This document shows, one piece after another, positions 1-64,000 of a stretch of 64,000 bases of DNA; positions within the stretch are counted from its first letter, which is position 1, and every line of letters starts with the position of its first letter. The stretch lies in contig LR746281.1 of NCBI GenBank assembly GCA_902729315.2, forward strand, positions 3,346,501 to 3,410,500, read 5' to 3'. Position numbers and translations under genes: made by a program. A model generated the notes under the pieces. The model did no database searches. It saw only the letters and a program-made list of their open reading frames with translations, and was not told where the DNA came from. Origin of the DNA: Spirodela intermedia (lineage: Eukaryota > Streptophyta > Magnoliopsida > Alismatales > Araceae).

Positions 1-1092
1 CTCATATTTTTTATCTGATTATCACAACTTTCTTGTATATCGCCGGTGAAGGATTAAGCAACCAGAATCATTGGATCATCAATTAAAATCTCGTCAATGC
101 GATTCGTAGAGTATTGCTACTAAAATTGATGAACGATTCACGATAAAAGGATCGCAAATCCATCAAGTAAAGCATCTCCGATTGATCAACAAACCAGCCA
201 TTGTCGGGAAGAGGACGATCTGCCGAGAGACGAGTCGCCACCTTTTGAGAGCATACCGGATGTGATGAAGAGCCTCTTCTTACTATGCAGACTTGAGGAT
301 GAAGCTCCCTGACACGCGCCCCACCTCCATCCAGCTCTTCTCCATTGGGTGACAACTACCGGAGAGCTGTAAAGTCGCTATTTTTTCGCTCCGCCAGGTG
401 ACAGCCGCCGGAGACGATTCGATAACCCATTTCATTGATCTCTAAACTTCGCAAGGAGATCTAGAGATTACCCATGTCATCTTTGTCTAAGGAGAGCCTT
501 CGAGGCCGTGGACATTGCACGACGATCTTCCTGAATGCTCAAGATTCCGGTGCATCGCTGACGCATCACCGTCGCGACACCGGAACACTATTTTTCTGCT
601 TTCAACTTAATTTTCACTTCATTTAGTGATAATTTGTGTGATTTAAATTTACCAAGATATACTTCATTTCATTACGATTCTTCTGAATTTTATAGATCTT
701 AATTTGATCAATTAAATCATCTCTAATCGCTTATGTAAGAATCGTCGGTCGGCACTCTATTTTCACCCGATTCGCGTTTGCCGGGCGCTAACATCATCTT
801 GATGTTCACACCCTTATTTCCCTTTTTCATGAATTTTAAATATATTTTATTTTCATTTCTTAGTATAAAATTCATAGAAAATAATATTTTTTGAGGAAAA
901 TTCTGAATAATTACCTGATATTATATTACATCCCTTGATCGACTTGGAAGATTATCGCTATTTTTGGAAGTTTTATTGATTTATACTTGATATATTTGTT
1001 TAGAAATACTTCTAAATATCTAAAAATTCGTATTTTCTAGTTTTATAAATTTTAAATTTACGTGATTTACTATACACGACTAAGTCACGTCA
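1..1092 (+). repeat. LTR of family A, cut by the window edge
   Basis: This is the 3' part of a long terminal repeat that recurs five more times in the window. It shares with them the block around the B-box-like downstream segment, the stretch giving TTTTAAATTTACGTGATTTA, and the terminal ...AAGTCACGTCA. The following bases (ATCTACC) do not resemble a primer-binding site, so it is either a solo LTR or a 3' LTR. Orientation is nominal, because no intact internal region is attached. Confidence 0.8.
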
Positions 1093-1607
1093 ATCTACCT
1101 TAGGCTGGGTGGAAGAGGCCTGATTTAATCAAGCAGATCAATAGTCACAAACTAGTAGAGATTTAATTAGACCCATTGAAATGGGGATGGAACATTGTTC
1201 AAAATGGGCCAAGCAAGTGGTAGTGGAAAGGAATGACTAGTGGAGTTGAGGACAATGGGCAATGGAGTGGTGGATGATAGTTTCAACAATGGAACACTAA
1301 TGAGGGGGTGATGGCAATGTGGTGACTACAAATAGTGGCAGTAGGGCTGATGATGATGGCAATGGCTTGAGACGGCGGCGAAGACAATGATAGTAGTTGA
1401 TGGCAACAATCGAGCCAACATAGATGGACTGCAATAGTAGTAGATAGTGGAAAGCAAATGACGGACGACATGTGATTGGCTGATGGTGGATGACGTTAGT
1501 GGCTGATAGATAAAGAATAGTGAATGATAGCAGTTGACATGATGATGGTGTTAGATAACAACCCCTCACGACCTCTCTTTGTGGAGTGAATGACCTTACA
1601 ACCTCTT
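1093..1607. other. Spacer between two LTR copies
   Basis: Non-coding spacer rich in GATGG, GTGG and AATGG triplet-like runs, which create antisense frames without recognisable protein similarity. Its right end (about 1573-1602) is one diverged unit of the 31-bp minisatellite that continues at 3350, showing that the next LTR landed inside that array. Confidence 0.5.
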
Positions 1608-3349
1608 TCATAAGTTTTATTATCATGAGTTAATAATTAGTAAATAATATAGTTTTAGCCTTAACTTATGATAAATAGACTTATATTTGTGTTAAATTGT
1701 GAAAAGTGATTTTCAGTTGATTAACGTGAATTTTGGCTAATTATATAATTTTCTATGAACTTATATGATTTTTATAATTCTTCTTTTGAAATAAATGAAG
1801 AAAAAGAAATTAAAATAAAAATATAGCAAAAAGGGGGGACCTGCCGACCAACTGAGCCCGCAAGCGGGTCGAAAGCATAGTTGAGGGGAGCCACGAGTAG
1901 GGACTCAAGCAACTAAGGACCGATGGGGGCATGTGTGCGTCACTCCCCTTCCACATTATCAGTGGCCAGCTAGCTATGAGGCAACTGATCGTACACGCGG
2001 GAGAAAAAGACTCATTACTTACAATGTGATATTACTATATATTCGCCCAAAACTTCGGCGCACAAGTGATGTGGGACTAAATCCGCATCACACCTTCTCT
2101 CGAAAAACTTCGAAGATTTTAATACCTAAACTACCCCATAATTATAACATAGATATACCATGATGATGTCACTTGATAAAGATATTAGAGTACTTATTTC
2201 AATCTCTCTCATATAGGTGGGCAACCGGCATGGGTTTGAATCCTCCCAAAGCCAAAACTCATATTTTTATTTGATTATCGTGACTTTCTTGTGGATAGTT
2301 AGTGAAAGATTAAGCCGTTAGAATCGCTGGATCATCAGCAAAAATCTCGTTAACGTAATTCGCAGGGTATTGTTACTAAAATTGTTGAACGATTCGCGAT
2401 AAAAGAATCGTGAATTCATCGAGTAAATCATCTCCGATTGATCAACGAACAAGTCGTCGTCGGGAAAAGAACAATCTGTCAGGAGACGAGTCACCACCTC
2501 CTGAGAGCATACCGGATGCGATGAAGAGCCTATTCTTATTGCACAGACCTAAGGATAAAGCTCCATGACACGCGCTCCATCTTTATCCAGCTCTTTTCCG
2601 TTAGGTAACAGTTGTTGAAGAGCCACAAAGTTGTCATTTTTCCACTCTGTCGGGTGATAGTCATCAAAGAGAATTCGATGACCCATTTCATTAATCTCTA
2701 GACTTCGCAAGGAAATCTAGAGATTGCTCACGTCGTCCTTGTCCAAAAAAAGCCTTCGAGGTCATAAACACTGCACAACGATCTTCCTGAACACTCAAGA
2801 TTCTGATGTATCATTGACACATCACCGCTGCGATGTCATAACTCTATTTTCTTACTTTTAACTTAATTTCTACTTCATTTAGTGATAATTTATGTGATTT
2901 AAATTTACTAAACTATACTTTATTCAATTACGATTCTTTCGAATTTTACAGATCTTAATTTGATCAATTAAATCATATGTAATCGCTTACGTAAGAATCA
3001 CTAAGTGGAACTCTATTTTTGTCCAATTCGCATTTGTCAAGGGCTGATGTCATCCTGACATCTGTACCCTTATTTTCATTTTTTGTGAATTTTAAATATA
3101 TTTTATTTTCATTTCTTAGTATAAGTTCATAAAAAATTATATTCTTTGAGAAAAATTCTGAAAACTTATCTGATATTATATTACATCCTTGTGATCAACT
3201 TGAAAAATTATCATTATTTTTTAAACTTTTATTGAATTCTAATTAATATATTTTTTAAGAAATATTTCTAAATATCTAAAAATTGGTATTTTCTAGTTTT
3301 ATAAATTTTAAATTTACATGATTTACTATACAACGACTAAGTTATGTCA
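1608..3349 (+). repeat. Solo LTR of family A inside a minisatellite
   Basis: An LTR of about 1.74 kb that begins TCATAAG (the first dinucleotide is mutated from TG in the sister copies) and ends ...AAGTTATGTCA. The flanking pentamers are CTCTT and CTCTC, a near-match target duplication with one change. Sequence on both sides belongs to the same 31-bp minisatellite. It is diverged from the other copies by many transitions, so it is an old insertion. Confidence 0.8.
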
Positions 3350-3471
3350 CTCTCTTTGTAGAGCAAATGACCCTCATAGTCTCTCATTGTAGAGCAAATG
3401 ACCCTCATAGTCTCTCATTGTAGAGCAAATGACCCTCATAATCTCTCACAGTCTCTCACAATCTCTCACAT
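3350..3471. repeat. 31-bp minisatellite with a 10-bp subrepeat
   Basis: Three nearly identical 31-bp units start at 3350, 3381 and 3412 (CTCTCATTGTAGAGCAAATG followed by ACCCTCATAGT). They are followed by three 10-bp CTCTCACARt units. A further diverged unit lies left of the LTR at about 1573-1602. Confidence 0.85.
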
Positions 3472-5336
3472 CTCCTTATTGAGTAATATGAGATAAAATC
3501 TCAAATGAACTTTATCTTTTCTCTTCCTTCATCTCTAGGTTCACATTTGTATTTATCAACCATAACTTACAAAGTGCACAATATCTTCTAAAATGTACTT
3601 GATGTTAGTAGATCAAGTGAGGCCTGATGGGGATTGAAGAAGTAGGCGGGTTCCTCTACATCATTAGTACATCAACCTAGGCCTATTAAGGTAGAATTTT
3701 CCTTCTTAAGTATCTTCTTCTTTCGTTAGCATCAGAGAAATTGAAGATAAAGTGAGTTCCCAACAATGTACATATATTCTGTCAGTTCAAAAAAGAGAGT
3801 TGTTGTACTTGGACAGCCACAAGTTGCTTGCTTTGGGAAATTAAAACTGGAACGAACTCCATTCTAAGAACTAGAAGCCTTTGCACAATTCACTTCCTGA
3901 ATTTGATAAAGCTGCAAATAATTATTTTTGTAATAGGTCAACAAGTATGCAATTTGATAACAAAATCCCTACAGTCATTTATTATTTAAACTGTCTTCTC
4001 ATAACAAATAAAGCATAGTCCCACTAAGTCTGATATCTTTACATAGCATAGGCTAAATACCCCACCAGAAAGAACAGGACGATAAATAGTGCAGAGTGGA
4101 ACGTATCCAGACACAACGATTTACCTTAAAAAGTCCTGACATGTCACACTTACATGTAAACAGTTAAAAGTTCAATTTGTATAAGGGTGACCTCCCCTTC
4201 TCCTGCTTGGCTGAATTTACATGCCCAGTTACTGTAGTTCACCGATGAGAGGTGCCCCATTTGTGCACAGTAACGCTTCCTGTTTCCAGTAGTAGAATAA
4301 GGGAGGGACAAACTTGTCTTCTTCATGTTAGCCTTTGAAATGAACTTTTGTTGATATGAAAAACCGGAAGCAGTTCACGTTTCTGTCACAAAGAAGGGCT
4401 AATGCAGTAATTTTGTCGGGTAAACCCACCATGTACTGGCTTCCAAATTGTTAGTCTAGCAAGTTCACTTCTTCTTCCCCGCCCTAAAGCGAGAAAGAGA
4501 TCATGCTTCTTTGGTGATGACCCATTTGAGTGTGCAAATGTTTAGAAGTCCATTAAGGGAGTTGTTGGGTTCTCACGAAGACTTTCTTTTGTAGGTCAGT
4601 TTACATGTCCCTGACAGTGGGAGCGGGAATCAAGGCCTCTCAGAGCTTTTGGAGAAAGCAAAAAGGTCCAAACGAGGTGGATGCACAGTTCTTTTCGTGT
4701 TAATGAAACGAATCCCTGAACCGTACAGATCTGCGACCTTTTCGTGTTAATGAAGCAATATCTGCAAGAATTCCCTTAGGCGGAAACTCCGCAGACTGTC
4801 GAACCTGAGCTTTCTCTATCACAGTAAAAGTTCTTTCTGCCTAAGGTTATGGTTCCCCGCGCATCCGACAAGTTAATCCTCCAAACGAGCTAAACGAGGA
4901 CCTGCCAATCCCTCACACCTCACTGTCTTTAGTCCTTTCTATTTTCGCCCATCTGTGTGAGCATTCAGCTCTGAAGAAATAACATGGAATATTTATGCTG
5001 AAGAAGATCACGGAGTGGTGGCGTGCGAGCGATTCAGGACTGATACAACGGATGTGTTCTACATGACACGTAGGGCTGAATTCGTGAGTATGCTCCTAGA
5101 TAAACCAAATCGTCCGTAAATAAAATATGTAATACAGCGAACGCCAGATTTCAAGATACGCAAGTCACACCTTTATTTCAAATAACTCTCACGCAAAAGC
5201 ATGGGAGGATCCGACAGACTAGAGCACGCTCGTTGACGAGAAACATGCAGACTGGAACATACATCACAGGAGGAGCTCCGACAAACACTGTAGCATTTAT
5301 GGAAAAAAAAAGACCAGATAACTTTATCCTCGCCGA
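3472..5336. other. Intergenic region, no gene seen
   Basis: I see no coding frame with family similarity, no LTR family A sequence and no tRNA. The right end, up to 5336, is presumably the 3' UTR and downstream region of the minus-strand 8-cysteine gene. The repeated CTTTTCGTGTTAATGAA at about 4693 and 4739 is a short local duplication. Confidence 0.4.
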
Positions 5337-5705
5337 CTAGGTGGGACAGCCAAAACCAATCGGCAGGGTCACGTTACATAATTTCACAAGAAGCCCGATA
5401 TCGCCTGGGATGCTAATGTTGAGACCAAGGATGTTCACTCTGACCGCGAGGCAAAGGCAGGAAGCAGCCTGGTTCGCTGACAGGCTTCTGATGAGGGTAC
5501 AGCAGGGCCCATTAGGATTTCCGATTCCAAGTAATTTCAGGACCAACAGCACCGGAGCGCAAATTGCTAGGGACAACACGTTAATAACACATGGCAGAAG
5601 CCCGATGGGTGGCGGAGGAGGTGAAGGGGTTTGGCCAGAAACTAATGAAGAGAACAGCAAATGAAAGACGAGGACTGCAGCTATGACATGAGATTTTGAA
5701 GCCAT
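5337..5705 (-). CDS. Hybrid proline-rich / 8-cysteine (DC2.15-like) secreted protein
   Basis: A small secreted cell-wall protein of the hydrophobic-seed/LTP-like family. Starting at the methionine at 5705 it has 122 residues: a signal peptide (MASKSHVIAAVLVFHLLFSS, probable cut after VSG), a short proline stretch (TPSPPPPP), then the 8-cysteine domain. The cysteines follow the family order C...C...CC...CxC...C...C (LLPC, AIC, PCC, CLC, LCN, FGC). The frame is open 18 codons upstream to 5759, but the internal start gives a clean signal peptide. It is intronless, as is usual for this family. The proline linker is much shorter than in classical HyPRPs, so it is close to a bare 8CM protein. Its exact role is not known; family members are linked to the wall, lipids and stress. 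It is isolated among repeats. Confidence 0.88.
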   Translation of the reverse strand: MASKSHVIAAVLVFHLLFSSLVSGQTPSPPPPPIGLLPCVINVLSLAICAPVLLVLKLLGIGNPNGPCCTLIRSLSANQAASCLCLAVRVNILGLNISIPGDIGLLVKLCNVTLPIGFGCPT

Positions 5706-5805
5706 AATGAGTCCGCTGCTAAAACACCTAAAAGGACGATTGGAGGAATGAAGAGGCAACGCTGCTTCTCAGTTCATGCCTGAGTGTTGGAATAGGGAGG
5801 GTGAT

Positions 5806-5812
5806 CTTATAG
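5806..5812 (-). promoter_or_regulatory. TATA-like box of the 8-cysteine gene
   Basis: CTATAAG on the minus strand, about 100 bases upstream of the chosen start at 5705, a normal distance for a plant TATA box with a short leader. It is a single short match, so support is modest. Confidence 0.4.
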
Positions 5813-5829
5813 TGCTCGTTCTAACAGCA

Positions 5830-7250
5830 ACGAGAGGTTACCCTTCCAGGAGTTGCTTTCTTGACAGTTCAGCAAATACAGCCAGGAGTTGGCTGCTGGA
5901 ATTGATTGGAATGGTTGTACGACTTTCGGGCTGTTCTCAGTTTACGTTTGCTGGTCCTATATCTGTTCGTTATCTCATTTATTGGACTGCAGCTACAACT
6001 ACTTGATGTCTAAGGCTGGGAGAAAACTTGGAGGCCGACCTCTTAAATGAAAACATTTGTTGACGAGGATGAAGAAAATCCATCCGAACGCATATGAGAG
6101 TATGTTAGGTATAGGCGCATTCCGTATCGAATTTCTTACGAGCCTTGAGCTCGTTGAAGAAGTTTGAACTCTAAGGTGAACGCATGCTTGACGGAAAAAA
6201 GGAGATGTACCGATTGAAGACGACTGTATAATTGTTTACGGCTTCCAAGATGTCAAGCGTTTATATTGTTGCGCCTATCTTCTTGACGAACACTGAACGA
6301 GGAATATCTCCACAATAATCTATCCTGTTTGCAGTTGTATCGGCAACGGAAATATGATAAACTAAGGTGTTAGCTTGCTAGTCTGCCGCGTTGACTGTCT
6401 GTCGCTATTCAATACCGCAAAAATTTGGGAGTGGGAATATAGCTTGGTTGTAATTGGCTTCGGTGAATAGTTTTCCTCAAGTCCCTTAGGACCAGAATAT
6501 CTTTTTTTTTCGTTTTTCTCACTAATATTCCTTTAGGTCAATCTTAAATTAAAGATGGAGTCATTGTCCACCACATTCCCAACAGCTTAGACAACTACTT
6601 TTGCCTGCCATGATGATTATTAATTGAAAAGTCGTATTTAGATTTTGCTTTGACTATCGCAATCCTCAAATCTGCCTGACGTAAGAGAATCATGTCAAGT
6701 TGATTTGGGAGACTGGTACATGCGCACCATTGCTTCAGCTGACTGGCAAAAGGTCAGCTGTGGGTTAATGATAACTCTCGTTAATTACATGATAAAAATG
6801 ATTAATATTTTATATTTTATAATTTAATTTTACAGAAATATTTGTAAATTGTTATAATCTATGTTGCATTTATTTCTGAATTCTTATTAATTTTTTCTAT
6901 ATTTTTCTGAGCTTATTATGATAAATAATAATATAATAATAATTAAATTAAAATATGAGATTAATTTCTTTTTTTAGGTTTTCCACATCAATGACCGACG
7001 TAATGAATACAGTGAGAAGTATGGGAGATGATTCGATGAAATCGGCAAAATTAACACACATGAAGATGAAAAAACACTAGAAGAGGAAGAATGAGACATC
7101 TTCGATCGATCTATCTCTCCTCACAATCATTTTCTCTCTCCTCTGGTGGCGATGAATGTGGATTTGTCCTAATCATCCATCCAATACAAATGATGGATTT
7201 CTTCTCGATTTCTCCTTAATTCAATCACTACATAAGTTGAACTTAAAATT
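5830..7250. other. Promoter side of the 8-cysteine gene, then AT-rich spacer
   Basis: No gene recognised. From about 6780 the sequence becomes very AT-rich and merges into the downstream flank of the minus-strand gypsy relic that starts at 7256. Confidence 0.35.
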
Positions 7251-8053
7251 TTTTTTTAAATAATCTCTCTACTATTGAGTTCTACTTTGTCATTAGCTTG
7301 GGAATGATATAGGGTCGTGATTCTATATTTGACACCATATTTCTTAAGCAAACTCAAAAAATGACTATTGTTAAGGTGAGATCTCCCATCACTAATGATG
7401 GCATGAGGATAGTCAGACCGAGATAATCTATTTTGAACAATAAATTTCAGAATAATTTTGTGATTATTTGTTCTAATGGGTATGGCTTCTACCCATTTTG
7501 AAACATAGTCCACAGCCAAAAGAATATATTCATAACTTGCAAAAGGAGGAAACAGTCCCATAAAATCAATTCCCCATAAATCCAAAATTTCTACCTCTAA
7601 AATTAATTGGAGTGACATTGCATCTCTCTTAGAGATGTTCAAAGTAGCTTGACATGTTGTACATGACCTATAGAAGTTATGAGCATCTCGAAAAATAATT
7701 AGTCAATCAAATCCACTTTGAAATTTTTTGTAGCAATCTTTTTAGAGGCAACATGTCCCCCACATGTAGAAGAATGTCACATAGTCAAAATATTAAATTG
7801 CTCCTCTTCTAGAACACATTTGTAGGGGATTTGATCAACTCTTAAGTGAAATAATTCTAGTTCTTCCTAAAAGTAATATGTCATTTCACTAAAAAAACTT
7901 CATTTAATACTTGTAAGCCAGTTATAAAGTAATTGTCATGTTACCAAGTAATTAACTATATCCGCATACCAAGTTATTTTACATGTATTAATAATAACCA
8001 AATGCTCATTAGAAAAAATATCTAAAATTAGTACATTAGTATGCATGCATAAT

Positions 8054-9190
8054 TGATGTGACCTAATCATTGCATAATAAATCACGTGAATTTAAATATT
8101 TATACAATTAGAAAATACTAATTTCCAAATATTTATAAGTATTTTTGAATAAATATATTCATTATAATTCAATAAAAGTTCCAAAAATAGTGAGAATTTT
8201 CTTAGTTAATCACACGGATGTAATATAATATCAGATAATATTTTATTTTTTTTGCAAAGAATATATTATTTTATGAGTTTTAGACTAAGTAATGAAAATA
8301 AAATAAATTTAAAATTCACAAAAAAGGGAAATAAGGTGTGTGCATTAGGATGATGTTAGCACCTTGATGAATGTGAATCAGATACAAATAGAGTTTCACT
8401 TGGTGATTCCTACTTAAGTAATTAAAAATGATTTAATTGGACAAATTAAGATTTGTAAAAGTTAGAATAATTTTAATTTAATGAATAAGAGTTTCAAAAC
8501 TTAAAATCATAAAAAATATCACTAAATTAAGTATAAATTAAGTTGAAAGTAGAAAAGATAAAGTTCTGGCCTCGCGATAGTGATTACTTAAATTTTGTGT
8601 GTTTGAGATGATTATCGTGCAATATCTATTGCCTCAAGGGCTCTCCTTTAATATGGACGACTTGAGCATGTCCTAAATCTACTTTCAAAGTTTAGAAAAT
8701 AATGGTGAAAGTTAAATTAGTTAAAAACATAAAATAAAGTTCTAACATCACAACGACAATATGTCAAAATCTTAAGTGTCTAAGAGGACAATCGAATAAT
8801 GTCCATAGTCTCAAAAGCTTTCCTTAGACATAGATGATGTGAACAATCTCTAGATCTTTTTGTGAAGTCTAGAAATTAATAAAGTGGGTTAACAAATCGT
8901 CTTTGCCAATTGTCACCCGGTGAAGCAAAAATATAATAATTTTGTAGATCTCCAACAGCTGTCACCCAATAGAGATAAGTGAGATGGAGGTAGAGTACAT
9001 CTTAGGAAACTTCATCCTCACGTCCACATAGTAAAAAGAGGCTCTTCATTACATATGATATGCTCTCAAGAGGTGACAACTTATCTCATAGTGGATCGTC
9101 CTCTTCTCGACAACGACTTGTTCATCAATCAATCAGAGATGATTTACTCGATAGATTCATGATCTTTTTATCTAAAATTATTTAACAATC
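8054..9190 (-). repeat. Truncated LTR of family A
   Basis: Reverse-orientation copy beginning TGATGTGACCTAATCATTG (matching the end of the 17795 copy) and running to about 9185. The remaining 450 or so bases that other copies have are missing. It lies between the RNase H remnant (right) and the integrase remnant (left) of the gypsy pol. The intervening RNase H/connection coding is also absent, so a deletion took part of the LTR together with pol. A 14-base direct repeat (ATCTTTTTATCTAA) sits at the truncated end. Confidence 0.7.
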
Positions 9191-9885
9191 TTTTTATCTA
9201 ATGGCCAACAAATCTTTTTTAGTACTACTGTAATTTAATTAGACATTGGCAAGAGTCTTACTAGTGTAATATGGTGACTGATTTCTTGTCAATTCATTGA
9301 CTCAAAACAGCTCCCATTACAAAATTAGAGGCATCACACATTGACTCAAAAGGATGAGTCCAATCGTGACCTCGGAGGATAGAGGCCTTGATAAGAGCTT
9401 GCTTGATTTTTAGGAAGGCCGATTCCCTTGTAGCATCACAAGATTTTACTCCTTAGCTAGAAGTTGGGTTAGTGGTTTAGCAAGATTAACAAAGCCTTTA
9501 ATAAATTGTTGATAAAAACCTATGTGACCTAAGAAGGTGTGTAGTTGACATATAGAGAAGTGGGAAGATAAAGGTTTTGTATAACCTCTATTTTTGCCTT
9601 GTCGACCTCTAATTCTCGCTAGCTGACCAAGTGGTTTAATACCATGCCTTCAGTGACCATGAAATTGAACTTTTCTTAACTCAATACCAACTTTTTCTCT
9701 AGAAAAATTTACAAAACTTTAGTTAGATTAATCAAGTATTCATCAAAAGTTTGACTGAAAATAGAGAAATTGTTCATGAATATCCCTAAACAGTCCCCTA
9801 CTAATGTGAAAAACATGGTACTCATGCACCATTGGAAGGTGGCTGGTGCATTGCATAGCCCAAAAAGGATTCTAGTGAAGACATA

Positions 9886-11509
9886 TGATAAGTCTTCATT
9901 ATCATGAGTTAATAATTAGTAAATAATATAGTTTTAGCCTTAACTCATGATAAATAGACTTATATTTGTGTTAAAGTGTGAAAAGTGGTTTTCAGTTGAT
10001 TAACGTGAATTTTTGGGTAATTATGTTATTTTATATGATTTTTACAGTCTTACTTTTAAGATAAATGAAGGAAAAGAAATAAAAAAAAAATATAACAAAA
10101 TGGGGGGGGTGCCAGCCAGCTAGGCCCGCAAGTGGGTCAGAAGTGTAGTCGGGCAGGAGCCGCGAGCAAGGGCTCAAGCGACTTGAACCAATGGGGGCAC
10201 GTGTGCGCCACTCCCCTTCCACATCACCGGTGGCCAGCCAGCTATGGGGCAAGGAGTGGTCATACACGCACGAGAAAGGGACTTGATCGGGAATGTAATA
10301 TTACTTTATATTTGTTAGAAACTTTGGCGCACAACTGATGTGGGACTAAACCCGTGTCACCTTTCCCAGAAAGGGCAGGCAATTGGCGCGGGTTTGAATC
10401 CTCCTAGAGCCAAAACTCATATTTTTTTTCTAATTATCGTGACTTTCCTACAAATCGCCGATGAAGGATGAAGCAACCAGAATCGTTGGATTATTGGCAA
10501 AAATCTCGTCAACGCGATTCACAAAGTATTATTACTAAAATTTCTGAACGATTCACAATAAAAGGATTGTGAATCTATCGAGTAAAGCATCTCCGATTGA
10601 TCAACGAACAAGCCGTCGTCAAGAAGAAGATGATCTGCCGAGAGACGAGTCGCCACCTCCTGAGAGCGTACCAAATGTGATGAAGAGCCTCCTCTTGCTG
10701 TGTGGACCTGAGGATGAAGCTCCTTAACACGCACCTCACCTTCATCCAGCTCTTCTCTATCAGGTGACAACCGCCGGAGAGCCGCAAAGTCATCATTTTT
10801 CTGCTCCACCGGGTGACAACCGCCAGAGATGATTCAACAACCTATTTCATTGATCTCTAGACTTCGCAAGGAGATCTAGAGATTGCCTACATCGTCCTTG
10901 TCTAAGGAGAGCCTTCGAGGCTGTGGACACTGCACGACTATCCTCTCGAACGCTCAGGATTCCAGTGCATCGCCGATGCATCGCCGCCACGATGTCGGAA
11001 CTCTGTTTTCCTACTTTCAACTTACATTACACTTCATTTAGTGATAATTTGTGTGATTTGAATTTACCAAAATATACTTCGTTCACTTACGATTCTTCCG
11101 ACTTTTACAGATCTTAATTTGATCAATTAAATCGTCTGTAATCACTTACGTAAGAATTTTCAGGTGGAACTTTGTTTTCACCCGATTCGCGTTCACTGGG
11201 CGTTGACGTCATCTTGACGTCCGCACCCTTATTTCCCTTTTTTGTGAATTTTAAATATATTTTCTTTTTATTTATTAGTATAAAATTCATAGAAAATAGT
11301 ATTCTTTGAGGAAAATTCTGAATAATTACCAGATATTATATTACATCCCTGTGATCGACCTGGAAAATTACTACTATTTTTAGAAGTTTTATTGAATTAT
11401 ACTTGATATATTTGTTTAGAAATACTTCTAAATATCTTAAAATTCGTATTTTCTAGTTTTATAAATTTTAAATTTGCGTGATTTACTATACAACAACTAA
11501 GTCACGTCA
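9886..11509 (+). repeat. Solo LTR of family A with exact target duplication ACATA
   Basis: A 1624-bp LTR beginning TGATAAGTCTTCATTATCAT and ending AAGTCACGTCA. It is flanked by the exact 5-bp direct repeat ACATA (9881-9885 and 11510-11514). It interrupts the reverse-transcriptase region of the minus-strand gypsy relic; pol resumes in the same frame on the other side. Absence of any internal region between flanks shows it is a solo LTR left by LTR-LTR recombination. Confidence 0.92.
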
Positions 11510-12720
11510 ACATACATACCAAAGGGGTAGGTAAAAGGTGTCTTGTCTTGATCATCTAGAAAAATTTTAACCTGATTATACCCCAAGTATCCATCAAGAA
11601 AAAAAAAAGTGACATGCTAGATGTTTCAAAATTTAATCTATAAATGACAAGGGAGAGTGGTCTTTCTTAGTGACTTGGTTTAATTTTTTATAATCAATAC
11701 ATACCCTCCAACTAGTAGTTAGGCAGATTTGAATCTCCTCTCCCCTATCATTTATACAGACTGTAATTCCTGATTTTTTTTAAGACAACATGAATTGTTC
11801 TTACCCAGGGGCTGTTAGAAATGACATAGATTTTCCCAACATCTAGTCACTTCACTATTTTAGCTTTGACTACCTCCAACATTTTTGGCTTAAGTCTCTG
11901 CTGGACATCTTTAATTGGCTGCACATTTTCATTTGTAAAAAGTCTATGCATGCATACCTCAAGACTAATACATTAGATGTCTGAAAGAGTCCATCTAATG
12001 GCTAGCTTGTATTGCTTTAGTGTGCTCACTAACTTCTCCTCTTGTTCTATTGTCAAGCAAGAGGAAATAACAATAGGAAGTGTAACATGTGAGCCTAGAT
12101 ATACATACTTTATGTGAAAAGTCAGCAGCTTCAAGATTGAAGGAAGACTCATTAGAGCTGCAGGGGCTTTTCCCAGATCGATGTCAATGGGGGACTCAAG
12201 CATGTCACCTGCCTCTTCACTGAAAAAAATTCTGTACACACATAAGCAACATCAATTCTTCATAAATATTCAGATTGGTCAAGATACTTCAATAATTTTA
12301 CAATTTTCAACTCAACTTTCTCTTGCCAAAATTTTAATTCTATTGTCTCCTCACCCCAATATGTTGTGGTTTTATCCATGGCCTAAAAGAGACATCTTAA
12401 GATTATTTAGGTATGACTAATATTTTATGTTATCTTTATATCAATGATAATAAAGTTTACCAAAAAATAACAACTCTCAATTTTCACTATAACGTCTTCT
12501 AAAACTCCATAGAACTGTCAAACTGATCTATCTGCTAGCTATAGCTCAACAAAAAAAGGTTGTAAATCACGAAGTTTATATATATCATATAGAGCTTTGG
12601 GCAATATATTAGCAATTGTCTCTGAATCAAGTAAAGAGCAAGTAAAAATCATAACTTTAATCTCAAACTTGATGAGAAGAGATCTTAAATCTTGTCGCTT
12701 TATTGAAATTTGATTTAGTA

Positions 12721-14237
12721 AAATTAAATTTATTATTTAAAATAATTAAATGTATTTATGTTTCTTCATAGGAGTACATAATACTCTTAAGAATTTAATC
12801 TAAGAAGGAATATGCTAGATTGCATCTATCAAAGGAATACTAATAGTGACTTGCTTAAAAATTTCTAGATTTTTTTATATCTTGATCTATAACCTTGAAC
12901 TTAGTGTCCTTTAAAGCTTCATGTAAAGGAATTGGAGGGTTATATTTCTCGAGATCAGGTTCTAAAAAGTTTCGTTTAGTAATTGACCAGTATCCACATT
13001 ACCTTGTCTTTTGTAGATAAAACTCAAGAAATTAAAAGCATCTTCATTAAAAAGAGCATGCATAAAATTGTGTAGCACTCGAAATTCCCTAACAACAGCA
13101 CCATTTGCTGAATATGATTTTCTATAGGTATCATTAACTCTTAATCTCTTCAATCAAAAATATAATGAATTATATTTTAATTTGGTTTGCAAAATACTCG
13201 TAGATAGTAGTGAGTCAAGTTGTCTCCTCAAGGAATTTGGGATTATTGATTAATGTTCATTCTAATGAAGGATAGAATAGAGAAGAAAACGAGAGGTTGT
13301 AGACTAGAAAGAGAGAAAAGACGGTGATGAGTTTAGATCCAATTTCTTAGATTTGACTGGCGTAAGAATGGCAACCGTGATTGTGACTTCTACTCCTAAA
13401 TTTGTAACTAAAATCTAACTTCCCTTGTCTCGAAGCTAACCTAGTGTCATTGCTCCTTTTTTACTTCTACTAGAAAGAGGCGTTCACTCAAAGTAGCGGG
13501 AGAGACGTCATTTAGGCAAGATGAAGAGCACTCCAAATTGACACACCTACATTCACATGATATGGAGCTCAAAAAATCCTAAACCCACTAAGTTGGCTCA
13601 ATCGCCTAAGGTTTCTAATAACATGTTGATTATCATGCAAAAAGAGTAAGAATTATCTTATTTAAGAGCTTAAATCTTATGATATTACATGTTATCATAT
13701 TAAAAAATAGCATTTCTTATTTCTTTGATTTTTTTATAAATTTTAATATTTTAGAAAAAAAATCAGAAGTTTTATGCTGAATTTTATCATCATAATTGAT
13801 TTTTTTACTAATATGAGGGAATTTCAAGAATTTTTGATATCTTTTAATGAATTTTAAGAAGTTGATATACACTTCTATGGATAAGATTTGATTCAGAGAT
13901 GATGCAACAAGACTAAGGGCTGAGGTACTAACATGCGGCATCACCAAATAAAGAGATCAGAAACCGTCAAGAGTGTCTACAAGATCAATGGTAGATGGAG
14001 TGTACTTGTTGGGGGTGTAGTGGATCTCGACGTTAAAGAAGATCCTATGGCTATGACCAAACTTTCAAATCGAATGCTTCAGATCAGTCCGAAAGGAAAC
14101 TAACTCTCATTCCATTTTATCACAGCCAAAAAGACAAGAAGACCCTCACTCACTCACAATCTTAAATCAAGTGATTTCAAATAAACTAGCTCACAAGAAG
14201 GCATATATCAGCCCTACACGTGTAATTGCATACCATT
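12721..14237. other. AT-rich region upstream of the minus-strand pol
   Basis: Probably the degenerate gag/leader part of the gypsy relic, but I cannot recognise gag motifs. A 63-codon minus-strand frame at 12962-13153 has no family I can name. No host gene is visible. Confidence 0.35.
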
Positions 14238-15983
14238 TGAAAAGTCTTCATTATCATGAGTTAATAATTAGTAAATAATATAGTTTTAGCCTTAACTCAT
14301 GATAAATAGACTTATATTTGTGTTAAATTGTGAAAAATGATTTTCAATTGATTAACGTGAATTTGTGACTAATTATGTGATTTTCTATGAATTTATATGA
14401 TTTTTATAGTCCTATTTTTGAGATAAATAAAGAAAAAGAAATTAAAATAAAATATAGCAAAAAGGGGGGACCTGCCGCCAATTAGGGTTGCAAGCAGATC
14501 AGAAGCGTAGTCGAGGGGAGCCATAAGTAGAGGCTCGAGTAGCTAGGACCGATGGAGACACGTGTGTGCCACTTTCCTTTCACGTCACTAGTGGCTAGCC
14601 AACTATGGGGCAAGGAGTGATCGTACATGCGGGAGAAAGAGACTTATTACTTGCAAATGTGATATTACTATATATTCGCCCAAAACTTCAGCGCACAAGT
14701 GATGTGGGACTAAATCTACATCACACCTTCCCTCAAAAGGCTTTGAAGATCTTAATACTTAAACTACCCCTTAGTTATATCAAAGATATATCATGATGAC
14801 GTCACTTGATAAGAGCGTTATAGTACTTATTTTAATCTCTCTCATACAGACAGGCAATTGGCACAGGTTTAAATCCTCTCAAAGCCAAAACTCGTATTTT
14901 TATCTGATTATCGTGAATTTCTTGCAGATCGTCCGTAAAAGATTAAGCCGCCAAAATCACTAGATCATCGGTGAAAATTTCGTCAACACGATTCATGGTG
15001 CATTGTTACTAATATTGCTAAATGATCTGTGATAAAAAGATCACAAATTCATCGAGTAAATCATCTCCAATTGATCGACGAACAAGCCGTCGTCGAGAAG
15101 AAGACAATCTACCGAGAGACAAGTTGTCACCTCTTAAGAGCATACTGAATGCGATGAAGAGCCTTTTCTTGTTACACAAACCTAAAGATGAAGCTCCTTG
15201 ACATGCGCCCCACTTCCAACTAGCTCTTCTCTATTAAGTGACAGTCGTCAGAGAGCTGTAAAGTCGTCATTTTTCCACTCCACCAGGTGACAGCCGTCAG
15301 AGATGATTTGACGACCCATTTCATTAATCTTTAGATTTTGCAAGGAGATCTAGATATTTTATATGTCGTCCTTGTCTAATGAGAGCATTTAAGGTTGTGG
15401 ACACTATATAATGATTCTCTTGAACACTCAAGATTCTGATGTATCACTAACGTATTACCGCCGTTATATTAGAACTCTATTTTCCAGCTTTCAACTTAAT
15501 TTTTACTTCATTTAGTGATAATTTATGCGATTTAAATTTACCAAGTTATACTTCATTCAATTACAATTCTTCTAGTTTATACAGATCTTAATTTGATTAA
15601 TAAAATCATCTATAATCACTTATGTAAGAATCATCGAGTTGAACTCTATTTTCATCTGATTTGCATTCGTTGGGTGCTAACATCATCTTGATGTCCGCAC
15701 CCTTATTTCTCTTTTTCATAAATTTTTAATATTTTTTATTTTTATTTTTTAGTATTATATTCATAAAAAATTATATTCTTTGAAAATAATTTTGAAAAAA
15801 TACCTAATATTCTATTACATCCTTGTGATCGACTTGTAAAATTATGACTATTTTTAAAAAAATTATTGAATTATAATTGATATATTTGTTCAGAAATATT
15901 TTTAAATATCTGAAAATTAGTGTTTTCTAGTTTTATAAATTTTAAATTTACGTGATTTACTATACAACGACTAAGTTATGTCA
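14238..15983 (+). repeat. Solo LTR of family A, old copy
   Basis: A 1746-bp LTR from TGAAAAGTCTTCATTATCAT to AAGTTATGTCA. The flanking pentamers are CCATT and CCATC, consistent with a target duplication carrying one later mutation. It shares the divergent 3' end (GTTATGTCA) with the 1608 copy, so these two may form a subfamily distinct from the copies ending GTCACGTCA. Confidence 0.8.
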
Positions 15984-17139
15984 CCATCGTATAACCTTCA
16001 CACATTTAAGCCACCATTTAGGGGCAGAAACCTAACGTTGAATATCCTAACATTTAGTCAGCTCGAATGAAATAACATTGAGGTTTTCAATCAATTTGGA
16101 TGCGTTTCGATTTGATTCAAGTCTGAATTCACAGTTTAGATCATCAGAGAAGCATACTCAAAGAGGAAATCATTTGGCCTTAGAGGCATGAGGTAAGTTT
16201 TTCCAAGTCTAATGTGTTCTACACATGAACAATCACCTAAGTATTCGTAGGTTTGAAAATAGATTTACATTTTTGATTTTGTATTACAGTTCTTCCATGA
16301 GTGTTTTCCCTCTCCATCATCTTCGCATGGTTGAAATTCTATATCCCCTTTTCAATGGTAAATATCCTTCTTATTTACCATCACCTCTTCTTCTTAGCAT
16401 TTATCTCATCTCAATATATCAATTAAATAAAATAGTAGTTATCTATCATCTCATTCTCATTCCTAATGGATCAACCTCAAGCTTACGATAGGACTCATTT
16501 ATTTTAGTATTTCAATTAGGTACATTCAAGATTCTAAATATTTTTGGTCAATTGATTTTAGGGCATTTCAATGACCCTTGATTTGTTCTATCAATTTCTT
16601 AATCAAAAGCTGGTCATAATATTAGTTTTTCCCCCAAATGTATAGGATGGCGTACCCCTACTTCCCCCCTCTTGCTCGTATGAGAGAAATTGCCAAAAGG
16701 TTCTAGTGGCTTTGCATCTTTGGTAGGGCTACATGTTATTAAATCGGTGAACGCTTTCTCTAGTGCTCTCTCCCTTGGCCATCAAATCCATCTCCCGTCA
16801 AAAGGATGCCTCCTCACTCCTGCAAACAATAGTTAGATGGTTGGATCATAGCCGTTGATGAAACACATGACCTAAGGCATAAATCCCTAAAAATCACTAG
16901 AAAATGATTAATAAAACCATGAAAGCATATTTAATGTCCATAATAATCATGTTTAATAAGCCACCCAAATGTGTATGAAGAGGTTAATCTCATAAAATTC
17001 TAAGAAATATTTAAAACATTAAGATACCTTGAGACATGTTTAAAATCATACAAAATAAAGATGAACAGCACATTAATAATGACATGGACGTGTAAAATTA
17101 AATGTGCTAAGTTGTATTTCTACACATTATTCATTTGTT
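15984..17139 (+). other. Leader side of the plus-strand gypsy relic
   Basis: AT-rich, no gene. A segment at about 16060-16200 (TGAAATAACATTGA, later TAGATCATCAG and CTTGGCC-like blocks in the same order) resembles 22370-22490. These may therefore be remnants of the terminal repeats of the old plus-strand gypsy element. Confidence 0.35.
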
Positions 17140-20100
17140 ATCAAGTCCCGAAGAAGGCTGAATCTTAAAATGATGGAGGTTGTGAAAAATGAGATCATGA
17201 AAAGGTTAAACACATGGATCATATATGTCATATCATATAGTCCTTAGGTCAGTCATATTCATGTAGTGCCTAAAATAGTGGGAATTATAATGACTAGGAA
17301 TGAAAAGGGGGGGAAATACTTATTAAATTTCCTACTAGTTGGGAAGTTTTATTGATTATAGAAAGTTGAATATTGTTACTAAGAAAGATCACTTTCCCTT
17401 ACCTTTCATTGATCAAATCTTAGAAAAATTAGCAGGTCAAAACTCTTATGCTTCTTAAATAGATACTTTAGGTATAATCAAATAGCTATACACCATGATG
17501 ACCAAGAAAAGATTCCTTTCACATGTTGCTTTCGCACTTATACATTTCAGAGAATGCTCATTGGTTACTCCAATGCTCCAACCACATTCTAAATATGTAT
17601 GTCTACCATGCTTTCTAATTTAGTTAATGAGTATTTAAAAAAAATTATGGATGACTTCTTAGTTTTTGGTCAATTGTTTGAGATTTGTTTGGACTAATTT
17701 AACCAAGATCTTGTGGTTGTGCATAGAGAAGAACTTGGTGTTGAGTTAGAAAAAATCATATTTCAAGGTGCAAGAGGGAGTGATGTTGGGCCATTGACGT
17801 GACTCAGTCGTTGTATATTAAATCACGCAAATATAAAATTTATAAAACTAGAAAATACAAATTTTCGGATATTTAGAAGTATTTCTAAATAAATATATCG
17901 ATTATAATTCAATAAAACTTCCAAAAAAAGCAGTAATTTTCCAAGTCGATCACAGGGATGTAATATAATATCTGGTAATTATTCAGAATTTTTCTCAATG
18001 AATACGATTTTTTATGAATTTTATACTAGGAAATGAAAAGAAAATCTATTTAAAATTCACAAAAAAGGGAAATAAGGGTACGGACATCAGGATGATGTCA
18101 GCGCCTGGCGAACGCGAATCAAGCGGAAACAGAGTTCCGCCCAGTGATTCTTACGTAAGCGATTATAGACAATTTAATTGATCAAATTAAGATCTGTAAA
18201 AGCCGGAAGAATCGTAATAGAAAAAAGTCTATTTTGGTAAATTAAAATCACAAAAACTATCACTAAATGAAGCGTAAAGTAAGTTGAAAGCAGGAAAATA
18301 GAGTTCCGGCGTCGCAACAGCGATGCATCGGCGATGCACCGGAATCCTGAGCGTTCAAGAGGATCGTTGTGTAGTGTCCACAGCCTCGAAGGCTCTCCTT
18401 GGACAAAGACGACGTGGGCAATCTCTAGATCTTCTCGCGAAGTCTAGAGATCACTGAAATGGGTCATCGAGTCGTCTCCGACAGCTATCACCCAGCGGAG
18501 CGGAAAAACGGCGACTTTGCGGCTCTCTGGCGGCTATCACCTGACGGAGAGGAGCTGGATGGAGGTGGGGCGCGTGTTAGGGAGGTTCATCCTCAGGTCC
18601 GCGCAGCAAGAGGAGGCTTTTCATCGCAATCTGGTACGCTCTCAGGAGGTGGCGACTCGCCTCCCGGCGGATCGTCCTCTTCCCGACGATGGCTTGTTCG
18701 TCGATCAATCGGAGATGATTTACTCGATGGATTCGCGATCCTTTTATCGCGAATCGTTCAGAAATTTTAGTAGCAATGCTCCGCGAATCGCATTGACGAG
18801 ATTTTCGCCAATGATCCAGCGATTCTCGTTGCTTAATCCTTCACCAGCGATCTATAGGAAAGTCGCGATAATCAGATAAAAATATATGACTTTTGACTCT
18901 AGGAGGATTCGAACCCGCACCGGTCGCCCGCCTCTTCTGAGGAAGGTGTGACGCGGGTTTAGTCCCACATTAGTTGTGCGTCGATTTTTTGGGCGAATAT
19001 ATAGTAATGTTAGCTTTCTAAGCAAAGTCCCTTCTCTCGCGTGTACGACCACTCCTTGCCCCACAGCCGGCTGGCCACCGGTGACGTGGAAGGGGAGTGA
19101 CACACACGTACCCCTATCGGTCCAAGCCGCTCAAGCCCCTACTCGCAGCTACTCCCCGACTGAGCTTCCGACCCGCTTGCAGGCCTGGCTGGCCGGCGGG
19201 TCCCCCCATTTTGCAATATTTTAGTTTTATTTCTTTTTCTTCATTTATCTCAAAAGCAAGGCTGTAAAAATCATATAAATTCATATAAAATCACATAATT
19301 ACTCAAAAAATCACATTAATCAACTGAAAACTACTTTTCACACTTTAACATAAATATAAGTCTATTTATCACGAGTTAAGGCTAAAACTATATTATTTAC
19401 TAATTATTAACTCATGATAATGAAGACTTATCAGCCATCTAGTCAATAGCCATAGACTAGAAGTAGATAAGGCCAAAATAGAAGTGATTCAGAACCTTCC
19501 CTCCCTAGTCCATTATATAACTTGTCTTTTTTGGACCATGTAGGCTTCTACATAAGATTTATAAAAGACTTTGCTAAACTATCTGAACCTTTGACTTACT
19601 TTCTAAGAATACAAATTTTGAGATAAGTGAAGTTTTCTCACATATCAAGAATACACTTGTGGAGGCTTTTATTTTGCAATCTCCTTACTAGAGCCTACAT
19701 TTTGAACTAATGTGTGATGTCTTTGATTTTATAGTAGGAGCTATGTTGGATCAAAAAATTGACAAGAAACTAATGGCCATTTATTATGCAAGTAAGACTA
19801 TGAATGAAGCTCAAGTGAATGACACTATATTAGTCGTTATTTTTACATTATTTCTTAGATAACAAAATAGTTATATATTCTAATCATTTTGTCATTAATA
19901 TTTGCTTAGTAAGAAAGAAGCCAAGTCTCAATTAATTAGGTGGGTTCTATTATTTCAAGAATTTGACATGTAAATCAAGGATAGGTAAAGATGTGAAAAT
20001 TCTGTGGTTGATCACTTCGTTATATTTCACATAGAAACTACAAATATTATTCTTGAAAATTTTCTTGATGAGCAACTTCTTGGTGGTCAAGTTAGAAGAA

Positions 20101-21330
20101 CACCATGTTGTACTTACATAATGAACTATTATTTTACTAGTCAAATCCCGGATGGTTGGATTATCAATGATAAGCAGAAATTCTTCAATGATATTCAATT
20201 TTATTTTTGAGATGAACTTGAATTGTTTCACTTAGGAGTTGACCAGATCCTTAGAAGATGTGTGCCTAAAAATGAACAACTTAGTATCTTTGATTTTTGT
20301 CATTCATCTTCTTATGGTGGACATTTTACATCTAAATAAATTACTATAAAAATTCTTCAGTCCGGTTTTTTCTAACCTACTATGTTTAAAAATTTATATG
20401 ATTTTTGCAGATGATGTTTGAAATGTCAAGCTGCGGTCAATATAACTAAGAGAAATTCTATGCCATTGAAGCCCATTATTGAGGTTGAAATTTTTTATCC
20501 ATGAGGAATAGATTTCATGTGGTTATTTTCATCATCATGAGGCCATGAATATATTTTGATGACAGTTGATTATGTTTCTAAGTGAGAAAAAGTTATCTCC
20601 ACTAGAACTAATGGATATAAGGTAGTCCTAAAATTTATTATGTATCGCATCTTATCTCACTTTGGTTATCTTAAGTTATTTTTAACGATGATGGCTCATA
20701 CTTTAATAATTATCATTTCAAGATTTTACTTAAGAAATATAGTGTGCAGCATAAGATGACCACTCCATACCACCCCGAAGCTAATTGACAAATTAAGTGA
20801 GCAATAGGGAAATCAATAAAATCCTAAAGAAAATACTTAAACCTGATGGAAAAGATTGGATAGGTAGACACATTGATGTATTATGGGCATATAAAACAGT
20901 CTATAAGAACCTTACTAGAAGATCTCCTTATAGGTTTATTTTTCATAAAACTTGTCATTTATTAGTTGAAATTGAACATCGTATTTATTGGGCTATCAAA
21001 AAGTCAATTTATCTTTAGAAGATGTAGACAAGAATTGCATTCTACAAATTCAAGAACTACAGAAATTAAGAAATGATATTTATGAAAAATTTCTAATTTA
21101 TAAATTTAAACTTAAAGCTTTTCATGATATGATAAATCGTAAAAAAATATATTAAAATCAAAAAATATAGCTTTATAACTCACATTTGAAATAATTTTTG
21201 GAGAAACTTAAGTCCATATAGGATGGACCCTTCATTGTTATTAAATTGTTTAATTATGAGGCAATGTTAATCCCATATCCTAAGACAAGTCAATAGTTCA
21301 AATTAAATGGTCAATCACTAAAGCCATACT
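17140..21330 (+). mobile_element. Degenerate Ty3/gypsy pol (Athila/Tat-like), interrupted by a solo LTR
   Basis: Plus-strand pol relic. Reverse transcriptase runs from about 17160 to 17794, including an IMDDFL-type active-site block near 17650. After the inserted LTR, the RT/RNase H connection continues from 19439, with RNase H-like DKKLMAIYYASKT near 19770. A histidine/cysteine zinc-binding-like segment follows (about 20270-20430), then the integrase core (about 20480-20960, VDYVSK and YHPEAN-like landmarks with stops). Frames are broken by numerous stops and indels. It is closely related in plan to the minus-strand relic at 7-12.7 kb. Confidence 0.85.
17795..19433 (-). repeat. Solo LTR of family A with exact target duplication GCCAT
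   Basis: A 1639-bp LTR in reverse orientation, TGACGTGACTCAGTCG... to ...GAAGACTTATCA. It is flanked by the exact 5-bp repeat GCCAT (17790-17794 and 19434-19438). It splits the RT region of the plus-strand gypsy relic, whose frame resumes on the far side. It is the best-preserved copy and contains a perfect GGTTCGAATCC on its minus strand at 18904-18914. Confidence 0.93.
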
Positions 21331-24110
21331 TGGAGAACAAGCCTCAAATATCATGCAGCTCTCTTTAGTTGTAGGATCTTCTACCATTCACACATCCCTG
21401 TTAACCTCATGGCCAACATATATCTTTCAAATTTTTTAACTATCAACTTAATCACTTCTTACTCAGTGAATTTTTCTATCTATTACTTAGTTTTCTTTTA
21501 GTTGTGTAATGAATGCACAAGTGTGGTTTATCTAGATCCCAAGGCCACCAACATAGAGATTATATGTTCAGCTATAACATTCAAGGTCTAGCCATATCCA
21601 TTTACTCAATTTGCACATTTTTCACCCTATTGCCTTCTTTCCACATACATAAGGGACATTGCATTGGTTAAGTTGGGGGGATGAGTGTGTGCATATCTTT
21701 TAGGTTTCTCTTACAGATCCAATTGTTGAAAAAAAAATTATCTCACTCTTTTGTCTTCCTACAAAAACTAAACCAACTCAGCTCATGTTTAGATTGTGAT
21801 CAATGTATGTTGATGCTAAAGAATAGTTAATTCAGATTGTCATATTGTCTTCTTCCATGTCAATCTCATGAGCTTGTTTCTTATGGATAAGTCTTAAAAA
21901 GAAGGATCATTATGAGTAGTGTTCAGATATTCATGACTTTTTAGACATGAATATCCCATGTTCTAGATAAAGAGCCAATGATAGATCACCCAACATTTTT
22001 ATGCTCTTATAAAAAATTAGCAGTGTAAGCCCCAAAATCTACATTCAAAATCTTTATAAATAGTTGGACAAAAGCTACCTACTAGAGAAAAAAAATCTAG
22101 TTACATAGAGTGTAAGCCCCAAGCACCAATAATGAGGATTTCCCCTCCTTGTCCCATGGTGCCTTCCACATGTGAGACTAAGACAAGCCTTTCTTTACTT
22201 GGAAAAATCCACCTACACAACATATAAACTTTGTAAAATAAGCTAGAGTGATCCTAATAAAGCTCAAAATTTAGAATTCTTTAGTGATATCTTGGATAGT
22301 TAGGAGTATAAGTGAATTAACAACTAGACAATTCAATTGCTAAATCCAAATTTTATGTGTTGGCTTGTATGAAATAACATTGAAGCTCCACATCAAGTCT
22401 TCATGTGTTTTTGTTGATTTAAGTGGTGGCTCATGTTCTAGATCATCAGGAAGCTTTCTTGGAGGAGTAAACTACTTGGCCTTTGTGAAATATAAATGCC
22501 TAAGGTTATTTCTTCATTGATTTGATTTACAATATGCTTGAATGGCATGATTAGGGAGAGTTAGTATTATAATACGTAGGATCAAGCCTTAGGACTTAGT
22601 TAACCACCCAACCAACCTGCATTTGACCTTCTTTCCATTCCTCTCCTCTAGCCTTGATTCTCAAAGCCTAGATTTTGCCATTTCTTTCTTCCTTTACTTT
22701 CTTGATTAGTCTTATAATGTCCCATCTCTTCACTTTACTTGATATACTTATTAGCTGCTAAATTTTATAATCCTCACTTCCTGTGGATCAACTTGGACTT
22801 ATCCTAGTTACCCTATAGTTAGTTAGAGGCTAGTTATACAGATTTCTTTGATTAAATAGGATCCTTAGACCAAACAACACCTAAGCACAATCTTGCATAT
22901 CACCCCTCCCTTTATAAGAGGCATCCCTACATCATTTGAACCTCATAACTACTCCTTATAACTAAGTTATGAGATAATGTGGGTATGTTGATGCTTAGGG
23001 TAATTTTCACCCTTATTATAATTATTCACAACAAAGAGACACCCTTATTTGTTGTAGTCACCACTCACATGTCTATATTAGTGTTGTGGCATGTCATCCA
23101 ATAGTGCATCTATAGGCCACACTCTATCACCCTACATTATATCATACCTCATGTCAATGGCCTCCAAAGTTCATACCTCCTTTTGTGTTGTCACAGTCAT
23201 ATATTAAGCTGCAAACGTACTACACTTAATGTATGTTGTGATATGCATGCACTGTGCTACACCATGTCAACGTGTATTGTGCATACATACATTCACATGC
23301 AAGGTTCATAGATACCTTATGTGAACCTTGCTCTAACCATTAATATTGTCTATTTGAGTCTTGAGTGTCTGTACACAAACCTTTGTAACACGTACATTTC
23401 GTACTGTATTGCCACAAACATGAACAATTGTGATGTGCTTCCATGTATGTTGGATCATATCATGTTGTGCTGACATGCCCTCATTCCACTTACCACTACA
23501 TAGCCTCATATCATCTCCAAGGTTTCTGTTGGAAGAGGTTTTCATCAAGTTACCTATTGATGAGGCCTTTCAACTATTATGGGTCGATGTCACATTTTCA
23601 AGTCATACTCTCTTTGGAACTTTCCTTCCATTTAATGATGAAGTCAACATGACAATTTGTTTAAAATCACCGACCCCAATTGACTTCTTTTATTTAGGAA
23701 TAATTTCAACTTTGGTAGTGTATTCGACACTCACCATTGGTGGGACCCAATGAAGAAAGTTGCGCTCATTGTTCACACCATCAGCCTAATAAGAATTCAA
23801 GAAAGAAACATGAAAGACAATGGATTGTTATTAGTCTCTGTAACTTGGTGAGGCAGTAATCAAACTTATCCACTCTCATCATCACCTTAATTGGGTCATC
23901 AAAATGGGTCACTAAGCCATGATGATGCTTGATTTGTCAGTTAAAACTCAACGGTCCAACTAACTCCCCTCCAGGTTTTCTTCATCATTGGTCAACTTTT
24001 CCTCACCATTGAAAAAAAATACAACTACCAAAATCTCTCATCAATTAAGCCATGTAGGAGCAAAGCCCAAAGCCAACTCTTCCTACATTACACCTCAATA
24101 TCAGGTCCAG
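21331..24110. other. Repeat-derived spacer without a recognised gene
   Basis: From 21331 to about 22500 it looks like the tail of the plus-strand gypsy relic, with a block resembling 16060-16200. From 22500 to 24110 there are short frames, such as 23430-23753 plus and 23333-23548 minus. I cannot match them to any family and codon use is unconvincing. Confidence 0.35.
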
Positions 24111-24114
24111 TAAG

Positions 24115-24307
24115 GACATGTAGGCCCGATCTTGAAGGTGTGGAGGGGCCAGGATCGGCCCAGTAACGGCCCAGATACCATTAGAGCCCAGATCTGTCCC
24201 TATATATACTCTGCGAATACTTCCCTCTAGGCTTTATCAAGCCCAAAAAATATACCGGGCTGGGTTCGGGCTTACCGGCCCACCGACTTCAGCCCGTCCC
24301 TTCTTAT

Positions 24308-24348
<41 letters not shown>

Positions 24349-24360
24349 TTTCTATCTCCC
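24115..24360 (+). promoter_or_regulatory. Promoter-like GGCCCA cluster, TATA box and CT leader
   Basis: Several GGCCCA/TGGGCC-type Site II elements (about 24122-24174), then CTATATATACT at about 24200, then a pure CT run (24314-24346). Together they look like a plant core promoter plus pyrimidine-rich leader pointing right. No convincing open frame follows before 24700, so it could serve a non-coding transcript or be a relic. Confidence 0.4.
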
Positions 24361-24892
24361 TGTCACCCTTTGTCCCTTTGACTTCGTGATGAGACGGAAA
24401 GGACTCGACAATCAGACTAATATACGCCCCTCAGGGCTTCTAAATATGCAAAGCATTCATAGTTCATGATCCCTCGAACCGCTTTAGGTTTCCTAAATCT
24501 GTGATCTTCATGAGCATCCCTTTTTTTCTCTCCCCTCAGAGAGAGAGAGAGAAGAGTCTTTGACAAAGACGGAAAGCGCATGCTGATAGTCTCACCATTC
24601 AAGCGTTCGCGAAGGGCTAGGTGACTTTGAGAGAGAAAGCCACAAAACGTTGATAGTCTTGTCAATTAGACCTTGGTAGAGAGCGATTGAGTGAACAATG
24701 CTCGATAAACTCTGCTTAGGAAGCCTTATTGATGGTATTGAGCTCGCTCATGCAAGGGGAACGGTAGCAAGGTTCAGGGCTCCACCGCCTCCCCCCCTCC
24801 CCCGCCCGATCCATGGCTGTATTTATTTTTAAACTCCGGTCTCCATCTAAAGCGGCAGCATCTGATACGACCGCCGACGGCACACCTCGTCT

Positions 24893-25510
24893 CTAGCGGG
24901 CCATCCCACCCGGAGCCGCCGGCGGGTGCAAGCTTGCAGCGTCGGAGAGATGGCCGTGCGGCAGCCGCGCGGCGTGCGCGCTCGGCGCCGTAGACGCCCC
25001 GCTGCGCGCCAACCGTGCGGCGTGTGGGCTCGGTACGGTAGACGGCCCGCTATGCGCCAGCCGCCACGCGGCGTTCAGGATCGGCACAGCAGACGGCCCG
25101 CTGCGCGGCAACCATGCAGCGTGTGGGCTCGGCACGGTAGAGGGCACGCTGTGCGCCAGCCGCCACGCGGCATGCGGGCTCGGCACGGTAGAGGGCCCGC
25201 TGTGCGCCAGCCGCCACGCGGCGTGTGGGCTTGGCGCTGTAGACGGCCTGCTGCGCGCCAACCACATCGCGTGTGGGCTCCGTTCTATAGACGGCCCGCT
25301 GTCCGCCAGCCGTGCAGAGGGCGGGCTTGCGATCGACGAGGGGCCGCTTGGCACCAATCTCCAAGGCTGTAGGTTCGGAACGGCGGGTGGTGCGGGGTGA
25401 AGTGTTGGCGGAGCAGAGTCACTCAGGGCGGCAGTCTCGTCGAGGTTTCCTAAGACAGAGCAGAGGAGCAGTGCCAGCAACAGACCCACCAGACCCTTCC
25501 CTTTCTCCAT
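24893..25510 (-). CDS. Possible secreted tandem-repeat protein with CLE-like motifs
   Basis: A 205-residue open frame. It starts with a good signal peptide (hydrophobic LVGLLLALLLCSVL at residues 7-20), then a proline-rich spacer. At residues 51-57 comes RLVPSGP, identical to the first seven residues of CLE9/CLE13-type peptide hormones. About seven 16-17 residue repeats follow, of form RLAHSGPSTVPSPHAAW (starting near residues 67, 84, 100, 117, 134, 150, 166). These keep R-L-x-x-S-G-P but have lost the N/D-P-x-H-H/N ending. CATAAAAGG on the minus strand about 55 bases upstream could be a TATA box. Against it: the repeats are a GC-rich DNA minisatellite whose other strand is open too, and the SCAMP gene ends only 475 bases upstream. 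I regard it as a plausible but unproven gene. Confidence 0.4.
   Translation of the reverse strand: MEKGKGLVGLLLALLLCSVLGNLDETAALSDSAPPTLHPAPPAVPNLQPWRLVPSGPSSIASPPSARLADSGPSIERSPHAMWLARSRPSTAPSPHAAWRLAHSGPSTVPSPHAAWRLAHSVPSTVPSPHAAWLPRSGPSAVPILNAAWRLAHSGPSTVPSPHAARLARSGASTAPSAHAARLPHGHLSDAASLHPPAAPGGMAR
24955..25365. repeat. GC-rich 48-51 bp minisatellite
   Basis: About eight imperfect units built round CGGCACGGTAGAGGGCCCGC, TGTGCGCCAGCCGCCACGCG and GCGTGTGGGCT. The period is a multiple of three, so reading frames on both strands stay open. It encodes the repeats of the candidate secreted protein. Confidence 0.85.
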
Positions 25511-25611
25511 CTCTTTCTCTCTCTCTCTCTCTCTCTCTGGCTGTCTCGTATCTCAGTGTACCCTTTTATGGAAAAGAAACGAGGCTGCAAGGATAGGGGC
25601 ATTTAAGAGTA

Positions 25612-25637
25612 AGAGAGAGAGAGAGAGAGAGAGAGAG
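25612..25637. repeat. (GA)n microsatellite
   Basis: Uninterrupted GA run between the candidate secreted ORF and the SCAMP stop codon. A complementary CT run lies at 25516-25538, so the transcript of this gap could fold into a hairpin. Confidence 0.9.
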
Positions 25638-25872
25638 GATGGGAGAAGCGCCAAGTTGAAGCTCTACAGACAGGTAGGGAGAGAAGGATAGTCAGAAGGC
25701 TGGAACGATGACACGAGGGGAGGATGGGATAACAATAATAATAACAATAGATTGCTCTAATCTCCATTTGGCTGGAAATGCAGGAACTCAGGAATATCAA
25801 CTAAAATTCAGGGACAGCAACACCAGAAATGAAATTCTCTTAAAATCCTACCAGAGTTTCGAGAAGACACAC

Positions 25873-25914
<42 letters not shown>

Positions 25915-25932
25915 CGCTCGCTCGCTCGCTCT
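25873..25932. repeat. (CT)n then (CGCT)n microsatellite in the SCAMP 3' UTR
   Basis: A CT run of nearly 40 bases passes directly into five or six CGCT tetranucleotides. It lies just downstream of the SCAMP stop codon, so it is probably transcribed as a GA-rich 3' UTR. Confidence 0.9.
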
Positions 25933-25985
25933 CTCTTTCCCTCCTCCAGGAGAGGACGGGGAAGCCCAAATCCAGCCCTCTTTCC

Positions 25986-26098
25986 TCACTTGTTGCCCCG
26001 GAAGAACATGTAGATCTTCTGCATTTGGCCAAGAAACAGCAGTGAATTTTGTCAGTAAAGGGAGGGAGAGAGATTAAGAATTGTACCCATGATTGGGA

Positions 26099-26157
<59 letters not shown>

Positions 26158-29100
26158 TATATAAACACACAAATTTCGAATAGCAGTTCCTTTAAAAATA
26201 AAAAAAAAGGAAGCAAAAAAGGGTGCGTATGACAGCACTAACCTGTAGCACCCAAAAGCTCAGCAGCGTCTCCAGACAGAAGAATCCGAAGCCAATCAGA
26301 TAGAAAATCTGCAGGCAAACGGGACAAAAGTTCAGGTCAGAAGCCGCTGCGTCACTCGCTCCATTCAAAGGTCAAACATAAAATTCATTTAGGCATCAAA
26401 AAACACGAGAGGTTCAATCGAAAACTAAACATTTTCGGAACACTCGCCTCATTCAAGTATTAAAAAAAAAAAAAAAAAAACACATTTCATCCAGTAATGA
26501 AGATAAATAAAGGTTCAAACTGAGGCAGCAAAAGCGCACGTCATTCAAAGTCTAACCATATGTTATCTAGAAATCGAAACAAATTCATACATGTCCGTAG
26601 GAAAAAAGAAAATCGGAATCAAGACAGGTTTTGAAGAGCGCCAAAAAAAAAAAAAAACCCTCGTACAAAATTGAAGAGCTTGAAGCAGGTATCTCACTCA
26701 GCCATCAACAGAGAGAGAGGGAGGTTTCACGAAAATAAATCCATTCAGCATCGCGCCGATATGCCCATCGAACGTGTAATCAAGGGGTAGTGTCCTTGAT
26801 GGTACGAGATTATCTTACCCCAACTAGGACGTGATCAGAGAATGTATCGATTGCCGCAAGGATGCCCCTGAAAGACGGTAAAAGAGGGGAGGTGGGTCAG
26901 AACTTGCACGTTTGCATTCAAAAATAGCAAACAGGCCACGAGGAGTCCAGGATGAGCAAAGAATAAAATAATGGATCACCATTGTGGACAAAAATAGACA
27001 TCACGGAGGGGATTTTCTTTCATCTGATGATGTTTATATCCCCGTACAATCTCTTCAATTAAGTGACTACATATCTGCGTTTAAAAAAGACGTGAGCGTG
27101 CTGATGGCATCACTTGCTCTATTAATTACCATAGAAGCCCGTCCAGTACCGGGCTTGGGGAGTAGGTGCTAGGTCTGAGCCCAAATGAAGTTCGGACCTC
27201 GCTCAGGCCTCATGAACGTGCATGAGTGAGAGAGAGTGAGAGAGAGAGAGAGAGAGGGGCAACCACGTGGATGATTGTGGGAAAGCCACGTATGGAGTAT
27301 ATTGTACTCTGTCATGGCAGCTTCCAGTAATTTTTTCACCATTTCCACCTCAATTTGGTCAAGAAAAAAAAATTGGCAATAGATTTCATTTGGGGTCTTT
27401 ACTTCTCCATGCATTAAAAGCCAATTTTAACATCAGTAATTATGATCAAGCCTTGTCAGCAACGTCATCAATAGAGAACCCTAAATTCAAGATTTTAATA
27501 TCTTCTTCACGATGCCAAAGTGAGCACCATTATTTTTCTACTATTTTTGGCTTACGAAGAAAATGATGATAGTATTACTTACGTCAGTGACTTCCCCTGG
27601 AAGACAATAGGAGGAGCAATAGCAGCAAAAATACAGAAGGCAATGTGGATCTGCACAAGATAATGACAGTAATAAGGAAAAAATAACAGCACGATATATC
27701 AGAAATATATATTAAAAAGTCGGCCAAGAAGACAACCAGGTATAGTAAGAAAAACCAGCCAAACTTTAAAGCGCTGTCGGTCCTGTCCAAGGAGAGAGAA
27801 ATAAGAACATGTTAAAATAGGTTCTCTTTGGTCTAATGCAAGGTAAATAACTGAATGGGTTGCAAGAATTAAGGGAAAATCGTCACCACGTGTTGCTTGC
27901 CATCGTGACATAATTTTGACATTATCAAGTGTCCTACTTTATCAGATTCTTGCTTACAAATGAATAGGTGCCAAGGAGAGAAAAAAACCTAGGCATGACT
28001 CAATTTTAATAGTTAAAGGTAAAAGGCAACAAAGGTGAGTTTCCATATTGAGCAAAACAATTTGGGACCAGGCGTAAAATAAATATTCAGAGTACTCGGG
28101 TCAAACTCTGTACCAGAGGCTGTAGAATGCTTTCAAGTAGTTTGGGGTAAGATTAAAAATCGGGACCATCAGCCAGCAAGATGAACAAGCAAACAAAAAT
28201 ATGATTAAAAACTTGAGAACGATAAGCTCAGAAACCGATGAGTGACTAGAAAGTTTGAAACTCCTCTTTCCAGGCCAGAGACATTTACGTGAGCAGAATT
28301 CCTAGAACAGAACATGGCTAACCCTGGATCATTTTATAAAAGTGCACAAGAAAATTAACTCAATAACCCAATCTTGACATTAGTGATGCTAAATATAGAT
28401 CATAAAGAGATCGTGTATAGATATAGATTATAACTTGTGCAAATTTGACAATTAAGCATAACACGTAAAACAAAAATGAATATCGACTCTTTAGACTTTC
28501 GAAGGCCTTAGGTGAAACTTTGCAAATACAAGCGAAGATTTCTTAAACAAGCATATACCTCATTGCTCGATATAGAGGCCTATACCAAAGCACATACGAA
28601 AGAGGGCATCCAAGAATTGCATAAATAGCTGCCAGGAAAAAGATCTTCACACCTGACAATAGTGAGATTTCTCAGAAAAAGGAAAGAAAAAAACAAAGCT
28701 AAAAGAGGTAGCCATAATGCAGAAAAGCAAGAAGTTTACCTCCTCCTCTGATCCAACAGACAGACACAGCAATAAGATTCCACGCAAGGCATAGTACTAT
28801 ACCTGCAAGCAAGAACAATCATAAGCGAATTTAAATTAATAGAGCAGTAAAGTTAACCAGATTCAATACTCAACTGACATCTGAGAACCACAAAGAATAG
28901 ATATAATTAAATATCACCATAATCAAGTATCAGCACATTACTCCCAACTCAAAGAGAAGAAATAAGCATAATATCATAATTAATAAACCAGGTCATTAAC
29001 CAAGTATCTGATAAGAAAGAAATGCCCAGCCAAAATGAGGGACTTTCCACATCACATATGAAGAACGATGACACCAGATCTTATAATGGTGCTCACAAAT

Positions 29101-32100
29101 TATGCACTAATGAATCCCCACTAAGGAAAATAAGTCAGCGAGCATAACGAGCAGCTCTGCATGAAAAACGTCTACACTTGGAATATCAGAAACTTCTGAA
29201 GAATATGAGAGCATATCATCAAATTCTCCAATAATAAGTGGCAGCACATAAAGATAAGTTCAAAAATGCCTGTGTTAATGAGATTTATTGTTTTCTATTC
29301 ATGGGTTTTTTTTTCGCTACAATATCTTCTGCAACATTTGAGACATATTCATCATTCCTGTCCGCCATTTACATTATAGATCCTTCCAATTAACCACTAT
29401 CAATGTCAATTGCACTCCTCTGATAAAGAGCATCCCACATTCACTAACAACAAAGAATGCATTCAATAAAACATTGAGTGCAACTTTGAATTTCGGGTTT
29501 CGTATCAAGTTTCGGTACCTATATATTTTCGAGAATTTCTGGTATTCATATTTTCTTCAAAAGTCATAGAAAACGGACTTTAAATAAGCAGGTGAATGCA
29601 TCAAAATCACCGCATGACATCATTTTATTGAAAATAATAATTGCAATTTTTAAGTTGTATCCCACTTGGAGAAGACCTTGGAATCACTTAGTTTTTTGCA
29701 GCCACTGACTTGGACAGATCAGAATTCATTTGATGGTGTGTTTGATTTCACTTAAGAGAGGATTCGGTAGGTCCAACTTAGGTTTTGGTAGGAGAAGATT
29801 TATGGGATACGGCAAACTGATTTTGGCATAAGGTAACCCATCTTTTGGTTTTGTCCAACTAATGACGGGGTAGGGCCAAGTGGTAAGTCATAAGACCATC
29901 TTCCATATCAGTGGGACTTGGTCAACTTGTCATTGCATAGGACCCACATGATGGACTGCACCAAATTACCAAGGTGCTGCTCCACTGGGTGAATTTGCCG
30001 AAATAATAATGCACGCTAGTCAAGTTCTTGGATTTTTCTGACCAGTAATTGGTTGATGCCCAGTAGTTACAAAGTTCAAAGCCTTCTTTCAACAAATCTT
30101 GGGTTTGCCTGATTGATAGAGTGACAGAAAATAGAAGTATCTTAACAACCAACGATGGTCAAAGCTTGTTTACTCGTAAGCCCTAAGCCCTTTTACTGCA
30201 ATCGCTGGATTTTACCAACTCCTGCAGGCACAGAATCCAGATATTGGATTTGCCCAACTGGTGGTGACGTTAAGCCAACCAGTAAACCCTGCCAACCAGT
30301 GATGGGGAAAGGCACAGTTGGTGTTATGATCAGAGCTTTTTCCATAAGACGAATACATAACACTTTCGTCACATGCTCTCTCCAGCATCTAACTATCATC
30401 ATCAACATGGCTCCACTCTTCTAATGCCAGAGTCGGAGGCTCAGAATTCAAAGGGACAACTTGGCAGACACCTGCAAATTGGATCTCAACATTGCTCTGG
30501 CAGGACCAGTTTTGATTGGTGTCCCGTCCTTATCTCCGTTAGCATCAGAGAAAAGGTTATGGAAAAGTATCCTTTAATGAACCAAAAGCACAATCCGGAA
30601 TGAACATGGAGAATGCTACTTACATTGAACAAACAAGTATAACTGAAAATTTCCCATACCTAACCAGCTTGCAAATGCTAGATATTGCAGCCGCTGTGCA
30701 TGAATGGGTATCTCCTTAGATATATCATGATGGATTATAGGAAAGAATGGGGGCCAGTTCTTCTCTTCCCTGGGTACACCAGCTGTTTTTTGAATCATAA
30801 AAAGCAGTTAAAATTTGCATGAAAAAGAAATCCTATAAAAATATCAACCCGAACTAAACTAGAAATTTAGAAATCACCACTTGTCAAAGCCTCCTCCCTC
30901 CTCTTAATCTCCTGTAACAAAAAGAGGGATCAAATAAAACGTTCCGAATATTCAACTTTGGTATGCACTGCAGCACTCAAACAGCAGTTCGGAGTAAAGA
31001 AGCATGCTCGTTGTGGATTTTAGTGGATGCTGTAGTGAAGTTGGAGGGAAGTTATCATGAGTGCTTTAGAAGCCCAAGGTCACATAATAACATCGGCACC
31101 AGGAAATTGATAGTTTTCTACATATGCATTCAAAAAGGTACGACAAAAAGGTGCTTGTGAATTTTTTTTTTCTCAGACTAATCAAATAGATGAACAAGGA
31201 AATCCTGCTCTGGAATCTTCATGACAAGCAGAAGATAAGAGTCACTGCAATAGATCGATACTGGTGTAAAAAACATCAAGTAACCTGTAACAGCACAACT
31301 TTATAGTTAAGATTATGCCCGTAACTTCATTCGTTCATAGGATAAAGAGCATTATAGAATGTGAAAGGAAAATTTCAACATGCTGAAAACAGATTTAGAT
31401 GATATTTAAGCAAAAAACTATCGTGTATCAACTGTGATTCAGTGTCACAAGACTGCTCAATTCAGATTGACTTGACCATGCAAGAGAAGATAAAAATCCG
31501 AAAATGGCCATCACCCAGGTTGCCCTAAAAAAGTAAACGTTGGAAACTAACTTGAGTTTTCTAGTATCTTTTATATATTTTTTATTACTTTTCTTTAACA
31601 AGTATCTGACAGGGGTTGGAATTAAGAATTTTAATCAGGACCAACAAGTTGACCATATAGTGATCACAAAGAGCACGGTAGGGCAGATATCTCATGTATT
31701 GAGGTACCAATAAGAGGAAGTAAAGCAACTAATCCTCATAATCAGGAAACAAGGAAAACTATACGTTATTACTTAAAAAGTAAATAACCTTTCTGAATTT
31801 CCAAGGAAAAGGATAGCTTGATAGAAATAACGTTACCTTTTCTTTCCTTTTCAATTCTGCTTCCCAGGAGGCAAGATCTTTCGCCTTTTTCTTAGGATCC
31901 TGAAAGAAACCAAGAGCATATTGCTCAAGAATATATCCAGTGATAAATACACATGACATCCGGTGTTTATATCAAAACTGACCACCTACATGTATGTTTT
32001 CCAGAGGTATGTCAACTGTTGCATCATGCCTGTTGCCGTATCCAAGAGGGTCAGAGGTCAGAGGCGTAGGGCGTGCTTTTGAGCCTGCACCATTCTATAA

Positions 32101-33507
32101 CAAAATACATACATGAATGTGTGCTTGAACCAATAAGGACAAGACTTCACCAACACTAATTCTGAAATAAAACATGTCAACCATCATTTCAAAAGGGGAA
32201 AACCATTTTAAAACAAGAACGGATGTTGGATCCCAGGTGTTCACTTACAGCACAAATAAACCTATTTGTTGTTAAATATCGAATGTCTAGCGAATTCTCT
32301 TGTATTGCATAAAAGAAAGGGAACTTTTTTAAAAATTTGAACGACTTACATAATTCTAGTTACCTAATAGTATATAATCACCGCTTACCTAATAGCATGA
32401 AAATCATGCACCACAAATCAGCCTTAGCTGGTCATCACTTGTGGAAACGTCATGTACGCCAAAATAATCAATAGCTACGAAGGCATTAATAATATTTTTT
32501 TTTAAGACAGAAAGGGTTGCACCACAGCTGGACTACGAGACAAACAATGTTAGTTTACGCCAAAAAAATCAATAGCTGCGATATTGCCTTCTGGATATGT
32601 TCACACAGAACAGAAGTGCGCTTCCTCCTCAGGACCTCTTTAATTTATTAGGCTGTTCTTTCCAAAATTTCGATTTTATCCTGTTCTTAAACAAACTCAA
32701 TTTCAATTATTATAATATTTTCAAATTCTGAATCTGTCTCATGCGTGCGAGAAGAGCCGCTAAAAAGACAACAAAGATGCCCTGTTTCTTTCTATTATGG
32801 TTTACTCTATTGCCTACAGTCAATTCAAATGGAAAATGCAGAACACCCTGCGCTATACCAACGGAGAGGGGATTTCTCAGGCAGGTCCCAAAGTAGTCCA
32901 ACCCTCAGCCAGGCAGTGTTCGCTTCCTTTCGGCGCGTCAACCCGTGACCTAGTCGCAGAGAATGCGGCACTACATCTGATAGAATCTCACCACTGCACC
33001 AACACGTTTCGCTACACACTGAGACTGAAACGGAACGATATTCTTCGAGATTCTGAGGGAAAATCTCGTTGCTCGGAAAGCAGAAGCATATTTCCGTGAT
33101 CCCTGCGTCTTCTTTGTATCCGGTCAATAGAACCACCCTCGCTGTAAGACTCCAGAACCTGTGATACCGTCCTCCCAGGGATCCCACGTGGAATCCCGAT
33201 AAGACAGACTATGCGACTAACCGGGAACTCTATAGATCCACCGATACGCCGGCATTTTCCGAGCAGCCTGTAAACATCCGGAGCACACATCTTCGGGGAG
33301 CGCTTCCCCCGGGAAACGAAGACCAAAAAAACCCAAGAAAAGCGAGATCCAGACCACACCGGCGCCACATGGCGACAACTCCACCTCAAACGCGGCTAAC
33401 AAAACGAGACTCGAACAGCGGACAGACAAGAAAGGGGGGAGCGGGATTACCGCGAAGGGATTCACATCCTCCTCCTCGAAGGGGTTTGGATCGTCGCGAC
33501 GATTCAT
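25986..33507 (-). CDS. SCAMP: Secretory carrier-associated membrane protein (SCAMP), 12 exons
   Basis: Four-pass post-Golgi/endosomal trafficking protein of 266 residues. Exons (high to low): 33507-33451, 32094-31990, 31899-31837, 30911-30878, 30782-30660, 28802-28740, 28652-28559, 27782-27737, 27650-27583, 26867-26819, 26308-26243, 26018-25986; all introns are GT-AG and phases close. The N-terminus has two NPF endocytic motifs (PNPF and VNPFA within residues 1-19). A lysine/glutamate-rich coiled segment (about 55-85) follows, then the conserved [13 protein letters not shown] block, four membrane spans (about 122-146, 149-172, 188-213, 230-256) and the [10 protein letters not shown] loop. The tail after span four is only about ten residues, shorter than in many plant SCAMPs (280-300 residues), matching a short SCAMP5-like form. 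The product is secure; the paralogue number is not. Confidence 0.93.
26099..26163. repeat. Compound (CT)n(TA)n microsatellite in the last SCAMP intron
   Basis: About 26 bases of CT run straight into about 38 bases of TA with one CA interruption. It lies in the intron between SCAMP exons 11 and 12, about 80 bases from the donor site of exon 11. Confidence 0.92.
26462..26480. repeat. Poly(A) run in a SCAMP intron
   Basis: Nineteen consecutive A residues on the plus strand, so a poly(U) tract in the SCAMP pre-mRNA. A second A run lies at 26643-26657. Confidence 0.9.
27224..27256. repeat. (GA)n microsatellite in a SCAMP intron
   Basis: Nearly pure GA run, interrupted by one GTGA, in the intron between exons 9 and 10. 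It creates short antisense frames that are not genes. Confidence 0.85.
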
Positions 33508-35278
33508 CTCACCACCACCACTGACGCCGCCGCCACCGCCGCCGCTGTCGCTCCTTCTTCCGCCCCCTCAGATCCGCCGCTCCACCGCCACCAGGGGAGA
33601 ACGCCGGCGAGTCCAGAGGCGAGGTGGAGAATGAGGAGGGTAAAAAGAAGGTGCCGGCGGATGGATGGTGGGCCCGACACAGCAGAGGCACTTGTGTTGA
33701 CGTGTCGTAGGAAGCGTGCATGTGACGGCTAGCCGCCACTTTCAAATGCCAGCGGGATTCCCAAACTTACCCTACAAATTATTGTATTTTCATTTATACC
33801 CCTTCTATTACAGACTTTCTACCACGTGTGACCCATTACTTTGCACATGAGAAGTTAATGACATCTCCCCGCACGGCATTATCTGTCCCGCCGTTGACGT
33901 TGATCGATTCTGAACAGAAAATGTCTCTAATTGTCCGATCACTTCCCATATTTGCATTTATACTCATTTATGTTATATGCTTCCTCCACGTGTGATCCAT
34001 TATTCTGCACCCGCGAAGTTGACTTGCATTGAGTTGACAATCCTGAACTACTCCCCCGCTCAGATCCATCTGATCCCGATCTGGGCCGCTGTGGATGTTG
34101 ATCAATCTCGAGTTAAAATTGACGGCGATTGATCTGACTAGCTCGACCACGTTGACCCTTAAAAAGGTCGTATACAAGTGCAGTCAACTAATCTGCCTGT
34201 TCCATTACTACAGGAATATTCATTGACCGCGAATTGAAATCGATAGTAGCTGAACGGACCCGTTAGGTTGACCTTCTGCGGTGTGGTTTGAGTCTCAATG
34301 GGAACCTTGGGGAGAAATAAAAGAGGATTTTTTTTACGGGGTATTGGTCGACCGCGCTTATAAATACCTGAATTGTTATAATTAATAGTTTCACAATAAA
34401 TACGACATAAAATCACATAAAAATATAGTACCAAGAAATTTGTTTAAATTTTATTGTCGAATTAAATGTAAATATTACACCTCATTCAAGGGGTTCTCAC
34501 CGTTTGTTTCCCTCACTTTTTTCTTATGTTATTGATATCACGTATGTTTATCACCATAATGATAATGTGAATTTAAAACCAATATATATATTATCACTAT
34601 TATAGTTATTGATATTATTATCTAGCCTTGAGAAAACATGCAATTATTCAAACCTGAAAGTTTTGAAAGCACTTAAATCGAGAGGATGGATCGGCCCGTT
34701 GACTTTTATTGCTTGACCCCCAAATCACTGACGCTTCTCATGAACAAATCGCTCTCAACAAAAATGTATATGTCATTTATTTATTTATTTTAAAAATAAG
34801 TCAATTTTCTCCATAACAAATAAGCTTTCAAGATGTCACTATATTCCTATTTTTTCCCCAAAATTAGGTGATATATTTGGCATCCACATAAGGAAAAAAA
34901 AACTATAATTTCCCCTTAAAAAATAGAAATTCACCACATAACATAACATCAATAGGAATGTAGCCCAAGAGTGGAATTAAATAAATCTCCGTCAGCAAGC
35001 AGATCATACAGCAAAGAAAGAAGGCTGCCCTTGAACGGGTGACCAATGAACCACTTTACTACTAACTATGCCCTCCCGGGGAAAACCAGCAGGGGCACAC
35101 CGAGCAGCTCCAGGCTGTTGTTCCTCGCCGACCTGGGCTTCCACAGCCCTTGAACGAATTGGATTTCCCACCGTGCAAGTGATTCAGACTGTTCTTGAAG
35201 AGGCTGCAATGTGTGGGTCTGTCTGTGAGTTCTTCATTGACTTTCATTCGTTTATGCAGGAAAGGCGCCGGGAGACTG
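33508..35278. other. SCAMP promoter side and helicase 3' flank
   Basis: The first 150 bases are a GCC/CCG-rich leader typical of plant 5' UTRs. Next comes a duplicated segment with G-boxes (33786-34114) and several TTGAC W-box cores (33893, 34019, 34034, 34151, 34224, 34266). From 34440 to 34960 the sequence is AT-rich. The right end (about 35000-35278) should be the helicase 3' UTR. Confidence 0.45.
33786..34114. repeat. Tandemly duplicated promoter segment with G-box
   Basis: CCACGTGTGACCCATTACTT at 33822 recurs with few changes at 33986 (CCACGTGTGATCCATTATTC). Both are preceded by a similar CATTTATAC...TTATG/TTA block and followed by GAAGTT and later GTTGA(T/C)GTTGATC. The copies are offset by about 164 bases. 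Each carries a CACGTG G-box, so duplication doubled the site in front of SCAMP. Confidence 0.65.
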
Positions 35279-38200
35279 TCAATCTTCCTCGGAGTTGTCG
35301 AAGGTGATCTTGGTAGATTTGGGCGCGTCGATCCCAATCTCCTTGAAGTGGGATCCATATAGCTTGGACTCCTGAAGGGAAATAAATAAATAAAGGTTAT
35401 GATATGTCCTTCAGAGGGGGAATGAGCCAATGGTGATCATCTGGGTTGGAACTGCGGCTGATGCCCATCAATCGGTAGAAAAATATATCCAAGGCACAGA
35501 TTTTCATGAAAATTAAGAACAAGATAATACCCATCAATCGTGTTTAATCTGTGGTTATGTGGATATTTGCAATTTGTTTGATGCTTCTCAAGTACTACGA
35601 AATCACTTGCTCCATTCTGAAAACATCCAGATTTGTGTCTAAACCTGTACTCAATCTGTGGCCGTGAGAATAATATTCGTAGCTCGCAGAAGCTTCATTT
35701 CTCACTTAAAATAGTAATTTAATTAAAAAAAGGTATAATTCACAGATTCTTCTCAATTAGGGACATCAATAATACCCATCATCCCTGCTATTTAGAAAAA
35801 TATTTCATAATGAAAGATATTTATAGCTTGCTGAAGCTTCATTTCACATTTAAAATAGTAATTTAATTCAAGAACATGTATAATTCACAGATTCGTTTCA
35901 ATTAGGGATATTAATATTACCCATCATCCCAACTATTTAGAAAAATATTTCATAATGAAACCACCAAACCCAAACATCTGGTCAACATTTCGGAAGAAGA
36001 AAAGCCTGAACATCCGAGGAACATACCTTCTTCTTGACATGAGTACCGAATTTTGTGAGCGCTTCAGGTACAATCTGCCCAGCTTCTCGGAGAACATTTA
36101 CAAGCTCTCCAGCGAGGCCCTATAATATTAATAGAAATTAAGATAAAAATAATGAAACCCTTAGATCTGCTTGGAACACACAAAAAAGGCTTGGAACATA
36201 CCTTATTTTCCCTCATGAAGAAAGTGTGAGCAACGCCCTTCTTGCCTGCACGACCTGTTCTCCCGATTCTGTGCACATAATCCTCTGTGGTGAGAGGAAA
36301 GCTATAGTTGATCACCACCTCCACATCAGGAATATCCAGCCCCCGAGATGCAACATCCGTGGCAATCTACAGCGAGAGAGAGAGAGAGAGAGAGAGATTA
36401 TATTCATTGCGATGCCACCCACTCAGAAGAACAGTTGGATTCACACTTTTCTCTCTCCAAGATATGAAGTGCAAGCAGCTGGGGTTGGGGTTTAGTGTTT
36501 ATCCCTCCCACAACTTTGTTTTCCCAATGTACAAGTCATACTGTGTGAAGATTAACGAACGAGTCCATGCAATCTAGAACACGGCTTACCATTAAAGGGC
36601 ATTTTCCATCCTTGAACAAGGAAAGAGCCTCTGTACGAGCATTCTGAGCCTTGTCGCCATGAACGGAAACGACCTTCCAGCCTCTTCAAAAGCAGGGCGA
36701 GCGAATCCGCACAAATCATTAATCACGAAACATTGCCTAACACTAGATACTACCCAACGGTAATGTAGATAGAAAATGAGAGGAGGATTCGCAAATTTTG
36801 AACATGAATGTAAGTGGCCGGTACCTCCTCTGAAGCATAGTTTCAACACGAGCTGCTTCCTTCTTGTACAACACAAAGACAAGCACTCTGTTGCTGTTCA
36901 AAGATTTTAAGGTAAAGAGTCACATGCATGAATGTGCAGGTAAACATTAATACCACAATTGTGGACAATTAACGGAAAATAATCAAATTCTGAAAAAAGA
37001 TGCTCACCAGATTACTGGCACTGTCCGGAAAAAAGGTACAACATCATACTATAATTGGAAGGGCAGTGTAAAATGGGAAAAAAGAGTCGCAGAATATTGG
37101 CATGAAATAAATATTTAAATGATCGGACAATCCATATTCCATAGTTTAGATGGGTTATAAAAGTTCAACAAGTTTGTAGGCAGATCAAGGGCATAGGAAT
37201 GCAAATGCAAATGGTCTTGGTCCATAACAAAGCTGTCTTAAATTTCTACCTGAGACTACAAATATTTTCATGAATGAATCCGAATTCAGCCGTACATTTT
37301 TGACTTTTGACGGAAATCGAACTTTAGATCAGGTTGACTTAAATAAATTTTCTTTCATCTTTTACCAATGTTAGGATCTCATATAGTATTTAAACATAAA
37401 TACCCTCCCGTACAGTGACAACTATGGGTCTAAAATACGTATACACAGGCAGTTAGTACGTGATCTAAGACAAATGGCTAGCTGATCGGCTTTGAAGAAA
37501 TCATGACCATGCTTCTGATTTCTACCTCTCCATTTCTGTCAATCAGAAGCTTCTAGAATATTATTAGAATTCAGCCATTCCCCTTAATTGCAAGGACGGG
37601 CAACAACGCAAGCTGCTATATTATCCGGAATATTGTTGATGTTTCATGCCAATAAATCAAACAGGGTTCCACCCATATTTCAGAAGGAAGATGTAAAATG
37701 GCATTGAACAAGAAGGGAGAAAAATTATATCAAAAGTAAGGCAAAACTGACTACCTTTTAGATGTATGGTATTTCTCAAGCAAGGAAACCAGACGCTTAT
37801 CACGTGATTGATCATCCAAAACCTGAGAAGGGGAACTTACATACAATCAGTTTTCCATCTTCAGATAAATAGAGAAAATAATAGCAACAAAATTATCGGG
37901 TCATATGCCACGGCATGCAATATACCTCAACTATCTGCATTACATCATGATTAGCAGCCAAGTCCTCCGATCCCACAACAACCTGAATTGAATCAATTAT
38001 TAGGAATGGACCAAGCTGTTAAAAAAAGGGGTTAAACCTCACGTTAAGAAGCATACTTTAACTGGATCCGGATCCATGAACTCCTGAGCTAGCTGGTGAA
38101 CAGCTAGAGGCCATGTTGCACTAAACATGACCATTTGGCGACCTGGGAAAGGAACATAATTTTACATATTAAACCCTTGCACATAGCTATCTGTTAAACC

Positions 38201-41200
38201 ATAAAACTTTTAACTTCCGTCACCAAATTTATCACATCGTAAAAAACCATCAATTTCATCTACGACTCCAAACTCCCAATCAGTAAGTCTCATTGAGAGA
38301 TATCTTGTTAATTGACCATAAAAGCATGTGCAAAAAAAGTGAAACATAAAATATATTTACACTGTTTCACTAAATTTGGTATGCTTAAATCAAAGTTCAA
38401 TTAATTTTTCAGCGACGTACTAACGAGAGTTAAATCAAATACACAACTGCCTTCTGATTTGTCTGCGTGAGTAGGAGACGAACAAGACACAACCCATAAA
38501 TAAGGATGTTTCCACAACCCAAAGTGCATTGGAAAGTTTGGGAAGAAGACAAGGATGGAGGATAAATTTGATGATAGTACAACAAGTGAAGGACGGGAAA
38601 ATATAAAAAAGAAGACTGGTACGTCGTACTACTGACATCCAAAGGGAAAACATTATTTTACTCAATTTTGCTCAAGAAACAAAAACAATCTGACATGAAA
38701 CTTGATCAACATCTTATTTGATAAAGGCAAAAGCTCTTGTTATTATAGTCAACTTCTTAGACTGCCAATAGAAATAACAACGAACTATTAGCTAATAGCC
38801 ATTCACCCTACTGGTTACTTAAGAGAACTAAACCATTTAGAAAGATATAAGTTACGTCAAACTAGACAATCTTGCAAAGAGCAAACATGGAGCATAACTT
38901 GTATAAAAGGAAAAGAAAGAAGTCACTAACTGGAACATGTTTGACTTAGGATAGACCGAACTTCTGGCTCGAATCCCATGTCAAGCATTCTGTCAGCTTC
39001 ATCAAGAACCTATAAATAAGTCCATGATCAATTTCATCAAGAAATCAAAAATTTCAAGAAAAGACAAATAACCAAGTTATTCAATCAAGCATTGTAAAGC
39101 AAAGCGTTGAAATGAGACAAGAAGAACAGAGTATTAAAAAAGAAATCTTCCTCCATTGAAGAAAGGAGGCGCATTGCTGAATACGTGACCAACAATGGCC
39201 AAATCTTTCAATAATTTGTATGAGTTTCCATTGCACAAAAGAGTTTTCTATCAAGGACTTTCGTCCTTGTATATCATTGGCAAAGATCTAAAGGCTCCAA
39301 CCAAAAAAAAATTGAAAAGAAAACTCTGGAAGAAGAAATAGGGAAACCACTGGGATTGCCTAGTACGCTCTCATCTTATTCCAGTTCTGTCTAGGACAAA
39401 ACCACAATTTCCTAACAACAAGAATGGCAGTAAGGCATCCTTCGGATCAGAATGGTTGCCCACAGGTGCACAATTTTCAGTTTCAAAAAGTAATAGAAAA
39501 AGTTCAAGTCGACATCAAACTTGCAATATGAATGAAATGTAACTGCAAGCTTCGAGTGAACACCAAGGCAAAGCACGATTACCTAGGGAATCTAGTCAAC
39601 TCAAAACAAATAATAGATACAAATCTCCACAATAATATAATAATACGAGCTTTCCACACAGTATTGTTTACCCTCCAAAAACCTTTTCTATACCGACCAG
39701 TTCCAGTTTCAAGAAAAATTATAGTTCCACATCAACGAAGTTATTATTGAAGAGGCAGTGATAGTCTTAGGAGACCAAGGGCAAAGTAGACTGCGGATGA
39801 AAAACGACAACAACAGCAGAGGACTTTTCCCTTGCCTGCCCTCAGCATCGTTCTTTTTAGTACATGTACTGCAAAGTATGCAAATTGATCACTATATAAT
39901 GTAAAAACAGCCAAAAATAATAAAAACAGTAAGTAACATTCAAACAAATTTGAAAGCTTGGATAAAAGACACAGTTCCAGTCTAGTGACCGGAAAATCGA
40001 GATCAAAACTACAGACCTCAAGTTCAATCCACCCATTATAATAACATTCTTCTAGACATTTTAACATCAAAGATAAGAAACATCCAACCAAGACAAGTTC
40101 ATAAGCATGAAATCATAACAAAAATCAGACGAACATTCACCGTTAAAAGTGTTAAAGTAAGATAAACCTTTTATCATGTTGCCACATTATACTCACCGCA
40201 AAAGAGACATCCTTGAGATTGCAAACCCCCATTTCGATTAAATCTTTCAAACGGCCAGGAGTCGCAATAACTATGTCCTGAAACGATAGAGAAAGATCAT
40301 CATGGAAAAATTAGACTACACCTTAAGAAAAAACTCTGGAACGAAAAAGGCAGTTCTATTTGTCTAAAGAGCTAAGAATCTCAAAAACTAAACTCCACTT
40401 CATACAAACAAACTTGCATGACAGTAGTAAATAAAAAGAAAAAAGGAGAGCAAACAAATGTGACAGACAATTCTCTTGGTTCAAAAGATCCACTGGCAGA
40501 AAGAGATGTCATTTTAGAGATGTTGACTGCAGAAAGTAACAAAGATAGGATACCTATAGATTCATTAAAAAAATCCACCGGCCACATTCAAATAAAAGCA
40601 CAACAATTTCGACGACAGCTAGGTAAAGTATACCTCAGTCCCTACTGAAGAAAACTGTTGCTTGAAGCTGTAATTCATAGTCAAACCTCATTGTATTCAT
40701 ATCCTTTTTTGTAAAAAGGTCTGAGAACCATATAAAGTTGTCCACTTCTCATTTAGTTTCCTTGGTTTTACACATCAACAAGGCTTTTCCTCGGGTTGAC
40801 AGACCTGTCAATCCTCCCTTTACAGGGGCTAGCTGATGATTCAGCTGTCCTCCCTCCCTCCCGCACACACCATCTCTCTGCACAATCCTCCCTGTTCCAC
40901 CAACCACTACTAACCTCCAAAGAAATTATATCAATTTATCAACATTAATACGGCCTTACAATCAAGGAAATAGAGCTTCAAGGTACAAAATTCTCCATAG
41001 GTTGACCTCCCCATCTAATTTAGAGATCCAGAGTAGTCTTTTGCACTAAAATCCCATGTTTCTAACTTTTAACAAGATATTTGAACGCTTTCTCATCTGA
41101 AATCCCATGCTTTTAACACTTCTACAAGTTATGATATCTGAAAGCCTATTGTAGATTAAATTGTGTAATCTGACTAGGATTTGAAGCTGATCGAACTGAT

Positions 41201-44200
41201 CTACTACTTACACAAGACCAAATTAAAGGTTTGGAGTCTTTCTTCTTTCACTGTGTTTGAGTGGACACAAGCCTTGCATCTAGGGAAGGGTGCTATCATC
41301 TTATTATAGAGTGTCCAAACAATTCCTCTAATCTCATACATTTCTGGAGTTACTGCATTAATTGGTAAGTTTGAAAAGTTTTGTATAAGCTGTCATTTCT
41401 CCAATAGTAAAAGTTAATTACTTTTACTATTCCTTTGCTGCCTCAAAAATAACATCGGATGTTCCTCTTCACAAGAGAATTGGCAGATGGCATACTTTAA
41501 ACTTGATATAAAGTGGCAGTACCCAGGGCAAATAGATGAGTTTTTCTACTGCCAAGGTTCAACAGTCTCTAGAGAGAAAAGAACATGCAAATTTAGAAGG
41601 GAACATGAAGATGCAGTCAAGATTTCAGGCCAGGCTTGTGACGAGATCACAAAGCGTGCAAGATGTCGGTGTGACGAGGAAGGATCATTTTGGAGATAAC
41701 TGCACTTTTAATATGACCTACGCCATGTTGGGATAGGACAAAGTTCTCTTTTCGTAATCAATTATTAATGGTACTATTCACTTCGCAAAAAGTTATACAG
41801 AAGACTGGGCTGTATCCTTAAATGGAATCATTAACTAGCTCAGAAAAATTGATCTCATTTCCAGGAAAAGAGGACGATCTAAACCACCGCTTTCACTGAT
41901 AGAGCCACACGGTGGAGCACTTTAATTCTATTAAATTAAAAGAAACAATAATATACTCAGGGAGACACAAGAAAGCAGAAAAAAACTATCCACACTTTAG
42001 CAGTCCAGAAATAAACGTCAAATAGCAATAAATACAGTGAAATGAGCACAGGATCCACCAGCTTCCATAGACAAATGCTGCTTCTTTTTCCCCAAGGAGA
42101 AGAAACTGAGCACATAGGAACAAAGGATGAGCATCCGAAAAAATAAACAAAGCATGTGGCATCCCACACCAAAATAGTTTACATACATTTCTTTCTGGGG
42201 ACAAGAATACTCACGCTCCATGCAGGACGTTTCTCAGTGATAATTTAGTTTTACACAAGATAGACAGCACAATAGATTTCATTTTGTCAAATATTAAAAG
42301 TGAATGGAACATATTTAAGATACGTAGTTATCGAGCATGAAAGTGAGACATTTCACCTGGCATCTACCTATTTTAATGAATAGGACTCTAATAAAGCCTC
42401 ATCAAAATTCAAAATCTTACCACTCCAGACTTCAGTGAGGAAATTTGTGGTCCTTTGGAAGTCCCTCCATATACGCAAACAGATTTCACACCACAAGAAT
42501 TACCAGCATCACATAGAACATCAGCAATCTGCCATCAAATTGCAAGACGAAGATATAAAAGTGTTATGAAGCTAACAGAATAACAGAGAGTACAATTTTA
42601 TTCTGTAAGTGAGTAAATAAATTTGCAATTTCATTAGTTATCAGGTTTAGTAATGTCTTGGGTCAGCAAAGACGGCATTAACACCTAAGTCAGAAAGTTG
42701 AAAAGAAAGGTCTTCACTACACGTGATAAAGCAGTACACTTTTTCTCTTTTTAGTGAATAGATAAATTCACGATTTCACTAACTATCTGGTCCTAGTTTA
42801 GGATCTTTTCACCCATAAAATAGTAAGCACGCAAAGCTAGCATAAGTATCCAAATCAACTAGTTAAAAGGAAGAATTTTGCAGTTCATCACTTGATATTG
42901 TAGTTAATATGGGCATGCTTCTCTCATTTGAAGTTGAGCAGTTGGTCTCAACAATCATTACACGATCCATGGATAGGCAAAGGCCTTCAACGAGCTTAAT
43001 ATGGACTTGTATACTAAGTCTATCCTATGTTCTGTTTCCGTGGAAAAGCAGGTTCAAGTCATTATCCGACTAAATAAACTGCGAAAATCAATAAACGATT
43101 TTCTGAGCGTCTCCCATGCAACCAATCGCCCTGAGTATAAGAAAACGAAGCATGTGATGTTGAATATCTCTGCAAGAGATATCCACAATGCCTTAAAATT
43201 TCATACATCTTCTGAGAAATCAGCTCAGAAGTACAATCTGAGATATTGAACACATCATCCACATGCTTAATAGCACCACGCGCATTGCAAAATGTAAGAC
43301 TTTTTGTAGGAATCTATTTTCAAAACTACAACATTATTATCCTTGGTGAGTCCCTAAATTAAAGCCATCAAATTGTTCATGTCATCTCAAACTTCTTTCT
43401 TAATTCACATTCAAATAAGAAGCTAGCTCTTTCTACCCATCAAAAAAATATCCAAATTTCTAACGTCAAATTTCATGTATTTCATATTTTTAAGGAGAAA
43501 GATGATGGCTCTTAGTAAGAAGATAAGTATACTGAAAACTTCAGTTATATGTTTCTCACTGCCAAAAAGATGCCAACCATGAAGCAAAATTCTAAAAGTA
43601 CCCACCAAAACAATAGCAAAGCCAAAAAAAAATAAAGGAGATAAAAATCGAATATCTGGCATTTCCCTTGAAATCAATTATGACAATGCAGTGAATGAGT
43701 ACGAAAATAAACTTCTAATAAACTACAACACATTGGACATTGATGAATTAAAATGTCTTTGCCTACTTCTATGAGAAAAGTATACATATTGGAAATTGAG
43801 AAAGCCCACATAAATACTTCGCATAAGAATTCTGCACAGAAAACTCGATTAACTTGTCAAATCCAGGGATGAGAAATAGAAATTCACCCCACAGTGTGCA
43901 TAACAAAAATTCAGCCCTCAATATGTTTGCAATTCCACGATTTTAATGATTCATCTATTCACATCATTATCTATTTAAAACAGTCCCATAATACGAGTAA
44001 CAGAAGAAATAAACAAGGCTACAAAAAATCAAACTAGTTGAGAGGATAATAGAGCCAAAGATGTGATATTTCGAACCAGAATGACAAGCAAAAATCATTC
44101 CGCACAGACATGAGGGATCTCTTGATTAGAGAATCTGAGGCCATCATTTCCCAAAAGATAAAAACAATGTCTTGTATAAAATGTTTTCAACATCCTCGGA

Positions 44201-47200
44201 GGAATCAATTAATGTGATAATTATTCTGACAAGAGATATGTGAGGACATGTCATTTGGGATCAGACTGACATGCAAAACTCATTCAGCACAAATCAGGGT
44301 GATTCCTTCATTCAAAAATGAGATCTAATCATTTCCCAAATGATTAAAAGAGAATGTATGGAATAAAAACAGAGTTTATCATACTGAGACAGGGGATTGA
44401 GTAATCCAATAGTTCTTCAGAGAAAACGGGTGGCCATTTGCGAACAGAATGGCCAGCATAACTCATTCAACACAGATTAAGATGATCTCTTGATTCAAAC
44501 ATGTGATATCAGCATTATCCTAATAATTTAAGAAGGATATCCCGAACAACACATTTCATCAAGCTGAGACACGGGAAAAAGTAATCCGATAATTCTTCAG
44601 CGAAAAGTGTGCTTATTTGGGATCAGACTGACGTGCAAAATTCATTCAGCACAGATCTAGATGATCTCTTGATTCAACTATGTAATCCCATCATTTCCCA
44701 TATGATACAACAATGATATCATGAACAAAAAAAGATGTTCTCACATTTGGGGGCAACTAGCATGGAGAAAGGGAGAGCGAGAGAAATAGGTATCTGGAAT
44801 CAGACTGACGTGTAAAAATCGGTCATTACAGATCTGGATGATATCTTGATTCAAAGATGTGATTCCATGTTTTCTCAAATGATTCAAAAAGGATATCTGG
44901 AATGAGAACATATATCATTACATTTGAGAGACGGTTAATTGATATGGTGATTATTGGGATCAGACTGAGTGAAAACTCATTAAGCACAGATTAAAGTGAT
45001 GTCTTGATTGAATATGAGATATCATCATTTAACAAATGATTCAAGGACTTCTCAACTAAAAAGCATATTTCATCAAACTACGAAGGGAATTATTCCTCGT
45101 ATCAATTCTTCAGGACAAACAGGTGGGTATTTGGGATCAGACTGACGTGCAAAATTCATTCAGCACAGATCTGAATGATCTCCTGAATCAAATACGTGAT
45201 CTCATCATTTCCCAAATGATACGACAATGATATCTTGAACAAAAACAATTCTCGGAATTCCCAGGTATCAACTTATCCGTGAACTCTCAAGAGAATGGGA
45301 GAGCGAGATAAATGGGTATCTGGGATCAGACTGACGTGCAAATTTGTTCAACACAGATCTGAGTAATCTCCTGATACAAAAATGAGATTTCATCACTTCC
45401 CAAATGATACAAGAATGAAACCTCAGCGACTAATTCTCATGTTAATTCTTCAGAAAAAAAGGACATTGAGACTAGTAGGTACTTGGGATCAGACTGACGT
45501 GCAAAAATCATTCAGCACGGATTTGGGTGATCTCTTGATTCAAATCTGTGATATCATCATCTCCCAAGGGAAACAAGAGGGTTTTCAAATGATACAAGAA
45601 GAAAACCCGGAACAAAAAACATATTTCATCCCCAGTGATACTGGGATTAATTTTCATGTTATTTCTTCAGAGAAAAAGGACATTGAGACTAGTGAGTATT
45701 TGGGATCAGACTGACGTGCAAAAATCATTCAGCACAGATATAGGTGTTCTCTTGATTCTAATCTGTGATATCATCATTTCCCAAGTGATACAAGAGAGTT
45801 ATCAAATGACAAGAAGATTGCATAAAATGGAGACAGATGATAAAAAAATGCACCAATTTTGGGAAGAAAGAGTGTGAGACAGGTAGTACTTCGGGTCAAA
45901 CGGATGTGCAAAAAACATTCGACATAGATACAAGGAATCTCCATATGTAAACATCGGACACAGTTTCCCTGGTGATACATCAAGGGTTCTCATAGAAAAA
46001 TAGATTTCCTCGACGTAAAAAAGCGTTAGTTAATGCACAAGTTCTTACAACTTTTCCGGCAAGTAGTCTTGTAGAATCTAATAATGAGATAATTAGTTAA
46101 AAAGGTAAAAAAAGTAAGCATCGTGATTACAGAGAAGGTCAATTGCGAAAAACATGACCAGTGAAATAGTAATTGGGGTGATTGGTATCCCATGCTATGA
46201 AATATGAAACACCGAATCCGACACTGAAATTAGTGGGCATTAGGCCTGGAAATTAGCTGTCCTACCCAATGGAAACTGACATTTTCGTGAATCAGCCAAA
46301 AGACCACGGCATGCAAATTGGACAAGCACTAGTTGATTAAAAAAAAAAGGCAAGAATAAATAGTATAATAGAATTTAGAATAGTATCTACCTGTTGAGCT
46401 AACTCCCTGGTGGGTGATAGCACAAGACACCGAGGGACCGGTTTCTTCAGCTTTCCGGCCTCTTTCTTCTTCAATATATGCATAAGCGCAGGGACACCAA
46501 ACGCCAGAGTTTTGCCTTAAGAAAAACAGCTGTCGATTATTTCATCAACTAGACGCACATAAAAAACAGTAGTGCAGGAAAAATAAAGAATGGGAACGTA
46601 AAAACGAGCATGATGGGCAATATGGCACAAAAACCTCACCTGATCCAGTAGCAGCAATACCCACAAAATCCCGTCCGTCCAAGAGGAAAGGCCAAGCATT
46701 CGACTGGATCGGGGATGGCTTGCTAAAGTTCTTACAGCACTCCATCACGTTGGCGGGAAGGCCAGCGTCAGAGAATGTCTTCAGGGCAGCATACTTGGAA
46801 TCCGTCCAATTCTTCCCGGAGACGGAAACACCCATCGCTCCCACCGCCTCCTCCCTAACCCCGATCCCTTGTTCTATTCCCTTAGCCACATTATTCCCCT
46901 CGTCCAACTTCTTCCTCTTCTTCCTACTCGCGCATCCATCGTCTATGCCCCCTATTTCTCCTTCTCCAGTTTTCTCCCCCTCAGTTTTCTTCTTCTTCTT
47001 CCTCTTGCTCTTCCTGTTCTCATCATGGGGCCTCCCGTTGCTCTCGGGCGCCTTCACTTCCGCGGGAAAGATCTCCTCACTCCTCTTCTCATCCCTCTTC
47101 TTTTTCTTCTTCTCTCGATTCTCCAAACTGCCGTTGCTGTGGGGGGCCTCCATTATCTCCGGACCTGCGACCTCCTCTCCGTAGCCGGCGAGCTTCCTGC

Positions 47201-47204
47201 CCAT
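35279..47204 (-). CDS. RH5: DEAD-box ATP-dependent RNA helicase, RH5/Dbp3 type, 13 exons
   Basis: Nucleolar-type ribosome-biogenesis helicase, 560 residues. Exons (high to low): 47204-46640, 46515-46391, 42528-42421, 40277-40197, 39009-38931, 38142-38057, 37982-37926, 37822-37755, 36893-36825, 36683-36590, 36366-36202, 36119-36027, 35371-35279; phases close exactly. The first 125 residues are charged, with lysine runs ([20 protein letters not shown]) like yeast Dbp3 and Arabidopsis RH5/STRS1. The core carries the Q motif (FSKPSPIQ, about 160), ATGSGKT (about 184), PTRELA (about 224), TPGR (about 272), DEAD (296), SAT (about 328), ASRGLD (about 450) and HRIGRTGR (about 475). The C-terminus [12 protein letters not shown] is an RH5 hallmark. 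A telo-box lies upstream. Intron 2 (42529-46390) carries the snoRNA-like array. Assignment to RH5 rather than another paralogue is from remembered similarity. Confidence 0.93.
36373..36397. repeat. (GA)n microsatellite beside helicase exon 11
   Basis: GA on the plus strand, thus a CT run in the pre-mRNA immediately before the acceptor of exon 11 at 36366. It very likely acts as that acceptor's polypyrimidine tract. Confidence 0.85.
44254..44340 (-). ncRNA. Box C/D snoRNA-like copy 2 (box C altered)
   Basis: On the minus strand the 7-base stem TTTGGGA pairs with TCCCAAA. Box D is CTGA (44261-44264 complement). Box C reads ATGATTA, one base off consensus. The antisense element before box D is TTTTGCATGTCAGT, with one change (C to T) relative to the intact copies. 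Confidence 0.55.
44616..44700 (-). ncRNA. Box C/D snoRNA-like copy 4 (box C altered)
   Basis: Box D is CTGA and the element TTTGCACGTCAGT is intact. Box C is ATGATGG (44688-44694 complement), one base off. The terminal stem is shortened to about six pairs. Confidence 0.55.
44953..45036 (-). ncRNA. Box C/D snoRNA-like copy 6 (guide altered)
   Basis: Box C is a perfect ATGATGA (45022-45028 complement) and box D a perfect CTGA (44960-44963 complement). The antisense element has lost bases (TTTTCACTCAGT) and the outer stem is weak. It may not guide the same site. Confidence 0.45.
45130..45216 (-). ncRNA. Box C/D snoRNA candidate, copy 7 (intact)
   Basis: Minus strand: stem TTTGGGA, box C ATGATGA (45202-45208 complement), a C'-like TGAATGA, antisense element TTTGCACGTCAGT (45141-45153 complement), box D CTGA (45137-45140 complement) and closing stem TCCCAAA. 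At 87 nt the size is normal for plant C/D snoRNAs. It lies on the sense strand of the host intron, as expected for release from the spliced lariat or a polycistronic precursor. Confidence 0.8.
45319..45404 (-). ncRNA. Box C/D snoRNA candidate, copy 8 (intact, longest guide match)
   Basis: Box C is GTGATGA (45390-45396 complement, a valid R-U-G-A-U-G-A) and box D is CTGA (45326-45329 complement). The stem is TTGGGA-like with one mismatch. The antisense element ATTTGCACGTCAGT (45330-45343 complement) extends the recalled 25S rRNA match to 14 bases. An internal D'-like CTGA is replaced by TTGA here. Confidence 0.78.
45482..45568 (-). ncRNA. Box C/D snoRNA candidate, copy 9 (intact, compensated stem)
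   Basis: Box C is ATGATGA (45554-45560 complement) and box D is CTGA (45489-45492 complement), with an intact TTTGCACGTCAGT element. The terminal stem reads CTTGGGA/TCCCAAG instead of TTTGGGA/TCCCAAA, so both members of the outermost pair have changed together. That supports selection on RNA structure. Confidence 0.82.
45699..45785 (-). ncRNA. Box C/D snoRNA candidate, copy 10 (intact)
   Basis: Box C is ATGATGA (45771-45777 complement) and box D is CTGA (45706-45709 complement). The element TTTGCACGTCAGT is intact (45710-45722 complement) and the terminal stem has six pairs plus one mismatch. The core is nearly identical to copy 9. Confidence 0.8.
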
Positions 47205-47266
47205 AGCAGGAGAGGCAGGCGAGGTCAGGGAAGAAAGGAGAAACCCGAGTAGAAGACGTGGAGACG

Positions 47267-47274
47267 TAGGGTTT
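47267..47274 (-). promoter_or_regulatory. Telo-box upstream of the helicase start codon
   Basis: AAACCCTA on the coding strand about 65 bases upstream of the ATG, the usual position of telo-boxes in plant translation and ribosome-biogenesis genes. It fits coordinated expression of the helicase with ribosomal protein genes. It is an eight-base match only. Confidence 0.6.
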
Positions 47275-47499
47275 TAGGGCGCACTCGTTCCGTTTCCGCA
47301 GTTTATAAATACCATTTTTATCTCTTTAAATTACAAAAATACCATTAACCCTCCACTCTACCTACGCCTATGTGCTCTATGTTCACTTCTTAACCTAATT
47401 GGCCTCTAATTGTATCTATAAAAGGAAAAATATGTTATGTATTTGAAGCTATTCCAATATTTATGAAGAGTGCATAAAAAATTATCATACACGTGTAAG

Positions 47500-48640
47500 T
47501 GGTTGAACAAGATAGGCTCAAGGGAAGGTGCTTAAGAGACCCCTTAAGCACAATGTTGCATGATTAGGCATGGTTTAGGTGACATCATCACGACATAGTA
47601 CAATGTCTGCATGGTGCAACACCTCCTAGTAAGGCAGATGACAGTGCTAGTTCTTTTCTTAATGAGGTTCAAGAGAGAGTTCCTCATGATTCCAGAGATG
47701 TCTCGCACTATGTGCTATGGCAATATCATATTATTAGTGGTGCCATCATAACACAGTGTAGTGTCAGAGACCATGTTAATCCTTAACAAAGAGTTCCTCA
47801 TGATTTCAGAGACCTTTGACACTATGTGGTATGGCAAAGCATATTAAAAAGGTGGTGTCATCACAACATAATGCAATGTTAGAGATCATGCTAATCCTCG
47901 ACAAGGTTCAAGAGAGAGTTACTCATGATTTCAAAGACGTCTTACACTATGTGGCATGTCAAAAGCACATTATTGGTGGTGCCATCATAACATAATGCAA
48001 TGTTAGAGGCCATGTTAATTCTCAACAAGGTTTAAGAGAGGGTTCCTCATGATTTCAAGGACCTACAACTCTATGTGACATAGCAAAAGCACATTATTTG
48101 TGGTGCCATCGCAACATAATGCAATGTTTGAGACCATGTTAATCTTCAACAAGGTTCAAGAGAAGGTTTCTCATGATTTCATCAAGGTTTAAGAGAAGGT
48201 TCCTCATGATTTCAAAGACCTCTGACACTATGTGGCATTGCCAAAGCACATTATTGATGGTGCTATCACAGCATAATGTAGTGTCAAACACCATGTTAAT
48301 CCTCAATAAGGTTAAAGAGGGTTCATCATGATATTAGAGACCTCTAACACTATCTACCATGACAAAAGCACATTATTGATGGTGCCATCACAACATAATG
48401 CAGTGTTAGAGCCCATTCTAATCTTCAACAAGGTTCAAGAGAAGGTTTCTCATGATTTAAGAGACCTCTGATACTATGTGGCAGGGCAAAAACACATTAT
48501 TGGTGGTGTCATCACAACACAATCTAGTGTCAAAGACCATGCTAATCTTAAACAAGGTTCAAGAGAGGGTTCCTCATAACTTCATAGACTTTTGGTATGA
48601 GCAGCATGATGAGGCACATTGCCAGCGGCACTAACACAAC
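47500..48640. repeat. 122-bp tandem satellite, about eight units
   Basis: The block ACATTATTGGTGGTGCCATC recurs near 47729, 47840, 47967, 48089, 48247, 48369, 48492 and 48614, mostly 122 bases apart. Other landmarks in each unit are GACCATGTTAATCCTCAACA, AGGTTCAAGAGAGGGTTCCT, CATGATTTCA and CACTATGTGGCAT. One unit carries a 36-base internal duplication near 48150-48200. The flanks (47545-47630 and 48855-48930) share a different block (GCATGGTGCAACAC-like), suggesting a larger duplicated frame. No open reading frame is kept. Confidence 0.88.
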
Positions 48641-49913
48641 ACTGCTTGAGGTGCAAGTGATCAAAGCAAATAACCACACTAGAACCCAATGAAGTTCAAG
48701 GTGTCCTCATAACTTTGAAGAACTTCGGGGGCACAACATGCATGAGAAGATGCGCACAACTTGATATGGCATTCATCAAGTGCATAAAATCTCTCTTATA
48801 TGTGCAAGTGGTATGGGGAAATGACCATGTTAGAACTCACCAAGCTTCAAGGAGAGTTTTAGCACAATGCAACATGATGAGGCGTGGTGTAGGCAGAACA
48901 TAGTACAATGTCAACATGGTGCAACACAAGTGACATGTGTACAAAGGTGCTTGACATTGGGTGACACATGATGATGCAGGTACATAGTTGAAAAAATTAA
49001 TGGGATAACTTGGGAACCTTGCCAAGTGGTGCACAAGTGTAGATATAGACATGGCATGTAGATATAGGCTGAAGGCACACATGCAAGTGGTGGACTATTG
49101 AGGAAAGTCAACTTGGACATCCATGCGCTTATTGGAGAAAGTTTCAAGGGGACTTCCCAGTATAAAGGGGGGAACCACTAGCTTAGAAGGGTAGTCAGAG
49201 ACTACGCTTTCACATAAGAGAAGCCGGCCAACATTCAAGACCGCCTCATGGAGGGAAAAATATGTACACTTTGTTGGGTCCCTATGACACCTGGCCCAAG
49301 CTTTGACCACATCATCATGCCTAGTGAGGAAACTAGACCCAGCTCAGGCCATTTGATTTGACCGGGGCTCAATGATTTTCTTACAAGATCTAAAGTCAGC
49401 TGCAAGTTGAGGAAAGCCAAAGAAATGGGCCCATCGGGGGGTGGCTCTTGACTATTATGGGCCTGATCTAGACGGCCACGTGTATGGACCGGGAGCAAGC
49501 CTTCAGACCAGGGGCTCTTCAGGGCCTCAGCCGGACGAGTATTTGGGCCAGGCCCATTTCCCATTATAGGAACCAAATTGAGAGAGAGAGAGAGAGAGAA
49601 GCTACATAATTGATAGAAATATTTGAAGCATTGGATGTAGAGGCTACATAATTATGGACGTAATTTAAATAAGATATATCGTCTCTCATAGGGCTTGAAT
49701 ATCGATGAACTTGGCCATTTCAAGAAACATAGATGACCTTAATATTAAACGTAATTCAAAGGAAACACCCGATCTCTCTAGAAAATAAATATACAGCGAG
49801 AGAGAGCGAGAGCGAGAGAGAGAGAGAGAGAGAGAACCGGGATTGGCCATGGTATCAAGACCCTAAACCTGAATGAACAAAGAAATTAAGGGCAAATAGG
49901 AGGGAAAGAAGGT
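48641..49913. other. Spacer between the satellite and the XLG3 3' end
   Basis: It contains satellite-related degenerate sequence to about 49100. From 49420 to 49565 there are many GGGCC/GGCCCA motifs ending in a TTATAGG TATA-like site and a GA run (49580-49599). A second long GA run (49796-49836) probably lies in the XLG3 3' UTR. Frames on the minus strand at 49235-49576 have no recognisable similarity. Confidence 0.4.
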
Positions 49914-52900
49914 TCACTGCTGGCGGATAAATGGAGAGGAGCTGACGTCGGTGCTGTAGAATGAGTCCTCCGGGCCGTAGTTGATGTCCTTCTCATCCTC
50001 CCACTTGAGCACCTCCCGGATGTACTTGAAGCCCTCGTCAACAGTGGTCACCTCACGGGCCCGGGCCTGCCACGCAAAGAGCTTCCGGCCCGTGATACTT
50101 GCATAGAGGTCCTTGAATTGCATGGCGACGTAGTAGTAGGCCTGGTGTGCCGCCGACTGGCTGCTGCCATTCTGGGCCCTCACTGGCCGGAATTCCCCGA
50201 ACCAGTCGCAGACCGACAGCGGCACCTGCTGGATCTTCTCCTCGAAGGCGTCAAACTTGTTCAGCACCAGCACGAACGGCGTCTCCTGGAAGCTTGGATG
50301 CCTAATCGGAGCAGGGAATCGAGAAAAAATTGAGCCAAGATTGGAACCGGTAGAATGAATGAATCCACTTATTTGTGTACCATAAATTAAATAATCTGAT
50401 AAGTAGTAATTTCAATAGATAATATAAAGTGGGCTGATCATTGATGAGATGAGATGAGATGAGATGGATAGTACCTGACGGTGCTCTCGAAGAGCTCCTT
50501 GCTCTGGATCATCTTGTTCCTCAAGGGAGAATTGTGGCCGTTTCCGGCGATCCCCCACTGGTCGTAGTCGCTGAGGGACACGCAGAAGATGACCACCCGG
50601 ACGTCCTCGAACATCTCCACCCACTTGCAGCCCTCACTTACTCCCCTTGCGCTCACCCGGATCAGCTGGTATCTGGTCGAAGAAATCCATGAATTGGAGT
50701 AAGGGAGAGAGAGAGAAGAAGAAGAAGCACATTACAACAGGGACTGGATTGGATGGCCCCCATACATTAATGAAGTAGGTTTTAATAAAGTCCAGAAAAT
50801 ATAACTTTCATTTCATTCATCATGCAAGAGCGGACGCTATTTTTAATTGAGACTTCAAGAGGAGAAAGGAGGCTCACCTGGTGAGAGGTTGCGGGGGCAT
50901 GTCTGGGTTGTTGTTGATGAAGGGCTCAGACATTGGGCTGCGATCTTCGAGGGAGAAATCGATGAAAGCCAGGCCATTTCCTTGTGTTAACCCTTCTGCA
51001 TACAATATGTCCTTCTCGGAAGGTTCATACTCATTGCTCGAGACCTCAATCACCTGCAAAAAATTGAAGAAGGGTTGACCCCCCCCACCCCCCCAAGAAA
51101 AAAATGAGGCTGCTGAGGATTTCAATAGAAATGTAGTTAAAGGCTGACCAAATTTACTCATAACTGAGGACCCATGTAAAAAGAGAACATACAAAATTAA
51201 CTTTGTATGCCTCCATCAGATAAGATGCAAATTATGGTAACACGAGTGGCATGCCATCAGATATGGCATGCCATCCATCACTCATCGAGAAATTAATGGT
51301 GTGGCCTTCAGTCATCTATGCGCTTCAAGAGTCGTCAACAACAGAGATCAGGAGTGGCTAACCATCCTTAGTCAACAGCATGTAGCCTGTCAGTTTCTAG
51401 ATAGGATTCACGTGTGATGGTCTAGTATCCTTCTACGTTACTGTATCTGTATGACTTTTAGTATGTAGTCTTTACCGAATGTCGCCATTCTGTGCTGAAG
51501 TTCATGATCAGAGGGATGACTATGGATACCGAAATGTAATTTTGTTTCTAAACATTCGAGCATTTGAGGGTCATTATCACCTTTTAAAATGTCTTCATAG
51601 CAAAAGAGCAATCAATGGTTCAGTCTCACTCTCTTTCCATTCTATCTCATGAAATTCACCTACTTCTTGATATGATGCTTTAACTATGACCAATCCTCAG
51701 CAAAGGGCAGTGATGTTTTCGCCGTTAGTAAGCTTCCTTTTGAAGGTCCTCCAATTCCCTTTTCTTCGGATGAGATGCATGCAATCAATGCCTCTAGATG
51801 AAAACAAAACTATGGTTTTCTTGGGAACAAAATCATGTCTAGGTCGACAACATGCAATGATCCATGGGATGGGCACAATTTTAGATATATATATATATAT
51901 ATATATTTCCACTAGAACATGCTCATGAAAGAGTATTCGTACATCCAAAGCTCAGAGCCACAAGAAGAAAAACCTGAACCAAGTGACTTCCGGAAAATAT
52001 TAAAACGATGAATTTCAACCCCGGCTCTTCCGACAAGTCTGCCTACAAACTCACATATGCCGACCAGTAACTGGATCGCACTGTAAAAACCTTCACGGTT
52101 GTGGCTCTCTGTTTTACTTAACATCAACTTTGTGAGCAGTATCTCAGGGGACAGATTTCTGGATCGTCCCTGGATGATTCCTAAAGCATCGCGCAATGAT
52201 AAGCAACATTATTTGAGAATAAATACCCAGAAGAACAAACCGCCTATCCAGACTTCATCACACATCTTTAATATCATCATTGAGAGCCGTAGGACCTTGA
52301 AAATTGTAAAGACTAACACTAACAACTGCCCACTCACAAAACTTAGACAACAGAAGGAACGTGAGACCAAAATCGGAAGCAGGAAAGGAACTCCAGGTAA
52401 CTAGGAGTGGCCTAGAAAACTTACCCGGCCCAGGAAGTATTCAGCAACATCCGGGAGAAAATGAAGCTCGTTTCTCCTTCTGTATGTTTCCTGTATGGCT
52501 GGATCTTTCCATATTTCATCAACCAAAGGAGCATACTCACGTGTTGCTGCAGGAAAGAAGGCATCCAAGTTCCCCATGGCTACTATGTCCAGAAGCAAGT
52601 CAGAGAATTGTTTTAACCTTGCATTGATAGAGTATACACTTCGGGGGGCTGCACTGTTTTCCCCGTCTACAGTGATTTGTTCACCACCTAAATAAAAAGA
52701 AAATAAGGAATTCTCAATTTATGGATCATACAAAGCTTTACTTGTTCACAAATCTGTTGCATGGATGGCCAAATCTTCACCTGTAAGAATTTCCTTCCCC
52801 TAATTTGTCTCGAATTTTATAAAAAAGTGAGAAAATAATGTAACGTCATCAGCATATAAACAATTGCTATGCAGAAAAGGCGCATTCTCATTAATTCATC

Positions 52901-54813
52901 TAAGAGAGGACATTTTATTGGCAGATTCTTATGTTGCCTTACTGAATATACCACACTTTGACCACAATATAACCATTCACACAACCTTTTAGGGCTCCAG
53001 AAAGGACCGCTGCATTGAGTGCCAGATGGGGGCTAGGGATGTTGTATTTATAAATGGCTTATGAGCTAATTTTTTGTTGATTTGAAACAATTAAACAGCA
53101 TATATGATGATTTTTAGATGTTGAATGCTGACAACTATCTCCTAAAAGAAGCGTATTTACATTTGAAAGTTTTATGAGACCTCCTCCATGAACAGTATTT
53201 AAATCCTGTCTACTGAAGGGTTCCAGGAGGACATCCATATCTAACATTTTCTTGATATCAGGCAAGACAAAAAAAATTCAGAGACATTGAGCAAACAGAA
53301 AAGTAGATGGAGCAAAATGAATAAAGTTGATGTGCCATGATGAGTGGAAGTCTTGTGTTCATCTGTAAATCTTACCTTCTTCACTGTGTTGGTCAGGTTG
53401 ACGTAGTGCACCCAACTTAGCAATATCTTCTTCCTCAAAGCGTTCTCGTCCCTCAAGCAAAATGCTTAGATACTTGTAGATGTTACTCTGAATCATTAGT
53501 TTAATATTTTGTCTCTCTTCGAATGTGAACTTGTTCCCATATAAAAACATAGCCTGTTCATAGGAAGAACGGTAAGCACAGAGCCAAATATGCCATTCAT
53601 ATGAAGCAATGAAACTATAAATCAGCTTCTCAATGCAAAGGTGTTATAGGCTATTTGGGTCCCAATATAAGAAGTTGAAAAAAAATGCCACATTGTGCCA
53701 TTTAATAATTGAAATTAGCAAAATGACGGAATAGTAACCAGCAAAGATCAAGTTCAAGAAACTTTTCACAAACTTCTTATTTGAATACATCTGGAGTAAC
53801 CCAGAGGTATATCACAACTGTCTGATGATTTCAGCTATCTATTTATCTTTAGACAAATTACCATACCTATAAGAAAGGCATAGCACATATAGATAACTAT
53901 CATTGTACCTGCTTAAAAATAGTGCTTGTTCCAGAACCTTGGGAGCCCATTAATAGAAGTTTTTGAATTCTTTTTGGCTCCAAATACTCAGGAACAGTCC
54001 TTCCAGAATAGTTATAAACCTCATCCGTTCTCTGGGCATTAGGATGAGGGACAGGTAGCGACAACAAGGAACAAACCAACCGTGTTGTAGCCTGACAAAC
54101 AAAGAAGATGGCTTATGCATTTATTCTCGATATATGTAATGTCGAAGAAAAATAAATAAAAATAACTGCAGATGACTAATAGATACCAGCCATACCTTTT
54201 CCCAGATTTTCCCCTTGATATTATTCTGACCCTCTTCCTCATACCGGCCATCATCATAAACCCAAAAATGGGTATCACGTGGGCACTGAACCCTTGCAAA
54301 CTGAAAACATAAGATGCAATGTTATTAAATCTAAATATTACAGAGTTTATCAGTTTACAGCGTGTAAAAAGATAACAGGAACTTTAATTTGCGTTCTAGA
54401 TGAAGTCATATCAGCAGAACAAATATACAATAGAAAGGAAATGAGGCAAAGGAACCTCAACGGCATATCTCAATAAGTTTCACCACTTTCATTTGAGAAA
54501 AACAATTGGCATTTATAGATGATCCATGGAAAAAATTCAGACTATAAGGTGTGAAGACATGCCTTGGATCATCCAATTCATTACCAATGATGACGTCATA
54601 CATCAGATTCAATTATGGCCAGCATTTAAGATTATCGAATCATTTTTTCACCCGAAAGGCAAATGAGGTCATTACATAAATGCACATCTCTCACCGAATC
54701 CAGTCAGAGGCCTAATCCCAAGCAGCCACCTAATGAGAGTATACTATTTACGAAGGGTATGAAGAGATACGCATATGAAATGGAATCAACTAGAAGTCAA
54801 ATATTTTGTTTCA

Positions 54814-54853
<40 letters not shown>

Positions 54854-56252
54854 GAAGTTTGGTCTCAGTTCAAACTGTCTGTCTGTATTTATCCTTTACA
54901 AGCAAAAAAATAAAATTAAAAAGAAGATAAGGAAATAGGCCCTTATAAAACACGTATGATATGCTGTTGAAAATAAATATATATCTGCAAGAGTAGATTT
55001 TGATCATTCGGTGTCAGTTTTTGAAAGTACCTTTAGAACCCTTAATTCGGTCTTTGTGATCTCCCTGCCATTAATAAAAACTTCAGTTTTACCATGGCTT
55101 GCATTTGGGCTTAGTCTGCCCGAAAAATTCAAGTTTGAACTGATGATTTTATATGGTTTCTCCCCCTCCTGAAATATTTATGTTAAGACAAAAAGAAGGG
55201 ATAAATGACCATAAACGCAATTTTAACCATGAAACGAAGAGTCAAGAAGATGTGGATGCACTTGCCTTTCCCCAAAGACCAGAATCTTTGTCGTACCAAT
55301 ACCTTCCAGGCTTCAATTTCTTCGGAGGTAATGAGCAACTGAGCAGATCAGCCATCTCTTCTGGCCTCAAAGGAAGTCCATTAACAATGACCTGGTCAGG
55401 CCGTAACTGATTTGCCATGCACTCCTTCTCAGCTTTCATTATCTGTCTGATTTCCAGCGGGTTGAGTAAATGTGACAACATTCTCGAAGATTTGCCAAGT
55501 TTTGACCGCTTGGACTCATCTATTGGACGTCCGATGCAAGTGACACATTTGCGCCCTTCAGGCATTGATCCCATTGCTCTCAATACACAAGAGGCGCAAT
55601 ACCTCGCCCCGCAGACCAGACAAGTCTCCTTTCCCTCCCACTTCCTCTTGCCGCATCTGAAGCATGCCCGTTTCACTCTGTCTTTCTTGGATACACCAAC
55701 ATAACAAGGAGAGGCCATTTCATCCTCACGTAGCTCCTCAGTCACTGGTTCCCCGACCGACTCAAATGTGACCACAGGCATCCTCTTTGTGTCATTTTCC
55801 ATCTGCGTCGAGTGTCTATCTACAGAACTGTGGGCAGACCCGGCAGAATCTGAACGGGAGGCTGAAGAAAACTCTTGGTTCTGCAGCACCGACATGACGG
55901 ACGCGGAGCTCCCAGAGCCACGGGGGCTCTGGAAGGGGGAACCGGTAACCCCTGCGATACCCGACACAGGCATAGCTATCGGCTGAACCACGGGCGCTGA
56001 ATGTGCTCCAGAAAATGACTCCGTCACCACTGCCGCAGTATGAATCTCCGACAGGCTCACATCGACGGGATCAATGCTGGGTGGGTCATAGGACATGGGG
56101 GGACCCTGGTACTCCAGGGCGAACGAGTAGTCAAGGTTGGATGGTACGTTCGTTAATATAGCCCCAGGAGGGAGCATGCTCTTCAGCACCTCATGGACGT
56201 TTTTCTCCTCCAGTGTCTCACCCATTTCTGCCCCGGAAGTCCACAAGGCCAC
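49914..56252 (-). CDS. XLG3: Extra-large G protein, XLG3 type, 9 exons
   Basis: Plant-specific G-alpha-related protein that partners G-beta/gamma at the membrane and nucleus. It has 871 residues from 56252, or 862 if the methionine at 56225 is used. Exons (high to low): 56252-55266, 55168-55031, 54300-54196, 54091-53909, 53553-53376, 52687-52425, 51053-50878, 50672-50475, 50301-49914; phases close. The N-terminal half has MLPPGA and [10 protein letters not shown] blocks typical of XLG3. A basic KKDRVKR follows, then the XLG cysteine region C-x2-C-x10-C-x2-C-x4-C-x2-C-x13-C-x2-C (residues 197-239). The G-alpha half has the degenerate P-loop GSQGSGTST (459-467), lacks the DVGGQ switch II signature, and keeps LNKFD (about 757). 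Intron 1 uses a GC donor. The shorter start is plausible because a 3' splice-like CAG precedes it. Confidence 0.93.
51885..51906. repeat. (TA)n microsatellite in an XLG3 intron
   Basis: Pure TA run in the intron between exons 6 and 7. Confidence 0.9.
54817..54850. repeat. (GA)n microsatellite in an XLG3 intron
   Basis: GA run of about 34 bases in the intron between exons 2 and 3, a CT run in the transcript. It is about 180 bases downstream of the exon 2 donor in transcript order. Confidence 0.9.
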
Positions 56253-57941
56253 CGGAATCCGGCGTCAGTGAATGACCCGTAACAACTGTTCACCGAAACA
56301 CCACCGGCCTGGCAGACACACCTCCGCAACGCTCGACAGCAATCAATCCGCACAATAATCTCAACGGACCAACAGCACCATCCTGATAAGAAAAACCAAA
56401 CGAGAATGCGGATTCAATCCAATCGGAGGTTACCCTCGCCGAGCAGCAGCCCCGGGCTCAAGGCGAGGAGGCACCATAGTACAGATACCCCTAATTCCAA
56501 CGACAGAAGAAGCAAAAAAAGCCCCTGGCAGATGAATCCGGAACGCTAACCTCGCCTGTAAACTCCCCCACGTAATCCCCTCAGTTCGCGACGATTCCAG
56601 TCTTCGGGAGAGAGTTCGGATCAAGAAGTAGTGACGATCCTTCAACAGCAGGCGGACCACCGGGCGAGCTGCGTGACCCTTACCGAGCTGCTCCGGCGAA
56701 GGAAGATCGCCTGATCGATCAGGAAAGCCTAACCGCACTAGCGCTGGAGGACGATGACGACCAGGAGAGGGGAAGACTGTCAGCTCATGTAGTCACGGCC
56801 ATGGCACTTAATCGGGAGTGTGGTACAATACCTCTCATCATCTTTCTTAAACGGTGCGTTCTCCACGTGACACGATCGCCGGTGAACGCCTCCCCTCCGG
56901 ATGCTCTTCACTGAGCTGTTCCTGGGGAACACCCAAAAAAATCCCGGGCATTTTAGCCCTCTCTGTCGGTCAACGGTCACAAACGGACGGCGGCGTCAAT
57001 TACGGCGGAAGATGGGACCCACAAGGGCCCACGCAAAATCGGACGGCGTCAAACGTCTTCGGAATGACGATCATACACGGTTCATAGTTCACGCCCTACA
57101 CGCTCGGTCTACTATCACGGTCGGCACGCGAAAAATAAAGTCAACCCCAAGGCATCCCGTCATACTTGCTTAGAAAAGTGGCCTAGACTGGGCCTTGCGT
57201 CAAGTTATTATAGAAACGAGGAGAGATACGATCGGTGGCGAGGTCCGGTGGGTCCCACAATCGCGTCGAAAGGGTTGTGTGACTTCCTCGCCTCGAGTAT
57301 CTCTTCTCTGGTCCGATGGTCGAACTCCATTTGATCGCTATGGTCTCCTCTGGAAATGTGCTGATCTGGTGGCTATGAGGGGATGGAATTGGAGTCTGCT
57401 GTTCCCAACTTTCATGGTTGGATCCTCGGAGGTGTACCCAATAATCGATTCGCGTTGACATCGGTCCAATAAGTCAACAACCAAAAACGACCTTGAATCT
57501 CACGTGTAATTAATGCCAATATCACGTGATGTACAAGCAGAATTATCAAGGCATTTTATAGTATTTTAAATTTTTATTTAATCATAAAATAATCCCCCGA
57601 GTAAATGTGTCTATGTCATTAAACCCTGTAAAAAAATATTATTAAAATATTTTTATAAGAAAAGTGATAATAAAAACTAGAAAATTGGATTTACGTTACC
57701 ATCCCCAGGGTAGCGGGGAAATAATAGGTTATGGATGGTGCTGTTGAATATCTCTAATTTTCTTATTATTTGATGAGTAAAAATGTGAGAAAAAAACCTT
57801 CGAACGAGGCTTCGATGCTTCTGAGCCGTTCGATCTGCCACGTCGACCAGCTTCCCCGCATGTGAAGCCGATGGAGATCGAACGGCTGTGGAAACGCCGC
57901 CGCATCCCCCCTCCCCCATCCTGATGCCCGACGAGCTCAGA

Positions 57942-57985
<44 letters not shown>

Positions 57986-58003
57986 GCTCAACATCTCAGT
58001 CGT
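56253..58003. other. Bidirectional promoter region between XLG3 and GlyRS
   Basis: The two genes are head to head with about 1.75 kb between start codons. The left part (to about 56750) is GC-rich and probably XLG3 5' UTR, possibly with a leader intron. The middle is GC-rich and non-coding, with frames but no family match. 57480-57800 is AT-rich. 57946-57978 is a CT run in the likely GlyRS leader, a Y-patch-like feature. Confidence 0.5.
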
Positions 58004-61000
58004 ATGCGGCGCCTCTGGCCACTCTCGTCAGACACACTCTCTCTATCAGGCGGATCTCGAGCTCTCTGGGACCGCTCGCCGCCTCTCTCCGTCTTCCTCC
58101 GGCAGGCTTCGCAGGCGCTCTTCACCGGCGGGGACGACCGCTCGGCCCCGCCCATGGCCGGCGCCGACGGGGCTGAAGCCGCCATCCGGCGAGCCCTTGC
58201 CGAGAAGCAGGCCGCCGTGGACAGCCAGGCGGAGGCAGTGAGGGAGGCCAAATCCCGTTTCGGGATCTCCCACGCGGAGGTCGACGCCGCCGTGGAGACG
58301 TTGAAGGTGTTGAAGGTCGAGCACGGGGCCGTCGCTAGGCAGCTCCAGTCGGCGTTGAACGGCGGGGGGAATGGAGCGCGCGGCAGGGAGGAGTTCCGGC
58401 AGACGGTAGTGAACACGCTGGAGAGGAGGATGTTCTACACGCCATCTTTCAAGATCTACGGGGGGGTCGCCGGTCTCTATGATTACGGCCCCAATGGATG
58501 CGCCATTAAGAATAATGTTCTCTCCTTCTGGCGCCAGGTAAATGCCGTCGCCATCTAACCTGGAGAATTCTGTTTCGGACTTGGATCTGGCTTTCTTTTT
58601 TAGCATGTAATGATCGCAATCAAAATCGTTTTCGAACTGTTTGCTTGCTGTGTTTCTTTTAGCATTTTGTGCTGGAGGAGAACATGCTGGAGGTGGATTG
58701 CCCCTGCGTCACGCCGGAGGTGGTGTTGCAAGCGTCTGGACATGTGGAAAAGTTCACCGATCTGATGGTGAAGGACGAGAAGACGGGCGCGTGCCACCGG
58801 GCGGACCACTTGCTCAAGGACTTCTGCAAGGAGAAGCTCGAGAAAGGCGTCACGTTGTCACCGGAGAAGGCGGCGGAGCTCAGGCATGTGATTGCCGTCT
58901 TGGACGATCTCTCTGCCCAGGAACTGGGTGCCAAGATTAAGGAGTATGGGATTACTGCCCCTGATACGAAGAACCCCCTCTCGGACCCATATCCGTTCAA
59001 CCTCATGTTTCAGACTTCCATTGGTCCGGCAGGACATTGTCCAGGGTGAGGAAGCTCTATTTTGATTCATAATCACTATTGTGTTCAATGATCGGTGCTG
59101 ACGGTTGGTGAACCTTCTATTACTTGATTCGATGCCTGATAGGTACATGAGGCCAGAGACGGCCCAAGGGATATTTGTCAACTTTAAGGATCTGTATTAT
59201 TACAATGGAAACAGACTTCCTTTTGCGGCCGCTCAGATTGGGCAGGCTTTCAGAAATGAGGTTTGATAAATGCTTTCCCTCTCTCCCTTTTATTTTTTCC
59301 CCATTGTTTAAATACGTGCAGAATGTTGGCATTTTATGTTTCTTGTAGGCCATATAAAGCGTGACGTAATGTGTGAAAGTTTCACAGAGGGTAACTCTAT
59401 GAACTAATGCTTTCTTGGTGGGATAACATTCATTGGTAACCGTACTATATTTCGCTGTGCATTTTGGTAGTACGTTTTCATACACCTGGGATATTTTCAG
59501 TACCAGAAACTCTGGGAAATTGATGTATTCGAACACTCTCCAGCATTGAACTGTTTGAAAATATGATCTCATGTAAACGAGGTGTGAAGCACTGTAATTT
59601 TTAGGTGATTACATTATAAAAATGGCATAGGTACACATGATATGAGGCAGGTATGATGAATAGAAAGGAAAGTGCAGTACACAGAGCGAATAGCTGGAAA
59701 TTACGCGATTATGCAATTAGGAATCTGCGCTACTTGGTAATCAATGAGGCATAGGTTAAGGGTGGGGGGAGTGACAGCAGTGGCTTTTAGACTGCACATT
59801 AGTGACTAGTTATAAAACCCTTTGGTAGATTATTCTCCCAGAAAAAAATATTGTACTGCCGGTTGGATGCAGTCTAGTCACGCAGTCTATCCTGCATATG
59901 CATAGATTATCCACCCCATCTATTGTGACTCTGTTTAACATACTTTGCCATCAATATTTTACCACCAAGTTTTTAGATATTTTACTGCAGTCTCGTAAAT
60001 AGTCCAATTTTTTCTTTGCTTTCTTTGGAGATAGATTTCTCCCAGACAAGGGCTTCTTAGAGTTCGTGAATTCACACTTGCTGAGATTGAGCATTTTGTT
60101 GATCCTGAGGATAAGTCTCACGCAAAGTTTTCTGAGGTATCAGAATTGGAATTCTTGATGTTCCCAAAGGAGGATCAACTGACAGGGAAATCAGCCAAGA
60201 AAATAATTCTTGGTAAAGCAGTATCTGAGGTACTCTATCTGCAATTCCCGTTTTTCTTTTGAAATGGTTACAAGTACTCGGGTATCTGGTTTTTCTTGCA
60301 CATCCCAATTATTTTGTTTTTATGTTCCATCATGGACATTTCCTTGTCAACAGGGAACTGTGAATAATGAGACACTCGGGTACTTTATTGGGAGGGTCTA
60401 CTTGTTCTTAACACAACTTGGAATTAACAAGGATAGACTAAGATTCCGGCAGCATCTGCCAAATGAGATGGCTCACTATGCTGCAGATTGTTGGGATGCC
60501 GAGATAGAATGCTCATTTGGCTGGATCGAGTGTGTTGGGATTGCAGATAGATCTGCTTATGACCTACGTGCCCACACGGTAATTTCTTTGACTATCTCAT
60601 AATGGTACTGTTTGCTAGAAACTTTTGGTAAAGAAGTTACCTTTATTATTTTCTTCCCATCGTGTTATGAGTTGTGTCGTTCCAGTAAATAGTAGTGAGA
60701 ACATACCTTCAGGGATGAAACCATTACGCTTCACTTGTGTCTTAAATCATTTTTACTTCCTGGAACACTGAATTTGAGCACTTATCTTTCTTCTTTTTTG
60801 CATATGGAGACATGGAACACTATGATTAGAAGGTGAAATCACAGTAAAACGGTCTTTCCGCTCAATAAGGCCATCCAACCAAAAGGGAAAACAACCCAGT
60901 ACAGATCCGCAAATCTGGCACATAGGTACATAAGACAAGTCCCCTTATAGTAAATCACTCAATTTAAAGCCAGTGGCTAAGAGGAGCCTGTGAAGACGCC

Positions 61001-64000
61001 TGCGATTTCGATCCATCATAGTAATCTCCAATTCTGGAGCCAATTCGGGCGAGGTCTTAATAATTTGGATGACTGGCCGGAATGAAGCTTATAATTTTCT
61101 GCTGTCCTGCACATTTTTCTTAGATCATGGCAGATCAGGCGAGGGCTTTGAATTATCTATACCTTGTTTGTTGTAGCTGACAGGATGAAGATCTTGCCAT
61201 CGTTTTTAAAAGCCAACTGTATTTTCGTCCTCAACCTACCCACTTGATTCTCAGAGATTAAATGAGAGTCATCCGAGGTAAACTGTTCACACCACAACAT
61301 ATGAAGAGACGATCTACGAGCTTAGGCTGCATCCTGTGAAGAATACAAAGCCTACTTTATGTGAAGAAATAGATCTCTACTCATGCCGGCTCTTTGTAGT
61401 TTACCTTGGGCAAACTTTTGCAGGAATAACCTGTTTGGACTTTTAAACCCGTGTTGACTATCTAACGGACTCTAAATCCCTACTTTTGCAATACTGATGC
61501 CTATCCGCAGAAACAGGGTTTTTTGTTTTACACAAATGAATGATACCACCATTTATCTCATTTACAGAGATGGCAGTTGGGTGGGGAGAATATTGATCAT
61601 CTTTGACGTTGTGTTCTGTCTTTTGCTTGTTTTGTTTATATGATATTTTTTTTTCATACTTAAAAAGTGATCTAAAGCTTTGATTTGCTAGTAGCATCAC
61701 GCCCTTTACCAATGCGTTTGATGTGCATTTCTGTCATCTCCAGGAGAAAAGCGGTGTCCATCTGGTTGCTCATGAAAAGTTTCCAGAGCCTAGAGAGGTG
61801 GAGGTAAGTTCGTATAGATAATGTTTTTGTGAAGCCATTTTTCCCTCCAAAATAACCTTTAGTTTTTTGCTCAATAAAGGTTAGGGAGGTAGGGAATCAG
61901 TTATGATTTTATAAAATTCTTTTGTACATCTATTAAGAAAGGGGGTGTTCCTTCCACGAAGGTCAGAGGATTGAACTGATTCGTTTGATTTCTGAAGATG
62001 CTTATTTCTTGGAGAACCCCCACATTGCAATTATAATCCAAACAAACCCAGAAAACCATTGAACTATAATGTCTCCTTCCATAGAAAGTAACTTGTGTCG
62101 TAGAGTAGGGTGTGCTCCAGCAACAAACCCTACGATGTTCCTCTGCCCTAGGATGCCCTTTCCCATGTAACTCAAAAAGAGGAGACGAAAAAAGGGCACG
62201 GACCTGGCATTCACGCAGCAGTAACTGTTACTCCCTTTGACTCTGTCGGTTTTTCTCCCTGTACTCGAGCGCCCAGAACGACGAGATCCTCCTGGTATAT
62301 GATACTAATGTGAGTACTAATGTGAGCAAAACCTAGGCTACGGCAGGAGGCAGGAAGCGTACCCTAGATTCTCTATAAGCTAGTGACTACAAACCAGGCT
62401 CTGATACCATGTCGTGAACAGTGGTGCAAACTGTAGGAGAATATGCATGGGAAAAACTCTCCTCATTTCGTATCATACATGACTGTATTATACTAGGAAA
62501 CTGCCTAAAAACTAAGAGACTAAAAAAATAGGAATGGAATCAAAGACTAGGAAACGGTCTAATTAAGAGCCAAACTCTTAAATATACGTTCTTTCCCATG
62601 CCTTTTCTTCCCAGTAAGTTCCTAGATGATTTGTAATGTCTCCTTCCATAAGAAGTAGCTTGCGCTCCATAGAAAGTCCACAATTCCCAGAAGTAGCCTG
62701 GCCTCCGTAGGAAGTCCACAATTCCCATTCACGTTTTATCTGTAATGTCTCCTTCCAAGAAGGGGACTAAAAAGGATTTTTGCAGACTTTCTATGGGGCA
62801 CAATTAATATGGGAAGAGAAGATACTTGGTATCCTGGGACCAACTTACCAACCCCACGGAGGAAGGTGGGCCTTTGGGATTCGTTTCTTATCTGATTTTT
62901 GCTCAGCACTCAATAGCTAATGGAAAAAAAATACTACTTGCTAAACATGAGATTTGTTCTGTGATCCGTTGTTGTTTGGATCTTTGACTGGTTCCAAGTT
63001 CCTAAACTCTAAGCTGTTGGTGAACTCTTTGAATCCACTGAGCAACAGAACAACTGTTCCATTAACGTTGTTGTTGATGAACTCTCCCCATATCCCTCTC
63101 TTTGTGTAAGCCTTCCTAAAAAGTTTGAGCTTGAGTGCCCATAGAAAGTCCGACAAAATCTGTCTCAGTGTCCTTACTAGAAGTAGACATTAAAGTAAGT
63201 TTCTAGATGATTTCCTTTACCTGCAAATTTGAGCTGCCGGACTTGAGGAAACCCCGATTTATGGATTGGAAGGGGAGGTGCGGGGTTCCTCAGTTCTGCA
63301 TCGTAGACCTACGAATTCCAAGGGCTCTAATCCAGTACCTTAGGAATCCATGTGGTCCTGAATATTAAGCACTTTCTATGAGCAATGAGCAATGGGCCTT
63401 TCACTGCGTAACAAGGCGACCTGAGTTTCTTTTAAACAGATTTTATCATGTTCTTTAATTTATCTCTGTTAAGTTGAATAAAAAAATTATTCTTTCTTGG
63501 AAATTGTTGTTTTCAGAAGCTGGTTGTTGTCCCATCAAAGAAAGAGCTTGGCCTCGCATTCAAGGGTAACCAGAAGATGGTGGTACAGGCGCTCGAGGTA
63601 TGCTCACCATTATCTTAAGCTTGCTTGACGGATCTACCAGTTCTGAACTGGAGATAAGTGCCTTGAATGGGGGAAGGCGAAAAGATGGATCAGATCATGG
63701 CTCTGCTCTATCCGGACGTCCAAACGTGAATAGATGTAGAAAATAATAGGTATCTTTTTCCATCATTTGGATAACATATGTAGAGCGAACCCCCCCCCCC
63801 CCCCCGATTTGGCAATTAGGGCAGAATTGGACCAATCGAAAGGGGATCATCTCTCATGAAATGATCTTATGCGTAGTAGTAGTCTACTGAAAGAAGAGGT
63901 ATTGTTTATGGGTCAACTTTGCCATTATTTACTTGGTCTTATCTGAAACAGGCAATGAGTGAAGCCGAGGCCCTGGAGATGAAAGCCGGGCTGGAATCCA
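58004..64000 (+). CDS. GlyRS: Glycyl-tRNA synthetase, eukaryotic class II type, 5' part
   Basis: Charges tRNA-Gly. Exons: 58004-58537, 58663-59045, 59143-59260, 60035-60229, 60354-60578, 61744-61803, 63517-63597 and 63952 onward, cut by the window edge; all are GT-AG in phase. Residues 1-50 are arginine/serine-rich without helix-breaking acidity at the very start, like a mitochondrial presequence. Residues 52-115 form a WHEP-like helical segment ([13 protein letters not shown]...[13 protein letters not shown]). Then come [34 protein letters not shown] (motif 2 region) and [20 protein letters not shown], all signatures of the eukaryotic enzyme. A second ATG in frame at 58154 could give the cytosolic form; plant GlyRS-1 is known to serve cytosol and mitochondria. 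The anticodon-binding domain lies beyond the window. Confidence 0.95.
62397..62409 (-). promoter_or_regulatory. tRNA-iMet primer-binding site of a copia-like element
   Basis: TGGTATCAGAGCC on the minus strand, the standard plant copia primer-binding site complementary to the 3' end of initiator tRNA-Met. It directly follows an LTR-like segment ending CACGACA. Confidence 0.75.
62410..62802 (-). mobile_element. Copia-like LTR in a GlyRS intron
   Basis: A 393-bp LTR in reverse orientation, TGTGCCCCATAGAAAG... to ...TTCACGACA. It has a TATATTTAAG TATA-like site and an internal near-duplication (GGAATTGTGGACTTCCTACG and GGAATTGTGGACTTTCTATG). It is followed by the primer site. Only a scrap of a second LTR-like segment (about 62062-62095) is present, with no pol, so it is a truncated or TRIM/LARD-like remnant. 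It lies in the intron between exons 6 and 7, antisense to the gene. Confidence 0.65.
63790..63805. repeat. Poly(C) run
   Basis: Sixteen consecutive C residues in the intron between GlyRS exons 7 and 8. Runs this long are often assembly or sequencing weak points, so the length is uncertain. Confidence 0.8.

Follow-up and report, generated by a model that had tools for sequence, protein, structure and literature searches.

An array of eleven snoZ122-like box C/D snoRNA copies, partly decayed, in a helicase intron of Spirodela intermedia

Introduction

One intron of a DEAD-box helicase gene in the duckweed Spirodela intermedia carries a series of tandem units that resemble box C/D snoRNA genes. 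This arrangement raises the questions of whether the units are copies of a single known snoRNA, which RNA they might modify, and whether the copies are maintained by selection. RNAs of this type are already known, as are snoRNA clusters within introns and plant loci in which a single snoRNA occurs in several clustered copies; the unusual part of this locus is the size of its array. We examined it within the surrounding stretch of 64,000 nucleotides, which we call the window.

Identification of a homotypic snoRNA array

The original prediction described a homotypic cluster of about eleven snoRNA-like units. We find a tandem, head-to-tail array of 11 units on the minus strand (positions 44069-45971), each with a core of 83-87 nt. 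The units start at 44069, 44254, 44437, 44616, 44793, 44953, 45130, 45319, 45482, 45699 and 45889, and the spacing measured from these starts (160-217 bases) is the range originally given. A covariance model of the array was built from six copies, all of which are among the 11 that it then finds. When both strands of the 64-kb window were searched up to E 1, this model returned 11 matches (E 1.2e-26 to 0.0019) and none outside the array.

The Rfam check that had been proposed for the minus strand names the family as snoZ122 (RF00343). Six of the 11 copies reach 53.8-60.8 bits (E 7e-7 to 2.2e-5) and clear the gathering cut-off of 38 bits, two on the same strand fall below it (31.5 bits for c05 and 26.3 bits for c06), and three gave no RF00343 match up to E 1 in the Rfam scan of the window. 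Those six match the family over its full length, with boxes, terminal stem and guide block as in the consensus. Against the whole genome, RF00343 gave seven matches up to E 1, all inside the array. Because only 50 of the 84,647 first-look candidates were scored in that search, further snoZ122 copies elsewhere in the genome are not strictly excluded. The copies are as follows, with scores from RF00343 (Rfam) or from our own covariance model:

c01, 44069..44155, minus strand: decayed, with ATGATGG for box C, CTGG for box D and a disrupted guide; 6/7 stem pairs; own model 50.2 bits
c02, 44254..44340, minus strand: stem and box D complete; ATGATTA for box C; a single G-U among the guide pairs; Rfam 53.9 bits
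c03, 44437..44523, minus strand: decayed, with ATGCTGA for box C and CTGT for box D; stem and guide disrupted; own model 37.7 bits
c04, 44616..44702, minus strand: box D and guide complete; ATGATGG for box C; a single mismatch in the stem; Rfam 53.8 bits
c05, 44793..44879, minus strand: decayed, with AACATGG for box C and a single mismatch each in guide and stem; Rfam 31.5 bits, under the cut-off
c06, 44953..45036, minus strand: decayed; both boxes retained, 2 nt deleted from the guide, 4/7 stem pairs; Rfam 26.3 bits, under the cut-off
c07, 45130..45216, minus strand: every element intact; Rfam 60.8 bits
c08, 45319..45404, minus strand: every element intact, one U-G in stem; 14-nt guide pairing; 86 nt; Rfam 60.2 bits
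c09, 45482..45568, minus strand: every element intact; C-G replaces U-A as the outer pair of the stem; Rfam 57.9 bits
c10, 45699..45785, minus strand: both boxes intact; guide of 13 nt; C x A at the outer end of the stem; Rfam 58.7 bits, own model 103.8 bits
c11, 45889..45971, minus strand: most decayed; nearest the 5' end of the intron; own model 22.3 bits, E 0.0019

Box C (RUGAUGA) and box D (CUGA) are both exact in five of the 11 copies (c06 to c10), and box D is exact in eight. The terminal stem has all 7/7 pairs in c02, c07, c08 (one of them U-G) and c09, has 6/7 in c01, c04, c05 and c10, and is poor in c06 (4/7), c03 (3/7) and c11 (2/7). Copies c07 to c10 combine RTGATGA and CTGA with at least 6/7 stem pairs and 13-14 uninterrupted guide pairs. 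In two further copies, c02 and c04, box D and all 13 guide pairs persist, and box C has a single change. Both box C and the guide are damaged in c01, c03, c05 and c11, as is box D in c01, c03 and c11.

These details refine several earlier statements. Four copies (45130, 45319, 45482 and 45699) had been called fully intact, and their boxes and stems bear this out, except that the copy at 45699 has one C x A stem mismatch. A core of 87 nt holds for most copies, but the copy at 45319 has 86 nt, and c06 and c11 are shorter. It had also been stated that all of the roughly eleven units carry the boxes and stem, which is too generous: four copies, or six at most, look functional, whereas five have damaged boxes, stem or guide.

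On the minus strand, the sequence ATCA lies directly 5' of the core in seven of the 11 units (c02, c04 to c08, and c10). Copy c11 has ATCAC just 5' of its core, and an insertion has shifted ATCA away from the core in c09. Judging by sequence, ATCA and the first bases of the core could form pairs with box C (ATCATTT...AAATGAT); it may be an element for processing or folding that is not part of the mature RNA.

The array lies within intron 2 of its host gene

The host is a gene for an RH5-type DEAD-box helicase on the minus strand, and its exons flank the array on the array's own strand. The following host features were read from the window:

46640..47204, minus strand: exon 1, coding portion (MGRKLAGYG...GSG), from a putative start codon
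46391..46515, minus strand: exon 2, ending ...PTRELAQQ
42529..46390, minus strand: intron 2, 3862 nt (CAG/GTAGAT ... GGCAG/ATTGCT), containing the whole array
42421..42528, minus strand: exon 3 (IADVLCDAG...KSGV); 3' end provisional
35282..40277, minus strand: other helicase exons, with DEAD, SAT and HRIGRTGR motifs; boundaries approximate

The junctions on either side of the array read CAACAG/GTAGAT for exon 2 (46391/46390) and GGCAG/ATTGCT for exon 3 (42529/42528), and exons 1-3 join into one open frame. The array was thus correctly placed, on the host sense strand, in a DEAD-box helicase intron: the intron is of the GT-AG type (46390-42529), and all 11 copies are on the minus strand. Exon sequence likewise confirms the RH5-type assignment of the host, whose relatives carry the source name "RNA helicase 5".

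Conservation is concentrated in the boxes and guide

Conservation among copies was computed as pairwise identity over ungapped cells. The intact class (c07 to c10) was chosen by boxes and stem, and only the comparison of the guide is independent of that choice and thus a fair test of constraint. Among these four copies, the 13-nt guide (78/78) and box D (24/24) are 100% identical and box C has 39/42 identical cells, compared to 173/228 (76%) on the D' side and 310/529 (59%) in the spacers, where 115 gapped cells were set aside. The corresponding counts for the five decayed copies are 77/122 for the guide, 29/40 for box D, 41/66 for box C, 244/368 for the D' side and 415/813 for the spacers (190 gapped cells set aside).

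Identities over ungapped columns give the same picture. For the intact four, 38 functional columns average 0.947 against 0.612 for 73 spacer columns (permutation p 0.00005), and functional columns also exceed those of the D' side (permutation p 0.0009). For the decayed five, functional columns reach 0.609 against 0.546 for spacers (p 0.16), and the comparison with the D' side gives p 0.86. When all eleven copies are used, functional columns, at 0.774, exceed the spacers at 0.577 (p 0.00015), but their excess over the D' side at 0.716 is not clear (p 0.10). Guide conservation follows that of the boxes. The original prediction that the core is conserved while the spacers drift therefore agrees with the intact copies, and the equal mutation rate in boxes and spacers that had been named as evidence against it is not seen between the intact copies, where boxes and guide are far more conserved. 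For the terminal stem, a comparison with 500 shuffles revealed no convincing covariation; the score was reached by 34 of them and the number of paired cells by 108.

Identity across whole units is 82% for c04-c07 and 82% for c08-c09, 59-74% for the other pairs among c01 to c10, and 49-54% for pairs with c11. A tree of the units supports the same two close pairs (0.98 for c04/c07 and 0.93 for c08/c09). These identities and the tree point to repeated duplication. Judging from shifted self-matches, some of this duplication probably proceeded in blocks of more than one unit.

A predicted target of the guide at a known methylation site in LSU rRNA

The box D guide UUUGCACGUCAGU is complementary to the LSU rRNA segment ACUGACGUGCAAA. 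Six of the 11 copies form 13-14 uninterrupted pairs with this segment (one of them with a G-U pair), whose first paired base is assumed; a box C/D snoRNA is expected to have at least 10 nt antisense to rRNA immediately upstream of box D or D'. The segment used for pairing was composed from published primer sequences and this one assumed base. We take the target base opposite guide base U-1 to be A.

The complement of the guide core has been printed as an LSU rDNA reverse primer for a green alga, ACGAACGATTTGCACGTCAG (as given in PMC11676334), and as an LSU rDNA primer for mites, TTCTGACGTGCAAATCGAT (as given in PMC7222323). The mite primer has T at the position opposite guide base U-1 (PMC7222323). 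The relevant entries of PMC8053127 assign Arabidopsis 25S A885 to SnoR72Y and G917 to U80, and the SnoR72Y/snR72 site is numbered Am883/Am874 in PMC3511168. A passage of PMC2780460 describes Neurospora CD5, listed as a homologue of snR72/snoR72Y, as guiding its own site from box D.

Elsewhere in the genome, we found a U80/snR60-like box C/D snoRNA (locus L012, 1501-1596; RF00309, 63.9 bits) with the box D guide TCTTTCGCTCCTAT. If the plant 25S sequence is as we assume, the D+5 targets of snoZ122 and of this U80-like RNA lie 32 nt apart by hand count, which is identical to the distance from A885 to G917. Guide sequence and site spacing agree with the SnoR72Y/snR72 site, in a 25S context that is partly assumed. 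By the D+5 rule, the guide of the array should direct 2'-O-methylation of the equivalent of Arabidopsis 25S Am885, and the array guide is predicted to address the same LSU adenosine as Arabidopsis SnoR72Y and yeast snR72. A pattern search of the genome assembly for an 18-mer and a 14-mer of the presumed conserved target found neither, which suggests that the rDNA is unassembled or that this stretch differs here. The latter would count against the predicted target.

A proposed function and its alternatives

The explanation that we favor, with a probability of about 0.85, is that intron 2 of the Spirodela RH5-type helicase gene contains a polycistronic, homotypic snoZ122 array that would serve as a guide for rRNA methylation and has partly decayed. 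By analogy with other box C/D snoRNAs, we infer that Pol II would transcribe the array as part of the host pre-mRNA, that every k-turn, closed by its 7-bp stem, would be bound by C/D proteins, and that nucleases would cut RNAs of about 87 nt out of the intron. The antisense element at box D, 5'-UUUGCACGUCAGU-CUGA, would then pair with LSU rRNA 5'-ACUGACGUGCAAA, and fibrillarin would methylate the 2'-OH of the A opposite the fifth guide base upstream of box D. The array presumably expanded through tandem duplications of one or several units at a time, with selection on guide and boxes holding four to six copies while the others decayed.

Decay of five of the 11 copies is also what one would see if only one or two copies make RNA and the rest are a neutral tandem repeat without a dosage role, the intact copies simply being younger. 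The close pairs c04/c07 and c08/c09 fit this explanation as well, and therefore some of the conservation reflects recent duplication. Recency alone, however, would have spared the spacers too, and these are only 59% identical in the intact copies in which guide and box D do not vary. We consider this neutral explanation a serious one, albeit unlikely. Gene conversion confined to the 87-nt core is a possible source of the core identity. That the copies have instead diverged through the D' side into guides for different targets deserves very little credence: the D' side does vary among the intact four, and a C'-like TGAATGA is found in six of the 11 copies, but the Rfam consensus shows its D' side mostly in lower case (weakly conserved), and the most conserved part of the copies is the box D guide.

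The location of the array might matter in a different way, if it acted in cis on splicing of the host or retention of the intron, instead of or besides directing rRNA methylation. Cis roles of intronic snoRNAs are a subject of the review PMC11028025, as far as its cited part extends, and some sources name relatives of the host DBP3 rather than "RNA helicase 5". Yeast Dbp3 has been proposed to help snoRNA recycling; without it, 13 snoRNAs listed in the cited section, including snR60 and not snR72, accumulate on pre-ribosomes, whereas snR72 accumulates upon depletion of Prp43, to which its release is tied (PMC9196750). Moreover, conservation peaks in the guide complementary to rRNA, and we regard a cis role as quite improbable. 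Because snR72 is tied to Prp43 and is absent from the Dbp3 list, a functional link of the array to the host helicase is suggestive at best. The Dbp3 label of the host also rests on names only, since the best solved structures by sequence, with the public protein P0002 as the query, are DDX17 and Dbp2. We find it improbable that this is a dosage-amplified array in which four to six active 25S-guide copies reside in the gene for a possible Dbp3-type snoRNP-release helicase, coupling the output of the guide to that of a snoRNP-recycling factor. Under this improbable reading, one copy might also be changing its guide: c06 has both boxes and an altered guide, although its stem is broken.

Relation to known snoRNA arrays

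The favored explanation, an rRNA-guiding snoZ122 array, goes beyond the original prediction by naming a catalogued family, by matching the guide to the LSU site of SnoR72Y/snR72, and by recognizing that about half of the copies have decayed. Set against the Rfam family snoZ122, the array is distinguished by eleven tandem copies in one intron, two of them below the cut-off and three without a listed match up to E 1. Its presumed Arabidopsis counterpart, snoR72Y, has been hypothesized to be a recent innovation (passage in PMC5122169).

Plant snoRNAs are usually in intergenic clusters, according to the cited part of the review PMC11028025. U14 occurs in plant clusters transcribed as polycistronic units (passage in PMC7464842), and an intronic snoRNA gene cluster was described first for rice and then for Drosophila (passage in PMC2780460). 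These plant polycistronic clusters likewise have several snoRNAs per transcript. The mammalian SNORD113/114 and SNORD115/116 loci are likewise large tandem arrays of C/D snoRNA families (PMC11028025, same part). Those are imprinted eutherian arrays, whereas the duckweed array is a predicted rRNA guide within one intron of a protein-coding host. Among the literature matches listed, whose coverage is partial, we did not find an eleven-copy homotypic array in one intron.

The public host protein and neighboring repeats

The Spirodela intermedia protein P0002 aligns with the window in 11 stretches, six at 100% identity and the others at 63-96%; some of the lower-identity stretches extend beyond exon ends. 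By this match the window belongs within the duckweed genus Spirodela (Araceae, Alismatales) or close to it. Compared to the exons of the window, P0002 continues through the donor site of exon 1 and is missing GKTLAFG, and it appears to be mis-spliced at the junction of exons 1 and 2 (window positions 46391-46640).

Two tandem repeats also occur in the window. A 124-base repeat array with 80-84% matches is located just upstream of the helicase gene (47790-48577), and the tandem repeat at positions 24964-25312 is rich in G+C, its periods being 51, 99 and 150 bases.
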